Shown here piece by piece: positions 1 to 64,000 of a stretch of 64,000 nucleotides of DNA (the first letter of the stretch is position 1; every line of letters starts with the position of its first letter). The notes below the pieces were generated by a model. The model searched no databases, was not told the origin of the DNA, and was given only the letters and a program-made list of their open reading frames with translations. A program made the translations under genes and the position numbers. This stretch comes from Thiosulfativibrio zosterae. GTDB taxonomy: Bacteria > Pseudomonadota > Gammaproteobacteria > Thiomicrospirales > Thiomicrospiraceae. The stretch lies in NCBI RefSeq assembly GCF_011398155.1, contig NZ_AP021888.1:516001-580000 (forward strand). Direction: 5' to 3'.

Positions 1-327
1 CAAGGGCTGGATAAGGAGGACAAACCGCACCTCAAACCAGCCACTTTTTTAAAAGTGTTAACGCAAGGCATGGCGCTGAAATCCCCAGAACTATTTGAGC
101 ACTTATTGCTGGCTTGTGAAGCAGATGCCAAAGGGCGTTTGGGATTTGAAAATCGCGCGTACCGCCAAAGAACTTTTTGGTCGCAATTGGCAAAAGCTGC
201 CAACCAAGTAGATAACCAAGCCATTTTGGCAACCGGGGTAACCGGCAAAGCGATTGCGGATGCGATTGAACAGGTTAGGCTGCAAAATATCCAAGATTTT
301 ATAAAATATTGGCATTTTGAGGGTTGA
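1..327 (+). CDS. cca: CCA-adding tRNA nucleotidyltransferase, C-terminal end (5' truncated by window edge)
   Basis: The reading frame is open from base 1 and stops with TGA at 325-327, so this is the last 108 codons of a gene that begins before the window. The segment [16 protein letters not shown] closely resembles the C-terminal region of gammaproteobacterial CCA tRNA nucleotidyltransferase (E. coli has CEADARGRTGFENRPY). The enzyme adds or repairs the 3' CCA of tRNAs in the cytoplasm. The catalytic nucleotidyltransferase domain is outside the window and cannot be checked. A GTG at 55 is an internal codon, not a start, because similarity to the family extends upstream of it. A palindromic terminator follows at 361-386. 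Confidence 0.85.
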
Positions 328-360
328 GTATTAAAGGCTGTTTGTCAGCGAAACGGTCAT

Positions 361-386
361 AAAAACGACCAGGCCTGGTCGTTTTT
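361..386. terminator. bidirectional palindromic terminator containing the CCAGGCCTGG repeat
   Basis: A perfect inverted repeat: five A, CGACCAGG, CCTGGTCG, five T. It lies between the convergent cca (plus) and DUF3365 cytochrome (minus), so either transcript would end with a GC stem and a U-run. Its centre is a copy of the dispersed palindrome. Confidence 0.75.
369..378. repeat. dispersed palindrome copy 1 (CCAGGCCTGG)
   Basis: Exact 10-bp match; flanks AAAAACGA and TCGTTTTT extend the dyad. Intergenic, between convergent genes. Confidence 0.9.
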
Positions 387-404
387 ATGTGTTTTTAGAG
401 GAAA

Positions 405-959
405 TTACATTGCTTTTGAAAAGCTAAATGCGCCGCGAATTTGACCCATTTGATAACCTGTCGCTTGATCTTGTGGGTAGAATTTTGCAATGGCTTCTTT
501 AACCGGTGCGGCCACATCGGTACCGTGGCATTTTAAACACACTTCACCCGTTGGAATGGCTTTCATATAACGAAATTCTTGTTGACCGTTATGACTCACG
601 ATTTCTGAAAACTCGATGGTTTTCACATCAATGCCCGACGCCAGTTGAGCATTAAATTTTTCCATCACAGCGGTTTCCCAGCTGTCTGGTGTTGCACTGG
701 CACCACGTGGCTTTAAGCTTACACGATTAACATTCCAACCGCTGCTCTTAGCCAAGTCATGCGCAATTTGGGGCGCTTTGCTGTGGCAAACGCCAATCGC
801 ATTGACCGGGCCACCGTTTTTCATACCGGCTTTTAATTCAGGTTGTAGTTTTTCAACAAAAGTTTTTGCCAAACCGCGCGCTTCTTGAGCGCTGGGTTCT
901 TGCGCCATTAGGCTTAACGGGAATAGGGTGGTTAGGGCAATAAGGCCGATTTTTTTCAT
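405..959 (-). CDS. DUF3365 (Tll0287-like) periplasmic c-type cytochrome
   Basis: 184 residues. It starts with a Sec signal peptide (Lys-Lys at 2-3, hydrophobic core 5-18, AQ near the cleavage site at about 19-20). The single haem-binding motif CLKCH is at 141-145, and another cysteine followed by His (CHS) is at 58-60. The arrangement, with the haem motif near the C-terminus after an alpha/beta sensor-like region, fits the DUF3365 family, whose members are often cytochromes or redox/haem sensors. The physiological partner is unknown. The ATG at 957-959 has a good ribosome-binding site (AAGGAAG) upstream on the minus strand. Monocistronic; it ends against the palindromic terminator shared with cca. 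The adjacent RND pump genes are divergent, so no functional link is implied. Confidence 0.8.
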   Translation of the reverse strand: MKKIGLIALTTLFPLSLMAQEPSAQEARGLAKTFVEKLQPELKAGMKNGGPVNAIGVCHSKAPQIAHDLAKSSGWNVNRVSLKPRGASATPDSWETAVMEKFNAQLASGIDVKTIEFSEIVSHNGQQEFRYMKAIPTGEVCLKCHGTDVAAPVKEAIAKFYPQDQATGYQMGQIRGAFSFSKAM

Positions 960-1192
960 GGGACTTCCTTTTGATTATAAAAATTAATGACTTAATAGAT
1001 TTTACTGATGAAAAATATAAAAGCAATTTGACAAGTCTTAATAAAAAATTGAGCAAAGGTTAATCAAGTTTTTCTGAGCTTAGGTTGTTGCAAGCTTTCA
1101 AGCTTGTTTGCAGGCTTTTACTGGATTGCGGTGTTTGTTTGTGCCATGAGTTTGGTAGAATGTTGTTTTTAATTTTTGAGTGACGAACCATC

Positions 1193-2461
1193 ATGGCCCT
1201 AATACAAAGTTTGAGGGATAAAAGCGGACAGTTTGTAAAAAGTGCGCTGATTCCGTTATTGATTCTAGCCACGGCTGTCGCTGTTTTTGTGTATTTCAAA
1301 AACAGTAAGCCGGTGCAACCGCCCGTCGAAATTAAACAAAAGGTTTGGCCAGTTAAGGTTATCAGTGTTGCGATAGATCGCATTTCGCCGTTACACAGTT
1401 TATATGGTTCGGTTGAGTCGAATGCCATGGTGGCGGTTTCTGCCCCTTTGAGTGGCGAAGTGGCAGAAGTGACGGTGAAACCTGGAGATGAATTTAAGGC
1501 AGGTGATTTACTGATTGCGTTAGATGATGCCGATTTAAATCTGCCATTGCGCGTGGCTCAGGCGGATGTAGAAGATGTGCAGGCGCAACTGGATTTAGAA
1601 AAACTGGCCTTTGAAGCCAATGAACAGAAGTTACAAAATGAGCAAAAGGTGTTGGAGTTTAAAAGAACCGATGTGTCGCGTAACTCAAAACTCATTCAAA
1701 AAGACCTGACTTCTCAAACGACCTTAGATCAAAGTAAAGAAGTCCTAGTACGCCAAGAATTTGCGGTGGTTAATGCGAAGTTGGCTGTTCAAGAACATCA
1801 AATTAAGTTGGCGCAACTCAAAGCGCGTTTGGATAAATCGAAAGCTAATCTTGAGCAGGCTAAGGTAAATGTTCAGCGTGGGCGAGTGGTTGCCCCCTTT
1901 GATGGTCGTGTTACGCAAGTGAAGGTTTCTAAGGGCGACCGTGTTGCGCCTGGAACCGTTTTGCTCAGTTATTATGGATACAATTCGTTGGAGCTTAAAG
2001 CCAAGTTGCCTGTGTTTGTGATGCCATCGGTTTATCAGAGTTTTGCCAGCGGCTATGCTTTGCAAGCCAATGCCAAGGTAGCTGGCATGAATGTCGAATT
2101 GCCTTTGGTGCGCTTAGCGGGAGAGTCTTCTAGCAGCGGTGTAGATGCCTATTTTAAACTGCCAGAAAGCCTAAAAATAACCAGGCCTGGTGATTTGATG
2201 CAGGTTTCTTTGGTGGGGCAACCGCAAGAACAGGTGTTTGCCGTGCCTTATTCTGCCATTTATGGCGCAGACAGTATTTATGTGGTTGAAGCGGGTGTGA
2301 TGCAGGTTAAGACTGTGCAAAACTTGGGCGAAACGCAGGTCAATGGCGAAGCCTATGCGTTACTAAAAGATTCGACTGGCTCTATTACAAACGGCACACA
2401 AGTGGTGGTGACGCATTTGCCAAATGCCATTAGCGGACTTAAAGTGGCGGTGGTGCAGTAA
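1193..2461 (+). CDS. RND efflux periplasmic adaptor subunit (HlyD / membrane fusion protein family)
   Basis: 422 residues. One N-terminal membrane anchor spans about 17-36 after a short cytoplasmic tail. Then come the first lipoyl half (about 75-105, SAPLSGEVAEVTVKPGDEF), a long charged alpha-helical hairpin rich in Gln, Lys and Glu (about 115-220) and the second lipoyl half (GRVVAPFDGRVTQVKVSKGD, about 224-243), followed by beta-barrel and membrane-proximal domains. Such adaptors bridge the inner-membrane pump and an outer-membrane channel. The pump gene starts 2 nt after the stop, so the two are co-translated. No TolC-like gene lies here, so the channel must be encoded elsewhere. The substrate cannot be told from sequence. 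A copy of the dispersed palindrome lies in the coding sequence at 2181-2190 (Thr-Arg-Pro-Gly). Confidence 0.88.
   Translation: MALIQSLRDKSGQFVKSALIPLLILATAVAVFVYFKNSKPVQPPVEIKQKVWPVKVISVAIDRISPLHSLYGSVESNAMVAVSAPLSGEVAEVTVKPGDEFKAGDLLIALDDADLNLPLRVAQADVEDVQAQLDLEKLAFEANEQKLQNEQKVLEFKRTDVSRNSKLIQKDLTSQTTLDQSKEVLVRQEFAVVNAKLAVQEHQIKLAQLKARLDKSKANLEQAKVNVQRGRVVAPFDGRVTQVKVSKGDRVAPGTVLLSYYGYNSLELKAKLPVFVMPSVYQSFASGYALQANAKVAGMNVELPLVRLAGESSSSGVDAYFKLPESLKITRPGDLMQVSLVGQPQEQVFAVPYSAIYGADSIYVVEAGVMQVKTVQNLGETQVNGEAYALLKDSTGSITNGTQVVVTHLPNAISGLKVAVVQ
2181..2190. repeat. dispersed palindrome copy 2, inside the efflux adaptor gene
   Basis: Exact CCAGGCCTGG, preceded by CTAAAAATAA and followed by TGATTTGATG. 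Read in the frame ACC AGG CCT GGT (Thr-Arg-Pro-Gly). The left flank is the same as at 8605-8614. Confidence 0.9.
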
Positions 2462-2463
2462 TC

Positions 2464-5400
2464 ATGACAACTCAAGACACCTCGCACAATACAGAGCATC
2501 AAAAGGTAATGCGCCCCGAAGCGCATGAGGGCGATTTTGCCGGTTACCACCCTAAGCACGAAAAATTTAAGTCGCATGGTTTTATCGGCATGTTTGCTCG
2601 CCATAAGGTGGCGCCCAACCTGTTGATGATTATCATGATCTTGGCGGGTATTGTGGCCTTGATGAAACTCAATGTGCAGTTCTTTCCAAATTTTGAATTG
2701 GATTATGCGTCGGTGCGTGTGGTTTGGCCGGGGGCAAATGCCGAAGATGTTGAAACCTCTATTACCGCACCCATAGAGCGTGTTTTGCGCAATTTGGATA
2801 ATCTAGATGAAATGACCTCGACCTCGGCAACCAGTGTGTCCTCGGTGACTTTGAAATTCAAAGAAGGCACCAATATGATTGAGGCGAAAGATCAAATCAA
2901 TCAAAAGGTCAGCGAATTACGCAACTTGCCGCAAGATGCCGAGAAGCCGGTGATTGAACGCATAGTGCGCTACGAATCGATTGCGCGTTTGTTGTTGATT
3001 GGGCAACAGGGTTCGGTTGAAGAAATGCGCCATTTGGCGCGTAAGTTTGAGCGTGAGCTGTTAGATGCCGGTATTGATAAGGTGAATTTCAAAGGCTTGC
3101 CTGACGAAGAGATGGCCTTAGAAATATCTCAACGCCAATTGCAAAATTACAATTTATCGCTCGATCAAATCAGCAGTAAAGTGGCGGGCATGAGTCGTGA
3201 TTTGCCAGCGGGCTCGGTGGGCGATGCCGACAGTGTGCGGGATATTCGCGCGATTCAACAGGGTCGCAATGAAATGGACTTTAAGCAACTGCCTTTGCTT
3301 AACACAGATGCACAACAAGTTAAGTTGGGCGATGTGGCCACCATCGAGCGCCGTGCCAAAAAAGATGCCGCAGAGCTCTGGGTGGAAGGGCATCCCGCCA
3401 TCGAAATGCAGTTAATGCGTTCTGAGTCGGGTGACACTTTAAAATCATCCAAAATCATGCAAACCTGGTTGGCTAAAACTGAGCCGACCCTACCTCAAGG
3501 TATGCAATTTAAGGTTTATGACGAAACCTGGTCTTTGGTGAATCAGCGCATCATGTTATTGGTGAATAACGGGATTGGTGGTCTGATTTTGGTGGTGTTA
3601 ATTTTGTATATTTTCATGAACGGTCGCGTCGCCTTTTGGGTGGCGGTAGGGATTCCGGTGTCTTTTATGGCGACCTTGATGATTATGTATTTGGCGGGCG
3701 GCAGTATCAATATGGTCAGCTTGTTTGGGCTGATTATGGCGCTGGGGATTATCGTGGACGACGCCATCGTGGTGGGCGAAGACGCATTGGCGCATCATGA
3801 AATGGGCGAGTCGGCTTTACGAGCCGCAGAGGGCGGAGCGCATCGTATGTTGGCACCGGTAACCGCTTCATCGATTACCACGGTGGCTGCATTTTTGCCG
3901 TTGATGATGATTGGCGGGGAAATGGGCAATATTTTATTTGCCATCCCTTTAGTGATTATTGCGGTCATTTTTGCATCCTTGTTAGAAAGTTTTACCATTT
4001 TGCCGGGGCATTTGCGCCATGCGCTTCACAAGGTTAAGCCCGTTGAGCCGGGTTCGATTCGCTATCGCTTAGATGGGGTGATTGACCATTGGCGTAATGT
4101 GCAGTTTCGTGGGGCCATTCGTTGGGTGTTGGCGCACCGAGCCATTACCATTGCGGCAACGGTTTCGATGATGATTTTTGTGATTGGATTATTGGCGGGT
4201 GGTCGCCTAGCGTTTGTATTTTTCCCATCACCTGAGTCGATAAAACTCAATGCGGATGCACGCTTTGTGTCTGGCACGCCTGCCGAAGTGAGTCAGGCCT
4301 ATGTGGATCATTTGTACAAGGCGTTGTTAGAAACCGAGCAAGAACTTGAACCCGGCATTTTAAAAGTGGCGGTGGTGCATTACAACGAAACCTCAAGACA
4401 GCAGGGGGCGAATTTCAGTGGCATTAACATTGAATTGGTGGAGCCAGATCAGCGTAAAACCCGTAATGAAGAATTTATTCGCGTTTGGCAGTCTAAAGCT
4501 GGCACTGTCCCGGGATTAGATGTGTTGACGATTGAAGCGCCACGCATGGGCCCTCCGGGCAGTGATTTGGAAGTGAGATTATGGGGTGTTGAGCCACGCG
4601 ACTTAAAACAGGCAGCCTTAGACTTGCAAGAAGTCTTAGGGCAAATTCCGGGTGTTATTGGCGTGCGCGACGATTTGCCCTATGGCCGTGATCAAATGGT
4701 TTATGAGTTGACATCGCATGGCAAAGCGCTTGGGTTTACGGTGGCGAATTTGGGTCAGCAATTATCAGATGCCTTCTCTGGGCGCTTGGTGCAGATCTTT
4801 ACCGATGGCGAAGATGAAGTCGAAGTGCGCGTGCAATATCCTAGAGATGAGCAAGCAACGATTGCGACGATGGGGCGAATGCAAGTGGTTGCTCCGAGCG
4901 GTGAAAGAGTGGCTTTAAGTTCGGTCGCCACCTGGAAAACCCAACGCGGTTTTGATGCGGTGCGTCATGTGGATGGTCGCCTCGCAGTGACCGTGATTGC
5001 AGAAGTGGATAAAAGCGTGAATAACGCCAATCTCATTTTGGCGCAGCTTAAAGAAAGTACATTGAAAACCTTGGTTGAAAATTATGGTTTGCAATATTCA
5101 TTAGAAGGTCAAAATGCGCGTCAAGCAGAAACCATGGGCGATATGAAAATCGGTTTATTGATTGGTTTATCGATGATTTATATTGTTTTGGCTTGGGTGT
5201 TTGCATCCTATGCATGGCCATTGGTGGTGATGTTAGCCATTCCTTTTGGATTGGTGGGCGCTGTGCTTGGGCATTGGTGGTTGGGTATTGATATGACCAT
5301 CTTATCGATGTTTGGCTTCTTTGGTTTATCAGGGATAGTGGTTAACGATTCTATTATTTTGGTGAGTTTTTATAAACGCTTGCGAGAAGAGGGAATGGCG

Positions 5401-5670
5401 GTCAATGATGCACTGGAGGAGGCGTCTGTTCAGCGTGTTCGGGCTGTATTGTTAACTTCTTTAACCACTATTGCAGGGCTATTGCCTTTGTTGTTTGAGA
5501 CCTCATTACAAGCGCAATTCTTAATCCCTATGGCGGTGTCAATTGCTTTTGGTTTGGCTTTCTCAACCATTTTGATTTTGTTGGTCATTCCTGCAACCTT
5601 ATCTTTTTATGAGTCTTGGCAAGAAAAGCGCCAGAAACAATCGGCGCAATTAGTTGAGCAGGTTGCCTAA
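2464..5670 (+). CDS. RND efflux pump, inner-membrane permease subunit (AcrB/MdtB-like superfamily)
   Basis: 1068 residues, the usual RND pump length. The first transmembrane helix (about 51-69) follows an unusually long polar N-terminus of about 45 residues with several His and Glu; AcrB has only a few residues there. TM4 carries the paired aspartates of the proton relay (GIIVDDAIVVGEDA). In the TM10 region the sequence is GIVVNDSIILVSFYKR, so the Lys-Asn seen in AcrB (K940) is Asn-Asp here, as in some other RND subfamilies. Two large periplasmic loops and the internal duplication are evident. It is coupled to the adaptor gene (2 nt gap) and closed by a strong terminator at 5697. Proton-driven export is expected, substrate unknown. 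Confidence 0.9.
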   Translation: MTTQDTSHNTEHQKVMRPEAHEGDFAGYHPKHEKFKSHGFIGMFARHKVAPNLLMIIMILAGIVALMKLNVQFFPNFELDYASVRVVWPGANAEDVETSITAPIERVLRNLDNLDEMTSTSATSVSSVTLKFKEGTNMIEAKDQINQKVSELRNLPQDAEKPVIERIVRYESIARLLLIGQQGSVEEMRHLARKFERELLDAGIDKVNFKGLPDEEMALEISQRQLQNYNLSLDQISSKVAGMSRDLPAGSVGDADSVRDIRAIQQGRNEMDFKQLPLLNTDAQQVKLGDVATIERRAKKDAAELWVEGHPAIEMQLMRSESGDTLKSSKIMQTWLAKTEPTLPQGMQFKVYDETWSLVNQRIMLLVNNGIGGLILVVLILYIFMNGRVAFWVAVGIPVSFMATLMIMYLAGGSINMVSLFGLIMALGIIVDDAIVVGEDALAHHEMGESALRAAEGGAHRMLAPVTASSITTVAAFLPLMMIGGEMGNILFAIPLVIIAVIFASLLESFTILPGHLRHALHKVKPVEPGSIRYRLDGVIDHWRNVQFRGAIRWVLAHRAITIAATVSMMIFVIGLLAGGRLAFVFFPSPESIKLNADARFVSGTPAEVSQAYVDHLYKALLETEQELEPGILKVAVVHYNETSRQQGANFSGINIELVEPDQRKTRNEEFIRVWQSKAGTVPGLDVLTIEAPRMGPPGSDLEVRLWGVEPRDLKQAALDLQEVLGQIPGVIGVRDDLPYGRDQMVYELTSHGKALGFTVANLGQQLSDAFSGRLVQIFTDGEDEVEVRVQYPRDEQATIATMGRMQVVAPSGERVALSSVATWKTQRGFDAVRHVDGRLAVTVIAEVDKSVNNANLILAQLKESTLKTLVENYGLQYSLEGQNARQAETMGDMKIGLLIGLSMIYIVLAWVFASYAWPLVVMLAIPFGLVGAVLGHWWLGIDMTILSMFGFFGLSGIVVNDSIILVSFYKRLREEGMAVNDALEEASVQRVRAVLLTSLTTIAGLLPLLFETSLQAQFLIPMAVSIAFGLAFSTILILLVIPATLSFYESWQEKRQKQSAQLVEQVA

Positions 5671-5696
5671 GTTTTGAAGGGCTGAAAGGCTAAAAC

Positions 5697-5725
5697 AAAA
5701 AAGGGTTGCTATGCAACCCTTTTTT
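5697..5725. terminator. bidirectional Rho-independent terminator
   Basis: Stem AAAAAAGGGTTGC / GCAACCCTTTTTT with a TAT loop, a perfect 13-bp dyad between the convergent RND pump and rhodanese genes. Confidence 0.85.
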
Positions 5726-5739
5726 GTTGGCGTTCAAAA

Positions 5740-6180
5740 CTATTCGTTGGTATAACCTGGGTTCCACGGATGGTCACAGCGAATCAAACCGTTTTCAATC
5801 GGCGGGGTAGAAATAGCGCCACCAAAAGCTTTCCAGGCATTAAATCCACCACTTAAGTTGACCACATTGGTGTAACCCATTAGGTGCATGGTATAGGCAG
5901 CTAAAGCGCCTCTTCCGCCAGCCTGGCAAAAAATAATCCAAGGTTGGTTAGGGTCTGAGAGTTCGGATTGGTGTCCGTCAAAACACATATCGCATTTAGG
6001 TTCTAGTAAACCGCGCGGTATGTGCAAAGACATGGGGATGGTTCCATCTAGATATTCCGAGGCTTCGCGAACATCTAATAATTTATAACCTTGGCATTGG
6101 AGATTGGCCACTTCGTCGCAGCTAACTTCTTTTATCGTTTCTTTGGCAGTCGCTACCAAATCTTTTAATCTGAGTGGCAT
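5740..6180 (-). CDS. rhodanese-like sulfurtransferase domain protein
   Basis: 146 residues, a single rhodanese domain. The N-terminal half has LLDVREASEYLDGTI (CH2A-like motif, about 34-48). The candidate catalytic Cys85 lies in the loop FCQAGGRGALAA, matching the six-residue active-site loop of single-domain rhodaneses. Extra cysteines at 63 and 66 (CDMC) could bind metal or form a disulfide; this is not typical of every member. There is no signal peptide, so it is probably cytoplasmic. Such proteins carry persulfide sulfur; in a sulfur oxidiser this could be part of sulfur trafficking, but no sulfur gene is adjacent. ATG at 6178-6180 with AGGAGG just upstream on the minus strand. Confidence 0.85.
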   Translation of the reverse strand: MPLRLKDLVATAKETIKEVSCDEVANLQCQGYKLLDVREASEYLDGTIPMSLHIPRGLLEPKCDMCFDGHQSELSDPNQPWIIFCQAGGRGALAAYTMHLMGYTNVVNLSGGFNAWKAFGGAISTPPIENGLIRCDHPWNPGYTNE

Positions 6181-6585
6181 AAATCCTCCTAGGTATCAAA
6201 AAAATTATGACATCACAAATTTTAGCACAGCTTTAGTGCATAAAAAGGCTATCAAACCGCTTTCATAAAATATTCAAATTAAGGTCACAAAAAACATTGA
6301 TGTGATTTTCATGCGGCTGTCATTTAAAGTGAATAGGCTTGATGTGCTAAATTTTTTAAGTAACTTAGTTTGTAGGATTTAAAACAAAGATTTTGAGTCC
6401 AAAGATAAGAAAACTTGATGATTTTGCTGATTTAAGCGACAATGCACGTCCTAATCTTTAGCTTGTCTGTGAATTTTGTTCGCACGAAATTCAAAATTCA
6501 GCTTTTAAGTTGTTGAATTTAAAAGAGCTTAGGCTGCTGAAAAGTCAAGAAAACCGAATTTTTATAACTTTGAGGGAAGTTGCCA
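6181..6585 (+). promoter_or_regulatory. 405-bp AT-rich intergenic region upstream of tkt, with a candidate promoter
   Basis: No gene is recognised here. It must hold the promoters of the divergent rhodanese and tkt genes. The best plus-strand sigma70 candidate is TTGATG (6415-6420), 17-nt spacer, GACAAT (6438-6443), which would give a leader of about 135 nt. The leader holds imperfect inverted repeats around 6500-6530 (AGCTTTTAA against TTAAAAGAGCT). A LysR-type (CbbR) site would be expected upstream of Calvin-cycle genes, but the region is so AT-rich that no specific T-N11-A dyad can be singled out. Confidence 0.4.
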
Positions 6586-8574
6586 ATGTCAACTCGTAGA
6601 GAACTTGCTAATGCTATCCGTGTTTTAAGTATGGATGCTGTTCAAAAAGCTAATTCTGGTCATCCAGGTGCCCCAATGGGTATGGCGGATATCGCCCAAG
6701 TATTGTGGAATGACCACATGAAATACAACCCAACCAATGCTAAGTGGGCTGATCGTGACCGTTTTGTACTATCAAACGGCCATGGTTCAATGTTGCTTTA
6801 TTCACTATTGCACTTGACTGGTTTTGATTTAAGCATGGAAGACATCAAAAACTTCCGTCAACTTCACTCTAAGACCGCGGGTCACCCAGAATATGGTTAT
6901 GCCGATGGTATCGAAACAACCACAGGTCCTCTAGGGCAAGGTTTAACCAATGCAGTAGGTATGGCGATTGCAGAGCGTACTTTAGCCGCACAATTCAACA
7001 AACCAGGTCATACAGTTGTTGATCACAACACTTATGTATTCATGGGTGATGGTTGTTTGATGGAAGGTTTGTCTCACGAAGCGGCTGCGATGGCAGGGAC
7101 TTTGGGGCTAGGTAAATTAATCGGCTTCTGGGATGACAATGACATCTCTATCGATGGTCACATTTCTGACTGGATGGAAAAAAGTGTTCCAGGCCGTTTT
7201 GAATCTTATGATTGGCATGTTATTCGTGATGTTGATGGTCATGATGCTGAAGCAATCAACAAAGCCATTATTGCAGCTAAGGCTGAAACCAATAAGCCAA
7301 CTTTGATTTGTACGCGTACGACCATCGGTTTCGGTTCTCCAAACCTATGTGGTTCTCATGATTGTCACGGTGCACCTCTAGGGCATGACGAAATCAAATT
7401 GACGCGTGAAAACCTAGGTTGGACGCACGAGCCTTTCGTGATTCCTGAAGAAATTTATGCAGGTTGGGATCACAAAGCTAAGGGTGCGGCAGATGAAGCA
7501 GCTTGGAACGAAGCCTTTGCTGCTTATGCGTCTGAATACCCAGCTGAAGCGGCTGAATTTAAGCGTCGTATGGCGGGTGAATTGCCAGCGAACTTTGAAG
7601 TTGACATGGATAAGTTCATCGCTAAGGTTCAAGCCGATATGCCAAACATTGCTTCTCGTAAAGCATCACAAAACGCCATTGAAGCCATGGGGCCATTACT
7701 ACCAGAAATGTTCGGGGGTTCTGCTGACTTAACTGGTTCTAACCTAACTAACTGGTCAGGTACGGTTAAAGTCAACCATGCAAACGCTAACGGTAACTAC
7801 CTATCTTGGGGTGTTCGTGAGTTTGGTATGGCGCACATGATGAACGGTATGGTATTACACGGCGGTTTCAAAGTGTACGGCGCAACTTTCTTTATGTTCA
7901 TGGAATTCATGCGAAATGCATTGCGTATGTCTGCTCTAATGAAGATTGGTACTATCTATGTTTACACTCACGATTCTATCGGTTTGGGTGAAGATGGTCC
8001 TACGCATCAGCCAGTTGAACAAATGGCCACTATGCGTGTGATTCCAAACTTCCAAACTTGGCGTGGATGTGATGCGATTGAATCAGCGGTTTCTTGGAAA
8101 GTTGCGGTGATGCGTAACAATGCGCCAACAGCGTTGGTTTTCTCTCGTCAAAACCTAACGCCTATGCCTCGTACAGCTGAACAAGTTGCGAACATCGAAA
8201 AAGGTGGTTATGTATTGAAAGATTGTGCGGGTACGCCAGATGTTATCTTGATTGCAACTGGTTCTGAAGTTGGTTTAGCGGTTCAATCGGCTGAAGCTTT
8301 AGCGGGCAAAAAAGTACGCGTGGTTTCTATGCCATGTACCAATGCATTTGACGAACAAGACAAAGCTTACCGTGATTCAGTATTAATTCCGGGTGTTAAG
8401 CGTGTTGCGATTGAAGCCGGTGTTGCTGAATCTTGGTACAAGTATGTTGGTTTAGATGGCGGCATCGTTTGCATGAAGTCATTTGGTGAATCAGCACCTG
8501 CGCCTGCTTTATTCAAAGAATTTGGTTTCACGGTTGAAAATGTTGTGGCCACAGTTGAGTCAGTTTTAGCGTAA
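6586..8574 (+). CDS. tkt: transketolase
   Basis: 662 residues from the ATG at 6586. The frame is open to a TTG two codons earlier, but the family begins MS(S/T)R(K/R)ELANAIR, which selects the ATG, and GAGGGAAG lies just upstream. Thiamine-diphosphate motif: [13 protein letters not shown] followed by the [10 protein letters not shown] segment; early substrate loop [10 protein letters not shown]. Transketolase moves two-carbon ketol units between sugar phosphates in the Calvin cycle and the pentose phosphate pathway. It is the first gene of a run tkt-gap-pgk-pyk-fba, all on the plus strand, pointing to carbon fixation or gluconeogenesis. The 71-nt gap to gap is occupied by a hairpin made from the dispersed palindrome. 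Confidence 0.95.
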
Positions 8575-8598
8575 TTTTAAGTTAGTAATTTTTGTAAT

Positions 8599-8636
8599 CC
8601 AGGCCTAAAAATAACCAGGCCTGGTGATTTTAGGAG
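8599..8636 (+). promoter_or_regulatory. alternative-hairpin element covering the gap ribosome-binding site
   Basis: Two mutually exclusive stems can be drawn. Stem A pairs CCTAAAA (8604-8610) with TTTTAGG (8628-8634) and encloses the palindrome; it takes up part of the gap Shine-Dalgarno AGGAG (8632-8636). Stem B pairs CCAGGCCT (8599-8606) with AGGCCTGG (8617-8624) and leaves AGGAG free. Whether either acts as a switch is inference. There is no strong U-run, so it is not a clear terminator. Confidence 0.45.
8615..8624. repeat. dispersed palindrome copy 3, between tkt and gap
   Basis: Exact CCAGGCCTGG with flanks AAAAATAA and TGATTTTAGG; a half-copy, CCAGGCCT, lies 16 bp upstream at 8599-8606. 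Confidence 0.9.
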
Positions 8637-8645
8637 AAAAAGTAG

Positions 8646-9647
<1,002 letters not shown>

Positions 9648-9668
9648 TCGAAAGAAAAGTTGACGAGG

Positions 9669-9694
9669 AAGGCGGTTTTTACCGCCTTTCTTTC
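9669..9694 (+). terminator. Rho-independent terminator after gap
   Basis: Stem AAGGCGGT / ACCGCCTT with a TTTT loop, followed by TCTTTC. Good stem with a moderate U-run. Confidence 0.75.
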
Positions 9695-9803
9695 AATCAG
9701 TTTTCTTTTAAGTATTGTTCAGTGCTTAAACGAAAATTTATTGTTAAAAACCAACAGTATTCGCATTCTGCTAATACTTCATTAATCAAAAAGAGGACTT
9801 ACT

Positions 9804-11000
9804 ATGTCTGTTATCAAGATGTCTGATTTAGCCCAAGCTGGCAAACTCGCTGGCAAACGCGTACTAATTCGTGAAGACTTAAATGTACCGATTAAAGATG
9901 GAAAAGTAACTTCTGATGCGCGTATTCGTGCATCTATGCCGACCATTAAGATGGCCGCTGAAGCGGGTGCTAAGGTTATGTTGATGTCTCATATCGGTCG
10001 TCCAGAAGAGGGTGTTTATGATGAAGCTTCATCACTAGCGCCTGTGGCTAAAGACTTATCTGAAAAACTAGGCAAAGAAGTTCGTTTGATCAAAGACTAT
10101 ATTGATGGTGGATTTGAGGTTGCTGATGGTGAAGTCGTTCTTTTAGAAAACGTGCGCTTCAACAAAGGCGAAGGCAAAAACACAGAAGAGCTTTCTAAGA
10201 AATACGCAGCCCTTTGCGATGTTTATGTTATGGATGCTTTCGGTACTGCTCACCGTGCGCAAGCCTCAACGCATGGCGCGGGTGCATTTGCAGACACCGC
10301 ATGTGCAGGTCCTTTATTGGCAGCTGAGTTAGAAGCCCTAGGTAAAGCATTGCACAATCCAGCGCGTCCTTTAGTGGCGATTGTTGGGGGTTCAAAAGTA
10401 TCTACTAAGTTAACAGTTTTAGAATCTTTATCTGAAAAGGTTGATCAGTTAGTTGTGGGTGGTGGTATCGCTAACACCTTCATCGCAGCCGCTGGAAACA
10501 ATGTAGGTAAGTCTTTATATGAAGCAGATTTAATCCCTACTTGTAACAAATTGAACGAAATTATGTCTGCGCGTGGTGCAGCCATTCCTTTGGCAACAGA
10601 TGTTGTAACGGGCAAAGAATTCTCGCCAACAGCCGCTGCTGAAACTAAAAATGTTTCTGAAGTGGTTTCTGATGACATGATTTTTGATATCGGTCCAGAT
10701 TCAGCCGCTGAATTAGCAGCAATCATCAAAAATGCTGGCACAGTGGTTTGGAATGGTCCAGTAGGTGTGTTTGAATTTGACCAATTTGGTGAAGGCACAA
10801 AAGCCATCTCTATGGCGATTGCAGAATCTTCAGCCTTCTCTATCGCAGGCGGTGGTGACACTCTAGCTGCGATTGACAAATACGGCATTGAAGATCAAGT
10901 GTCTTACATCTCAACTGGGGGCGGTGCGTTCTTAGAGTTTTTAGAAGGCAAAATCCTACCAGCCGTTGAAATGCTAGAAAAAGCAGCAGCTAAAAAATAA
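9804..11000 (+). CDS. pgk: phosphoglycerate kinase
   Basis: 398 residues. Substrate-binding motif [13 protein letters not shown] near the N-terminus; [19 protein letters not shown] in the middle; nucleotide-binding [13 protein letters not shown] near the C-terminus. In carbon fixation it phosphorylates 3-phosphoglycerate with ATP, feeding GAPDH. The ATG is preceded by AAGAGGAC. It is separated from gap by 156 nt containing a terminator and from pyk by 198 nt containing a hairpin built on the dispersed palindrome, so each gene of the block may be set separately. Confidence 0.96.
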
Positions 11001-11013
11001 TCGAATTTTCGAT

Positions 11014-11040
11014 TAAAAACCACCAGGCCTGGTCATTTTT
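11014..11040 (+). terminator. palindrome-based terminator after pgk
   Basis: AAAAACCACCAGG opposes CCTGGTCATTTTT with one interior mismatch; the stem ends in a five-T run. Centre is a copy of the dispersed palindrome. Confidence 0.6.
11023..11032. repeat. dispersed palindrome copy 4, after pgk
   Basis: Exact CCAGGCCTGG between A-rich (TTAAAAACCA) and T-rich (TCATTTTT) flanks. A degenerate relative, TCAGGCCTTG, follows at about 11048. Confidence 0.9.
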
Positions 11041-11198
11041 CAATGTGTCAGGCCTTGTTTTTACAACTATTTGAAGTCTATTACCAAGCGTTGAAAGACA
11101 AGAGGATGTCACGGACAGTGAACTTAATGTGAGTTTCTTGTTCGAGTCATCTTGCTTTCATTTGGAATAGCAAAATTTGATATAAGGAATTAAGTTAA

Positions 11199-12641
11199 AT
11201 GGCATCAGGATTAAGAAGAGCCAAGATTGTCGCCACTTTAGGGCCAGCGACTGACCGCGAAGGCGAAATGGAAAAAATGATTTTGGCAGGTCTGGATGTT
11301 GTGCGTATTAATATGTCGCACGGCGAGCCAGAAGAGCATATCGGTCGCGCGAATCGCGTTCGTGAATTGGCAGAAAAATATGACCGTCAAGTCGGTGTAT
11401 TAGTCGATTTACAAGGTCCTAAGATTCGTATTACCCGTTTCAGAGATGGGTTTATCATGTTGAAAGAAGGCGATAAATTCGCACTCGATAACAATGTTGA
11501 TAAATACGAAGGTAACCAAAACGAAGTTGGTTTAACCTACAAAAATTTACCCTATGACTGTAAAGCAGGCAATCGTTTACTACTGGATGATGGCCGTATC
11601 GTGATGGATGTTGACAGTGTTGAGGGTGAGCGCGTTAACTGTACGGTTGTTGTGGGTGGAAAGTTATCCAATAACAAGGGTATTAACCTAATGGGTGGCG
11701 GTTTATCGGCAGCAGCGTTGACTGAAAAAGACAAAGAAGACATCCTAACTGCGGCTAAGATTAACTGTGATTATTTAGCCTTATCTTTCCCGCGTTCAGC
11801 CGAAGATGTAGAAGAATGTCGTGCATTGGCTGAAAAAGCCGGTTTGTTCTGCAGTATAGTTTCGAAAGTAGAACGCGCTGAAGCCGTTGCCGATGATTTT
11901 ACCTTAGATGGAATTATTCTAGCCTCAGATGTCATTATGATTGCCCGAGGTGATTTAGGGGTTGAAGTCGGTGATGCACAGCTTCCTGCACTACAAAAGA
12001 AAATGATTAAACGCGCCCGTCAGTTAAATCGTGTCACCATCACGGCAACGCAAATGATGGAAACTATGATTGATAACGCTATACCGACTCGTGCGGAAGT
12101 GTTTGATGTGGCCAACGCGGTTATGGATGGTACGGATGCGGTTATGTTATCTGGCGAAACCGCTGTTGGCCATTCTCCAAGCTTGGTCATTAAGACCATG
12201 GGTGAAATTTGTCGCGAAGCAGAAAAATCACGCTCAACCCGTGAATCAACGCACCGTATTGACGAATCCTTTACGGCTGTGGATGAAACCATTGCTATGG
12301 CTGCGATGTATGCTGCCAACCATTTTAATGTGTCTTGTATCGCCGCCTTAACAGAATCGGGTAACACACCCTTGTTAATGTCGCGTATTAGTTCTGGCAT
12401 TCCAATTGTTGCTTTAACGCCGCATTTAGCAACTCGCCGTAAAGTTACCATGTACCGTGGTGTTTATCCTTCAACAGTGGATTACACCGGCTTAACTGAC
12501 GAAGAAGTACAAACCAGTATTATTAACCAACTTAAGTATCGCAATATTGTAAAATCGGGTGATACTATGTTGATCACTCGTGGACAAGCTCGTGGCGCCA
12601 TGGGTGGCACGAACCAGTTAGAAATTGTTAAAGTTCCTTAA
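11199..12641 (+). CDS. pyk: pyruvate kinase
   Basis: 480 residues. N-terminal RRAKIVATLGPATDREG and INMSHG are typical. Substrate and metal motifs include VDLQGPKIRI and the MIARGDLGVEVG signature; the conserved lysine before the active-site Glu is in SKVERAEA. ATQMMETMIDNAIPTRAEV follows. It converts phosphoenolpyruvate and ADP to pyruvate and ATP and is the one clearly glycolytic-direction enzyme in this block, so its synthesis likely needs separate control. It has its own 198-nt upstream region containing a terminator-like hairpin; the immediate ribosome-binding site is TAAGGAA. Confidence 0.95.
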   Translation: MASGLRRAKIVATLGPATDREGEMEKMILAGLDVVRINMSHGEPEEHIGRANRVRELAEKYDRQVGVLVDLQGPKIRITRFRDGFIMLKEGDKFALDNNVDKYEGNQNEVGLTYKNLPYDCKAGNRLLLDDGRIVMDVDSVEGERVNCTVVVGGKLSNNKGINLMGGGLSAAALTEKDKEDILTAAKINCDYLALSFPRSAEDVEECRALAEKAGLFCSIVSKVERAEAVADDFTLDGIILASDVIMIARGDLGVEVGDAQLPALQKKMIKRARQLNRVTITATQMMETMIDNAIPTRAEVFDVANAVMDGTDAVMLSGETAVGHSPSLVIKTMGEICREAEKSRSTRESTHRIDESFTAVDETIAMAAMYAANHFNVSCIAALTESGNTPLLMSRISSGIPIVALTPHLATRRKVTMYRGVYPSTVDYTGLTDEEVQTSIINQLKYRNIVKSGDTMLITRGQARGAMGGTNQLEIVKVP

Positions 12642-12676
12642 TTGCAACCTTAACGCTTTTTACTTAAACAAAGATA

Positions 12677-12705
12677 TTTCAACCGGCTGAGAAGCTTGTT
12701 AAAAT
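12677..12705 (+). promoter_or_regulatory. candidate sigma70 promoter for fba
   Basis: TTTCAA (12677-12682), 17-nt spacer, TAAAAT (12700-12705), 49 nt upstream of the fba start. The -35 match is weak. Confidence 0.35.
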
Positions 12706-12754
12706 AACTAAATTAAACCATTTTTTAATAAACCAACTAGAGGAGTCACGCACA

Positions 12755-13819
12755 ATGGCGATGATTACACTTCGTGAATTAATGGACTACGCAGCAGAAC
12801 ACAGTTTTGGTATGCCTGCGTTTAACGTAAACAACATGGAACAGGTTCGTGCCATCATGCGCGCTGCCGCTGCCGTTGACTCTCCAGTAATCCTTCAGGG
12901 TTCTGCAGGTGCGCGTAAGTATGCGGGTGAGCCAATGTTGCGTCACATGATCGCAGCCGCTTGCGAAATGTACCCAAATGTTCCAGTTGTTATGCACCAG
13001 GATCACGGTTCTGATGTTGGCGTATGTTTACGCGCAATCCAGTCTGGTTTCACATCAGTTATGATGGACGGTTCTTTAATGGCCGATATGAAAACACCAG
13101 CTTCTTATGAGTACAACGCTGGAATCACTGCTGAAGTGGTTAAGATTGCCCACGCAGGTGGTGTATCTGTTGAAGGTGAGCTAGGCTGTTTAGGTTCTCT
13201 AGAAACTGGTAAGATGGGTGAAGAAGATGGTCACGGTTCTGATGATGTTTTAGACCATTCTTCATTGTTAACTGACCCAGAAGAAGCCGCTCAATTCGTT
13301 AAAGATACTAACGTTGACTGTTTAGCGGTTGCAGTAGGAACTTCTCACGGTGCTTACAAGTTCACTTCTAAGCCTTCTGATGATGTTCTAAAAATTGATC
13401 AAATCAAAAAAATCCACGAGCGTATTCCAACAACTCACCTTGTAATGCACGGATCTTCTTCTGTTCCAGAAGATTGGCTAGAAATCATCAACAACTACGG
13501 TGGTGACATGGGCCAAACTTACGGTGTGCCAGTTGAAGCCATCGTTGAAGGGATTAAGTACGGTGTTCGTAAAGTTAACATCGATACTGATTTGCGTATG
13601 GCATCTACTGGTGCAATCCGTAAACACCTACACGACAACGCTTCAAACTTTGACCCACGTAAATTCTACAAAGCAGCTGAAGATGCCATGATGGAAATCT
13701 GCAAAATGCGTTTCGAAGCTTTCGGATGTGCGGGTCACGCTTCAAAAATCAAATCACTTGGTTTAGAAGAAATGCAAGCACGTTATGCAAAAGGTTCTTT
13801 AGATCAACAAGTTCGTTAA
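12755..13819 (+). CDS. fba: fructose-bisphosphate aldolase, class II (Calvin-cycle subtype)
   Basis: 354 residues. Zinc-binding and catalytic motifs of class II aldolases: [22 protein letters not shown] and [13 protein letters not shown], with NIDTDLRMA near the C-terminus. The overall form resembles the CbbA/Fba proteins of autotrophic proteobacteria. It joins dihydroxyacetone phosphate to glyceraldehyde-3-phosphate (fructose-1,6-bisphosphate) or to erythrose-4-phosphate (sedoheptulose-1,7-bisphosphate), both used in the Calvin cycle. ATG with AGAGGAGT upstream. It is the last gene of the carbon block, closed by a strong terminator. Confidence 0.95.
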
Positions 13820-13843
13820 TTCGACATTGATTTGAATCAATCT

Positions 13844-13872
13844 AAAAGCCCGAGTTTATCTCGGGCTTTTTT
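13844..13872 (+). terminator. Rho-independent terminator after fba
   Basis: AAAAGCCCGAG / CTCGGGCTTTT stem with a TTTAT loop and a continuing T-run. Confidence 0.88.
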
Positions 13873-13896
13873 GTATGGATAAAAAAAGGAAAAATT

Positions 13897-14115
13897 ATGT
13901 GTGTTGGAATCAGTCTAGCCCTGACTTTTTTAATGGCCTATTACACCTACGCAACGCTAGTCGATTACAGTCTGGCACAAACAATCAACGAACAAACCGT
14001 CGTTGTGGCCAATGGCATGGAAATGATTGAAGTGATTTGGCCAGTGATGTTTTTGGGTGCTATTGTAGGGGTAATGCTGATGTTGGTATGGATGAAATAT
14101 AAAAAGATTCTGTAA
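13897..14115 (+). CDS. small two-helix membrane protein, function unknown
   Basis: 72 residues, not recognised. Two hydrophobic stretches (about 5-20 and 47-66) flank a short polar region (SLAQTINEQTVVVANG); the C-terminus is basic (KYKKIL). ATG with AAAGGAAAA upstream, placed just after the fba terminator and 143 nt before gspC. It could be a separate small transcript or an accessory of the secretion operon; the gap to gspC and the promoter candidates there argue for separate transcription. The coding signal is the clean ribosome-binding site and the membrane-protein composition. Confidence 0.6.
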   Translation: MCVGISLALTFLMAYYTYATLVDYSLAQTINEQTVVVANGMEMIEVIWPVMFLGAIVGVMLMLVWMKYKKIL

Positions 14116-14165
14116 TAAATGGATATATTACTTATCTTAGGAAGTATGAATAAAAAAAACTGATT

Positions 14166-14215
14166 TTGACAATTAAAAGTTAGTGTTGGTAAGTGCTACT
14201 TTCATTAGGTACAAT
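14166..14215 (+). promoter_or_regulatory. candidate promoter(s) for the gsp operon
   Basis: Two overlapping sigma70-like options: TTGACA (14166-14171) with TAAGTG 18 nt on (14190), or TTGGTA (14186-14191) with TACAAT (14210-14215) 18 nt on. The second has the better -10, the first the better -35. Both lie less than 100 nt before gspC. Confidence 0.45.
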
Positions 14216-14258
14216 CTCTTTTTATTTATTGATAGAACTATAAAAAGGTAACTCCCCT

Positions 14259-15095
14259 TTGGATAAGCGTTTTAAAATTTTTTCAGTGTATTCAACAGTC
14301 TTTATCAGTGTAATCACTGTTTGGATGCTAGGTAAATTGATCGCAGAAAGCTTACACATATCTTCAGGTTATCCTATGCCTCAACTCAAAGCACAAATCA
14401 ATTCAACAAATACTTCTGGGGTAGATTCTTATTTATTTGGTCAGGTTGTGAAATCTCAAGCAACATCAGTTGTAAAACCCATGGCCATTTCACAAGAAGT
14501 TGTTGCAACCAAACTAAACCTAAAACTACTCGGGATTATTGATTTAGGTGATCGAGGTGTTGCTATTGTTCAGAATGGGGGTAAAACTCAAGTTGTTGCG
14601 GTTAATGAAGAGTTTATGTCTAAGGTGATTTTATTGGATGTGTTTGCTGAGGGGATTTTGATTGATAATCGCGGTAAGCGGGAGCGTTTATTGCTTGAGC
14701 AAGATGCCAATCATTTGGTGAGCAAAGTCAAAGAAAAAGAAGCTGTCCCCGTCGCCTTAGTCGGGCGTTTAAATGAGGCGGAGCAAGAGCAACTAAATTC
14801 TATAGGGGATACTTTACGCAAGTCGCCTATGTCCATCTCTAAATATATTAAGTTTCAACCTTTAAATGAAAACGGCCAGTGGGTTGGCGTTAAGATATGG
14901 GCTAATTCAGATCCTAAACTCTATAAAAGTTTGGGCTTTGAAGAAGGTGATATTTTGCGCGAAGTAAATGGCAACTCTATTCAAGATATGGTGAAAGATC
15001 CTAAGCTGTGGCAGACTTTCTTGAATTTAGATCAATTTGATTTGGTGGTGGATCGCAATGGGTCGCCACAAATGATTAATGTTAATTTTCGATAA
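14259..15095 (+). CDS. gspC: type II secretion system inner-membrane protein GspC
   Basis: 278 residues from a TTG start (AAAAAGG lies 9-15 nt upstream; no in-frame ATG occurs before the conserved membrane anchor). A short cytoplasmic tail is followed by one membrane helix (about 8-27), a periplasmic homology region (about 85-145, with LKLLGIIDLGDRGVAIVQNG) and a C-terminal PDZ-like domain (about 205-278, with GDILREVNGNSIQD). GspC links the inner-membrane platform to the secretin GspD. It is the first gene of the contiguous gspCDEFGHIJKLMN operon; gspD starts 20 nt after it. Confidence 0.85.
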   Translation: MDKRFKIFSVYSTVFISVITVWMLGKLIAESLHISSGYPMPQLKAQINSTNTSGVDSYLFGQVVKSQATSVVKPMAISQEVVATKLNLKLLGIIDLGDRGVAIVQNGGKTQVVAVNEEFMSKVILLDVFAEGILIDNRGKRERLLLEQDANHLVSKVKEKEAVPVALVGRLNEAEQEQLNSIGDTLRKSPMSISKYIKFQPLNENGQWVGVKIWANSDPKLYKSLGFEEGDILREVNGNSIQDMVKDPKLWQTFLNLDQFDLVVDRNGSPQMINVNFR

Positions 15096-15115
15096 CGAAT
15101 ACAAAGACACACTAA

Positions 15116-17248
15116 ATGAAATTCTTTAATACTCGATGGCTAGCGGCCAGTTGTTTAATACTCAGTTTTGCAATGCCTCAGGCATTGGTGGCAGCACCTG
15201 TTAACAGCCCACTGGCTCAAAACAAAGTTCAACTCACCCAGAGTTTTCAGCAAGCTGAACTGGAAACCGTTATCGAGGCGGTTGCTAAGTTAACTGGTAA
15301 AAACTTTATTATTGATCCACGCGTTAAAGGCAAGGTAACCTTGTATGCCCCAGAACCCATGGCGCCAGAAGACTTATATGAAACTTTGCTTTCTATTTTA
15401 AGAGTGCATGGTTTTGTGGCAATTCCGGGTAAAACGGCCATTCAAATTATTCCAGCCAATACCGCGCGTGATCAAGTGCCTTATGACTTTAAGGGCGCAG
15501 AAGAAAGTGATTGGATTACAGAGGTTTTAACCGTCAACAATGTTGATGCTTCTAAGTTGGTTGCGGTACTGCGTCCATTGGTGGCGCGTGATGGACATTT
15601 AGTTGCTTTATCTGACAGTAACAAACTGATTATTACCGATAGTTTGATTAATGTTGAGCGTGTTAAAACGATCTTAAAAAGAGTGGATGTCGATGAGTCT
15701 GCGGGCTATGAAGTGATTAAATTAGAATATGCTTCAGCAGAGGATTTGGTGCAAACTATTAAGAAAATTGCGCCAAAATCGGCCAGTAATGCTGTCAATA
15801 TTTCTTTTGATGAACGCTCTAATAAAATCATTATGGCTGGCGATTTAACAAAGCGTCGCGAGATTCGTATTCTGATTGCAGAATTGGATGTCAAAGTGCC
15901 TTCCGAGGGTAATGTTCAAGTCATTTATTTACACTACGCCAAAGCCAAAGATTTGGTGCCTGTGTTGCAAAAAATTTCAACTAACCGCTCTTTACTCAAT
16001 TCAGCAGCGGCGAATGATGGCGGGGCAACCGAAGTGCCTGCCACCGCAGAAGCGACTGCGGAAACTAAACCTTCTGGGGTTAAAGTCACGCAGTTAGATG
16101 ATAAAACTCTAAAATCACGCATTAGCATCGAAGCAGAAGAGCGCATGAATGCAATTGTTATCAGTGCGCCACCTTCGGTGGTCACCGCTTTAAAAACCGT
16201 GATTAAACAGCTGGATATTCGCCGCGCACAGGTCTTGATTGAGGCTATTTTGGTTGAGGTTTCTGAATCAAAGCAGGCAGAGTTAGGCGTGGAATGGGGT
16301 GCTGCTGGACCCAATGGCGTGGGTTTGATTAATTTCTCAGGCACTTTACCGACAATCGTTGGTAGCATTGCTGCGGGCACGCCTGCTACAGGAGTCACCG
16401 CATTGGGGCGAGGTGCCAGTACAGTGGTTGGCGAAGTGAGTGCTGATAACACTGGTTGGGGGGCTTTAATTCGTGCACTCAACAGCGACACGGGATCAAA
16501 CATCTTAGCAACACCCTCTTTGCTCACTTTGGATAACGAAGAAGCCGAAATTGTCGTGGGTAAAGAAGTACCCTTTCAAACAGGCAGTTATACGGGCACA
16601 GGCACTTCAACCACACCGACCAATCCCTTTAATACCATTGAGCGTAAAAATGTTGGCTTAAGTTTAAAGGTGACCCCGCAAATTAATGAAGGCAATGAGG
16701 TCTTTTTAGAAATTGACCAAGAAGTCTCCGATGTTTTGCCCAAAGGCGATGCGGTTGATATTCAAACCTCTAAGCGTCAAATCAAAACCAGCATTATTGT
16801 GGGCGATGGCAATATGATTGTGTTGGGTGGTTTGTTAAGCGAGAAAGAAACCGAAGTCGAGTCAAAAGTACCAGGCCTGGGTGATTTACCCTTAATTGGT
16901 GGGTTATTTCGTTCCACATCCAACCAGCGTGAAAAGGTCAATTTAATGATTTTCTTGCGCCCAGTCATCGTGCGCAATAATGAAATGAGCGATTACTACT
17001 CGAGCAAAAAATACAGTTATATCCGAGATGAGCAGTCTAGAGTGCTGGAGCAGGATTCTGGATTGTTAAATGGCTTGCGCCCAAGAATGCCCTCGGAACA
17101 GCAATGGAAAAACTCAGAACCTGCTAAACCCTATGTTTCAGAATTAGAGGCAAAAAAACAAGCCGATCTTGATGCAGAAAAGGCCAAGCAAGCGGCCGTC
17201 AAAGCCGCACCTGAGAAAACCTTTGCCGAGGAACTATTGGGGTTATGA
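15116..17248 (+). CDS. gspD: type II secretion system secretin GspD
   Basis: 710 residues. N-terminal signal peptide (hydrophobic 9-27, ending ALVAAP). N0 domain with LETVIEAVAKLTGKNFIIDP, then three N1-N3 repeats, with a low-complexity Ala/Thr/Glu insert around 300-320. The C-terminal secretin domain includes SNILATPSLLTLDNEEAEI and VPGLGDLPLIGGLF. It forms the outer-membrane channel of the secretion system. The C-terminal tail after about 640 is charged and Ala/Lys-rich. The stop overlaps the gspE start (ATGA). A copy of the dispersed palindrome falls at the codons for the conserved Val-Pro-Gly-Leu-Gly. Confidence 0.95.
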   Translation: MKFFNTRWLAASCLILSFAMPQALVAAPVNSPLAQNKVQLTQSFQQAELETVIEAVAKLTGKNFIIDPRVKGKVTLYAPEPMAPEDLYETLLSILRVHGFVAIPGKTAIQIIPANTARDQVPYDFKGAEESDWITEVLTVNNVDASKLVAVLRPLVARDGHLVALSDSNKLIITDSLINVERVKTILKRVDVDESAGYEVIKLEYASAEDLVQTIKKIAPKSASNAVNISFDERSNKIIMAGDLTKRREIRILIAELDVKVPSEGNVQVIYLHYAKAKDLVPVLQKISTNRSLLNSAAANDGGATEVPATAEATAETKPSGVKVTQLDDKTLKSRISIEAEERMNAIVISAPPSVVTALKTVIKQLDIRRAQVLIEAILVEVSESKQAELGVEWGAAGPNGVGLINFSGTLPTIVGSIAAGTPATGVTALGRGASTVVGEVSADNTGWGALIRALNSDTGSNILATPSLLTLDNEEAEIVVGKEVPFQTGSYTGTGTSTTPTNPFNTIERKNVGLSLKVTPQINEGNEVFLEIDQEVSDVLPKGDAVDIQTSKRQIKTSIIVGDGNMIVLGGLLSEKETEVESKVPGLGDLPLIGGLFRSTSNQREKVNLMIFLRPVIVRNNEMSDYYSSKKYSYIRDEQSRVLEQDSGLLNGLRPRMPSEQQWKNSEPAKPYVSELEAKKQADLDAEKAKQAAVKAAPEKTFAEELLGL
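16871..16880. repeat. dispersed palindrome copy 5, inside gspD
   Basis: Exact CCAGGCCTGG in frame CCA GGC CTG G (Pro-Gly-Leu), within a residue motif that is itself conserved in secretins. The protein constraint may explain part of this copy, but not the synonymous codon choice. Confidence 0.85.
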
Positions 17249-18711
17249 GTTTTTCTATGAGCCGAGAAATTCCATTTTCTTTTGCCCGCAAACAGGGGGT
17301 GATGTTGCGCAATCATCCCGACCAAGGATGGATGTTGTCCTGTTTAGAGCGCACGCCTTTAGAGGCCTTGTTAGAAATTCAGCGTTTACAACAGGGTAAG
17401 GGTTTCCCGATAGAAGTGCTCAGTGAAGCAGCATTCGAAAAAGCCTTACAAACCCAATATGCCAACCAAAGTGCTTCCATGGAAACCATGGATGATGTCG
17501 ATGTCGACGATCTTGAAAGTGTGATGGCCCAAGCCAATGCCGCGGAGGACTTGTTAGAAAGCGCCGATGATGCACCGATTATTCGCTTGCTGAATGCCAT
17601 CCTAGCTGAAGCCATTCGTAAAAACGCATCAGATATTCACATTGAACCTTTTGAAAATCAATTGCGTATTCGTTTTCGCATGGATGGTCAGCTTAAAGTC
17701 GTGCTCACGCCTAAGGTTGCCTTAGCCACTATGTTGGTATCGCGTATTAAGGTTATGGCAAAACTCGATATTGCAGAAAAACGCTTGCCCCAAGACGGAA
17801 GAATTGCCACCAAGCTAGGCGGCCGTGCTGTCGATTTAAGGGTTTCGACCATACCTTCAAGTTTTGGTGAACGCGTGGTGATGCGTTTGTTAGATAAGAG
17901 TGCAGGCCGACTCAATCTAAGTGATTTGGGTTTGCCAGCCGCGCAGCTTGAAGGACTTAAAAAACTACTCAATAAACCTCATGGTATTTTATTAGTCACC
18001 GGTCCGACCGGTTCGGGTAAAACCACCACGCTCTATGGAGCGTTAAGTCGTCTTAACAATCATCAGCGCAATATTATGACCGTTGAGGACCCGGTCGAAT
18101 ATAACATTGAAGGCATCAACCAAACCCAAGTCAATACCAAAGCCGACATGACATTTGCCAAAGGCTTGCGTGCCATTTTGCGTCAAGATCCAGATGTGGT
18201 GATGATTGGGGAAATTCGCGATATTGAAACCGCAGAAATTGCCGTGCAAGCTTCTTTAACCGGACATTTGGTGTTATCCACTTTGCACACCAATACGGCG
18301 GTGGGTGCTATTACGCGTTTAAAAGATATGGGGGTTGAACCCTTCTTGCTCTCGTCAAGTTTATTGGGTGTGATGGCACAGCGTTTGGTGCGTAAGTTAT
18401 GCCCCATTTGCAAACAAGCCCATGAAGCGGATGCGGCAGAATGCGCGACCTTAAGTGTGCCTCAGGCCACCATTTATCAACCGGTTGGCTGTGATGCTTG
18501 CAATCACACTGGCTATCAGGGGCGCATGGGGGTTTATGAGCTGGTGTCGGTAGACGACAAAATGCGCCAGATGATTCACAGTGAAACTGCTGAGCAAGAC
18601 ATTGAAGCCTATGCGCATCAATTTACTCAGTCGATTCAAGCCAGCGCACAACAGTTAGTCTTAAGCGGTCAAACCAGCCTTGAAGAAGTGCTGCGAGTCA
18701 CTCAGAAGTAA
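17245..18711 (+). CDS. gspE: type II secretion ATPase GspE
   Basis: 488 residues, overlapping gspD by 4 nt (ATGA). Walker A at about 253 (GPTGSGKTTTLYGAL), Asp box (DPVEYNIEGINQTQV), Walker B (LRQDPDVVMIGEIRD) and His box (LVLSTLHTNTA). The C-terminal zinc-binding motif has paired cysteines (CPIC and CDAC, about 390-420). This is the cytoplasmic hexameric motor that drives pseudopilus assembly through GspL and GspF. Both the N-terminal GspL-interacting region and the catalytic half are present. Confidence 0.95.
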   Translation: MSFSMSREIPFSFARKQGVMLRNHPDQGWMLSCLERTPLEALLEIQRLQQGKGFPIEVLSEAAFEKALQTQYANQSASMETMDDVDVDDLESVMAQANAAEDLLESADDAPIIRLLNAILAEAIRKNASDIHIEPFENQLRIRFRMDGQLKVVLTPKVALATMLVSRIKVMAKLDIAEKRLPQDGRIATKLGGRAVDLRVSTIPSSFGERVVMRLLDKSAGRLNLSDLGLPAAQLEGLKKLLNKPHGILLVTGPTGSGKTTTLYGALSRLNNHQRNIMTVEDPVEYNIEGINQTQVNTKADMTFAKGLRAILRQDPDVVMIGEIRDIETAEIAVQASLTGHLVLSTLHTNTAVGAITRLKDMGVEPFLLSSSLLGVMAQRLVRKLCPICKQAHEADAAECATLSVPQATIYQPVGCDACNHTGYQGRMGVYELVSVDDKMRQMIHSETAEQDIEAYAHQFTQSIQASAQQLVLSGQTSLEEVLRVTQK

Positions 18712-18713
18712 TC

Positions 18714-19931
18714 ATGGCAACCTTTGAATATAAAGCCTTAACCGCACAGGGTAAAACGCAAAAAGGGTTTAGTGAAGGCGACTCTGCGCGCCAAGTGCGC
18801 CAAGGTTTGCGAGACCAAGGCTTAACACCTTTGGAGGTGACGGCGGTTGAAGCCAAAAAATCGGCGCACACCGGTAATGGGTGGTTTGTTCCTAAAATTA
18901 AAACGGCAGATTTGGCCTCTTTAACGCGCCAGCTTTATACCTTGCTAGAGGCGGGCATGCCGCTCACAGAATCGCTCAAGGCAGTGGCGCAACAATCAGA
19001 CACCAAACTGGTCAAAGGGTTTGTGAATAGCCTTTATAACAAGGTGACAGAAGGTCATTCCTACGCCCAAGCCTTACTGTTGTCGCCTTATAAAGTGTCC
19101 GAAGAATATATTGCAACGATTCGTGCCGGTGAGGAAAGTGGTCATTTAGAACAGGTGCTGTCGCGTTTGGCGGATGCCATTGAACAGCAAGAAAAAATGA
19201 ATCGCAAACTCAAGTCCGCCATGATTTACCCCACCCTAATGGTGGTGATGTCAGTAGCCATTATTGTGTTTTTAATGGCGTTTGTGGTGCCCAAAGTGGT
19301 GTCGGTGTTTGACAATATGTCGCAAGAACTGCCGCCCTTAACCCAAGGCATGCTGGTGATGAGTGATTTCGTACAGCATCAATGGGGTTTGTTGCTACTG
19401 ATTATTTTGGGGTTGGGGATTTTGTATAAAATTTTAATGCGCAATCCCCGCTGGAAGTTTCGTCGCGACAGCGTTTTGTTGCGTTTACCCTTGGTTAAAA
19501 AATTTTTAATCTATGCTTCTGCTGCTCGTTGGGCCAGAACGCTAGGCGTGTTATTGTCGAGTGGTGTAGCGGTGACCGACGCATTACGCATTTCATCAGA
19601 AGTGATGACCTTGCTGCCCCTCAAAGAAAAAGTGCTTAAGATGGTTGAAGAAGTCCGCGAAGGCAAAAAGCTGCAAGACGCCATGCGCGATGCCAGATTT
19701 TTTCCCGCCTTAATGTTGAATTTGGTGCAAACCGGCGAAGGTCAAGGTCAGGTTGATGCCATGTTGCTTAAAGGTGCCAGTCATTATGAGCAAGAAGTAG
19801 AAAGTGTTGCCGCCACCCTGGTCGCTTTGTTAGAACCTTTAATGATTGTGGTGATGGGGGGTGTGGTTTTGACCATTGTCCTGGCCATTATGCTACCGAT
19901 ATTCCAAATGAACCAAATGGTGGGTCACTAA
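18714..19931 (+). CDS. gspF: type II secretion inner-membrane platform protein GspF
   Basis: 405 residues. Begins with the family's typical MATFEYKALTAQGK. Two GspF cytoplasmic domains, each with a helical bundle (first about 70-165, with LTRQLYTLLEAGMPLTESL; second about 270-390, with GVLLSSGVAVTDALRI), are separated and followed by hydrophobic helices (about 170-195, 222-242 and 370-398). It forms the inner-membrane platform core with GspL and GspM. Starts 2 nt after gspE. Confidence 0.94.
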   Translation: MATFEYKALTAQGKTQKGFSEGDSARQVRQGLRDQGLTPLEVTAVEAKKSAHTGNGWFVPKIKTADLASLTRQLYTLLEAGMPLTESLKAVAQQSDTKLVKGFVNSLYNKVTEGHSYAQALLLSPYKVSEEYIATIRAGEESGHLEQVLSRLADAIEQQEKMNRKLKSAMIYPTLMVVMSVAIIVFLMAFVVPKVVSVFDNMSQELPPLTQGMLVMSDFVQHQWGLLLLIILGLGILYKILMRNPRWKFRRDSVLLRLPLVKKFLIYASAARWARTLGVLLSSGVAVTDALRISSEVMTLLPLKEKVLKMVEEVREGKKLQDAMRDARFFPALMLNLVQTGEGQGQVDAMLLKGASHYEQEVESVAATLVALLEPLMIVVMGGVVLTIVLAIMLPIFQMNQMVGH

Positions 19932-19957
19932 TGCTATTTAAAAGAAACGAGGAAAAC

Positions 19958-20392
19958 ATGAAAATGCAACAACGCAAAAAACAACAAGGTTTTACGCTGA
20001 TTGAGTTAATGGTGGTTGTGGTGATTTTAGCCATTTTGGCGGGGATTGCTGTGCCCATGTTAATGGACCGACCTGACGAAGCCCGTATGGTCAAAGCCAA
20101 GCAAGACATTGCCTCCATGTCATCGGCTTTGCAATTATACAAACTGGATAACTACCGTTATCCGTCCACCGATCAAGGCTTAGAGGCTTTAGTGAGCAAA
20201 CCCAATGGCGAACCCGAAGCTCCCAATTGGAAACCTTATATGCAACAACTGCCTAAAGATCCTTGGGGCAAAGACTATATCTACCTCAGTCCTGGTGAGC
20301 ATGGTGCATTTGATTTATACAGTTTAGGGGCAGACGGTGAAGAAGGCGGCGAAGGTGTCAATGCTACCTTTGGCAACTGGACGCTCAAATAA
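19958..20392 (+). CDS. gspG: type II secretion major pseudopilin GspG
   Basis: 144 residues from the ATG at 19958, chosen because CGAGGA lies 5 nt upstream and because it leaves a normal 15-residue basic prepilin leader (KKQQG before FTLIELMVVVVILAILAG). An in-frame ATG at 19931 would add nine residues and overlap gspF. Prepilin peptidase would cut after Gly and methylate Phe; Glu5 is present. The C-terminal half has the calcium-site and beta-sheet pattern of major pseudopilins (YPSTDQGLEALV, DPWGKDYIYLSPGEHG). Confidence 0.93.
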   Translation: MKMQQRKKQQGFTLIELMVVVVILAILAGIAVPMLMDRPDEARMVKAKQDIASMSSALQLYKLDNYRYPSTDQGLEALVSKPNGEPEAPNWKPYMQQLPKDPWGKDYIYLSPGEHGAFDLYSLGADGEEGGEGVNATFGNWTLK

Positions 20393-20399
20393 GTTATCC

Positions 20400-20870
20400 A
20401 TGAACCGTCACTCCCAACAAGGCTTTACTTTGATTGAACTCATGGTGGTGGTGTTGATCGTGGCGGTGTTGCTGGCAGTCGGCATGGTGTCGATGGCGCC
20501 GAATGATTCGGCTTTGTTGCGTCAACAAGTTAAGCAGGTGCAAGGGGCTTTGCAACAAACTTGTGACCAAGCTGCTTTTTCGCAGCACATGATGGCCTTG
20601 GTGCCCAGTGACAAGGGACTAGAAATGCTTGAAGTTTCGCAAGGGCAGTGGCAAGCCTTTGCTGGCGCCAAAGATATGGCTTGGCTAGCCGGTATTAGAG
20701 TGACTTGGCAAGCAGATGAAACCGTCGCAAAAGCCCAAAAACTGACCAGGCCTGGTTGGATTTGCTGGCCCAGCGGTGAGATTTTACCCGGTGAAATGCG
20801 TTTTCAATCCACGGATTTAAAAGCACAATTGAGTTGGAACCCGATTCTACGATTTGAGTTGAAGCAATGA
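20400..20870 (+). CDS. gspH: type II secretion minor pseudopilin GspH
   Basis: 156 residues from the ATG at 20400, 7 nt after gspG; this gives a short leader MNRHSQQG before the cleavage site FTLIELMVVVLIVAVLLAV. A longer in-frame reading from 20337 would lie inside gspG and is not needed. GspH caps or stabilises the pseudopilus. The C-terminal globular part is weakly conserved, as is usual. The gene contains a dispersed palindrome copy at 20746. The stop overlaps the gspI start (ATGA). Confidence 0.88.
   Translation: MNRHSQQGFTLIELMVVVLIVAVLLAVGMVSMAPNDSALLRQQVKQVQGALQQTCDQAAFSQHMMALVPSDKGLEMLEVSQGQWQAFAGAKDMAWLAGIRVTWQADETVAKAQKLTRPGWICWPSGEILPGEMRFQSTDLKAQLSWNPILRFELKQ
20746..20755. repeat. 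dispersed palindrome copy 6, inside gspH
   Basis: Exact CCAGGCCTGG, preceded by CCCAAAAACTGA and followed by TTGGATTT. Frame ACC AGG CCT GGT (Thr-Arg-Pro-Gly), the same frame as copy 2. Confidence 0.9.
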
Positions 20871-21256
20871 AGCCTGGTATCAAACAAACTCAACAAGGTT
20901 TTACCCTAATAGAAGTGCTGATTGCGCTGGTGATCGTCGCGGTGGCTTTAGCTGCACTCAGCCAAACCTTGGGGCAAACGGTGTTTCAGCAAAGTGGTTT
21001 GCAAAATCGGGTGATTGCCACTTGGGTCGCGCAAAATCGCTTAATTGAATTGCAACAGGCTTTGGATACATCAAGTTCGGGTGGCGACAAAAAACAAACC
21101 GTTAATTTTATGGGTGCCGACTGGCAAACCGAACTGGTGTTAGAACCCACTTTGGTGCCCGATGTGCAAAAAGCCACGCTTAAAGTCACTTTAATTGAGG
21201 CCGGCAATCGACAAGTGGAACCCAGTGCCGCCATCATCACGGTGGTGGGCAAGTGA
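20867..21256 (+). CDS. gspI: type II secretion minor pseudopilin GspI
   Basis: 129 residues. Leader MKPGIKQTQQG, then FTLIEVLIALVIVAVALAAL, the hydrophobic N-terminal helix with Glu5. Followed by the GspI-type segment with VIATWVAQNRLIELQ. It is expected in the tip complex with GspJ and GspK. Overlaps gspH and gspJ by 4 nt each, so translational coupling is likely. Confidence 0.92.
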   Translation: MKPGIKQTQQGFTLIEVLIALVIVAVALAALSQTLGQTVFQQSGLQNRVIATWVAQNRLIELQQALDTSSSGGDKKQTVNFMGADWQTELVLEPTLVPDVQKATLKVTLIEAGNRQVEPSAAIITVVGK

Positions 21257-21888
21257 AACAGAGCCAACGCGGTTTTACGCTGATTGAGTTATTGGTCGCT
21301 CTGGCGATTTCGGCGGTGATAGCTGTGCTGGCCTATCAGTCGATTGCTGAAGTGACGGAGGTGTCGCAAAACCTAGAAAGCAAGAGCACGGAGTTTGCTG
21401 ACTTGCAGCGCGCGGTTTGGTGGATGGAGCAAGATTTTTCGCAGATGGCACCCCGCACCGTGCAAGATGTATTGGGTTCCAGTTTGCCTGCCTATTGGGT
21501 GCAGCCAGATAGAGTGGAATTGACCCGAATTGCGCTTTATCCCTCGCCTTACGGCATTTCTGGGTTGGTGCGCGTGGCTTATAGCGTGGATAATAAAAAA
21601 TTGATTCGTTGGGTGTGGCCAGTGCTGGATAGAGCGCCGAATACGGAGCCACAAAAAATAGAAATTTTAGACGGCGTGACCCAGTTTGAAGTGCGTCAGC
21701 TTAATGCTCAAAAAGCTTGGCAAACCAACTGGCCAGAAGCAGAACAAACCGCCACAGAACTCCCAGGCCTGGTTGAAATTCGGTTTAATTATGCTGGTTT
21801 TGGTGAAGTAAGGCGTTTGATTTTAGGCGTAGATGGTTTAGCTGCGATTGCCGGTGCGAGCAAAGCCACAGGGACGACGCCGCCATGA
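21253..21888 (+). CDS. gspJ: type II secretion minor pseudopilin GspJ
   Basis: 211 residues from GTG at 21253 (overlap GTGA with the gspI stop). Leader VKQSQRG (translated Met first), then FTLIELLVALAISAVIAVLA. GspJ-type body with QRAVWWMEQDFSQMAPR and YSVDNKKLIRWVWPVLDR. Part of the GspI-J-K tip complex. Holds a dispersed palindrome copy at 21763, encoding Pro-Gly-Leu-Val. Overlaps gspK by 4 nt. Confidence 0.92.
   Translation: MKQSQRGFTLIELLVALAISAVIAVLAYQSIAEVTEVSQNLESKSTEFADLQRAVWWMEQDFSQMAPRTVQDVLGSSLPAYWVQPDRVELTRIALYPSPYGISGLVRVAYSVDNKKLIRWVWPVLDRAPNTEPQKIEILDGVTQFEVRQLNAQKAWQTNWPEAEQTATELPGLVEIRFNYAGFGEVRRLILGVDGLAAIAGASKATGTTPP
21763..21772. repeat. dispersed palindrome copy 7, inside gspJ
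   Basis: Exact CCAGGCCTGG with right flank TTGAAATT, the same right flank as copy 8. Frame CCA GGC CTG GTT (Pro-Gly-Leu-Val). Confidence 0.9.
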
Positions 21889-22877
21889 TCTGCAAACATC
21901 AACAAGGATTTGCGCTGATGACCGTGATGTTGGTGGTCGCGCTGGTGTCGATTATCGTGTCGCAGTTGTTGTATCAACAGCATTTGGATATTTTGCGCAG
22001 TCAAAATCGTCTAAACCAAGCACAAGCCATGGCCGTGGCAAATGGGCTAGAAGTTTGGGTTAAGAAAGGTTTGTCTTTGGATGCACAAGCCAATAAGTTT
22101 GACCACTTAAATGAACAATGGGCTCAGCCCATGCCGCCAATTCCTTTTGGCGGAGGACAGATTTCGGGTTTTTTAACGGACCAACAAGGTCATTTGAATC
22201 TGAATAATGTTATGGAAAAAGACGAAGCCAAGCGCAAGGTGTGGCAAGCAATTTTACAACGCTATTTTGAGCGCAAATCCTTGGCGCCCGATTTAAGTGA
22301 TGTGGTGACCGACTGGGTGGATGCGGATAACACCATCAGTCCCATGGGGGCGGAGTCTGAAACCTATTTGCTGAATCAGCCGCCTTATCGCACCGCCAAT
22401 CAACCCTTGGTGTTGGTGCAAGAGTTACGCTTGTTGAAAGGCTTTGATGATCAAGCCATGCAACTGCTGCAAGAGGAAGTCGCCACCTTACCAGAGGTGA
22501 CCCAAATTAATGTCAATACCGCGCCAGCGGGCGTTTTGATTGCATTGGCAGATTGGATGACTCCAGAATTGGCGAAAGCTTGGGAAGATGAGCGACAGTT
22601 AAATCCGGTGGAGCAGGTCGCGGATTTTAGAAAATTTATGGTCGATCAAACGCAGTTTGAAGTCGAAGAAGTGAATAAAGATTTACCCGATACGGTCTTG
22701 ACCACGCAAAGCAATTATTTTTTATTGCAGGGTCAAATCAGTTTTGGGGTTGCTGACCAAGCATTGTCAGCCATTTTATATCGGGGTGCTGATAAACAAG
22801 TCAGTTTAGTACAGCGTTGGTTTGGGGTATTAGAAACTCCACAACCGCCGACAGACAACACAACGCCTGAAGAATAA
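21885..22877 (+). CDS. gspK: type II secretion minor pseudopilin GspK
   Basis: 330 residues, the large pseudopilin. Leader MICKHQQG, then FALMTVMLVVALVSIIVSQL; the usual Glu5 is absent (Thr), as is normal for GspK, the tip subunit. Conserved features include GFLTDQQGHLNLNN, DWVDADN (metal site region) and INVNTAPAGVLIAL. Overlaps gspJ (ATGA); gspL starts 10 nt after its stop. Confidence 0.92.
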   Translation: MICKHQQGFALMTVMLVVALVSIIVSQLLYQQHLDILRSQNRLNQAQAMAVANGLEVWVKKGLSLDAQANKFDHLNEQWAQPMPPIPFGGGQISGFLTDQQGHLNLNNVMEKDEAKRKVWQAILQRYFERKSLAPDLSDVVTDWVDADNTISPMGAESETYLLNQPPYRTANQPLVLVQELRLLKGFDDQAMQLLQEEVATLPEVTQINVNTAPAGVLIALADWMTPELAKAWEDERQLNPVEQVADFRKFMVDQTQFEVEEVNKDLPDTVLTTQSNYFLLQGQISFGVADQALSAILYRGADKQVSLVQRWFGVLETPQPPTDNTTPEE

Positions 22878-22887
22878 ACGAGAATTT

Positions 22888-24018
22888 ATGCAAAACACAC
22901 ACTTACCGCCTGTTTCAAGCCAGCCGCCAAAGCTGGGGTTTGATTTACAGGGACAACTTTGCGGTTTAGAGGGACACAGCCCCGAGGCCTTGAGCCAAGT
23001 GACTTGGGTCAGCGTGCCCAGTCAACAGGTGTTGTTAATATCAGCTCCAGTGCCTGGTAAAAGCAAATCGCAATGGCAGCAAGCCTTGCCTTATGTGTTT
23101 GAAGAATGGGTGACACAACCCATTGATCAAGTCTTTTTTAAGGTCTTAAATCGCACAGCAGAGGGTGTGACTCAGGTAGCAGTGGTCGATAAGCATTTGA
23201 TGCAAACTTGGATTGATACCCTACAAGCCGCAGGTTTGCCACAAGCGCAACTGATTCCTGAATGTTTGACTTTGCCTGAGCCAAAGCCAGCGGATGAGCC
23301 TGCGACTGCTCCTACAACTTGTTGGGTGCAAACCACAGCCTTTGCCGAGCAAGACTCTCAAGTGGTGCGTACGGGGCGTTATACTGGATTTAGCGGCTCG
23401 CCAGCTTGGTGTGCTTTTATGGCACAAAAGCAAGGCGTGCTGTTTGAGTCGATTCAAATTTTAGAGTCTGTTGATTCTGTTATTTTAAATCGTGCGCAGC
23501 TTAAAGCTTTTGGTTTGCGTGACGGGGTTTATCAAGCCAAATCGGTGGCTAATGTTGCTTACAAAACATGGTTGCCAGTGGCACTGGCAGCGAGTCTGTT
23601 GGCGCTGACTTTATTGGGGCAAACGCTTTGGCAAACTCAGCAACTTGAAAAAAATCGCCAAGTCTTAGAGGCGCAAACCACGCAGTTGTTCCAGCAAATG
23701 TTCCCCGATATTAAACGCATCGTCAATTTAAAAGCGCAGGCCAAAACTGCCTTGGCTCAAACGAGCACAGAAGACAATTTAGGGCCAACAGCCATCGTGC
23801 AAAAGGTTGAGCAGTTGTTGAAAAATCAGCCCACCATTCAAGTGCAAAGTTTAAGTTGGCGCGGTCAAGAAATGCAGTTGGTGTTGCAAGCCAATGCCTT
23901 GGCAGTCTTGCAAACCCTAGAACAACAGTTAAAACAAAATGCGGCATTCAAAGTGCGCTTAGAGGTACAAACTCTAGAGGCCTCCAAAGTCAGTGCAAGG
24001 TTGGTGATTCATGTTTAA
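22888..24018 (+). CDS. gspL: type II secretion protein GspL
   Basis: 376 residues. The N-terminal cytoplasmic actin-like domain (about 1-220, with WQQALPYVFEEWV) binds GspE; one membrane helix at about 229-248 (PVALAASLLALTLLGQTLW); a periplasmic ferredoxin-like domain at the C-terminus. Anchors the ATPase to the inner membrane with GspM. Overlaps gspM by 8 nt. Confidence 0.88.
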   Translation: MQNTHLPPVSSQPPKLGFDLQGQLCGLEGHSPEALSQVTWVSVPSQQVLLISAPVPGKSKSQWQQALPYVFEEWVTQPIDQVFFKVLNRTAEGVTQVAVVDKHLMQTWIDTLQAAGLPQAQLIPECLTLPEPKPADEPATAPTTCWVQTTAFAEQDSQVVRTGRYTGFSGSPAWCAFMAQKQGVLFESIQILESVDSVILNRAQLKAFGLRDGVYQAKSVANVAYKTWLPVALAASLLALTLLGQTLWQTQQLEKNRQVLEAQTTQLFQQMFPDIKRIVNLKAQAKTALAQTSTEDNLGPTAIVQKVEQLLKNQPTIQVQSLSWRGQEMQLVLQANALAVLQTLEQQLKQNAAFKVRLEVQTLEASKVSARLVIHV

Positions 24019-24538
24019 AACTTGGATGCAGTCTCCCAGTCTGCAAAAATGGTTAGCGCTTTATGAGGGTTGGTTGCAACAACGCACCCCTCGAGAAAAA
24101 CAATTACTCAGCGGCTTGCTGGTCATTTTGGTGGTTGCGATTTTATATGGTTTAATTTGGGCGCCGATTCAAACGAACCATCAAAAAGCTCAAGCGAAGA
24201 TGGCAGTGGCAGAAGAAAAGTGGCAATGGCTCAAAGCGCAAATTCCCACTTGGGAGCAGCAGGGGAAGGCTTCGCCCAGCTTAAAATTAAGCTCGCAAAG
24301 TGCTTTAATGCAATATGTGCAAACTCAGTTAAAGCAACAAAATCTGTTTCAAGCCATGGACAAAATGACGCCACAACAAAAACAAATCGACATCTCTTTT
24401 AAATCGGTCAATGCGCCCAGATTTTTCCGTTGGTTATCGCAAATGGAGCAGCAAGGGTTAAGCGCCAAGACTTTACAAGTCGATTTGCAAGCCCCAGGTT
24501 TGGTGGATGCCAAAGTCAGCTTTGAGGTGATGTTATGA
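24011..24538 (+). CDS. gspM: type II secretion protein GspM
   Basis: 175 residues. Short cytoplasmic segment with TPREKQLL, one membrane helix (about 35-55, LLSGLLVILVVAILYGLIW), then a periplasmic domain whose end (FFRWLSQMEQQGLSAKTLQV) is typical of GspM. Works with GspL in the inner-membrane platform. Overlaps gspL at its start and gspN (ATGA) at its end. Confidence 0.9.
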   Translation: MFKTWMQSPSLQKWLALYEGWLQQRTPREKQLLSGLLVILVVAILYGLIWAPIQTNHQKAQAKMAVAEEKWQWLKAQIPTWEQQGKASPSLKLSSQSALMQYVQTQLKQQNLFQAMDKMTPQQKQIDISFKSVNAPRFFRWLSQMEQQGLSAKTLQVDLQAPGLVDAKVSFEVML

Positions 24539-25290
24539 CCCTAAAGCGCGGTTTGATTGGCTTTTCCCTGTTTGGCTTGACCTTATTGGTGTCTGTGGTT
24601 TGGCATTTTCCGGCCAGTTATCTGGTATCTTTGCCAGCAGTACAACACAATTTACCGAAAGCCTTGCAGTTATCCAATGTGCAGGGCACTTGGTGGGCTG
24701 GACAAACCCAAGTGAATTGGCAACAGCAGCCCTTGGGGCAAGTCGCTTGGCAGTGGCAGCCGTTGGATGCGCTGGGTGGACAACTGGGTGTTACGCTTAA
24801 GTGGCAGCAAGCAGAAGATGAAGTGCTGGCAAATGTAAAAACGAATGGCGAAACGCTGACTGTGGCGAATGTTAATGGGCATTTACAGTTGTCGCGTTTA
24901 AGCGGTGTAAATCCAGCGTTGGGATTGTTGGCGGATGCCAAAGGGGATGTGATTTTTAAAAATTTAAACCTGGTTTCACCTCTGCAAGCGCCATGGCCAA
25001 CTGAGATTGCAGGGCAGGTAGTCTTAGTGGATTTAAATGCCATGGGCATGGAGATTAATACCACCGAAATCACCCCAAGCCTGCAAGATAAAACCCTCGT
25101 ACTCACCACGCAAGCAAAAGACAAGGGCTGGCAGTTAAGTGGTAAAACCTTGCTCAATGCGCCTAATCGATTTACCCATGATTATCAATTAACCGCCAAC
25201 ACCGCCCAGACCCTACCTGATTGGACACCGCTATTTATGCGCCAGACCTCACCCACACAAGCCATTTTAAAAGGTAGCGGCGCTTGGTAA
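24535..25290 (+). CDS. gspN: type II secretion protein GspN
   Basis: 251 residues. One N-terminal membrane helix (about 7-26), then a long beta-rich region with repeated Trp/Gln (VQGTWWAGQTQVNWQQQPLG), as in GspN proteins. GspN is present in only some type II systems; its role is not well defined. Overlaps gspM by 4 nt and the following protease by 7 nt. Confidence 0.85.
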   Translation: MTLKRGLIGFSLFGLTLLVSVVWHFPASYLVSLPAVQHNLPKALQLSNVQGTWWAGQTQVNWQQQPLGQVAWQWQPLDALGGQLGVTLKWQQAEDEVLANVKTNGETLTVANVNGHLQLSRLSGVNPALGLLADAKGDVIFKNLNLVSPLQAPWPTEIAGQVVLVDLNAMGMEINTTEITPSLQDKTLVLTTQAKDKGWQLSGKTLLNAPNRFTHDYQLTANTAQTLPDWTPLFMRQTSPTQAILKGSGAW

Positions 25291-27140
25291 ACCAAAAACT
25301 GACAGCCGGACTTTTGCTACTCTCACTGGCAGGTTGCGGTGGCGGCGGTGGTGTAGCAGTTTCAGTGTCGCCAGAAGAAGATACCTGGACAGGTACGGAA
25401 CTGCCTGAAATCACAAGCCTTGATGACCCACTCTTGTCTTATCAATGGTATTTAAACAATACCGCTCAATTAGCCGATTCACCCAGCGCTGGAACCGCTT
25501 ACGAAGATATGCACGGATTTTCGGGGGGGATTTATGCGCGAAATTACACGGGTCGAGGCATAAAAATAGCGTTAATCGATACAGGATTAGAAATTGCCCA
25601 TGAAGATTTAAGCACTAATGTACTGCCGAATGGTTCTTTCAATTTTGTGACCGGTACAACCGATCCTACCAGCACCTTAACTTCAGGTGATCATGGCACG
25701 GCAGTAGCTGGTTTAGCTGGCGCTAGAGGGGGTAATGGCATAGGCATTTCTGGCGTGGCGCCTTCAGCTTATTTGCAGGGGTTTAATTTGTTATCGAGTA
25801 GTGGCGAAATCACCAAAGAGCTGGCGGCCTTAGGCTATGAGTCCGCGCGTGTAAACTTTGCCAACCTAACCTCTCATTGGACAGATATTTTCAGCCGAAG
25901 TTATGGTAATAATCAGGACATAGTCAATCCTGTAAATTCTAGCGATTATCTTTATACCGAAAGTGTTTTAGATGGCATTCAATCAGGCACTGAACAATTG
26001 CGCGATGGCAAAGGGGCTTTATATATTAAAGCGGTCGGCAATGAATATAACGGCGGCAGTGCATTTTCAAGTAGTTGGTGTGCTGAAGCTGCGGCTCATC
26101 AAGTAACTTGTTATAACGCGAACCAAGAAACCGAAAATGCCACACCTTTCCAAATAGTGGTGGGGGCGTTTAATGCCTCAGGGGTTCGCTCTGACTATAG
26201 TAATACGGGTTCTGCACTTTGGATTTCAGCCGCGGGCGGGCAATATGGTGATGATGCACCCGCTTTAATGACCACTGATCAGTCGGGTTGTCGTTCTGGT
26301 TATAGCCAAAGCTATCGATATCGGGTAGATGTGGATACTGCATTTAACTTAGGTTTTAGTGGGTCTGGTAATGAAAGTTGTAATTACTATTCAGCATTTA
26401 ATGGCACCTCAGCCGCCACCCCGTTGGTCAGTGGTGTTGCTGCTTTGCTTCTGGAAGCCTACCCAGAAGCCGGTTGGCGCGATATTAAGCATTTTTTAGC
26501 GGCCAGCGCGCGCCAAATTCAACCGGCTTTGGCGGCCAAAACCTTGGATATTAATAGCACTCGCGTCACGATAGAGCAAGGTTGGGTGACCAATCAGGCA
26601 GGTTATCACTTTAGTAATGAGTTTGGCTTTGGTGCGGTCGATGTGATTGCGGCGCTAGATAAAGCCCTAGAGTGGAAAAATCTGGGGCAAAAACAACCAG
26701 GCCTGGTTGAAATTGAGAGCCAAAATCAGGTTTTAAGTGTCAATAACGAGATTCCGAATTTTGATGCTACTGGCATTTCACGAACGCTGAGTTTTACGCA
26801 AACCCGCACAGTTGAAACCATGGAATTAACGCTGAGCATCATGGGGCTTGATAACAATGCGTCTGGCAGTACGGCACATAAGATAGATGCGAGCGATTAT
26901 TTAATTCAACTCACTTCTCCTTCGGGCACAAAAAGTATTTTAATGACGCCGTTTAATGCCTATCGCTCAAGTTATGACATGCCCAACCTGCGCTTGGTGA
27001 GCCATGCTTTTTATGGCGAATCTTTGAATGGCACTTGGACCTTACAAGTATTAGATGTGGATCAGAATACCCAAAATGCCATTCAAGATGTTGGCAAAGG
27101 CAAGTTGACCGAGTGGTCTTTAAGGGCCTATGCCCACTGA
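25284..27140 (+). CDS. kexin-like subtilisin (S8) lipoprotein protease with C-terminal P domain
   Basis: 618 residues from a TTG at 25284 inside the end of gspN. The start is inferred: it gives a short lipoprotein signal with lipobox LAGC (Cys18) followed by a glycine run. Catalytic triad of subtilases: Asp99 (IALIDTGLEIAHEDL), His137 (DHGTAVAGLAGA) and Ser376 (FNGTSAATPLVSG). The C-terminal 120 residues form a proprotein-convertase P domain (DYLIQLTSPSGTKSILM and SLNGTWTLQVLDV). It is predicted to be exported and lipid-anchored; which membrane it ends up in is unknown. Translational coupling to gspN suggests it is a substrate or a processing factor of the secretion system, but that is inference. 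A dispersed palindrome copy lies at 26697. Confidence 0.88.
   Translation: MVNQKLTAGLLLLSLAGCGGGGGVAVSVSPEEDTWTGTELPEITSLDDPLLSYQWYLNNTAQLADSPSAGTAYEDMHGFSGGIYARNYTGRGIKIALIDTGLEIAHEDLSTNVLPNGSFNFVTGTTDPTSTLTSGDHGTAVAGLAGARGGNGIGISGVAPSAYLQGFNLLSSSGEITKELAALGYESARVNFANLTSHWTDIFSRSYGNNQDIVNPVNSSDYLYTESVLDGIQSGTEQLRDGKGALYIKAVGNEYNGGSAFSSSWCAEAAAHQVTCYNANQETENATPFQIVVGAFNASGVRSDYSNTGSALWISAAGGQYGDDAPALMTTDQSGCRSGYSQSYRYRVDVDTAFNLGFSGSGNESCNYYSAFNGTSAATPLVSGVAALLLEAYPEAGWRDIKHFLAASARQIQPALAAKTLDINSTRVTIEQGWVTNQAGYHFSNEFGFGAVDVIAALDKALEWKNLGQKQPGLVEIESQNQVLSVNNEIPNFDATGISRTLSFTQTRTVETMELTLSIMGLDNNASGSTAHKIDASDYLIQLTSPSGTKSILMTPFNAYRSSYDMPNLRLVSHAFYGESLNGTWTLQVLDVDQNTQNAIQDVGKGKLTEWSLRAYAH
26697..26706. 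repeat. dispersed palindrome copy 8, inside the protease gene
   Basis: Exact CCAGGCCTGG, preceded by GGCAAAAACAA and followed by TTGAAATT. Frame CCA GGC CTG GTT (Pro-Gly-Leu-Val), in the linker between protease and P domain where protein constraint should be low. Confidence 0.9.
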
Positions 27141-27153
27141 TGTTCACTGATGC

Positions 27154-27825
27154 TTAGTGAGCCTTAAAGGGAATCAGTTCACAAGGGTAGGGTTTGTGTT
27201 TGAGTAGGGCTTGTAAATCTTGGTAGTTGTCTGTGTCCGCATCAGGCGTTATTTGGTTAACCAATACGGCAGCAATCTGTAATCCACTATTTTCAATCGC
27301 CGTTATGCTCAATAGGGCTTGGTTAATGCACCCCAAACGATTGCCGACCACCAAAATAAGAGGAAGCCCTAATGCCTTTGCTAGGTCGGCATTGAGTCCA
27401 TCGGGTGTTAAGGGGGAATAAAATCCACCCGCACCTTCCACCAGTCTAAAGCCATCCGCTTCACAGGCTTTCAGCAAATCTGGTAATAAAATATTTTGTT
27501 CTGATTGCGCTATCGCTCTAGCTGGAGAGATAGGTGGCTCAAACACATAAGGGCAAACCATTTCTAAAGATTCGTGAGCGCCGCAGGCTTGCTGAATTAA
27601 AAAAGCGTCCTCACTACGCAAAGTGCCATCAGCCAGCAAAATCGCGCCAGAAGCAATCGGTTTGCGCCCAAAAATAACCAGGCCTGGGCAGTTTTGGCGT
27701 AAAAACTCGGCAATTTGGCAAGTCACATAGGTCTTACCGCTGTCAGTATCCGTGCCTGTAATGAAAAAACCACCGCATTCGGTGGTTTCAAGCAAGGCTT
27801 TTAAAGCATCAAACGGTGGTGGCAT
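27154..27825 (-). CDS. bioD: dethiobiotin synthetase
   Basis: 223 residues. P-loop GTDTDSGKTYV (about 23-33), then GRKPIASGA and the VEGAGGFYSPL motif that binds the substrate. It closes the ureido ring of dethiobiotin from diaminopelargonic acid, CO2 and ATP. The start is at 27825, overlapping the purC stop by one base on the minus strand, so the two are co-transcribed; bioA, the preceding pathway step, lies 10 kb away. The conserved Lys of the family appears as GRKPIASG. Carries a dispersed palindrome copy at 27678. Confidence 0.92.
   Translation of the reverse strand: MPPPFDALKALLETTECGGFFITGTDTDSGKTYVTCQIAEFLRQNCPGLVIFGRKPIASGAILLADGTLRSEDAFLIQQACGAHESLEMVCPYVFEPPISPARAIAQSEQNILLPDLLKACEADGFRLVEGAGGFYSPLTPDGLNADLAKALGLPLILVVGNRLGCINQALLSITAIENSGLQIAAVLVNQITPDADTDNYQDLQALLKHKPYPCELIPFKAH
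27678..27687. repeat. dispersed palindrome copy 9, inside bioD
   Basis: Exact CCAGGCCTGG; left flank GCCCAAAAATAA, right flank GCAGTTTTGGCG, so the outer CGCC-CAAAA / TTTTGGCG also pair. Encodes Cys-Pro-Gly-Leu-Val on the minus strand. Confidence 0.9.
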
Positions 27826-28712
27826 TAAGGATTTTCCATCAGTCTGGCTTGGGCTTCTTGGTATTTTTGGATGGTCATGTCGACCACTTCTTGGGGTAAT
27901 TCAGGCCCCGGTGCGGTTTTGTCCCAGTCGAGGGTTTCGAGATAATCACGGATGTATTGTTTGTCGAAACTCTCGGGGTTTTTGCCGACCTTGTATTTTT
28001 TGGCTGGCCAAAAACGCGAACTGTCTGGTGTGAGGGCTTCGTCAATCAAATGAATGATGCCGTTTTCATCTTCACCAAATTCAAATTTTGTATCGGCAAT
28101 GATAATGCCTCTTTCCAAGGCAAACTCTGCTGCCATTTTATAAAGCGCAATACTAAAATCACGCACTTGTATGGCTTTGGCTTCGCCGATGAGTTTAACG
28201 ACTTCTTCATAAGAAATGTTTTCATCGTGATCACCAACGGCGGCTTTGGTCGAAGGTGTGAACAAGGGTTGAGGCAATTGTTGCGCTTTTTCTAAGCCTT
28301 CAGGTAGCGGAATGCCACATACTGTTTGGGATTTTTTATATTCTTTCCAGCCAGAGCCCACCAAATAACCACGCACAATCGCTTCAACAGGCAAGGGCTT
28401 AAGTTTGCGAACAATCATGCCACGGCCATCAATTTGTGCCAATTCGTCTTCGGTGAGCACATCTGCCAAGAATAAATCGTCTGCCAATTGATTAGGTAAG
28501 ATGGCGGTGGCTTTTTTCATCCAGAAAATGGCGGTTTCGGTCAAAATGCGACCTTTGCCAGGAATCGGGGTGGGAAGCACCACATCAAATGCCGACACTC
28601 GGTCAGTGGTGACAATCAGCAGATGTTTATCATCAATATCGTAAAGGTCACGCACCTTGCCTTTGTTAATCATTTTAAGACTGGTGAGATTGGATTCGTA
28701 TAAAGGTTTCAT
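27825..28712 (-). CDS. purC: phosphoribosylaminoimidazole-succinocarboxamide synthase (SAICAR synthetase)
   Basis: 295 residues from the ATG at 28710-28712, which has AGGTG upstream; an in-frame GTG three codons earlier (28721) is possible but has a poor ribosome-binding site. Motifs: INKGKVRDLYDID near the N-terminus, TDRVSAFDVV, VEAIVRGYLVGSGWKEY, and DTKFEFGED with LIDEALTPDSSRFW. This is the longer form of PurC (E. coli is about 237 residues), as in yeast and many proteobacteria. It joins aspartate to CAIR in purine synthesis. Confidence 0.94.
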   Translation of the reverse strand: MKPLYESNLTSLKMINKGKVRDLYDIDDKHLLIVTTDRVSAFDVVLPTPIPGKGRILTETAIFWMKKATAILPNQLADDLFLADVLTEDELAQIDGRGMIVRKLKPLPVEAIVRGYLVGSGWKEYKKSQTVCGIPLPEGLEKAQQLPQPLFTPSTKAAVGDHDENISYEEVVKLIGEAKAIQVRDFSIALYKMAAEFALERGIIIADTKFEFGEDENGIIHLIDEALTPDSSRFWPAKKYKVGKNPESFDKQYIRDYLETLDWDKTAPGPELPQEVVDMTIQKYQEAQARLMENP

Positions 28713-28750
28713 ATCAGGCACCTAAAAAGTTGTTCGGCAGTTGTTCGGTA

Positions 28751-29182
28751 TTATTCGGCTAGGTTTTTTTCGAGTTGTTCGCGGTCTGGGTAGGGCAGTT
28801 TTAAATGACCATAGCGCACAATCAAAACGGTTAAGGCAATAATCATCATGGTGACCGCAATCGCCAGCATTTGCCACTCGGTAAGATTTTTCATGTCTAA
28901 AATGAGATAACGCGCCAAGGCGATCAAAGCGATATACATTGGGAAGCGTATTGGTAATTTACCGGAATCTAGGTAAATCGCCACCATGGCTAGAATTTCT
29001 AGGTAAATAAACATGAGTAACAAATCGCCCAAATGAACTTCCATTAGGCTGACCACTTTGTAAACTTCTTGAATCATGGCAAAGATGGTCGCTAAAGCCA
29101 CAAAAATCAGGCCAATAACTTCGGCAATTCGGATGCCGCGTTTAACGCTTTTAACAGCGGGGTAATGATGTATATTGCTCAT
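28751..29182 (-). CDS. PsiE family membrane protein
   Basis: 143 residues with four predicted membrane helices (about 21-40, 52-72, 81-98, 107-127) and short loops. The pattern VKRGIRIAEVIGLIFVALAT and the LILDMKN segment fit the phosphate-starvation-inducible PsiE family. Function in the family is not established. 38 nt upstream of purC on the same strand, so possibly in one transcript with purC and bioD. No PhoB box is identifiable. Confidence 0.75.
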   Translation of the reverse strand: MSNIHHYPAVKSVKRGIRIAEVIGLIFVALATIFAMIQEVYKVVSLMEVHLGDLLLMFIYLEILAMVAIYLDSGKLPIRFPMYIALIALARYLILDMKNLTEWQMLAIAVTMMIIALTVLIVRYGHLKLPYPDREQLEKNLAE

Positions 29183-29297
29183 GGCAAGTCCTTCAAAGTT
29201 AATTTTGGCAATTTTAGCGCAAAAAGGCAGTAGGAAAAGTTTGTTTTTTTGTTATTGATTAAATTTGTGTCTAGCCAGTGGTGAATGATTTTTGTTT

Positions 29298-29326
29298 TTG
29301 AGAATGAAATCACAGTCTGTTAGAAT
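29298..29326 (+). promoter_or_regulatory. sigma70 promoter for rpe-gph-trpEGD
   Basis: TTGAGA (29298-29303), 17-nt spacer, TAGAAT (29321-29326), 37 nt upstream of the rpe start. Confidence 0.6.
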
Positions 29327-29363
29327 GGACAAGATTTTACTTTTATCATAGAAGGGCTTAAAC

Positions 29364-30068
29364 ATGGCTAAGAAAGAAAACTGGATTGCTCCATCGATTT
29401 TATCTGCAGACTTTTCACAATTGGGTAAGGATGTTAAAGATGTCATCGCCGCGGGCGCCGACATTGTGCATTTTGATGTTATGGATAATCACTATGTCCC
29501 TAACTTAACCATTGGTCCTCTAGTTTGCGAATCTTTAAAGAAATTCATGGTTCGTGAAGGCGTTAATGCACCGATTGATGTGCATTTAATGGTCAAGCCA
29601 GTTGACCGCGTGATTGGTGACTTCGCTTCTGCCGGTGCAGACATTATTACTTTCCATCCAGAAGCCTCTGAGCATGTTGACCGTTCTTTACAATTAATTA
29701 AGGCAGAAGGCTGTAAGGCTGGTTTGGTTTTTAACCCTGCAACTTCTTTATCTTACCTTGAGCATGTGATGGACAAAATCGATATGATTTTGATTATGTC
29801 GGTTAACCCAGGGTTTGGTGGTCAAGCCTTTATTCCACAAGCGCTAGAAAAATTAAAAATGGCGCGCCAGTTAATTGATGCTTCTGGCCGTGACATTCGT
29901 TTAGAAATTGACGGCGGTGTTAAGGTTGAAAACATTCGTGAAGTGGCGGCCGCTGGTTGTGATACTTTTGTATCTGGTTCTGGTATTTTCGGAAAAGCGA
30001 ATGCTGCTGACGCTAATCGTTACGACACGGTTATTAAACAAATGCGTGAAGAGTTAGCTAAGGCATAA
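29364..30068 (+). CDS. rpe: ribulose-phosphate 3-epimerase
   Basis: 234 residues, a TIM barrel. Motifs: [45 protein letters not shown] and EIDGGV. It interconverts ribulose-5-phosphate and xylulose-5-phosphate, so it joins transketolase in the Calvin and pentose phosphate cycles. First gene of the rpe-gph-trpEGD run, an order also seen in pseudomonads. A terminator-like hairpin separates it from gph. Confidence 0.95.
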
Positions 30069-30118
30069 CTTGATCAATCAAGAGTTTGTTTTCATGCCTT
30101 AGGTATGAGTTTTAGACC

Positions 30119-30144
30119 AACGCCAGTTAAGCTGGCGTTTGTCT
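30119..30144 (+). terminator. terminator-like hairpin between rpe and gph
   Basis: AACGCCAG / CTGGCGTT with a TTAAG loop followed by TGTCTTTT. The U-run is interrupted, so termination may be partial. Confidence 0.6.
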
Positions 30145-30175
30145 TTTAAGAAAATTGAATTTAAAAGAGATTTCC

Positions 30176-30859
30176 ATGGAAAAGTTTAAACCCGGATTTG
30201 TATTGATCGATCTAGACGGTACTTTGGTTGACAGCGTGCCAGACTTGGCTTATTGCGTCGATGAAATGATGAAGCAGTTGGACATGCCATTGCGTGGTGA
30301 AGCGGCTGTGCGTAATTGGGTGGGCAATGGCGTACAACGCTTGGTTGAGCGTTCGTTGATTAATGCCATCGATGGCATGCCCGATCCAGAGCTAATGGCA
30401 AAGGCTTATCCTATTTATTTGGAACTTTACAAGCACAATACTTCACAACGCAGCTGTGTGTACGAGGGCGTGATTGAAGGTTTAGACTGGATGCAAGCCC
30501 AAGGTTACACCTTGGCGTGCGTGACCAATAAAGCCGAGGCTTTCACGGTTCCATTACTGAAAGACAAAGGCTTGTTTGACTACTTCAAAGTTATCGTGTC
30601 TGGTGACACTTGTGCTGAGAAGAAGCCACATCCAATGCCCTTGTTATTTGCCGCCGAGCAATTAGGTGTTGCACCTGAAAATGCCTTGATGTTGGGTGAT
30701 TCTAAGTCTGATGTGAAAGCCGCGCGTGCTGCTGGATTCCATGTATTCTGTACTACTTATGGCTACAACCACGGTGAAGACATTCGCAATTATAAGCCAG
30801 ATGTCGTGATGGATTCCTTTATGGAATTGCCTAACTATCTAGTCGCAAAAGGCGAGTAA
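30176..30859 (+). CDS. gph: phosphoglycolate phosphatase (HAD family)
   Basis: 227 residues from ATG at 30176 (AAAGAGA upstream; an in-frame TTG at 30155 is less likely). HAD motif [13 protein letters not shown] (nucleophile Asp), motif II Thr in CVTNK, motif III Lys in EKKPHP and motif [14 protein letters not shown]. It removes phosphate from 2-phosphoglycolate, the toxic product of RubisCO oxygenation or DNA repair. Its place with rpe fits an autotrophic lifestyle, though the pair is also common in heterotrophs. Confidence 0.9.
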
Positions 30860-30887
30860 TTTTTTAAACGCCAGCAAAGAGACGGTC

Positions 30888-32393
30888 ATGAGCGAAGCGC
30901 ATTTTTCTAATCTTGCACAGCAGGGCTATCAATCAGCTCCGCTGATGCGTACCATTTTGTCTGATTATGATACGCCCTTGAGTGTCTATCATAAGGTGGC
31001 AAATGCTCCCTATTCCTATTTATTTGAATCGGTTCAGGGCGGTGATAAATGGGGGCGTTATTCCATTATTGGTTTGCCTTGTCAAAAGCGACTGCAGGTG
31101 ATAGGTCAGCAAGTCACACTTTGGAATGGCGATAAGGTGATAGAGCAGCAAATTTCTGATGACCCTTTGGCTTGGATTGAAGCCTATCAAAAACGCTTTA
31201 AAGTCTTTCCGCAATTAGGTTTGCCAGCTTTTAATGGTGGTTTGGTTGGCTATTTTGGCTATGATGCTGTGCGTTATATGGAGCCACGCCTTAAAAAATC
31301 TGTGCCCCAGAAAGATGATATAGGTGCCCCAGACATAGAGTTAATGGTGTCTGAGGAACTGGTGATTTTTGATAACCTCAGCGGTCAATTGCATGTGATA
31401 GTGCATGCAGATTTAACCCAGCCAAAACCCTACGCTAAAGCACAGGCGCGAATGTCCGAAATTGCAGAACTGATTAATCAGCCAATGCCTATGCCCAAAG
31501 ATTTGCCCAGCGCCACTAAACTCGATGAGCAAGATTTTTCCTCCAGCTTTGGTGAAGAAGCGTTTAAAGCTGCGGTGACCAAAATTCAAGACTACATTCT
31601 GGCTGGCGATGCCATGCAAGTGGTGATTTCACAGCAAATGTCGGTTAAGTTTGAAGAAAGCCCGATTGATTTATATCGCGCTTTACGCCATTTGAATCCT
31701 TCTCCTTATATGTTCTTTGTAGACTTGGGCGAGTTACAAATTGTGGGCTCATCTCCAGAAATTTTGGTGCGCCTAGAAGAAGGGCAGGTGACGGTGCGTC
31801 CAATTGCCGGTACGCGTCGTCGCGGTTTAACACGCGAACTCGATTTAGAGCTTGAGCAAGATTTGCTAAATGACCCTAAAGAAGTGGCTGAACATTTAAT
31901 GTTAATTGATTTAGGTCGTAATGATGTGGGGCGAATTGCCCAGATAGGTTCGGTTGAATTGACCGAAAAAATGGTGGTTGAGCGTTACTCTCATGTCATG
32001 CATATCGTGTCGAATGTGAATGGTTTAGCTAAGCCAGGTATGACGGCGATGGATGTATTACGAGCCACTTTCCCAGCGGGAACCGTATCGGGTGCGCCTA
32101 AAATTCGAGCCATGGAAATCATTGATGAGCTGGAACCGGTCAAACGCGGCATTTATGCCGGTGCGGTCGGTTATTTAGGCTGGCAAGGTAATATGGATAC
32201 CGCCATCGCCATTCGCACGGCCGTTATCAAAGATAAAACTTTGTTTGTGCAGGCGGGTGCGGGTGTTGTAGCAGACTCTGTTCCCCAAAGTGAATGGGAT
32301 GAAACCATGAACAAAGGGCGAGCGATTTTTAAAGCAGCTAAGTTCGTGACCGAAGGCTTGCAAACGGCAAATCCTCAAGCGGAACATAAATAA
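30888..32393 (+). CDS. trpE: anthranilate synthase component I
   Basis: 501 residues. The N-terminal regulatory segment [19 protein letters not shown] resembles the tryptophan feedback site (the LLES element is LFES here). Chorismate-binding motifs: [27 protein letters not shown], and [16 protein letters not shown] near the C-terminus. It makes anthranilate from chorismate using ammonia from TrpG. Starts 28 nt after gph, ends 15 nt before trpG. No trp leader peptide with tandem Trp codons is seen. Confidence 0.95.
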
Positions 32394-32408
32394 GGGTAAG
32401 GATTTAAG

Positions 32409-32999
32409 ATGTTGTTAATGATTGATAATTATGATTCTTTCACTTATAACCTGGTGCAATATTTTGGTGAGCTGGGCCAGCAGGTTGAAGTTTACCGCAA
32501 TGACCAAATAGATTTGGAAACCATTCAAACCCTGAATCCTGATTATTTAGTGATTTCACCAGGCCCTTGTACGCCAACCGAAGCCGGTATTTCGGTTGCA
32601 GCGATAAAACACTTTGCGGGTAAAATTCCGATTTTAGGCGTTTGCTTGGGGCATCAGTCGATTGGGCAAGCGTTTGGCGGGGATATTATTCGTGCTAAAC
32701 AAGTCATGCATGGCAAAACTTCACCAGTGTTTCATCATAATGTTGGGTGCTTTACAGATTTGCCTAATCCCGTGCAAACCACGCGCTATCATTCGTTGGT
32801 GATTGACCAAAACACTTTGCCCGAGTGTTTAGAGGTCACCGCTTGGACACAAACTGCCGATGGTCAGTTTGATGAAATTATGGGGGTGCGCCATAAAACC
32901 CTTGCCATAGAAGGTGTACAATTTCACCCAGAATCTATTTTGACCGAGCAAGGTCATAAGATGTTACAAAACTTTTTAACCCTGTCCGTTCAGTCTTAA
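32409..32999 (+). CDS. trpG: anthranilate synthase component II (glutamine amidotransferase)
   Basis: 196 residues. Class I amidotransferase triad: Cys in [11 protein letters not shown], His and Glu in [15 protein letters not shown]-terminal [23 protein letters not shown] is typical of TrpG/PabA. In many bacteria the same subunit serves 4-amino-4-deoxychorismate synthase, so it may be shared with folate synthesis. AAGGATTTAAG precedes the start. Confidence 0.94.
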
Positions 33000-33022
33000 T
33001 TTGTAAGCTAGGAGTTCGCCCC

Positions 33023-34045
33023 ATGATCAAGCAAGCCTTAGAACAACTGTTAAACCGCCATGAGCTTTTCCCAGAGCAAATGGAAGAGATTATGCGTTTA
33101 ATGATGTCGGGCCAGGCGACACCCGCTCAGGTGGCGGGTATCTTGGTGGCCTTGCGTATGAAGGGCGAAACCACTGAAGAAATTACCGCAGCGGTTAAGG
33201 TGATGCGAGAATTATCCACGCCCGTTGTGGTTGCAGATGCTTCTTTATTGGTGGACACCTGCGGAACCGGTGGGGATGGTGCGAATACCTTTAACATCTC
33301 TACGGCCAGTGCTTTCGTGGTGGCTGCAGCTGGCGGTAAGGTGGCCAAGCATGGTAACCGTTCGGTCTCCAGTAAGTCTGGGAGTGCTGATGTGCTTGAG
33401 GCCGCTGGGGTAAATTTAAATTTAACGCCACAACAAGTCGCTGAGTGTGTTGAAGAATTGGGCGTGGGCTTTATGTTTGCACCCAGTCATCATAGTGCGA
33501 TGAAGCATGTCATTGGTGTACGTCGTGAATTAGGCGTCAGAACCATTTTTAATATGTTGGGTCCTTTAACCAATCCAGCCTGCGCGGCGGCGCAAGTGCT
33601 TGGGGTTTATGACAAGCGATTAACTAAGTTATTTGCTAAGGTGTTGCAAAAGTTGGGTTCGCGTCATGTGATGGTGGTGCATGCACAAGATGGGCTAGAT
33701 GAAATCTCGATTGCCAGCAAAACATTTGTGTCTGAACTTAAAGATGGAGTGATTACCGACTGGGAAATTGATCCTTATGATTATGATATGGATCATCCGT
33801 CTTTAGCGGATTTGTCGGTGGATTCGGCACAAGACAGCATTAATATTATTCGTTCGGTATTTGCCAATAGTGACAGTGCCGCCAAAGATATCGTTTGTTT
33901 GAATGCCGGTGCATCCTTGTATGTGTCTGGTTTAGCCGACACTTATGCGCAAGGCGTAATCTTGGCGAGAACCGTGTTGGCCAGCGGTGATGTTCAGAAA
34001 AAACTCAATGCGTTTATTGAAAAAACGCAATCTTTTAACGCTTAA
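33023..34045 (+). CDS. trpD: anthranilate phosphoribosyltransferase
   Basis: 340 residues. PRPP-binding motif VDTCGTGGDGANTFNIS, then KHGNRSVSSKSGSADVLEA, and the RRELGVRTIFNMLGPLTNP segment. It transfers phosphoribose to anthranilate. Starts 23 nt after trpG. Between it and trpC there is an 80-nt gap filled by a palindromic terminator. Confidence 0.96.
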   Translation: MIKQALEQLLNRHELFPEQMEEIMRLMMSGQATPAQVAGILVALRMKGETTEEITAAVKVMRELSTPVVVADASLLVDTCGTGGDGANTFNISTASAFVVAAAGGKVAKHGNRSVSSKSGSADVLEAAGVNLNLTPQQVAECVEELGVGFMFAPSHHSAMKHVIGVRRELGVRTIFNMLGPLTNPACAAAQVLGVYDKRLTKLFAKVLQKLGSRHVMVVHAQDGLDEISIASKTFVSELKDGVITDWEIDPYDYDMDHPSLADLSVDSAQDSINIIRSVFANSDSAAKDIVCLNAGASLYVSGLADTYAQGVILARTVLASGDVQKKLNAFIEKTQSFNA

Positions 34046-34052
34046 AAGTCCC

Positions 34053-34100
34053 AAAAAGCCGCTAAAAATAACCAGGCCTGGTTAAATTTAGCGGCTTTTT
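34053..34100. terminator. long palindromic terminator between trpD and trpC
   Basis: AAAAAGCCGCTAAA (34053-34066) pairs perfectly with TTTAGCGGCTTTTT (34087-34100); the loop is itself a hairpin made of the dispersed palindrome (AACCAGGCCTGGTT). The U-run follows the outer stem. It sits inside what would otherwise be a continuous trp operon. Confidence 0.8.
34072..34081. repeat. dispersed palindrome copy 10, between trpD and trpC
   Basis: Exact CCAGGCCTGG, with left flank CTAAAAATAA (as in copies 2 and 3) and right flank TTAAATTTAG. Confidence 0.9.
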
Positions 34101-34125
34101 AGCTTCTCAATACGAAATAAAAATC

Positions 34126-34923
34126 ATGAGTCAAACCCCCGATATATTAAAAAAAATTATTTTTCGCAAGCTAGAAGAAATTCAAGAAGGTTGTGAGTCA
34201 ATCCCGTTGCGCGATATGAAAATGCGCGCCATGATGGCTAAGCCACCCAAAGATTTTGCAGGTGCCATGCACGCAAAATTGGCAGCGGGTGAGTCGGCGG
34301 TGATAGCTGAAATCAAAAAGGCGTCTCCCAGTAAAGGCATCTTGCGCGATCCCTTTGATCCGGTTGAGATTGCTAAAAGTTACGAGCAACATGGCGCAGC
34401 TTGTTTGTCGGTATTGACCGATCAAGATTTTTTTCAAGGCAGTAATGAGTATTTGCAGCAGGTGCGTGCAGCCGTTGATTTACCGATTATTCGCAAAGAT
34501 TTTATTGTGGACGATTATCAAGTCTACGAAGCGCGTGCAATTGGCGCAGACTGTATCTTACTGATAGCTGCAGCCATTGGGGATGCGCAGATGTTTGAGT
34601 TGACGCAAACGGCTATGCAACTCAATATGGATGTCTTGATTGAGGTGCATAATGAAGAGGAATTGGAGCGTGCCTTGCGCTTGCCCTTACCGATGATTGG
34701 TATTAATAATCGTGACCTGCACAGCTTTGAAGTGTCTTTAGAAACCACCATTCGCATGTTGAGTTTAATTCCAGATGACAGAATTATCATTACTGAAAGT
34801 GGTATCTTAAGTTCGGCAGATGTCGCTAAAATGCGTGATCATCAAGTCAATAGTTTCTTGGTTGGGGAGGCCTTTATGCGTGCGCCAAATCCAGGTGAAA
34901 TGTTGGCAGAGCTTTTTAAATAA
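34126..34923 (+). CDS. trpC: indole-3-glycerol phosphate synthase
   Basis: 265 residues, monofunctional. Motifs: [45 protein letters not shown], and [16 protein letters not shown]. It closes the indole ring from CdRP. The 25-nt stretch between the terminator and this start has no clear ribosome-binding site beyond the AT-rich region; translation or transcription linkage to trpD is uncertain. Confidence 0.95.
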
Positions 34924-34939
34924 AATCAAATCCTTAGCT

Positions 34940-34968
34940 AAGGTTTTTAGCGTTTTTAAAAACCTTTT
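34940..34968 (+). terminator. terminator after trpC
   Basis: AAGGTTTTT / AAAAACCTT stem with an AGCGTTTTT loop and TT after; a perfect dyad CCTTAGCTAAGG overlaps its left side. Confidence 0.6.
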
Positions 34969-34986
34969 GTTAAGTGAAAAAAACAC

Positions 34987-35016
34987 TTGCAAACTTTTAA
35001 AAAAAGTTAATAATAC
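34987..35016 (+). promoter_or_regulatory. candidate sigma70 promoter for the speD leader
   Basis: TTGCAA (34987-34992), 18-nt spacer, TAATAC (35011-35016). It predicts a transcript starting near 35022 with a leader of about 150 nt. Confidence 0.5.
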
Positions 35017-35041
35017 GCAACTCCTTTTTTCTCAAAGAAAA

Positions 35042-35101
35042 ATGGTTAAAACCTCACACGGTTGCCGTATCGCTCAGTGTGGTTGGGGTTCGTCAAGCTA
35101 G
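35042..35101 (+). CDS. putative 19-residue leader peptide upstream of speD
   Basis: ATG at 35042 to TAG at 35099-35101 encodes MVKTSHGCRIAQCGWGSSS. The upstream AAAGAAAA is a weak ribosome-binding site. The last codons lie on the 5' arm of a terminator-like hairpin, so a ribosome reaching or stalling at the end would disrupt that hairpin. Arrangement and length are those of a leader peptide, but translation is not shown; the peptide is not recognised. Confidence 0.4.
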   Translation: MVKTSHGCRIAQCGWGSSS

Positions 35102-35121
35102 CCTTGTCTTGGCGAATTTTT
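35050..35121 (+). promoter_or_regulatory. tandem-hairpin leader with terminator-like second stem, upstream of speD
   Basis: Hairpin 1 pairs ACAC and AACC (35050-35059) with GTGTGGTT (35077-35084), with a 2-nt bulge and a 17-nt loop. Hairpin 2 pairs TTCGTCAAG (35089-35097) with CTTGGCGAA (35108-35116), one G-U pair, followed by five T. This looks like an attenuator controlling the polyamine genes. The terminator is 55 nt before the speD start. Confidence 0.55.
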
Positions 35122-35175
35122 GTTAATCATTCATTCGTGTAACCAAATTGCGAATGTTTCAGTAAGGTCCTTCCT

Positions 35176-35682
35176 ATGCCAAACTCAGAAAATATTTTAG
35201 TCACCGGTAATGAACATTTTGAGGTGATTGAAAAAACCACCCTCATTGATAATACTTGGCCAACTCATGACCAAGCAGCCAGAGATTTAGATTTAACGCT
35301 TGACCACTTTATTACTAAAAATGGTAAAACTTATGCGGGTACGCATATTATTGCTGACTTTTGGGGTGCTAGCCAGTTGGATAATTTGGCGTTAATGGAA
35401 CAGGCATTGCGTGAAGGGATTAAGCAAGCTAAAGCAACTTTGTTGCACATTCATTTGCACCACTTTACCCCCAATGGCGGCATATCGGGTGTTGCAGTTT
35501 TGGCCGAATCCCACATCAGTGTGCATTCTTGGCCTGAAAGACAATATGCCGCATTTGATGTTTTCATGTGTGGGGATTCAGAACCTGAGAAAGCTATTGA
35601 AGTTTTAAAAGCCGCATTTAATCCATCCAAAGTAGATGTCAATAATCTATTACGCGGTGAGGTCGTTGGCGATGGCCAATAA
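35176..35682 (+). CDS. speD: S-adenosylmethionine decarboxylase proenzyme (class 1, prokaryotic)
   Basis: 168 residues. The self-cleavage site motif [21 protein letters not shown] is present; the proenzyme is expected to cut at the Glu-Ser bond and form a pyruvoyl group. The [16 protein letters not shown] and FMCGD segments are also typical. There is an N-terminal extension of about 45 residues compared with the short Bacillus type. The product, decarboxylated AdoMet, is the aminopropyl donor for SpeE. AAGGTCC precedes the ATG. The gene overlaps speE by 11 nt. Confidence 0.92.
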
Positions 35683-36526
35683 TTATCTTGAAACCTTATA
35701 TGCTGGCTGGGGTCAGCAGTTTGTGATGGATGAAATCTTGTTCGAAGCTCAAACCGAGCATCAACACTTGGTTATTTTTAATAATGCCCAATGGGGGCGA
35801 GTCATGGCATTGGATGGCGTGATTCAAACGACCGAGAAAGATGAGTTTGTTTATCACGAAATGATGGTGCATGTGCCGCTTTTGTCGCATGGTTCTGCGC
35901 AGTCAGTTTTAATCATAGGCGGCGGTGATGGTGGTATCCTAAGAGAGGTGCTAAAACACCCAACGGTAAAGCAGGTCACTCAGGTCGAAATCGATCAACA
36001 AGTGATTGATTTGTGTAAAGAATACTTACCTAATCATTCTGCGGGCGCCTATGAAAATCCTCGTGCCAATATCGTGATTGGCGATGGGGTAGAATTTGTC
36101 AATCAAACGCAACAAAAGTTTGATATTATCATTTCCGACTCAACCGATCCGATGGGACCGGGTGAGGTTTTATTTACATCGCGTTTCTATCAAGGTATTG
36201 CATCTTGTCTAAACGAAGGTGGGATTTTTGTGGCACAGAATGGGGTGAGTTTTTTACAAACTCAAGAAGTGATCACAACCGCTAAAAGATTAGCGCCATT
36301 ATTTGACCAAGCCAGTTTTTACACGGCAGCGGTTCCCACCTATGTGGGCGGAATAATGACTTTTGCTTGGGCAACCAATCAATTAGCACACAAAAATGTG
36401 GCATTAGCCACGCTTGAGGCGCGTTACCAAGCCGCAAACTTGCAGACGCGTTTTTACACACCCTCATTGCATCAGGCAAGTTTTGCTCTGCCGCAATATA
36501 TTATGGAAGCTTTACATAATGGATAA
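35672..36526 (+). CDS. speE: spermidine synthase
   Basis: 284 residues from the ATG at 35672; an upstream in-frame ATG at 35636 would add 12 residues deep inside speD and is less likely, as [17 protein letters not shown] already matches the family start. Motifs: [18 protein letters not shown] (AdoMet-type fold), [16 protein letters not shown], and [18 protein letters not shown] (aminopropyl transfer Asp). Transfers the aminopropyl group from decarboxylated AdoMet to putrescine. Overlaps speD by 11 nt and the decarboxylase by 8 nt: a tightly coupled operon. Confidence 0.94.
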
Positions 36527-37724
36527 GCAAACACAACAATTCGTAGATACTTTTGCTGAACAATCTCACCCAGATGTTCTTGAGCAGTTTGACCGTGCCA
36601 GTTTGGAAGAATTGGTGGCTAAACATGACACGCCATTTATGGTGCTCGATTTAGAAGAAATCGACTATCAATATAAATCGTTACAGGCAGCCTTGCCTGG
36701 TGTGAAGTTGTTCTACGCATTGAAATCTCTTTCTCACCCTGAATTGATTAAACGCCTAAAGTCATTGGGCAGTTATTTTGATTTAGCGACCATCGGTGAA
36801 GTGGAATTGGTTGAGTCTTTAGGGATTAAAGGGGATCAGTGTATTCACACGCATCCTATCAAAAAAGACAAAGAAATTGCGCGTGCTCTAGAGTTTGGCT
36901 GTACGCGTTTTGTGGTTGATAACTTTGAAGAAATGAAAAAGTTCTATAAGTATGCGGGCCAAGTTGAGTTAATCATTCGTATCAGTTATCGCAGTAAGCA
37001 AGCGGTGGTGGATTTGTCGCGTAAATTTGGTTGTGTGCTAGAAGAATTGCCAGTGTTGGTTGATATGGCACAGCAAAATGGTTTAGATGTGGTTGGTTTA
37101 TCTTTCCATGTGGGATCGCAGTCGTTATCGCCTATGACACAGGTGAATGCCATTCGCTCGAGTATCGCGGCGATGAAAGTCATGAAAAATGTGAAGTGGA
37201 AATTCCTAGATATTGGTGGCAGCTTCCCAGTTTCTTATCAAGAAGAAGTGATGCCGATTGCAGACTTCTGTGTACCAGTTATGGAAGCCCTTGCAGAATT
37301 ACCAGAAGGCATTGAAATATTTGCTGAGCCAGGTCGTTTTATCTCTGCGCCTTCGATGATTGAAGTCGTATCCATAGTGGGTAAAGCTAAACGCGGTGCC
37401 AGAACTTGGTATTACCTAGATGATGGTGTTTACGGTGGATTTAGTGGACAAATGTTTGACCATGCTGTTTATCCTTTAGCGCCATTAAAAACCATTGATG
37501 CGCATGGTGAGTTTTATCCCAGCGTTCTAGCGGGTCCTACTTGTGACTCGATTGATGTGGTCGCTGAAGATATTGAATTACCCGATATGCAAATTGGTGA
37601 TATTTTGGTTGGCAAGCAAATGGGTGCTTATACCCTGGCCTCTGCAACAGAGTTTAACTACTATCCAAAACCAAAAGTGATTGTGGTCGAAGATATTTTT
37701 GACCCAGAAACTGAAGCACTGTAA
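36519..37724 (+). CDS. ornithine/lysine decarboxylase, PLP fold type III
   Basis: 401 residues from the ATG at 36519, which overlaps the speE stop; a longer in-frame reading from 36414 would run inside speE and is rejected. Pyridoxal-binding Lys in [13 protein letters not shown]; glycine-rich phosphate site [21 protein letters not shown]; and the active-site [10 protein letters not shown]. The fold-III family includes ornithine, lysine and dual-specificity decarboxylases. With speD and speE next to it, production of putrescine from ornithine is the likely role, but cadaverine production is not excluded. Confidence 0.9.
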
Positions 37725-37749
37725 TTCTTAAATAAAGCGGAGAAGTGGT

Positions 37750-38166
37750 ATGACAATGTTGGTTAAATGGCAAGGTGGTATGGCTTTTCAAGCAACGACA
37801 GAATCAGGTCATCAGGTTATGATGGATGCTGCTCCTGAGGTTGGCGGTGCTAACTTGGGCGCGCGTCCGATGGAAATGCTGTTGATGGGTTTGGGAGGAT
37901 GTTCTGGTATCGATGTGATCATGATGTTACAAAAAGGTGGTCAAGAAGTGACCGATTGCCAGATTGAAATCAGTTCACAACGCGCCGAAACCATTCCGAA
38001 AGTCTATACTGAGATTCAAGCCCACTATAAAGTGTACGGCAAAGGACTCAGTGAAAAGAAAGTTCAGCGTGCAGTGGAACTCTCGGCAGAAAAATATTGC
38101 TCGGTTTCTAAAATGTTAGAAGCGACTGTAAAAATGTCCCACACCTTTGAAATTATTGAAGCTTAA
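37750..38166 (+). CDS. OsmC-like peroxide-reductase family protein
   Basis: 138 residues. Two conserved cysteines of the family, one in MGLGGCSGIDVI (about 56) and one in AEKYCSVSKMLEA (about 117), expected to meet in the dimer active site for thiol-dependent reduction of peroxides. The form is closest to the YhfA/OsmC-like branch. AAGCGGAGAAG precedes the ATG. 25 nt after the decarboxylase, so probably in the same transcript, which ends at the terminator at 38198. Confidence 0.88.
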   Translation: MTMLVKWQGGMAFQATTESGHQVMMDAAPEVGGANLGARPMEMLLMGLGGCSGIDVIMMLQKGGQEVTDCQIEISSQRAETIPKVYTEIQAHYKVYGKGLSEKKVQRAVELSAEKYCSVSKMLEATVKMSHTFEIIEA

Positions 38167-38197
38167 AACCTTTAAACAATTCAAAACTGTCTAAATT

Positions 38198-38220
38198 AAA
38201 CCGGCCTAGCCGGTTTTTTT
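38198..38220. terminator. bidirectional terminator between the OsmC-like gene and bioA
   Basis: AAACCGGC / GCCGGTTT stem with a CTA loop and a seven-T run, between convergent genes. The core resembles but does not match the dispersed palindrome. Confidence 0.8.
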
Positions 38221-38223
38221 GTT

Positions 38224-39510
38224 TTATAGGTTTGCATTTAGGATGTTTTTAATTGCCTTAGCCATGCCATCAAGCAGCTTGTTTAGTTGTTCTTTCGGAA
38301 TATTAAACGCTGGCATAACATACACCAAGCGGCCAAAGGGTCTAAGCCAAATGCCTTGTTTAATCGCTTCAGCTTGTACAAGGGGGGCTAAATCAGAGCG
38401 TTTTAATTCTACGACACCAATAGCGCCCAATACTCTGGCTTCTTTAACGCCGGCCAAATCATTTAAGGGTAAAAGCATGGTTTTAAGGGTGTTTTCGATA
38501 TTTTGCACATGAGTTTGCCAGTCACTCGCAAGCAAAAGGTCAATGGATGCAACGGCTGTGGCGCAGGCAAGAGGATTGCCCATAAAAGTGGGGCCGTGCA
38601 TCAATAACCCCGGAGTGCCTTGGCTAATAGTGGTGCTAATCTCGTCCGTACAAAGTGTGGCGGCTAAGGTGATATTGCCGCCTGTTAAAGCTTTGCCAAC
38701 GCATAGAATATCAGGGGTAATCTGAGCCCATTCGCAGGCAAACAATTTGCCTGTTCTGCCAAATCCGGTGGCAATTTCATCGGCAATCAAGAGTACTTCG
38801 TATTTTTCACAAAGCGCTTTAGCTTGTCTTAAATAGTCAGCCCGGTAAAACCGCATACCTCCCGCGCCTTGCACTATGGGTTCTAGGGTCAAAGCCGCGA
38901 TTTCTTGGCGATGTTTTTTTAAGATGTTTTCTAATTCCTCTATGTCATCATTATGGTTATGCAAATTGGGGGCTTTAACAAAAAAATGCGGCGCGAGGAT
39001 GCTACTAAATAAATGATGCATGCCATTGTCAGGGTCGCAGACCGCCATGGTCGCAAAGGTGTCGCCATGATAGGCATGGCGCAAGCTAACTAAACGATTT
39101 TTCTCGGGTTTTTTTTTGCTCATCCAATATTGCAATGCCATTTTAATCGCAACTTCCATCGCAACCGATCCCGAATCGGATAGAAACACTTTATTGAGTC
39201 CATCAGGCGTTAAAGCAACTAGGCGTTTGCACAGCTCAATAGCGGGTTGATGGGTGAGTCCGCCAAACATGATATGAGGCATAATCTCAATCTGTTGGTG
39301 CATGGCTTGCATGATTTTAGGATGGTTATAGCCATGAATGGCGGCCCACCAAGAAGACATACCATCAATGAGTACTTGACCATTGGCCAGCGTAATCAAT
39401 GACCCCTGGGTTCTTTGCACCTTGATGGGTGCTTGCTGCGCTGGCATTTTGGCATAGGGATGCCAAATGTGCTGTTGGTCGAATTCATCGGTTAAACTGG
39501 CGTCTGTCAT
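38224..39510 (-). CDS. bioA: adenosylmethionine-8-amino-7-oxononanoate aminotransferase
   Basis: 428 residues, class III aminotransferase. WHPYAKM near the N-terminus, GMSSWWAAIHGYNHP, SDSGSVAMEVAIKMALQYW, LIADEIATGFGRTG and the PLP lysine in CVGKALTGG. This matches BioA rather than general aminotransferases. It uses AdoMet as amino donor to form 7,8-diaminopelargonate, the substrate of BioD. It stands alone on the minus strand, separate from bioD. The 99-nt gap to divergent dbpA shows no convincing BirA operator. Confidence 0.94.
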   Translation of the reverse strand: MTDASLTDEFDQQHIWHPYAKMPAQQAPIKVQRTQGSLITLANGQVLIDGMSSWWAAIHGYNHPKIMQAMHQQIEIMPHIMFGGLTHQPAIELCKRLVALTPDGLNKVFLSDSGSVAMEVAIKMALQYWMSKKKPEKNRLVSLRHAYHGDTFATMAVCDPDNGMHHLFSSILAPHFFVKAPNLHNHNDDIEELENILKKHRQEIAALTLEPIVQGAGGMRFYRADYLRQAKALCEKYEVLLIADEIATGFGRTGKLFACEWAQITPDILCVGKALTGGNITLAATLCTDEISTTISQGTPGLLMHGPTFMGNPLACATAVASIDLLLASDWQTHVQNIENTLKTMLLPLNDLAGVKEARVLGAIGVVELKRSDLAPLVQAEAIKQGIWLRPFGRLVYVMPAFNIPKEQLNKLLDGMAKAIKNILNANL

Positions 39511-39609
39511 AGCGTTGTCGTGTTTGTTTAGAATAAAACATTATAAATCGATGACGAAATTGTGTGAGTGTTAAAATCCCTTTATATTTGATTACTTAGG
39601 ATAACAGCA

Positions 39610-40998
39610 GTGAGCTCAACCGATTTTTCTTCCCTTAAATTACACGCAGATACTCTGCAAAATTTGATGTCATTGGGTTATGAAACCATGACCCCAATTC
39701 AAGCGCAAAGTTTGCCAGCCATTTTGGCGGGTCAGGATGTGATTGCGCAAGGCAAAACCGGTTCTGGTAAAACCGCGGCATTTGCACTGGGTCTGTTAGA
39801 GAAGTTAGATGTCAGTAATCTTGAGGTACAAAGTTTGGTGCTATGCCCAACGCGTGAGTTGGCCGATCAAGTTGCCAAAGAAGTCCGCCGTGTAGGGCGT
39901 GCAATTCCCAATGTTAAGGTATTGACCTTATGTGGCGGTATGCCTTTTAAGCCTCAGTTAGGGTCTTTAGAATTTGGCGCACATATTGTGGTGGGTACAC
40001 CGGGGCGAATTGAAGAACATTTGCGTCGAGGTGCTTTGCGGTTGGCGCACTTAAATACTCTGGTGTTAGATGAGGCGGATCGTATGTTAGAGATGGGTTT
40101 TCAACCGTCTTTAGATGCGATTGTTGATCAATTACCGGATGAAAGACAAACCCTGTTATTCAGTGCAACTTTCCCAGAAGGGATTGCCTCTATCGCAAAA
40201 CGCATTTTAAAAAAGCCTATTCGAGTCACTGTTGAATCCACTCATAGCGAGCTGACGATTGAACAGCATTTTTATAAGGTTAGGGATGATGCGAATCGTT
40301 TGCAAGCTTTGAAATTGGTTATTAATGCCTATGGGCAAGAGTCGATAGTGGTTTTTTGTAATACTAAAGCAGATACCCAAATGGTTGCAGATGCCCTAGC
40401 GGATGAGGGCATGACTGTTTTGGCTTTAAATGGTGATTTGGAGCAGAAAGAACGCGATCAGGTGTTGGTTCGTTTTGCCAATAAGAGTGTGTCTGTGTTG
40501 GTGGCAACCGATGTTGCGGCCAGAGGTTTGGATATTGATGGCCTTGATTTGGTCGTGAATTATCATGTTGCGCGTGATGAAGAAGTTTATGTGCATCGTA
40601 TCGGTCGTACAGGGCGAGCGGGTTCGCGCGGTGTTGCCTGTTCATTGTTCAGTGAAAAAGAAGGTTATAAAATTGCTATTTTGGGTGACTATTTAGGAAC
40701 CACAATTGAAGGTGAAAGTTTATCTCTGTTAGAAAAGGCACCTAAAAAGACGCTAAAACCATCCATGGTAACTTTGCAAATTGATGGTGGTAAAAAAGAA
40801 AAGCTGCGTCCAGGCGATATTTTGGGTGCTTTGACAGGTGAGGGCGGAATATTAGGCTCGCAAGTGGGTAAGATTCAGTTGTTTGACTATAGAGCCTATG
40901 TGGCTGTGCATCGAACAGTGGCTAGCCAAGCGCTGACTAAATTACAAACGGATAAGCTCAAAGGACGCAATTTTAGAGTCTGGTTGATCAAGGGGTAA
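39610..40998 (+). CDS. dbpA: ATP-dependent RNA helicase DbpA
   Basis: 462 residues from a GTG start at 39610. DEAD-box motifs: Q motif (YETMTPIQAQSLPAIL), Walker A GKTGSGKTAA, DEAD in LVLDEADRMLEMGF, SAT in LFSATFPE, and HRIGRTGRAG. The C-terminal domain ends with KEKLRPGDILGALTGEGG and a RNA-binding RRM-like fold, which distinguishes DbpA from other helicases; this part binds hairpin 92 of 23S rRNA. Role: assembly of the 50S subunit. Confidence 0.92.
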   Translation: MSSTDFSSLKLHADTLQNLMSLGYETMTPIQAQSLPAILAGQDVIAQGKTGSGKTAAFALGLLEKLDVSNLEVQSLVLCPTRELADQVAKEVRRVGRAIPNVKVLTLCGGMPFKPQLGSLEFGAHIVVGTPGRIEEHLRRGALRLAHLNTLVLDEADRMLEMGFQPSLDAIVDQLPDERQTLLFSATFPEGIASIAKRILKKPIRVTVESTHSELTIEQHFYKVRDDANRLQALKLVINAYGQESIVVFCNTKADTQMVADALADEGMTVLALNGDLEQKERDQVLVRFANKSVSVLVATDVAARGLDIDGLDLVVNYHVARDEEVYVHRIGRTGRAGSRGVACSLFSEKEGYKIAILGDYLGTTIEGESLSLLEKAPKKTLKPSMVTLQIDGGKKEKLRPGDILGALTGEGGILGSQVGKIQLFDYRAYVAVHRTVASQALTKLQTDKLKGRNFRVWLIKG

Positions 40999-41040
40999 TC
41001 GACATTTGAATAAATTTAAGGTTTTCGCTAAATATAGTGT

Positions 41041-41068
41041 TTGACATTAGTTAGCTTAAGCCTATAAT
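41041..41068 (+). promoter_or_regulatory. strong sigma70 promoter for the cold-shock gene
   Basis: Consensus TTGACA (41041-41046), 16-nt spacer, consensus TATAAT (41063-41068). It predicts an untranslated leader of about 160 nt before the cold-shock ORF, the usual length for cold-inducible cspA-type mRNAs. No other gene starts in this 237-nt gap. Confidence 0.8.
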
Positions 41069-41235
41069 GGAGTCTGGCTTGTTAGTAAGTCTTATATTTA
41101 TGTACCATTTCGATGTCCTGTCTTAGTTCTAGTTCTGTTTTTTCATAAGTAATAGCAACACTTTCAGCCACCCGGCTTTTAAGGGGTTTTCTCTTAAGGT
41201 CAATTAATTACTTTTGAATAAATTTAGGAAATATT

Positions 41236-41445
41236 ATGTCTACTACTACTGGTACAGTTAAATGGTTCAACGAAGCTAAAGGTTTTGGTTTTATCGAACA
41301 AGAAAATGGTCCAGATGTTTTTGCTCATTTCAAAGCAATCACTTCAGGAACTGGTTTCAAAACTTTAGTTGAAGGGCAAAAAGTGTCTTTCACTGTGACT
41401 CAAGGCCAAAAAGGTCCTCAAGCTGAAAACATCGTAATTCTTTAA
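41236..41445 (+). CDS. cold-shock domain protein (CspA family)
   Basis: 69 residues, a single cold-shock domain. [17 protein letters not shown] holds RNP1 (KGFGFI) and DVFAHF holds RNP2. It binds single-stranded nucleic acid and acts as an RNA chaperone. The AGGAAAT upstream is the ribosome-binding site. The long leader suggests cold or stress control at the RNA level, but which paralog this is cannot be said. Confidence 0.93.
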
Positions 41446-41494
41446 TTTTAAAGAGTGATGTTGCATACCCTAGGGTATGTATCAGGCTAAATTC

Positions 41495-41529
41495 TAAAAG
41501 GCTGCTTCGAAAGAAGTGGCCTTTTTTTT
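41495..41529 (+). terminator. terminator after the cold-shock gene
   Basis: AAAAGGC-TGCTTC / GAAG-T-GGCCTTTT hairpin with a GAAA loop and a T-run of eight. An extra perfect dyad CATACCCTAGGGTATG lies upstream at 41464-41479. Confidence 0.8.
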
Positions 41530-41532
41530 GTT

Positions 41533-42273
41533 TTAAGGCTGACTAAAGTTTAAAAAGTGACAAGCTTTAACAAAGCTCGGCTCTAGTGGTGCAGTGATAG
41601 AAAGCGGTGTTTTGAGTGACGGGTGGGTTAAGTGCAGCTCGGTTGCAGCAAGATATAGCCGGTGTTGTCCAAGCTGTTCATGGAACAGGTGATTATGATT
41701 TCGGTCGCCATGACTGACATCGCCAATAATCGGGTAGCTCAATGCATTTAAATGTCTTCTTAATTGGTGTTTTCTACCAGTGGTGGGCGAAAGTTTAATG
41801 AGTGAGTAGCGCTGCGATGAGAATTTATTTAGAGGAATCTCTAGGGTACTGGTGTCTAGTCGTTTCCAGTAAGTTGAAGCGTTTTGGTCGGGCTTATCTA
41901 TTTGCGATTGTTTGACCATCTTGTCAAAGTGTTGCTTGAGCGGGAGGTGGGTTTCACCTATCTCTGGTATCCAGCCTCTAACAATGGCAAGATAGTGTTT
42001 TTGAATAAGCTGATTTTGCATTTGTTGACTAACTTGATTGGCTGTTTGGCTATTTAAAGCAAATAATAGAATGCCTGAGGTTGCCTTATCTAAACGATGT
42101 ATAGGAAACACGGGTTGATTTAGAAGGCTTTCTAATATTTGGGTTGCAAATTGGGTTTCATGTTTGTCTATAGGTGAAGGATGCACTAATAAGCCAGCAG
42201 GCTTATGAATGGCAACTAAGTAATCATCTTGGTAAATGATTTTAAAGTTTTCTAATTGGCAAATAGTTTGCAT
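41533..42273 (-). CDS. truC: tRNA pseudouridine(65) synthase TruC
   Basis: 246 residues from the ATG at 42271-42273, which has GGAAGC 5 nt upstream; an in-frame TTG four codons earlier is possible. RluA-type catalytic motif HRLDKATSGILLF (Asp), KHYLAIVRGW, and SPTTGRKHQLRRHLNALSYPIIGD; the last is shared with E. coli TruC rather than RluA/C/D. It modifies U65 of certain tRNAs. Monocistronic on the minus strand, divergent from the tRNA-tuf operon. Confidence 0.87.
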   Translation of the reverse strand: MQTICQLENFKIIYQDDYLVAIHKPAGLLVHPSPIDKHETQFATQILESLLNQPVFPIHRLDKATSGILLFALNSQTANQVSQQMQNQLIQKHYLAIVRGWIPEIGETHLPLKQHFDKMVKQSQIDKPDQNASTYWKRLDTSTLEIPLNKFSSQRYSLIKLSPTTGRKHQLRRHLNALSYPIIGDVSHGDRNHNHLFHEQLGQHRLYLAATELHLTHPSLKTPLSITAPLEPSFVKACHFLNFSQP

Positions 42274-42311
42274 AAAAGCTTCCAAAATCCATAAAAGTGG
42301 CCTACAAGTAA

Positions 42312-42321
42312 CCAGGCCTGG
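42312..42321. repeat. dispersed palindrome copy 11, between divergent truC and the tRNA-tuf operon
   Basis: Exact CCAGGCCTGG in a larger imperfect dyad (about 42295-42344) with outer arms GGCCTA and TTTAGGC. It is 39 nt upstream of truC and lies between two start regions, so it is not a gene-end terminator. Confidence 0.9.
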
Positions 42322-42392
42322 TTAATTTTAGGCGTCTTTTTGGAATTTTTGCACTTTTGTTAAAGAAATGTCACATTTTTTTGTTTTTAATG

Positions 42393-42420
42393 TTGACACT
42401 GAGCGAAACTTCTATAAAAT
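42393..42420 (+). promoter_or_regulatory. sigma70 promoter for the tRNA-tuf operon
   Basis: TTGACA (42393-42398), 16-nt spacer, TAAAAT (42415-42420), 15 nt before the first tRNA. Confidence 0.75.
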
Positions 42421-42435
42421 ACGCCACACAAATCA

Positions 42436-42520
42436 GGAGGGTTTCCCGAGCGGCCAAAGGGGGCAGACTGTAAATCTGCTAGCAATGCTTTCGGTGGTTC
42501 GAATCCACCACCCTCCACCA
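42436..42520 (+). tRNA. tRNA-Tyr (GTA)
   Basis: 85 nt. Acceptor GGAGGGT / ACCCTCC, anticodon GTA at 42470-42472, T arm GGTGG-TTCGAAT-CCACC and encoded CCA. It has a long variable arm, as expected for a class II tRNA. Confidence 0.96.
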
Positions 42521-42523
42521 TTT

Positions 42524-42598
42524 GCGGGTATCGTATATTGGCTATTACCTCGGCCTTCCAAGCCGATGAGAGGAGTTCGATTCTCCTTACCCGCTCCA
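42524..42598 (+). tRNA. tRNA-Gly (TCC)
   Basis: 75 nt. Acceptor GCGGGTA / TACCCGC, anticodon TCC at 42557-42559, T arm AGGAG-TTCGATT-CTCCT, discriminator T, encoded CCA. Three bases after tRNA-Tyr. Confidence 0.95.
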
Positions 42599-42657
42599 AA
42601 TTCAAAAGCTTCTTTTTAGTCCTAAAAAGGGAAAGGAAAGGGGCTTTTTTTATATTT

Positions 42658-42733
42658 GCTCTTATAGCTCAGTCGGTAGAGCGCATCCATGGTAAGGATG
42701 AGGTCATCGGTTCGATTCCGATTAAGAGCTCCA
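42658..42733 (+). tRNA. tRNA-Thr (GGT)
   Basis: 76 nt. Acceptor GCTCTTA / TAAGAGC, anticodon loop AT-GGT-AA with GGT at 42691-42693, T loop TTCGATT, encoded CCA. It precedes tuf by 55 nt, an order kept in many gammaproteobacteria. Confidence 0.95.
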
Positions 42734-42788
42734 TTTTATTAATGACGCTGGGCTACCTGTGTAGTGCTGCGAAAACGGAGTTTGCATC

Positions 42789-43979
42789 ATGGCAAAAGCA
42801 AAGTTTGAACGCTCAAAACCGCACGTAAACGTTGGAACTATCGGTCACGTAGACCATGGTAAGACCACATTAACAGCGGCATTAACAATTGTACAAGCAC
42901 GTAAATTTGGTGGAGAAGTTAAAGACTACGGTCAAATTGACAACGCACCAGAAGAAAGAGAGCGTGGAATCACCATCTCTACATCACACGTAGAATACGA
43001 ATCAGAAGCCCGTCACTACGCACACGTAGACTGCCCAGGCCACGCTGACTATGTTAAAAACATGATCACTGGTGCTGCACAGATGGACGGCGCAATCCTA
43101 GTATGTTCAGCAGCTGACGGCCCAATGCCACAGACTCGTGAACACATCCTATTATCACGTCAAGTAGGTGTACCATACATTGTAGTATTCCTAAACAAAG
43201 CAGACATGGTAGACGACGAAGAGTTAATGGAACTAGTAGAAATGGAAATCCGCGAACTACTAGACATGTACGACTTCCCAGGTGATGACACACCAGTAAT
43301 CATGGGTTCTGCACTAAAAGCAATCGAAGGTGACCAATCAGAAATCGGTGAACCAGCAATTGCGCGTTTAGTAGAAGCACTAGATACCTACATCCCAACA
43401 CCAACTCGTGAAACAGACAAGCCATTCTTAATGCCAGTAGAAGACATCTTCTCAATCCAAGGCCGTGGAACAGTAGCAACTGGACGTATCGAAACTGGTG
43501 TGATCAAAGTAGGTGAAACAGTACAAATTATCGGTATTCGCCCAACCACTGAAACAACAGTAACTGGTGTAGAAATGTTCCGTAAACTACTAGACCAAGG
43601 TGAAGCGGGTGACAACGTAGGTATCCTATTACGTGGAACCAAGCGTGAAGACATCGAACGTGGTCAAGTATTGGCACACAAAGGCACAGTAACTCCACAC
43701 ACCAAGTTCGAAGCAGAAGTTTACGTACTAGGTAAAGATGAAGGTGGTCGTCATACACCATTCTTCAACGGCTATCGTCCACAGTTCTATTTCCGTACCA
43801 CTGACGTAACTGGCGCATGTCAATTACCAGCGGGTGTTGAAATGGTAATGCCAGGTGATAACGTACAGATGACTGTAGAGTTGATCAACCCAATCGCCAT
43901 GTCAGAAGGTCTACGTTTCGCAATCCGCGAAGGTGGTCGTACTGTAGGTGCGGGTGTTGTTGCTAAAATTCTTGCTTAA
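42789..43979 (+). CDS. tuf: elongation factor Tu (first copy)
   Basis: 396 residues. G1 [10 protein letters not shown]3 DCPGHADY, G4 NKAD and G5 SAL. Delivers aminoacyl-tRNA to the ribosome. It is the fourth gene of the tRNA-Tyr-Gly-Thr-tuf transcript. Its protein is identical to the copy at 59093, and reading the two coding sequences side by side shows no base difference; identity stops at the start and stop codons. Codon use differs from neighbouring ribosomal genes: valine GTA, leucine CTA, proline CCA and alanine GCA are frequent, where neighbours prefer GTT and GCT. Gene conversion between the copies is the likely reason for their identity. Confidence 0.97.
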
Positions 43980-43992
43980 TTTCAAATAAAGC

Positions 43993-44030
43993 TTGAAAAA
44001 AAGAAAGGGGGTTTGTATAATCCCCTTTTT
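43993..44030 (+). promoter_or_regulatory. hairpin after tuf with an embedded promoter for tRNA-Trp-secE-nusG
   Basis: The hairpin AAAGGGG / CCCCTTT with a following T-run looks like the tuf terminator. The same bases hold TTGAAA (43993-43998), 17-nt spacer and consensus TATAAT (44016-44021), with the -10 in the loop and transcription expected to start at the end of the T-run, near 44028. The promoter would serve tRNA-Trp, secE and nusG. Confidence 0.65.
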
Positions 44031-44052
44031 TTTGAAAGATGTAAAAAATTCC

Positions 44053-44128
44053 AGGGGTGTAGCTCCAACGGTAGAGCAGCGGATTCCAAATCCGCGTGTT
44101 GGGAGTTCGAATCTCTCCACCCCTGCCA
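44053..44128 (+). tRNA. tRNA-Trp (CCA)
   Basis: 76 nt. Acceptor AGGGGTG / CACCCCT, anticodon CCA at 44086-44088, discriminator G, encoded CCA. Just upstream of secE, an order seen across gammaproteobacteria. Confidence 0.96.
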
Positions 44129-44136
44129 AATTCAAT

Positions 44137-44161
44137 AAACGACCCTTTACGGGTCGTTTTT
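44137..44161 (+). terminator. terminator-like hairpin between tRNA-Trp and secE
   Basis: AAACGACCC / GGGTCGTTT stem with a TTTAC loop and a T-run of five, 17 nt before the secE start. It may be a partial terminator limiting secE-nusG relative to the tRNA, or give a 3' end for processing. Confidence 0.7.
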
Positions 44162-44178
44162 ATCTGTAGTGAAAAATT

Positions 44179-44556
44179 ATGAGTAAGAAGATTGAAGAAA
44201 GCGCAACCTCGATGGATAGCGTTAAGTTAATTCTTGCTGTCACAATATTGGTGGGCACCTTGGCTGCCTATTATATGTTTGCGGATGTGCATGCGGTTAT
44301 TCGAGTATTAGGTGTGATTGCCGGTACCGCAGTGGCTGGTTATGTTTTTTATCTAACTGAAAAAGGCCGTGATTGGTTTTCATACTTGTCAAATGCAAAG
44401 AAAGAAGTTGAGCAAGTCGTTTGGCCAACCAGACAAGAAACAACGCAAATGACCTTAATGGTATTTGTGGTCGTAATAATAATGGGTATTTTCCTTTGGT
44501 TGGTGGATATGTTCTTTTTATGGGCAGTTCAGCTACTAACAGGTCAGGGTGGATAA
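44179..44556 (+). CDS. secE: preprotein translocase subunit SecE
   Basis: 125 residues. Three membrane helices (about 17-35, 40-58 and 92-117), with the conserved amphipathic segment FSYLSNAKKEVEQVVWPTRQETTQMT between the second and third, as in E. coli-type SecE. Part of the SecYEG channel. The ribosome-binding site is weak (GTGAAAAA). Three bases separate it from nusG. Confidence 0.92.
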   Translation: MSKKIEESATSMDSVKLILAVTILVGTLAAYYMFADVHAVIRVLGVIAGTAVAGYVFYLTEKGRDWFSYLSNAKKEVEQVVWPTRQETTQMTLMVFVVVIIMGIFLWLVDMFFLWAVQLLTGQGG

Positions 44557-44559
44557 AAG

Positions 44560-45093
44560 ATGGCACAAAGATGGTATGTGGTACATGCTTATTCCGGTTA
44601 TGAGAATAAGGTTAAAAAAGCGCTGGTGGAATATGTTGAGCGCTCAGGCTTGGAAGAAAAGTTTGGCCAAATTCTGGTGCCTTCTGAAGAAGTTGTTGAA
44701 ATCCGTGACGGTAAGAAAAGAACCAGTGAGCGTAAGTTTTTTCCAGGTTATGTCCTAGTGCAAATGGAAATGGAAGAAGCAACCTGGCATTTGGTTAAAA
44801 GTGTGCCACAAGTTATGGGTTTTATCGGTGGAACCAGTGATCGTCCTGCGCCAATCTCTCAAAAAGAAGTAGACCGTATTTTGAGTAAGGTTGAAGAAGG
44901 CGTTGATAAGCCAAGACCAAAAGTTATCTATGAACCTGGTGAAATGGTTCGCGTAGTTGATGGTCCATTTAAAGATTTTGAAGCAGTTGTTGAAGAAACT
45001 GACTATGACAAAAACAGATTGCAAGTGTCTGTTTTGATTTTTGGTCGTTCTACACCTGTTGAGCTTGAGTTTACTCAGGTTGTAAAAAGCTGA
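44560..45093 (+). CDS. nusG: transcription termination/antitermination factor NusG
   Basis: 177 residues. NGN domain begins [20 protein letters not shown]-terminal KOW domain with [22 protein letters not shown]. Binds RNA polymerase and links it to Rho or to ribosomal S10. Three bases after secE, in the usual secE-nusG pair. Confidence 0.96.
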
Positions 45094-45108
45094 TTTGCAT
45101 ATAAGCAA

Positions 45109-45176
45109 TCATTCAAAGGTTTTTCATTAAACCTATTTTAAACCCTGGGGAGTCGAAAGGCGCTTTACCCACAAGG
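45109..45176 (+). promoter_or_regulatory. leader of the rplK-rplA operon
   Basis: Weak hairpin AGGTTT / AAACCT (45117-45134) followed by ATTTT, then GGGGAGTCGAAAGGC and CTTTACCC (about 45147-45170). In gammaproteobacteria this leader usually binds L1 for autoregulation; the GGGGAG and ACCC arms here could form such a site, but I could not fold it convincingly. Confidence 0.3.
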
Positions 45177-45184
45177 AGATAATC

Positions 45185-45613
45185 ATGGCTAAGAAGATAG
45201 CAGCCTATATCAAACTGCAAGTACAAGCAGGTAATGCAAATCCAAGTCCACCAGTTGGTCCAGCTTTGGGTCAAAAAGGTGTGAACATTATGGAATTCTG
45301 TAAAGCGTTTAACGCACAGACTTCTCAAATGGAAAAAGGTTTGCCAATTCCAGTTGTTATCACAGTTTATAGTGATAAAAGTTTTACCTTCATCACCAAG
45401 ACACCACCAGCATCAGTATTGTTGAAAAAAGCGGCCGGTATTAAAAGCGGTTCAGCTGTACCTAACATGAAGAAAGTTGGTACGGTAACTCGTGCACAAG
45501 TTGAAGAAATTGCCAATACTAAAATGGCTGATTTGAATGCAAATGACCTTGAAGCTGCAGTTAAAACCATTTCTGGTTCTGCGCGTTCAATGGGCTTGTT
45601 GGTAGAAGGGTAA
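45185..45613 (+). CDS. rplK: 50S ribosomal protein L11
   Basis: 142 residues, the usual length. N-terminal [41 protein letters not shown] is the methylated, thiostrepton-site region. C-terminal RNA-binding domain with [36 protein letters not shown] precedes the ATG. Five bases before rplA. Confidence 0.97.
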
Positions 45614-45618
45614 TCGAA

Positions 45619-46308
45619 ATGGCAAAATTAACAAAAAAACAAAAGTCATGGGCTGGAAAAATTGATGTTGCTAAGGCTTACCCTGCAACAGAAGGTTTTG
45701 CACTAATTTCTGAACTAGCAACGTCTAAGTTTTCAGAATCAGTTGATGTTGCAATCAAACTAGGTATCGATCCACGTAAGTCAGACCAAGTTGTTCGTGG
45801 CGCTACGGTTATGCCAAACGGTACAGGTAAAGATGTTCGCGTTGCAGTATTTACAGGTGAAGCAAACCAAGCGGCCGCAAAAGCTGCAGGTGCTGAGTTT
45901 GTAGGTATGGATGAATTAGCTGCTGAAATTAAAGGTGGCATGATGGACTTTGATGTCGTTATTGCTTCTCCAGATGCGATGCGTGTTGTTGGTATGTTAG
46001 GTCAGGTTTTAGGTCCTCGTGGTTTAATGCCTAACCCAAAAACCGGTACTGTGACGCCTGATGTTGTAACAGCGATTAAAAATGCAAAAGCTGGTCAAGT
46101 ACGCTTCCGTGCAGATAAAGCGGGTATTATTCACGCTTCTATCGGCAAAGTATCTTTTGCTCCAGAAAAACTAATTGAAAACTTACAAGCATTGATTGAA
46201 GATTTAAACAAGGCTAAGCCATCGACTGCTAAAGGAACTTACATGAAAAAAGTTTCTATTTCTAGCACGATGGGTCCTGGTTTAACTTTAGATCAGTCAT
46301 CCTTGTAA
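45619..46308 (+). CDS. rplA: 50S ribosomal protein L1
   Basis: 229 residues. Two-domain L1 with [17 protein letters not shown] in domain II and [14 protein letters not shown] near the end. In this family L1 represses its own operon. The gene follows rplK by 5 nt and is separated from rplJ by the L10 leader. Confidence 0.97.
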
Positions 46309-46485
46309 TCATTAAAAGAATTTTCTACAGAACTTGTTCTGTAGATTGCGTCGGGTCTCCTAGAAGTTGCCTTCTTTGAGCCCATCGCAGACCGTAGGTG
46401 AGGGTAGATGTTACCTTCTTAATAGATTTAAGCCTACGTAGATGGAAGGGTTTGATTGCTTTATATCAAACCGTTTGGAGGTTAA
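46309..46485 (+). promoter_or_regulatory. L10 leader (autoregulatory element of the rplJL-rpoBC operon)
   Basis: The 177-nt gap contains the characteristic stem CGTAGG (46393-46398) / CCTACG (46433-46438), GGTGAGGGTAGATG, and CTTAATAG before the second arm, as in gammaproteobacterial L10 leaders. L10 with L7/L12 is expected to bind here and repress translation. A GGAGG ribosome-binding site ends it. Confidence 0.7.
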
Positions 46486-46983
46486 ATGGCACTTAATATC
46501 GAAGATAAAAAGCTAGTCGTTGAAGAAGTTGCTGCAGTTGCTGCAAATGCGGGTTCAATGGTTGCTGCTGAATATCGTGGATTGACGGTAGAAAATATGA
46601 CCCAACTTCGTAATGTGGCTCGTAAAGCAGGTGTGCAAATTCGTGTTATTAAAAACACTTTAGCGCGTCGTGCAATTATGGGTACTAAATTTGAAGACTT
46701 AGGTGAGACTTTCACAGGTCCACTCGTATTTGCTTTCTCTGGTGAAGAGTTAGGAAATGCTGCTCGTGTTTTCAAAGATTTCGCAAAAACGAATAACAAG
46801 TTGGTTGTCAGATCTATGTCAATCGGTGAAGGCGCGTGGGATGCTAGTTACTTAGACAAAGTAGCAGCTCTACCGACTCGCGATGAAGCATTGAGCAAAC
46901 TACTTTATGTCATGAAAGAACCTGTAGCTAAGTTAGCTCGTGGTCTTGTGGCTGTTAAAGAACAAAAAGAACAAGCGGCTTAA
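46486..46983 (+). CDS. rplJ: 50S ribosomal protein L10
   Basis: 165 residues. N-terminal rRNA-binding region with SMVAAEYRGLTVENMTQLRN and IRVIKNTLARRA; C-terminal helix for L7/L12 dimers ends VAKLARGLVAVKEQKEQAA. Forms the base of the ribosomal stalk and represses its own operon through the leader. 33 nt before rplL. Confidence 0.96.
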   Translation: MALNIEDKKLVVEEVAAVAANAGSMVAAEYRGLTVENMTQLRNVARKAGVQIRVIKNTLARRAIMGTKFEDLGETFTGPLVFAFSGEELGNAARVFKDFAKTNNKLVVRSMSIGEGAWDASYLDKVAALPTRDEALSKLLYVMKEPVAKLARGLVAVKEQKEQAA

Positions 46984-47016
46984 TTGACGCCCAATAGACA
47001 ATTTTAGGAGATTACA

Positions 47017-47388
47017 ATGTCTGTAACAAAAGAAGATATTTTAGAAGCAGTTGCCAATATGTCAGTATTGGAAGTTGTTGCTTTAGTTGAAGCAATGGAA
47101 GAAAAATTTGGTGTATCAGCGGCTGCTGTTGCAGTTGCTGGTCCAGCTGCTGACGCAGGTGCTGCTCAAGAAGAGCAAACTGAATTTAACGTAATCCTAA
47201 CCGGTGCTGGTGCTAACAAAGTTGGTGCTATCAAAGCAGTTCGTGCTGCCACTGGTTTAGGTCTTAAAGAAGCTAAGGACGCTGTTGAAGGTGTTCCATT
47301 TGTTCTTAAAGAAGGTGTTTCTAAAGCAGAAGCTGAAGCTTTGGCTAAAGAAATCAAAGAAGCTGGCGCTGAGTGCGAAATTAAATAA
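47017..47388 (+). CDS. rplL: 50S ribosomal protein L7/L12
   Basis: 123 residues. N-terminal dimerisation helices, Ala/Gly-rich hinge (about 37-52), C-terminal domain with [23 protein letters not shown]. Recruits translation factors. TTAGGAG precedes the ATG. An attenuator-like hairpin lies after it. Confidence 0.97.
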
Positions 47389-47422
47389 TTTCGTTTCCAC
47401 AGTTGCTTTAGCAGCATGAAAT

Positions 47423-47448
47423 GGCTGGCGTTTAGACGCCGGCCTTTT
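47423..47448 (+). terminator. attenuator-like hairpin between rplL and rpoB
   Basis: GGCTGGCGT / ACGCCGGCC stem (one G-U pair) with a TTAG loop and a TTTT run. Position fits the partial terminator that lowers rpoBC relative to rplJL. Confidence 0.7.
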
Positions 47449-47565
47449 CTCGTTTATAGCAGTGTGTAAAAGTGTAATTATTGTTTTGTTTCTGTTATTA
47501 CAGTTTTATGCATTTTCTAAATAAAACCGAGTTTTATTTTATCCACTAGGATCAAGAGGTAATCA

Positions 47566-50500
47566 ATGGCCTATTCTTTAACCGAAAAGAAACGCGTCCG
47601 TAAAGACTTTTCTACCAGTGCTTCAATTCTTGAAGTCCCTTACTTGTTGTCTTTACAAAAAGAATCCTTTCACGAATTTTTGCAAATGGACAAAAAACCT
47701 TTAGAGCGTCAGCTACAAGGTTTACATGCTGCATTCAGTTCTGTTTTTCCAATTCATGGTGTTGCAGGTACCGCCGACCTTGAGTATGTCAGCTATCACA
47801 TGGGGCAGCCTGAGTTTGATGTTAAAGAGTGTAAACAACGCGGCGTGACTTATGCATCACCTTTAAGAGTTAAGATGCGTTTAGTATTGTTTGATAAGGA
47901 TGCACCTGCTGGTAAGCGTCCTGTTAAAGATGTTAAAGAGCAAGAAGTCTATTTAGGGGATATTCCTCTAATGACAGATAATGGTACTTTTGTTATTAAT
48001 GGTACAGAGCGTGTTATCGTTACTCAGCTTCACCGTTCTCCTGGTGTAATCTTTGATAGTGACAAAGGTAAATCGCACTCATCAGGTAAAGTTTTATTTA
48101 ATGCTCGCATTATTCCTTACCGTGGTTCTTGGTTAGATTTTGAATTTGATCATAATGACGCTGTTTTTGTTCGTATCGATAGACGCCGTAAATTACCGGT
48201 TTCTGTTCTTCTTCGTGCCATGGGTTATAACAACGAAGAAATTCTGAATGAATTCTTTGCTACCAGTGAAGTCATAGGCAAAAAAGGTAAGTTTACTTTA
48301 ACCTTAAATCTTGATCAGTTAAAAGGTCAAATGGCTGTTTTTGATATTGAGCATGAAGGACAAAAAATTATCGAGTCTGGTAAGCGTATTACAGCTCGAA
48401 ACATTAAGCAGCTTAAAGATTCAAAAATTACAACTTTAGAGGTCTCTCCAGATTATCTGTTAGGCAAGGTTTTAGCCAACGGTATTATGGATACTGAGTC
48501 AGGTGAGTTATTGGCCCGTGCTAATGATGTAATTACCGCGGATCTAATCGATTCTTTCTCAGGTATGAAAGAAATTAAACTTTCTTTGTTATACATTGAT
48601 GAAATGGAGCAAGGGCCTTATATTTCTGACACCATCAATTTAGACTCTACGACCTCGCAACTAGAAGCGCAGATCGAAATCTATCGCATGATGCGTCCTG
48701 GTGAGCCACCAACAAAAGAATCTTCAGAAGCTTTATTCCAAAGCTTATTCTTTGATGAAGCACGATATGACTTGTCTGCCGTTGGTCGTATGAAATTAAA
48801 CCGTCGTTTAGGTCGTGATGAAAACGAAGGTGTTGTTGTTCTTGAAAATAAAGATATCGTTGATGTTGTTCACGAGTTAATAAAAATTCGTAACGGTTTA
48901 AGTTCAATTGATGATATCGATACCCTTGGAAATCGTCGTATTCGTGCAGTTGGCGAAATGGCTGAAAATGCTTTCCGTGTTGGTTTAGTCCGTGTTGAGC
49001 GTGCTGTTAAAGAGCGTTTAAATCAAGCAGAAACCGATGGTTTATTGCCACAAGATTTAATTAATGCTAAGCCTGTTTCTGCGGCAATCAAGGAATTCTT
49101 CGGTTCTTCTCAGTTGTCGCAGTTTATGGACCAAGTGAACCCTTTATCTGAGATTACGCATAAGCGTCGTGTTTCTGCGTTAGGGCCAGGTGGTTTAACT
49201 CGTGAGCGTGCAGGCTTTGAGGTTCGCGACGTTCACCCAACGCATTATGGTCGTGTTTGTCCTATCGAAACTCCTGAAGGTCCAAACATCGGTTTGATCA
49301 ATACTTTGGCTATTTACGCAAAAACCAATAAATATGGTTTCCTTGAAACACCATACCGTAAGGTTATTGATGGCAAGGTAACAGATGAAGTTGAATATGT
49401 TTCTGCGATTGATGAAGCCCAGTATGTCATCGCACAGGCAAGTGCTAAAGTGGATGCGGATGGATACCTTGTTGATGATTTAGTTTCTGCAAGACATCAA
49501 AACGAATTTACGCTGTCATCTTCTAAAGATATTAACTACATGGACGTGTCTCCAATGCAGATCGTTTCAGTTGCGGCATCATTGATTCCGTTCCTGGAGC
49601 ACGATGATGCTAACCGTGCCTTGATGGGCTCGAACATGCAGCGTCAAGCAGTTCCTACTTTAAGAGCAGACAAGCCTTTGGTTGGAACCGGGATTGAAAA
49701 AATTGTTGCAGCTGATTCTGGTGTAACTGTCGTTGCGTCTCGTGGTGGTAAGGTTATTTCTTCGGATGCCAGTCGCATCGTTGTTAAAGCGAACGAAAAT
49801 GAAATCGAAGAAGGTGCTTCTGGGGTAGATATTTATAACCTAGTTAAGTACCAGCGTTCTAACCAAAATACTTGTATCAACCAAAAGCCAATTGTTAAAG
49901 CGGGTGATGTTGTTACTCGTGGTGACGTTTTAGCTGATGGTCCTTCAACGGACTTGGGTGAATTGGCTTTGGGGCAAAACATGCGTATCGCCTTTATGCC
50001 ATGGAACGGTTACAACTTCGAAGACTCTATCTTAATTTCAGAACGCGTTGTTCAAGAAGATCGCTATACAACAATTCACATTGAAGAACTAACGTGTTTA
50101 GCACGTGACACTAAGTTAGGTTCTGAAGAAATTACTGCAGATATTCCAAATGTCGGCGAATCAGCTTTAGCGCGACTAGATGACTGCGGTATTGTTTATG
50201 TCGGGGCTGAAGTTAAGCAAGGTGATATTCTGGTTGGTAAGGTGACGCCTAAAGGTGAAACTCAGCTAACACCAGAAGAAAAATTACTGCGCGCTATCTT
50301 TGGTGAAAAAGCTTCTGATGTTAAAGATACCTCATTGCGTGTTGGTAAGGGTATCGAAGGAACGGTTATAGATGTTCAGGTCTTTACTCGCGAAGGTGAG
50401 AAGAAAGACAGTCGCGCTTTAGCGATTCAGGCGGATGAGCTTCAAAAAGTCCGTAAGGATATTGACGAGCAATATAAGATTTTAGAGCAAGATTCTTACG

Positions 50501-51624
50501 AGCGTATCAAAGTGATATTGGTCGGTAAGAGCTTGGTTTCAGGTGCTGTTATTGATGAAGAGATGTTGTCAAAAACAGAGAAATCTAAATGGTTTAATTT
50601 AAATGTTGCTGATGAAGAAGTTGTTAGATACCTAGAGTCAGTTGAAGCTCAGCTTAAAGCTAAGCATGAGCAACTTAATGCATTATTTGAAGAAAAGCGT
50701 AAGAAGTTAACACAAGGTGATGATTTAGCGCCAGGTGTTATTAAGATGGTTAAGGTGTATGTTGCGGTTAAGCGTCGTATCCAACCTGGTGACAAGATGG
50801 CGGGTCGTCACGGTAACAAGGGTGTTATTTCGCGCATTTGCCCAGTTGAAGACATGCCTTACGATGAAACAGGCCGTCCTGTTGACATTTGTTTGAACCC
50901 TCTTGGGGTTCCATCACGTATGAACGTTGGTCAGATTCTTGAAACTCACCTAGGTCTAGCGGCTGAAGGATTGGGTGTCAAGATTGATGCTATGTTAAAG
51001 CGACAAGCAGACATTAAGGAAATTCGTGGTTTCTTAGATCAAATTTATAACGAATCACAAGGTCAAAAAGTGGCTTTTGAAGAGTTCTCTGATGAAGAAA
51101 TTATCGAGTTGGCAGGCAATCTTCGTAAAGGTGTACCTTTAGCATCGCCAGTTTTTGATGGCGCATCTGAAGCCCAGATTAAGGCTTTCTTGAGATTAGC
51201 AGATTTACCAGAAAGTGGGCAGATGACACTATTTGATGGTATTTCTGGTGAAGCTTTTGACAGACCTGTAACCGTTGGATATATGTATTACTTGAAACTT
51301 AACCACTTGGTTGATGACAAAATGCATGCGCGTTCAACCGGTCCTTACAGCTTGGTAACTCAACAGCCTTTAGGTGGTAAAGCGCAGTTCGGTGGACAGC
51401 GTTTTGGAGAGATGGAGGTATGGGCGCTTGAGGCTTATGGTGCAGCCTTTACCCTACAAGAAATGTTAACGGTTAAGTCAGATGACTTGAATGGTCGTAC
51501 AAGAATGTATAAAAACATTGTTGATGGTAATGAATATATGGAACCTGGTATTCCAGAGTCCTTCAGTGTATTACGTAAAGAAATTCGTGCACTGGGTATC
51601 GATATTGAGTTGGAGCAAGATTAA
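47566..51624 (+). CDS. rpoB: RNA polymerase subunit beta
   Basis: 1352 residues. Rifampicin-region segment [21 protein letters not shown] with the key Asp, His and Ser residues of sensitive enzymes, and one change (Val for the usual Asn after DQ). [11 protein letters not shown] near the N-terminus; catalytic-side residues in [13 protein letters not shown]-terminal end [24 protein letters not shown]. Starts 178 nt after rplL and overlaps the rpoC start by one base. Confidence 0.98.
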
Positions 51625-54600
51625 TGAAAGATTTATTAGGATTCCTAAAACAACAAAACGCTTCAAGTGATTTTGATGCAATCAAAGTCTCTCTTGCTTC
51701 CCCAGAAAAGATTCGTTCTTGGTCGTTTGGTGAGGTTAAGAAGCCAGAAACCATTAACTATCGTACCTTCAAGCCTGAGCGTGATGGTTTATTTTGTGCC
51801 AAAATTTTCGGACCTATCCGTGATTATGAGTGCTTGTGTGGTAAATACAAGCGTTTAAAACACCGTGGTGTTATTTGTGAGAAATGTGGCGTTGAAGTAA
51901 CTCAATCTAAAGTGCGTCGTGAGCGCATGGGTCACATAGATCTTGCGACTTCAGTGGCACATATTTGGTTTTTAAAATCATTGCCCTCTCGTATTGGTTT
52001 AATGTTGGATATGACGTTAAAAGAAATCGAAGCGGTACTTTATTTTGAAGCTTTCATGGTTGTTGACCCCGGTTTAACACCTTTAGAGCCTTGGCAGTTA
52101 TTGTCTGAAGAAGAGTATTTAGATGCTTTAGATGAATATGGCGACGAATTTGAGGCGCAAATGGGTGCTGAAGCCATTAAGAAAATGCTTCAATCGATTG
52201 ATTTAAAATCTGAAGAAGTTCGCTTGAAAGAAGAGATGGATACAACCAACTCTGAAACTAAGCAAAAGAAACTTTCAAAACGCTTAAAGTTAGTGGATTC
52301 TTTCTTGCAGTCAGGCAACCGTCCAGAATGGATGGTATTAGATGTATTGCCAGTATTGCCACCTGAATTACGCCCTTTAGTTCCACTTGATGGTGGTCGT
52401 TTTGCAACGTCTGACTTAAACGATTTGTACCGCCGTGTGATTAACCGTAACAACCGTTTGAAGCGTTTATTGGATTTGATGGCGCCAGATATTATTGTGC
52501 GTAACGAAAAGCGTATGCTGCAAGAGTCGGTTGATTCATTATTGGATAATGGTCGTCGTGGTCGCGCAGTAACAGGTACTAACAAGCGTCAGTTAAAGTC
52601 TTTGGCAGATATGATCAAAGGTAAGCAGGGTCGTTTCCGTCAAAACCTGTTAGGTAAGCGTGTTGACTATTCTGGTCGTTCGGTAATCGTGGTAGGTCCT
52701 ACTTTGCGCCTGCATCAGTGTGGTTTACCGAAAAAAATGGCTTTAGAGTTATTCAAGCCTTTTATTTTCAGTAAATTGCAAAAGCGTGGTTTAGCATCAA
52801 CGATTAAAGCTGCCAAGAAAATGGTAGACCAAGGGTTGCCAGAGGTTTGGGATGTACTTGATGAAGTCATTCGTGAACATCCAGTACTATTAAACCGTGC
52901 ACCGACACTCCACAGATTAGGTATTCAAGCATTTGAACCTGTGTTAATTGAAGGTAAAGCAATTAATTTACATCCGTTAGTTTGTTCGGCATTTAACGCT
53001 GACTTCGATGGTGACCAAATGGCGGTTCACGTTCCTCTATCGTTAGAGGCACAATTAGAAGCGCGTACTTTGATGATGTCTACCAATAACTTGTTATCAC
53101 CTGCAAACGGTGACCCAATTATTGTGCCTTCTCAGGACGTTGTTCTTGGGCTTTATTACATCACTCGTCAAAGCATTAACGAAGTTGGCGAAGGTAAGGC
53201 TTTCTCTAACTGGCAGGAAGTTCAGCGTGCATTGGATGCCAAAGTTGTCCATTTGCACACGATGATCAAACTTAAGTTAGAGCAAACAATTGTTGATGAA
53301 GCGGGTGTTGAAAGTGTTACTCGTGGAATCATTGATACAACGGCTGGTCGTGCGCTATTGTTAAGAATTTTGCCTAAAGGTTTGTCTTTTGATTTGGTTA
53401 ACAAAGATTTAACGAAAAAAAGCATTAGTCAGGCATTAAATGCTTGTTATCGTTTGTTAGGTCCTAAAGAAACGGTAATCTTTGCTGACCAATTGATGTA
53501 TACCGGTTTTAAATGGTCTACTTTAGCAGGGCTTTCATTCTGTTCAGATGACATGTTAATTCCTGATGAAAAAGCAGGCATCATTGCTCGTGCAGAAGAG
53601 CAGGTTGCTGAAATTCAAGGACAGTTTTCACAAGGTTTAGTAACCGAGGGTGAGCGTTATAACAAAGTCGTTGATATTTGGTCTCATACGAATGAATTGG
53701 TTACCAAGTCCATGATGGACGAGTTGCAGTTTGAAACTGTTATTGATGCTAAGGGTAATGAAGTTAAGCAAACATCATTTAACTCTGTTTACATGATGGC
53801 GGATTCTGGTGCGCGTGGTAGCGTTGCACAGATGCGTCAGTTAGGTGGTATGCGTGGGTTGATGGCTAAGCCAGATGGATCTATCATTGAAACACCGATC
53901 ACTGCAAACTTCCGTGAAGGTCTAAACGTACTTCAGTACTTTATCTCTACACACGGTGCGCGTAAAGGTTTGGCAGATACTGCATTGAAAACAGCAAACT
54001 CTGGTTACTTAACGCGCCGTTTAGTTGATGTTGCGCAAGATGTTGTTGTGACAGAAAATGATTGCGGAACCTCTGCGGGTATTACTGTATCTTCACATGT
54101 TGAAGGTGGTGATGTTGTTGAGGAGCTAAAAGATCGTATTCTAGGTCGTGTACTGGCAGATGATGTGGTTGGCTTAGATGGGTCAGTCATTGTCGCCTCG
54201 GGGACTTTATTAGATGAGCGCTTAGTTGCAATCATTGATAAGAGCGGTGTGGATAGCGTCAAAGTCCGTTCAACCATTACTTGCGAAACAAAGTTTGGTA
54301 TTTGTCAGCGTTGTTATGGTCGTGATTTAGCGCGTGGTCATTTGGTTAACCTGGGTGAAGCAGTCGGTGTTATGGCTGCTCAGTCAATCGGTGAGCCAGG
54401 AACTCAGTTAACGATGCGTACATTCCATATCGGTGGTACAGCATCCGCATCTGCAGCTCAAAGCCAAGTTGAAGTGCGTCATGAAGGTAAAGTTAAGTTT
54501 GATAACCTAAAAACAATCGCCAACTCTGAAGATCGTTTAATTGTGACTTCTCGCTCGGGTGAAGTTTCAATTTTAGATGAACTTGGCCGTGAAAAAGAGC

Positions 54601-55826
54601 GTTATAAAATTCCTTACGGTGCTGTGCTAAAAGTTAAAGACGGCATTATGGTTCAGTCAGGTGAAGTTCTGGCTGCATGGGATCCTCATACGCATCCAAT
54701 CATTACTGAGACTAAAGGTCGTGTTGAATTTGGTAACTTTGAAGGGATTGTAGAAGAGCATACCGATGAATTAACAGGCTTAACAACCCATGTTGTTAAG
54801 AGTGCTAGAGATCGTTCAGCAGTCAATAAAGAAACGCGTCCATACATACAGTTAGTGGATGCTGCGGGTGAAGTTGTACCTTTCCCAGGAACGCAAACAC
54901 CAGCGATGTATTATTTACCTGAAAATGCAATTGTTGTTGTACAAAGTAATGATGATATTCACCCAGGTGACATTATTGCTCGTATTCCTCAAGCGTCTTC
55001 AAAGACAAAAGATATTACCGGGGGTCTTCCTCGCGTAGCTGATTTGTTTGAAGCGCGTATGCCTAAAGAACCTGCAATCATGGCAGAAGTAGCTGGTGTT
55101 GTCGGTTTAGGAAAAGAAACAAAAGGCAAGCAAAGATTGATCATTACCCAAGACAGTGGTGAACAATATGAATTGCTAATTCCTAAATGGCGTTCATTGG
55201 ATGTCTTTGAAGGTGAGCGTGTTGAGAAGGGGGATATTGTTGTTGAAGGTAATCCAAATCCGCATGACATTTTAAGACTGTTAGGTGTTGAAAAACTGAC
55301 GGAATATGTTGTGAGTGAAGTACAAGATGTTTATCGCTTACAAGGTGTAAAAATTAACGACAAGCATATCGAAACGATTGTGCGTCAGATGTTAAGAAAG
55401 GTTGAGGTTAAAACTTCAGGAGATACTAACTTAATCAAAGGTGAGCAAGCAGAATATGCAAGAGTTCTTGAGTTTAATGAACTTGCTCGCAGTAAAGGTG
55501 AAGTTGAAGCGACTTATCAGCGCGTACTTCTAGGGATTACTAAAGCGTCTTTGGCAACTGAGTCATTTATTTCAGCGGCGTCTTTCCAAGAAACAACTCG
55601 TGTTTTAACAGAGGCTGCGGTCAGTGGTAAGCGCGATCAGTTAGTTGGTTTAAAAGAAAACGTTATTGTAGGTCGCTTAATTCCAGCCGGAACAGGTTAT
55701 GCCTATCATAAAGCGCGTAAAGCAGCGAGTGAGCAGACTCAAATTGAATTGAAGTCTTTTATTGCTGCTCAAGATACTACAACTGAAGAAGTTGTAGAAG
55801 TTATGGAAGAGACAACAGAGTTATAA
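51624..55826 (+). CDS. rpoC: RNA polymerase subunit beta'
   Basis: 1400 residues. N-terminal zinc-binding [20 protein letters not shown]; active-site magnesium motif [12 protein letters not shown]; trigger-loop region with [16 protein letters not shown]; second cysteine cluster [16 protein letters not shown]. The ATG shares one base with the rpoB stop (TAATG). The C-terminus is acidic ([15 protein letters not shown]). No terminator is seen after it; a promoter for rpsL follows within the gap. Confidence 0.98.
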
Positions 55827-55867
55827 TTTTGATAAGTGTAAATCTATATGATTTCAAAAACTTATTC

Positions 55868-55896
55868 TTGACAAATAGCATGTCAGTCTCTAAAAT
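55868..55896 (+). promoter_or_regulatory. sigma70 promoter for the str operon (rpsL-rpsG-fusA-tuf)
   Basis: TTGACA (55868-55873), 17-nt spacer, TAAAAT (55891-55896). The leader holds a weak hairpin GCTCACGGA / TTCGTGGGC. Confidence 0.75.
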
Positions 55897-55977
55897 CTTT
55901 CAACCTTGCTCACGGAAGTCTATTTCGTGGGCATTTCGTGTAAATTAAGAGTCAAATCTTAAATGGAGTAAGAATTA

Positions 55978-56352
55978 ATGGCTACTATTAACCAGTTGGT
56001 GCGTAAGCCGCGTAAAGATAAAGTAAAAGTATCAAACGTTCGTGCGTTAGAAGCTTGTCCTCAGCGTCGCGGTGTTTGTACGCGTGTTTATACAACAACC
56101 CCTAAAAAGCCTAACTCTGCCCTGCGTAAAGTTGCTCGTGTACGTTTAACGAATGGTTTTGAAGTTTCTACCTACATTGGTGGTGAAGGTCATAACCTAC
56201 AAGAACACTCCGTGATCCTTATTCGCGGTGGTCGTGTAAAAGATTTGCCTGGTGTGCGTTATCACACAGTGCGTGGTGCATTAGACTGCGCAGGTGTGAC
56301 TAAGCGTAAACAAGGTCGTTCAAAGTACGGTGCGAAGCGTCCAAAAGCTTAA
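55978..56352 (+). CDS. rpsL: 30S ribosomal protein S12
   Basis: 124 residues. [19 protein letters not shown] carries the lysine linked to streptomycin resistance when mutated, and [13 protein letters not shown] the second; both are wild-type. The DLPG Asp is the usual site of beta-methylthiolation. First gene of the str operon. Confidence 0.98.
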
Positions 56353-56410
56353 TTGCTTTTAACATACCCTTTGCAATATTAGAAATACATTTATACCGGA
56401 AGAGTTAAGA

Positions 56411-56884
56411 ATGGCAAGAAGAAGAGAAATACCAAAAAGATTGGTTTTACCCGATCCTAAGTTTGGTGATACTACGTTAACAAAATTTGTTAACATGATT
56501 ATGGTAAGCGGGAAAAAGGCTGTAGCTGAAAAAATCGTATATGACGCATTAGATGTTGTTGTTGAGAGAAAAAAAGGTGGAGACCACGCTTTATTATTAA
56601 GAGAAGCATTAGATAATGTTGGTCCAATGGTTGAGGTTAAATCTCGCCGTGTAGGTGGAGCAACTTATCAAGTACCAGTAGAAGTCCGTCCTGAGCGTAA
56701 AGTTGCTTTAGCTATGCGTTGGTTAGTTGACGCTTCTCGTAAGAGAAGTGAAAAGGGCATGATGCTTAGATTAGCAGGTGAGTTGTCTGACGCGCTTGAA
56801 AATCGTGGTTCTGCGATCAAGAAGAAAGAAGATACCCATCGAATGGCAGAGGCTAACAAAGCCTTCTCACATTTCCGTTGGTAA
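56411..56884 (+). CDS. rpsG: 30S ribosomal protein S7
   Basis: 157 residues. Starts [20 protein letters not shown] and ends with the decoding-site region ending KAFSHFRW. Binds the 3' major domain of 16S rRNA and in E. coli represses the str operon by binding upstream of its own gene. Followed by a hairpin before fusA. Confidence 0.97.
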
Positions 56885-56892
56885 TCTAATTG

Positions 56893-56912
56893 AGGCCCTG
56901 GAAAGGGCCTTT
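56893..56912 (+). terminator. intercistronic hairpin between rpsG and fusA
   Basis: AGGCCC / GGGCCT stem with a TGGAAA loop and TTTATTATTTG after; weak U-run, possibly a partial terminator or a stability element. Confidence 0.5.
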
Positions 56913-56943
56913 ATTATTTGTGTTTTAATAAAAGGTTATTAAA

Positions 56944-59046
56944 GTGGCACGTACAACTCCTTTAGAAAGATATCGTAATATCGGTATCATGGCCCACATT
57001 GATGCGGGTAAAACAACAACAACTGAGCGTATTTTGTATTACACCGGTGTTTCTCATAAAATTGGTGAGGTTCATGACGGTGGCGCAACCATGGACTGGA
57101 TGGAGCAAGAGCAAGAACGTGGTATTACCATTACTTCTGCAGCGACAACAGCGCATTGGAGCGGGATGGCTAAGCAATATGCACAGCACCGTATTAACAT
57201 TATCGATACGCCAGGTCACGTTGACTTTACAATCGAAGTAGAGCGTTCATTGCGTGTTTTAGATGGTGCGGTTACTTGTTTCTGTTCAGTTTCTGGTGTA
57301 GAGCCTCAGTCTGAAACAGTGTGGCGCCAAGCGGATAAGTATGGCGTTCCTCGTATGGGCTTTGTTAATAAAATGGACAGAGCTGGAGCTAATTTCTTGA
57401 ATGTTAACCAGATGGTTATCGATCGTCTAGGTGCAAAACCTGTGCCTATGCAGTTACCAATTGGTGCAGAAGAAACTTTCCGTGGTGTAGTTGACTTGGT
57501 TAAGATGCAAGCAATCTACTGGGAAGAAGAGAATATGGGTATGCAGTACCGATATGAAGACATTCCTGCAGACATGATTAAATTGTGTCAAGAATGGCGC
57601 GAAAAAATGGTGGAGTCTGCCGCCGAAGCATCTGAAGAATTAATGGATAAATATCTTGAAGAAGGTGATTTGTCAGAAGCTGAAATTAAAGAAGGTATTC
57701 GTAAGCGTTGTATCGCAGTTGAAATCGTACCTATGTTCTGTGGTTCTGCCTTTAAAAATAAAGGTGTTCAAACTTTACTTGATGGTGTTATTGATTACTT
57801 GCCTGCGCCAATTGATGTTCCTGCGATTAAAGGTGAGCTTGAAGATGGTACACCAGCAGAGCGTCATTCGACTGATGACGAGCCTTTTGCAGCACTTGCA
57901 TTCAAAATCATGACAGATCCTTATGTTGGGACGCTTACATTTATGCGTGTTTACTCTGGTTTCTTGGCAGCAGGAAGTCCAGTGTATAACTCGGTTAAGC
58001 AGAAGCGTGAACGCGTAGGTCGTATGTTGCAAATGCATGCAAACTCTCGTGAAGAGATTAAAGAAGTGCGTGCAGGTGAGATTGCTTGTGCCGTTGGTCT
58101 TAAAGATACAACGACTGGTGATACTTTGTGTGATCCAGACAATAGAATTATTCTTGAGCGTATGGATTTCCCAGAGCCAGTAATTTCGATTGCAATTGAG
58201 CCTAAAACCAAAGCTGACCAAGAAAAAATGGGTATTGCTTTAGGTAAATTGGCAGCTGAGGATCCTTCTTTCCGTGTACATACGGATGAAGAAACAGGCG
58301 AAACGATTATTTCTGGTATGGGTGAATTGCATTTAGACATCATCGTTGATCGTATGAAGCGCGAATTTAGTGTTGAGGCAAATATTGGTGCGCCTCAAGT
58401 TTCTTACCGTGAAACTATTCGCACTGCTGTTGAAGCTGAAGGTAAATTTGTTCGTCAGTCTGGTGGTCGTGGTCAGTATGGGCATGTTGTATTCAAAATG
58501 TTCCCACAAGAACCTGGTACTGGCTTTGAATTCGTCAATAGCACAGTAGGTGGTTCTGTTCCGCGTGAATACATCAGTGCGGTTGAGAAAGGTGCAAAAG
58601 CTCAATTGGAAAACGGTGTAATTGCTGGCTTCCCAATGGTTGATGTTAAAGTTGAATTGATTGATGGTTCATACCATGATGTTGACTCAAACGAAATGGC
58701 GTTCAGTGTTGCTGCTGGTATGGGTGTTAAAGCCGGTGCTGCAAAAGCAAATCCTGTAATTCTTGAGCCAATCATGGCTGTAGAAGTAACAACGCCTGAA
58801 GAGTATATGGGTGACATCATTGGTGACCTTAACCGTCGTCGCGGCTTAGTATTGGCTATGGATGACATTCCGACTGGAAAGTCAGTAAAAGCTGAGGTAC
58901 CACTTTCAGAGATGTTTGGTTATTCTAACCAAATGCGTTCTTTGACTCAGGGTCGCGCTAACTACAGCATGGAGTTCAAGAAATACAATGACGCTCCTCG
59001 TAACATTCAAGAAGAAATTATCGCAAAGTCGAAAAAAGGTTCTTAA
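56944..59046 (+). CDS. fusA: elongation factor G
   Basis: 700 residues, starting at GTG or the family-typical [21 protein letters not shown]1 [11 protein letters not shown]3 [13 protein letters not shown] and domain IV with [12 protein letters not shown]. Translocase of the ribosome. GTG start at 56944; upstream AAAGG. Third gene of the str operon. Confidence 0.98.
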
Positions 59047-59055
59047 TTAAACTTT

Positions 59056-59073
59056 AGCCCCGTTGGCGGGGCT
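59056..59073 (+). other. intercistronic hairpin between fusA and tuf
   Basis: AGCCCCG / CGGGGCT with a TTGG loop, followed by TCTAATAAGG. Without a U-run it is likely an mRNA processing or stability element. Confidence 0.5.
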
Positions 59074-59092
59074 TCTAATAAGGTAGATAAAA

Positions 59093-60283
59093 ATGGCAAA
59101 AGCAAAGTTTGAACGCTCAAAACCGCACGTAAACGTTGGAACTATCGGTCACGTAGACCATGGTAAGACCACATTAACAGCGGCATTAACAATTGTACAA
59201 GCACGTAAATTTGGTGGAGAAGTTAAAGACTACGGTCAAATTGACAACGCACCAGAAGAAAGAGAGCGTGGAATCACCATCTCTACATCACACGTAGAAT
59301 ACGAATCAGAAGCCCGTCACTACGCACACGTAGACTGCCCAGGCCACGCTGACTATGTTAAAAACATGATCACTGGTGCTGCACAGATGGACGGCGCAAT
59401 CCTAGTATGTTCAGCAGCTGACGGCCCAATGCCACAGACTCGTGAACACATCCTATTATCACGTCAAGTAGGTGTACCATACATTGTAGTATTCCTAAAC
59501 AAAGCAGACATGGTAGACGACGAAGAGTTAATGGAACTAGTAGAAATGGAAATCCGCGAACTACTAGACATGTACGACTTCCCAGGTGATGACACACCAG
59601 TAATCATGGGTTCTGCACTAAAAGCAATCGAAGGTGACCAATCAGAAATCGGTGAACCAGCAATTGCGCGTTTAGTAGAAGCACTAGATACCTACATCCC
59701 AACACCAACTCGTGAAACAGACAAGCCATTCTTAATGCCAGTAGAAGACATCTTCTCAATCCAAGGCCGTGGAACAGTAGCAACTGGACGTATCGAAACT
59801 GGTGTGATCAAAGTAGGTGAAACAGTACAAATTATCGGTATTCGCCCAACCACTGAAACAACAGTAACTGGTGTAGAAATGTTCCGTAAACTACTAGACC
59901 AAGGTGAAGCGGGTGACAACGTAGGTATCCTATTACGTGGAACCAAGCGTGAAGACATCGAACGTGGTCAAGTATTGGCACACAAAGGCACAGTAACTCC
60001 ACACACCAAGTTCGAAGCAGAAGTTTACGTACTAGGTAAAGATGAAGGTGGTCGTCATACACCATTCTTCAACGGCTATCGTCCACAGTTCTATTTCCGT
60101 ACCACTGACGTAACTGGCGCATGTCAATTACCAGCGGGTGTTGAAATGGTAATGCCAGGTGATAACGTACAGATGACTGTAGAGTTGATCAACCCAATCG
60201 CCATGTCAGAAGGTCTACGTTTCGCAATCCGCGAAGGTGGTCGTACTGTAGGTGCGGGTGTTGTTGCTAAAATTCTTGCTTAA
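59093..60283 (+). CDS. tuf: elongation factor Tu (second copy)
   Basis: 396 residues, identical in protein to the copy at 42789 and with no base difference seen in the coding region. The upstream sequences (AAGGTAGATAAAA here; GGAGTTTGCATC there) and the downstream sequences are unrelated, so the identity is confined to the gene. Last gene of the str operon, followed by a strong terminator. The same A-ending codon preference appears in both copies. Confidence 0.97.
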
Positions 60284-60308
60284 TATTTAGTTAAGTACAG
60301 CGTTTTGT

Positions 60309-60336
60309 AAAAAGAGAGCTTCGGCTCTCTTTTTTT
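60309..60336 (+). terminator. terminator after the second tuf
   Basis: GAGAGC / GCTCTC stem with a TTCG tetraloop, A-run before and seven T after. Confidence 0.88.
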
Positions 60337-60352
60337 ATTTTAAATTAATAAG

Positions 60353-60381
60353 TTGCAGTTTAAAAAAGAAGTCAGTATAAT
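60353..60381 (+). promoter_or_regulatory. sigma70 promoter of the S10 operon
   Basis: TTGCAG (60353-60358), 17-nt spacer, consensus TATAAT (60376-60381), giving a leader of about 65 nt before rpsJ. The AAAGAAG and CTTCTTT arms flank the -10. Confidence 0.75.
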
Positions 60382-60452
60382 CCGCTTCTTTAGTTTGTGG
60401 GTGCTTTCAGTGCATCTGCTTTTCTATATCTTAAAATAACGAGAATGAAATT

Positions 60453-60764
60453 ATGGCGACTCAGAATATTCGTATTCGCTTGAAAGCGTTTGATCATAGA
60501 TTGATTGATCAATCTGCTAAAGAAATTACTGAGACAGCAAAAAGAACTGGTGCACAAGTCCGTGGTCCAATTCCTATGCCTACTCGTAAAGAGCGTTTTA
60601 CAATTTTGGTTTCACCGCATGTTAACAAAGATGCGCGTGACCAATATGAGCTTCGTACTCACAAAAGAATGCTAGATATCGTTGATCCTACAGATAAAAC
60701 TGTAGATGCATTGATGAAATTAGATCTTGCTGCGGGTGTGGATGTTCAACTAGAGTTACGTTAA
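60453..60764 (+). CDS. rpsJ: 30S ribosomal protein S10
   Basis: 103 residues. [16 protein letters not shown] at the start and [29 protein letters not shown] in the loop. Also the NusE subunit of antitermination complexes. First gene of the S10 operon. Confidence 0.98.
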
Positions 60765-60824
60765 TTCGTAACAAGTGCTAGCTATCAATCGTAATAGCTA
60801 GGTTTAATAATAATGAGGTGTATT

Positions 60825-61463
60825 ATGAGTATTGGTGTCATTGGGCATAAGATTGGTATGACTCGTATTTTTGATGAATCAGGTGTTTCTACGCCTGTTA
60901 CAGTCATCGAAGTTCAGCCAAATAGAATTACTCAATTAAAAACTGCTTCAATTGATGGCTATTCTGCAGTCCAGGTTACTTTAGGTAAAAAGCACGCTGG
61001 TCGTGTTTCTAAGCCTGAAGCCGGTCACTTTGCAAAAGCTGGTGTTGAAGCAGGCGTTGGTTTGTGGGAATTTCGTGTAGATTCTGACACAGATCTAGCT
61101 GGTTTAGAATTGGGTGGAGAGATTACTGTTGCACAACTTTCAGATTTGAATGTAGTTGATGTGACTGGTGTTACGAAAGGTAAGGGTTTCCAGGGTGGAG
61201 TTAAGCGTCATAATTTCAGAACGCAAGACATGACTCACGGTAACTCTGTTTCTCACAGAGCACCTGGTTCTATCGGTCAAAACCAAACCCCTGGTCGTGT
61301 ATTTAAGGGTAAGAAAATGGCGGGGCACATGGGTGCAGTTCGTCAGACTACTCAAAACCTTGGCTTAGTCAAAGTAGATGTTGAAAACAATCTTTTATTG
61401 ATTAAAGGTGCAGTTCCTGGTGCTAAAGGTAGCACTGTTATTGTACGTAAGACAGTCAAGTAA
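60825..61463 (+). CDS. rplC: 50S ribosomal protein L3
   Basis: 212 residues from ATG at 60825; GAGGTG lies 7 nt upstream and [16 protein letters not shown] is the family start. An in-frame ATG at 60813 would add four residues and overlap this ribosome-binding site. The loop [19 protein letters not shown] holds the Gln normally methylated by PrmB. Confidence 0.95.
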
Positions 61464-61473
61464 GGCGGGTGTC

Positions 61474-62094
61474 ATGGAATTTAAATTAATTGAATTAACA
61501 ACTGGTAAAGAATCAGGTTCTGTATCAGTTGCAGAAAATGTATTTGGCGTTGAGTTTAACGAGTCATTGGTTCATCAAGTAGTTACTGCTTACATGAATG
61601 GTGCTCGTTCTGGAACTAAAGGCCAAAAAAATAGAGCAGCAGTCAGCGGTGGTGGTGCAAAGCCTTGGAATCAAAAAGGTTCTGGACGCGCTCGTGCCGG
61701 TACTTCTCGTAGTCCAATTTGGGTTGGTGGTGGTCGTGCATTTGCTGGTCACAATAGAGATTTTTCTCAAAAAGTAAATCGTAAAATGTACCGTGGTGCA
61801 ATGCGTTCAATTATTTCTGAGCTTGGTCGTACTGGTCGTTTGGTGATTGTTGATGAGTTTAAGATTGATGCGCCTAAGACTAAAGAATTTAAAGCAAAAT
61901 TAGCAAACCTTAGCATTGAAGATGTTTTAGTTGTTACTGAAGGTTTTGATGAGTATTTATACTTGTCAGCTCGTAATTTATATCATGCAGATGTGTGTGA
62001 TGTTGCGTCTTTAGATCCAGTAAGTTTGATTGGCTTTAAGAATGTCATTATGACTCAAGGTGCTGTTAGACAGCTTGAGGAGAGCTTAGCATGA
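61474..62094 (+). CDS. rplD: 50S ribosomal protein L4
   Basis: 206 residues from the ATG at 61474 (GGCGGGTGTC upstream); a longer frame from 61408 runs inside rpl[23 protein letters not shown] and [20 protein letters not shown] are typical of the tunnel-lining extension. In E. coli L4 also represses this operon. Overlaps rplW by 4 nt. Confidence 0.95.
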
Positions 62095-62384
62095 AGCAAG
62101 AACGTTTATTAAAAGTATTGTTGGCTCCACATATTTCTGAGAAGTCAGCTTATGCAGCTGAAGCTAATCAGTACGTATTTAAAGTCGAGCCTACTGCAAC
62201 TAAGCCAGAAGTAAAGGCAGCGGTAGAGTCACTTTTTAATGTAAAAGTACAGTCAGTAAACATGATTAACTTAAAGGGCAAAACAAAAGTCTTTAAGGGT
62301 CGTGTTGGTAAACGCAATGGTGTGCGTAAGGCAATCGTTCGTTTGGTAGAAGGTCAAGAAATTGACTTTTCTGGCGCGGAATAA
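62091..62384 (+). CDS. rplW: 50S ribosomal protein L23
   Basis: 97 residues. [21 protein letters not shown] and [22 protein letters not shown] are typical. Lies at the tunnel exit and docks trigger factor and SRP. Starts inside the rplD end (ATGA) and is 11 nt before rplB. Confidence 0.97.
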
Positions 62385-62395
62385 GGAGTCTTCTG

Positions 62396-63226
62396 ATGGC
62401 AATTATTAAAAAATCAAAGCCAACCTCTCCAGGTCGTCGCTTTGTTGTTCAGATTGTTGAACCAACATTGCACAAAGGCAAACCACATGCAGCTTTATTA
62501 GAAAAAAAATCTAAGAAAGGTGGTCGTAATTCAAATGGTCGTATTACTGTTCGTCACCAAGGTGGTGGTCATAAGCAACATTACCGTTTAGTAGATTTTA
62601 AACGTGATAAAGATGGTATTCCAGCAACTGTTGAGCGTTTAGAGTACGATCCAAACCGTACAGCTCATATTGCTTTAATTAAGTATGCAGATGGACACCG
62701 TGCCTATATCCTAGCACCTAAAAATGTTACAGCAGGCGATGTTATTGAGTCTGGTGCGCATGTGTCTATTAAGCCAGGAAATTGTTTACCTTTAAGAAAC
62801 ATCCCGGTTGGTACAGTTGTGCATGCATTGGAAATGCGTCCAGGAAAGGGTGCACAGATTGCACGTAGTGCTGGTGCGGCAGTTCAAATTGCAGGTCGTG
62901 ATGGTGCTTATGTTTTAGTAAAACTTCGTTCTGGTGAAATGCGTAAGATTCTTTCTGAATGTCGCGCAACTATCGGTGAAGTGGGTAATTCAGAACACAG
63001 TCTTCGTAAGCTAGGTAAGGCCGGTGCTTCTCGTTGGAGAGGTGTTAGACCTACTGTTCGTGGTGTTGCGATGAACCCTGTTGACCATCCGCACGGTGGT
63101 GGTGAAGGTCGTTCTTCCGGTGGTCGTCACCCTGTCAGTCCATGGGGTGTTCCAACTAAAGGTAAGAAGACTCGTAGTAATAAGCGTACTGATAAAATGA
63201 TCGTACGTCGTAGAAACAGTAAGTAA
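62396..63226 (+). CDS. rplB: 50S ribosomal protein L2
   Basis: 276 residues. [11 protein letters not shown] near the start, [16 protein letters not shown], and the peptidyl-transferase-side His in [20 protein letters not shown]. Required for subunit joining and peptide bond formation. Ten bases before rpsS; AAGGAGTC ribosome-binding site. Confidence 0.98.
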
Positions 63227-63236
63227 GGAAGGATTC

Positions 63237-63512
63237 ATGCCACGTTCAGTTAAAAAAGGTCCTTTTGTAGATCATCACCTTTATAAAAAGGTGATGGAGG
63301 CACAAGAATCTGGTAATAAGCGTCCAATTAAAACTTGGTCAAGAAGATCGGTGATTTTACCCGATATGATTGGTTTAACTCTTGCCGTTCATAACGGTAA
63401 AGAACATATCCCAGTATTTGTATCAGAAAATATGGTTGGCCATAAATTAGGTGAGTTCTCTATGACTAGAACTTTCCGTGGTCATGCTGCTGATAAAAAA
63501 GCTAAGCGATAG
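63237..63512 (+). CDS. rpsS: 30S ribosomal protein S19
   Basis: 91 residues. [14 protein letters not shown] and [21 protein letters not shown] are typical. Binds 16S rRNA with S13. AAGGAAGG precedes the ATG. Confidence 0.97.
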
Positions 63513-63522
63513 GAGAATAATC

Positions 63523-63855
63523 ATGCAAGTCAGTGCAACACATAAATTTGCTCGTATCTCTCCTCAAAAAGCTCGTTTAGTAGCAGATATGATTAGAGGG
63601 AAAGATGTCGAGTCAGCCGTCAATATTCTAACTTTTAGCAATAAAAAAGCAGCTGAGTTAATTAAGAAAGTACTTAATTCAGCCATTGCAAATGCTGAGA
63701 ATAATGAAGGTGCAGATATCGATGAACTAAAAGTAACTGCAACCTTTATCAATGAAGGTCCAATTATGAAGCGTATGCGTGCGAGAGCAAAGGGTCGTGG
63801 AAACCGTATCCAAAAGCGTATTAGTCATATTACAGTTACTGTTGGCGATAAGTAA
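63523..63855 (+). CDS. rplV: 50S ribosomal protein L22
   Basis: 110 residues from the ATG at 63523 (TAGGAG upstream), equal to E. coli; the longer frame from 63478 runs inside rps[18 protein letters not shown] and the C-terminal [21 protein letters not shown] are typical. The loop with [11 protein letters not shown] lines the exit tunnel. Confidence 0.97.
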
Positions 63856-63866
63856 GGAGAACCAGA

Positions 63867-64000
63867 ATGGGTCAAAAAGTACATCCAGTAGGTATTCGTT
63901 TAGGAATTACCAAGGATTGGAACGCTCGCTGGTATGCGGATAGTAAGCACTATTCGGATTTCCTTGTAAGCGATGTCGAAATCAGAAAGATTTTAAATGA
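63867..64000 (+). CDS. rpsC: 30S ribosomal protein S3, N-terminal part (cut by window end)
   Basis: ATG at 63867 with AAGGAG upstream; the 44 visible codons begin [20 protein letters not shown], the family start. The rest lies beyond base 64000. Eleven bases after rplV. Confidence 0.95.

Follow-up and report, generated by a model that had tools for sequence, protein, structure and literature searches.

For speFL of enterobacteria, a leader-borne regulator of a polyamine operon, a conserved arrest peptide is essential. The SAM-II, SAM-V and preQ1-II riboswitches turn translation OFF by sequestering the Shine-Dalgarno sequence in a pseudoknot. Direct and selective sensing of polyamines by RNA has long been claimed and was demonstrated only recently (PMC10853860). 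The spermidine riboswitch comprises 13 rare SAM-I variants, mostly Gram-positive, and its authors foresee further polyamine riboswitch classes (Salvail et al., 2023; PMC10853860).

Here we describe the speD leader of Thiosulfativibrio zosterae and its relatives, a previously uncatalogued folded RNA without a match in Rfam 15. Searches with the 4227 models of this release, which include the SAM classes and speF, were run at the gathering score and then at E<=10. At the gathering score only four tRNAs were found in the window, that is, the whole 64,000-nt stretch of NZ_AP021888.1 analyzed; at E<=10 nothing was found in the leader core at four leader loci. Literature searches on riboswitches or spermidine in Thiomicrospira and Hydrogenovibrio yielded nothing relevant, with the 2017 survey of 224 candidate RNAs covered through Rfam only.

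The speD operon and its leader

The genome is a 2.65-Mb single contig and the sole representative of its genus in the family sample, where its relatives are Thiomicrorhabdus, Hydrogenovibrio, Thiomicrospira and Sulfurivirga. Gene order in the window is trpE-trpG-trpD-trpC, a terminator-like hairpin of trpC, the promoter TTGCAA-16-AATAAT, the leader, speD, speE, a PLP-dependent decarboxylase gene and osmC. On the forward strand, speD (35176-35682) encodes S-adenosylmethionine decarboxylase (TIGR03330, E 3.9e-38; PF02675) and speE (35672-36526) spermidine synthase (TIGR00417, E 6.4e-104). The third operon gene (36519-37724, same strand; PF02784, PF00278) encodes a PLP-dependent decarboxylase of the Orn/DAP/Arg type, probably an ornithine/lysine decarboxylase. 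It reaches none of the NCBIfam equivalog cut-offs (lysA comes closest, with 191 bits vs 298) and is therefore not assigned a substrate, be it ornithine, lysine or another. SpeD carries an N-terminal extension of about 50 residues (window 35176-35330), with AdoMet decarboxylase domain matches beginning at residue 53-57; the extension is common to those relatives that match from residue 1. Directly 3' of trpC lies an inverted repeat with a U-run (34934-34970), probably the trp-operon terminator, which sets the trp genes apart from the speD promoter.

The sigma-70-type promoter (34987-35016, forward strand; -35 TTGCAA beginning at 34987, -10 AATAAT/TAATAC), noted in a preliminary description of this DNA, keeps its position in the relatives. 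AATAATAC is present in 30/30 leaders, most of which also have a -35 of the TTG type at a constant distance. The promoter scan of the window alone gave 3 promoter-like matches vs 1.8 expected.

At the RNA level, conservation of the leader is strong across 30 genomes, which belong to Thiomicrorhabdus, Hydrogenovibrio and the genus of the window itself. With small departures, all carry the string AGAAAAATGGTTA-nnn-CCTCAC...GTGGYTGGGG...CTAGCCTT...TTAATCATTCATYCG...CGGGTGTTT...AAGGT...ATG, and the conserved element (about 35021-35178) is longer than first described. RNAalifold applied to 27 leaders gave 34 pairs in four helices, P1 to P4. These form a three-way junction in which P1 closes P2 and P3, with P4 following, and in which junction and loop sequences are invariant. 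P1 pairs AAUGGUUA (35041-35048) with UAAUCAUU (35124-35131), all eight pairs being present in 29 of 29 distinct sequences. Both hairpins of the preliminary description are real. Hairpin 1, within its proposed reading frame, is P2 (CCUCACAC, 35052-35059, with GUGUGGUUGG, 35077-35086), which has three double-change pairs, a conserved internal loop and a variable tip. Hairpin 2, overlapping the end of that frame, is P3 (arms 35087-35097 and 35108-35118), with double changes in 8 of 11 pairs. Its loop, L3 (CUAGCCUUGU, 35098-35107), holds (G/A)CCUU at 35101-35105. P4 abuts P1 and pairs CAUUCGU (35132-35138) with GCGAAUG (35150-35156); it has three double-change pairs, and in the window a U-A replaces the common C-G. 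The speD Shine-Dalgarno sequence lies at 35164-35168.

Upstream, the predicted window fold contains a further hairpin, P0 (35023-35045), which pairs CCUUUUUUC (35023-35031) with GAAAAAUGG (35037-35045). Its strands CCUUUUU and AAAAAUGG are invariant in 30/30 leaders, and P0 and P1 would compete for AAUGG. The P0 loop of about two thirds of relatives accommodates an extra hairpin (ACACAGAAACC...GGCAACAGA) carrying conserved CACAGAAACC/GGMAACAGA; a search across the family found this extra 5' domain in the speD leader only.

Insertions are found only at the tips of P2 and P4, in J3/1 and in the linker from P4 to the Shine-Dalgarno sequence, and leave the core intact. Long inserts occur at the P2 and P4 tips in G028 and G030, and a hairpin in J3/1 in G051. 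In the G030 leader (L155:1681-2075), P4 is also separated from the Shine-Dalgarno sequence by an element of ~270 nt with inverted-repeat flanks GGAAGTGCAAATTAAGC/GCTTAATCTGCACTTCC; a stretch resembling its ATGAGCATAG...CTATGTGATT recurs in the G028 leader insert (L106).

Covariation and distribution

Across the 29 distinct sequences, 97.2% of cells are paired and 14 pairs are changed on both sides. The covariation score is 0.279, vs 0.022-0.050 with slid partners, and none of 500 shuffles reached any of five measures. Because this alignment was fitted to the structure, the arms were also tested directly by permutation. Pairing of own arms reached -7.2 kcal/mol for P2 (permuted, -4.3) and -9.0 kcal/mol for P3 (permuted, -4.9), with 0/10,000 permutations as good in either case, relatedness being ignored in both. 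When restricted to the proposed pairs, a tree-aware test found 4 of 34 at E<0.05; over all column pairs it found none at E<0.05, which can be expected for a young, shallow family. P1 and the core of the pairing between L3 and the Shine-Dalgarno sequence show too little variation for covariation to be informative, and the support for P1 is the perfect complementarity of two invariant strings only. The fold of the window alone (z = -1.52; 17/200 shuffles as good) does not clearly beat chance; it is the comparative data, not single-sequence statistics, that establish the leader as a structured RNA. We conclude that it is almost certainly a structured cis-regulatory RNA.

The leader was found in 30 of the speD upstream regions gathered from 46 family genomes. 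In the 16 remaining genomes, which are Thiomicrospira-like, Sulfurivirga-like or from one further genus, the leader is unrelated, and the covariance model found nothing in it even when run unfiltered. Model R1 located the RNA in 30/63 family genomes, each with one intact copy, preceding speD. Three genomes of RNA-bearing genera that are 99-100% complete (G006, G009, G034) have neither speD nor the RNA. Model searches of 369 class and 398 phylum genomes returned family members only, with few candidates scored per genome and hence limited sensitivity. A pattern search in the class gave two extra matches, about the chance number, and one in viral contigs gave 26, none of which was scored by the model. 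No copy of the RNA was found at speD loci of other genera, and weak model matches in G005 and G027 proved to be plain hairpins. The distribution is thus narrow: one family, three genera.

Gene order is trpC-[RNA]-speD-speE-decarboxylase-osmC in the RNA-bearing genera (window 34924-38166) and trpC-osmC-speD-speE in the genera lacking it (L111-L126), so the leader was gained or lost around a rearrangement. The SpeD tree needs three changes and is compatible with a single origin of the RNA too. G007 has a decayed second copy (L198:1228-1500; G007:C1:265527-265799) about 3.1 kb upstream of its speD leader and preceding a TrpB-like ORF. This copy retains 49 bp at 92% identity over P3-P1' and the hairpin of the 5' domain; P1, P2 and the Shine-Dalgarno sequence are broken. 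The genes between trpC and speD in G007 seem to have been inserted along with the duplicated leader.

Proposed control of speD expression

Every L3 contains (G/A)CCUU and every speD Shine-Dalgarno sequence AAGGU (n=30), and the two are complementary. Computed duplexes have 5-7 bp and energies of -5.0 to -6.9 kcal/mol. A G-to-A change in L3 of two leaders preserves pairing with U, and CCUUGU loops all face GUAAGG, where two wobble pairs could be added. The U after AAGG is invariant, though pairing with 16S rRNA does not require it. Since a shuffled 10-nt loop offers a 5-bp complement of AAGGU 8% of the time, the complementarity is suggestive, not proof. We consider it likely that L3 masks the speD Shine-Dalgarno sequence, as a putative pseudoknot or anti-Shine-Dalgarno element.

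Folds with P0 forced and with P1 forced, computed for 28 leaders, differ by a mean of -0.25 kcal/mol (range, -4.0 to +2.5). We propose that the structured RNA, about 150-260 nt long and beginning a few bases past the promoter, would control translation of speD and thereby the speD-speE-decarboxylase operon through two mutually exclusive folds having the strand AAUGG in common. In the first, P0 (CCUUUUU/AAAAAUGG) would form and the junction would be open. In the second, P1 would shut the junction and L3, mimicking an anti-Shine-Dalgarno sequence, would pair with AAGGU and block the ribosome. Since P4 abuts P1 and P3 (9-11 bp) approximates the length of P1, P3 folded back along P1 would carry L3 to the Shine-Dalgarno linker. 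A pairing of GGUUA with L3 UAGCC was also considered as switch partner; it is lost in several relatives (AUGCC, ACGCC, CAGCC). A small molecule of the pathway may stabilize the P1 state, giving end-product feedback through a translational OFF-switch. On gene context only, spermidine is our first choice of ligand, followed by decarboxylated SAM, SAM or putrescine. As in riboswitches, the 5' leader has a conserved structure that is maintained by compensatory changes and lies upstream of functionally coherent genes, and we lean modestly towards a small-molecule riboswitch of the polyamine pathway.

The RNA could instead be a binding site for a protein, either an autogenous operon product or a general RNA-binding regulator, that stabilizes the fold with the masked Shine-Dalgarno sequence. 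Invariant sequence in paired and looped positions, the narrow lineage range and the single target gene are consistent with this, and a binding protein would account for the conserved sequence equally well. However, the size, three-way junction, embedded switch and loop directed at the Shine-Dalgarno sequence are riboswitch-like, and no candidate regulator gene was seen next to the leader. We regard a protein site as unlikely.

P1 and P0 are A-U-rich and of near-equal energy, as might suit an RNA thermometer, or the target of a trans-acting small RNA, in which the masked fold is opened. RNA thermometers rarely keep loop and junction sequence so strictly. No small RNA was identified, and we consider both explanations improbable.

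Transcription attenuation, with P3 and a U-run as an intrinsic terminator governed by the upstream fold, is similarly hard to credit. The preliminary description had called hairpin 2 terminator-like, and in the window the 9-bp P3 is indeed followed by UUUUUG; the resemblance is limited to a subset, since similar U-runs follow P3 in just 8/30 leaders. The remaining 22 have none, most having CUAAUAUU instead; a terminator scan of the window passes nothing at P3, and conserved features (the 3' strand of P1, P4 and the Shine-Dalgarno sequence) carry on beyond it.

The preliminary description had also proposed that a ribosome pausing on a 19-codon ORF (35042-35101, forward strand) stops hairpin 2 from forming. 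The ATG-started ORF is present, as are the hairpins. The ORF from the same ATG in the 30 leaders, however, is 6 to 55 codons long (e.g., MVNTSRR, MVKTSR, MVNTSRHFN, MVKPHVLINVAGVRRASLVLSNFY), and neither frame, sequence nor stop is conserved, a result that the description itself had named as counting against the peptide. Only the first 2-3 residues, MV(N/K/I), are common throughout, and their persistence is explained by the invariant helix P1, in which ATGGTTA forms one strand. No Shine-Dalgarno sequence stands at the proper distance 5' of this ATG in the 30 leaders. Arrest-peptide attenuators of the speFL/TnaC type were likewise rejected, nothing being common past residue 3 and the U-run of a terminator after the ORF being present in just 8 of 30 leaders. 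We judge peptide-coupled attenuation to have almost no chance of being correct.

Of the preliminary description, cis-acting control in the leader of a polyamine operon (here speD-speE-PLP decarboxylase) thus stands, as do the promoter, which is conserved, and the hairpins, which are kept in relatives with compensatory changes; the peptide and the terminator do not. Control at translation initiation via Shine-Dalgarno masking is more likely than ribosome-stalling attenuation. The present analysis replaces the peptide reading and names specific pairings.

Comparison with described systems

The spermidine riboswitch derived from SAM-I resembles the proposed switch in lying in the leader of polyamine-synthesis genes (speE, speB, speD and others) and in being turned OFF by the end product (PMC10853860). 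It differs in having the four-stem SAM-I fold, a Gram-positive distribution and control by transcription termination, whereas the speD leader has a three-way junction, is found in gammaproteobacteria and probably masks the Shine-Dalgarno sequence. No SAM-family match was found at E<=10, and the helices differ, so the speD leader was not assigned to this class.

The odc1 (uORF-25-1) motif is likewise a pseudoknotted, structured RNA in a polyamine gene leader with a masked ribosome-binding site; it is one extended hairpin, from alphaproteobacteria, with a conserved 11-residue uORF and UUG starts (PMC8632094). The speD leaders form a three-way junction instead and have no conserved 11-residue uORF before the main start. 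With speFL the leader shares control of a polyamine operon, but no conserved peptide. SAM-II, SAM-V and preQ1-II have other folds and other conserved sequences, and the speD leader has no match to them in Rfam.

Compared with these systems, the speD leader of sulfur-oxidizing gammaproteobacteria may represent a new class of riboswitch that senses spermidine (or decarboxylated SAM) through a three-way-junction fold distinct from and unrelated to SAM-I and acts by a pseudoknot to the Shine-Dalgarno sequence, although we offer this assignment tentatively. Being well conserved, covarying and tied to one operon, the leader is a ready test case for whether polyamine sensing evolved again with an independent fold.
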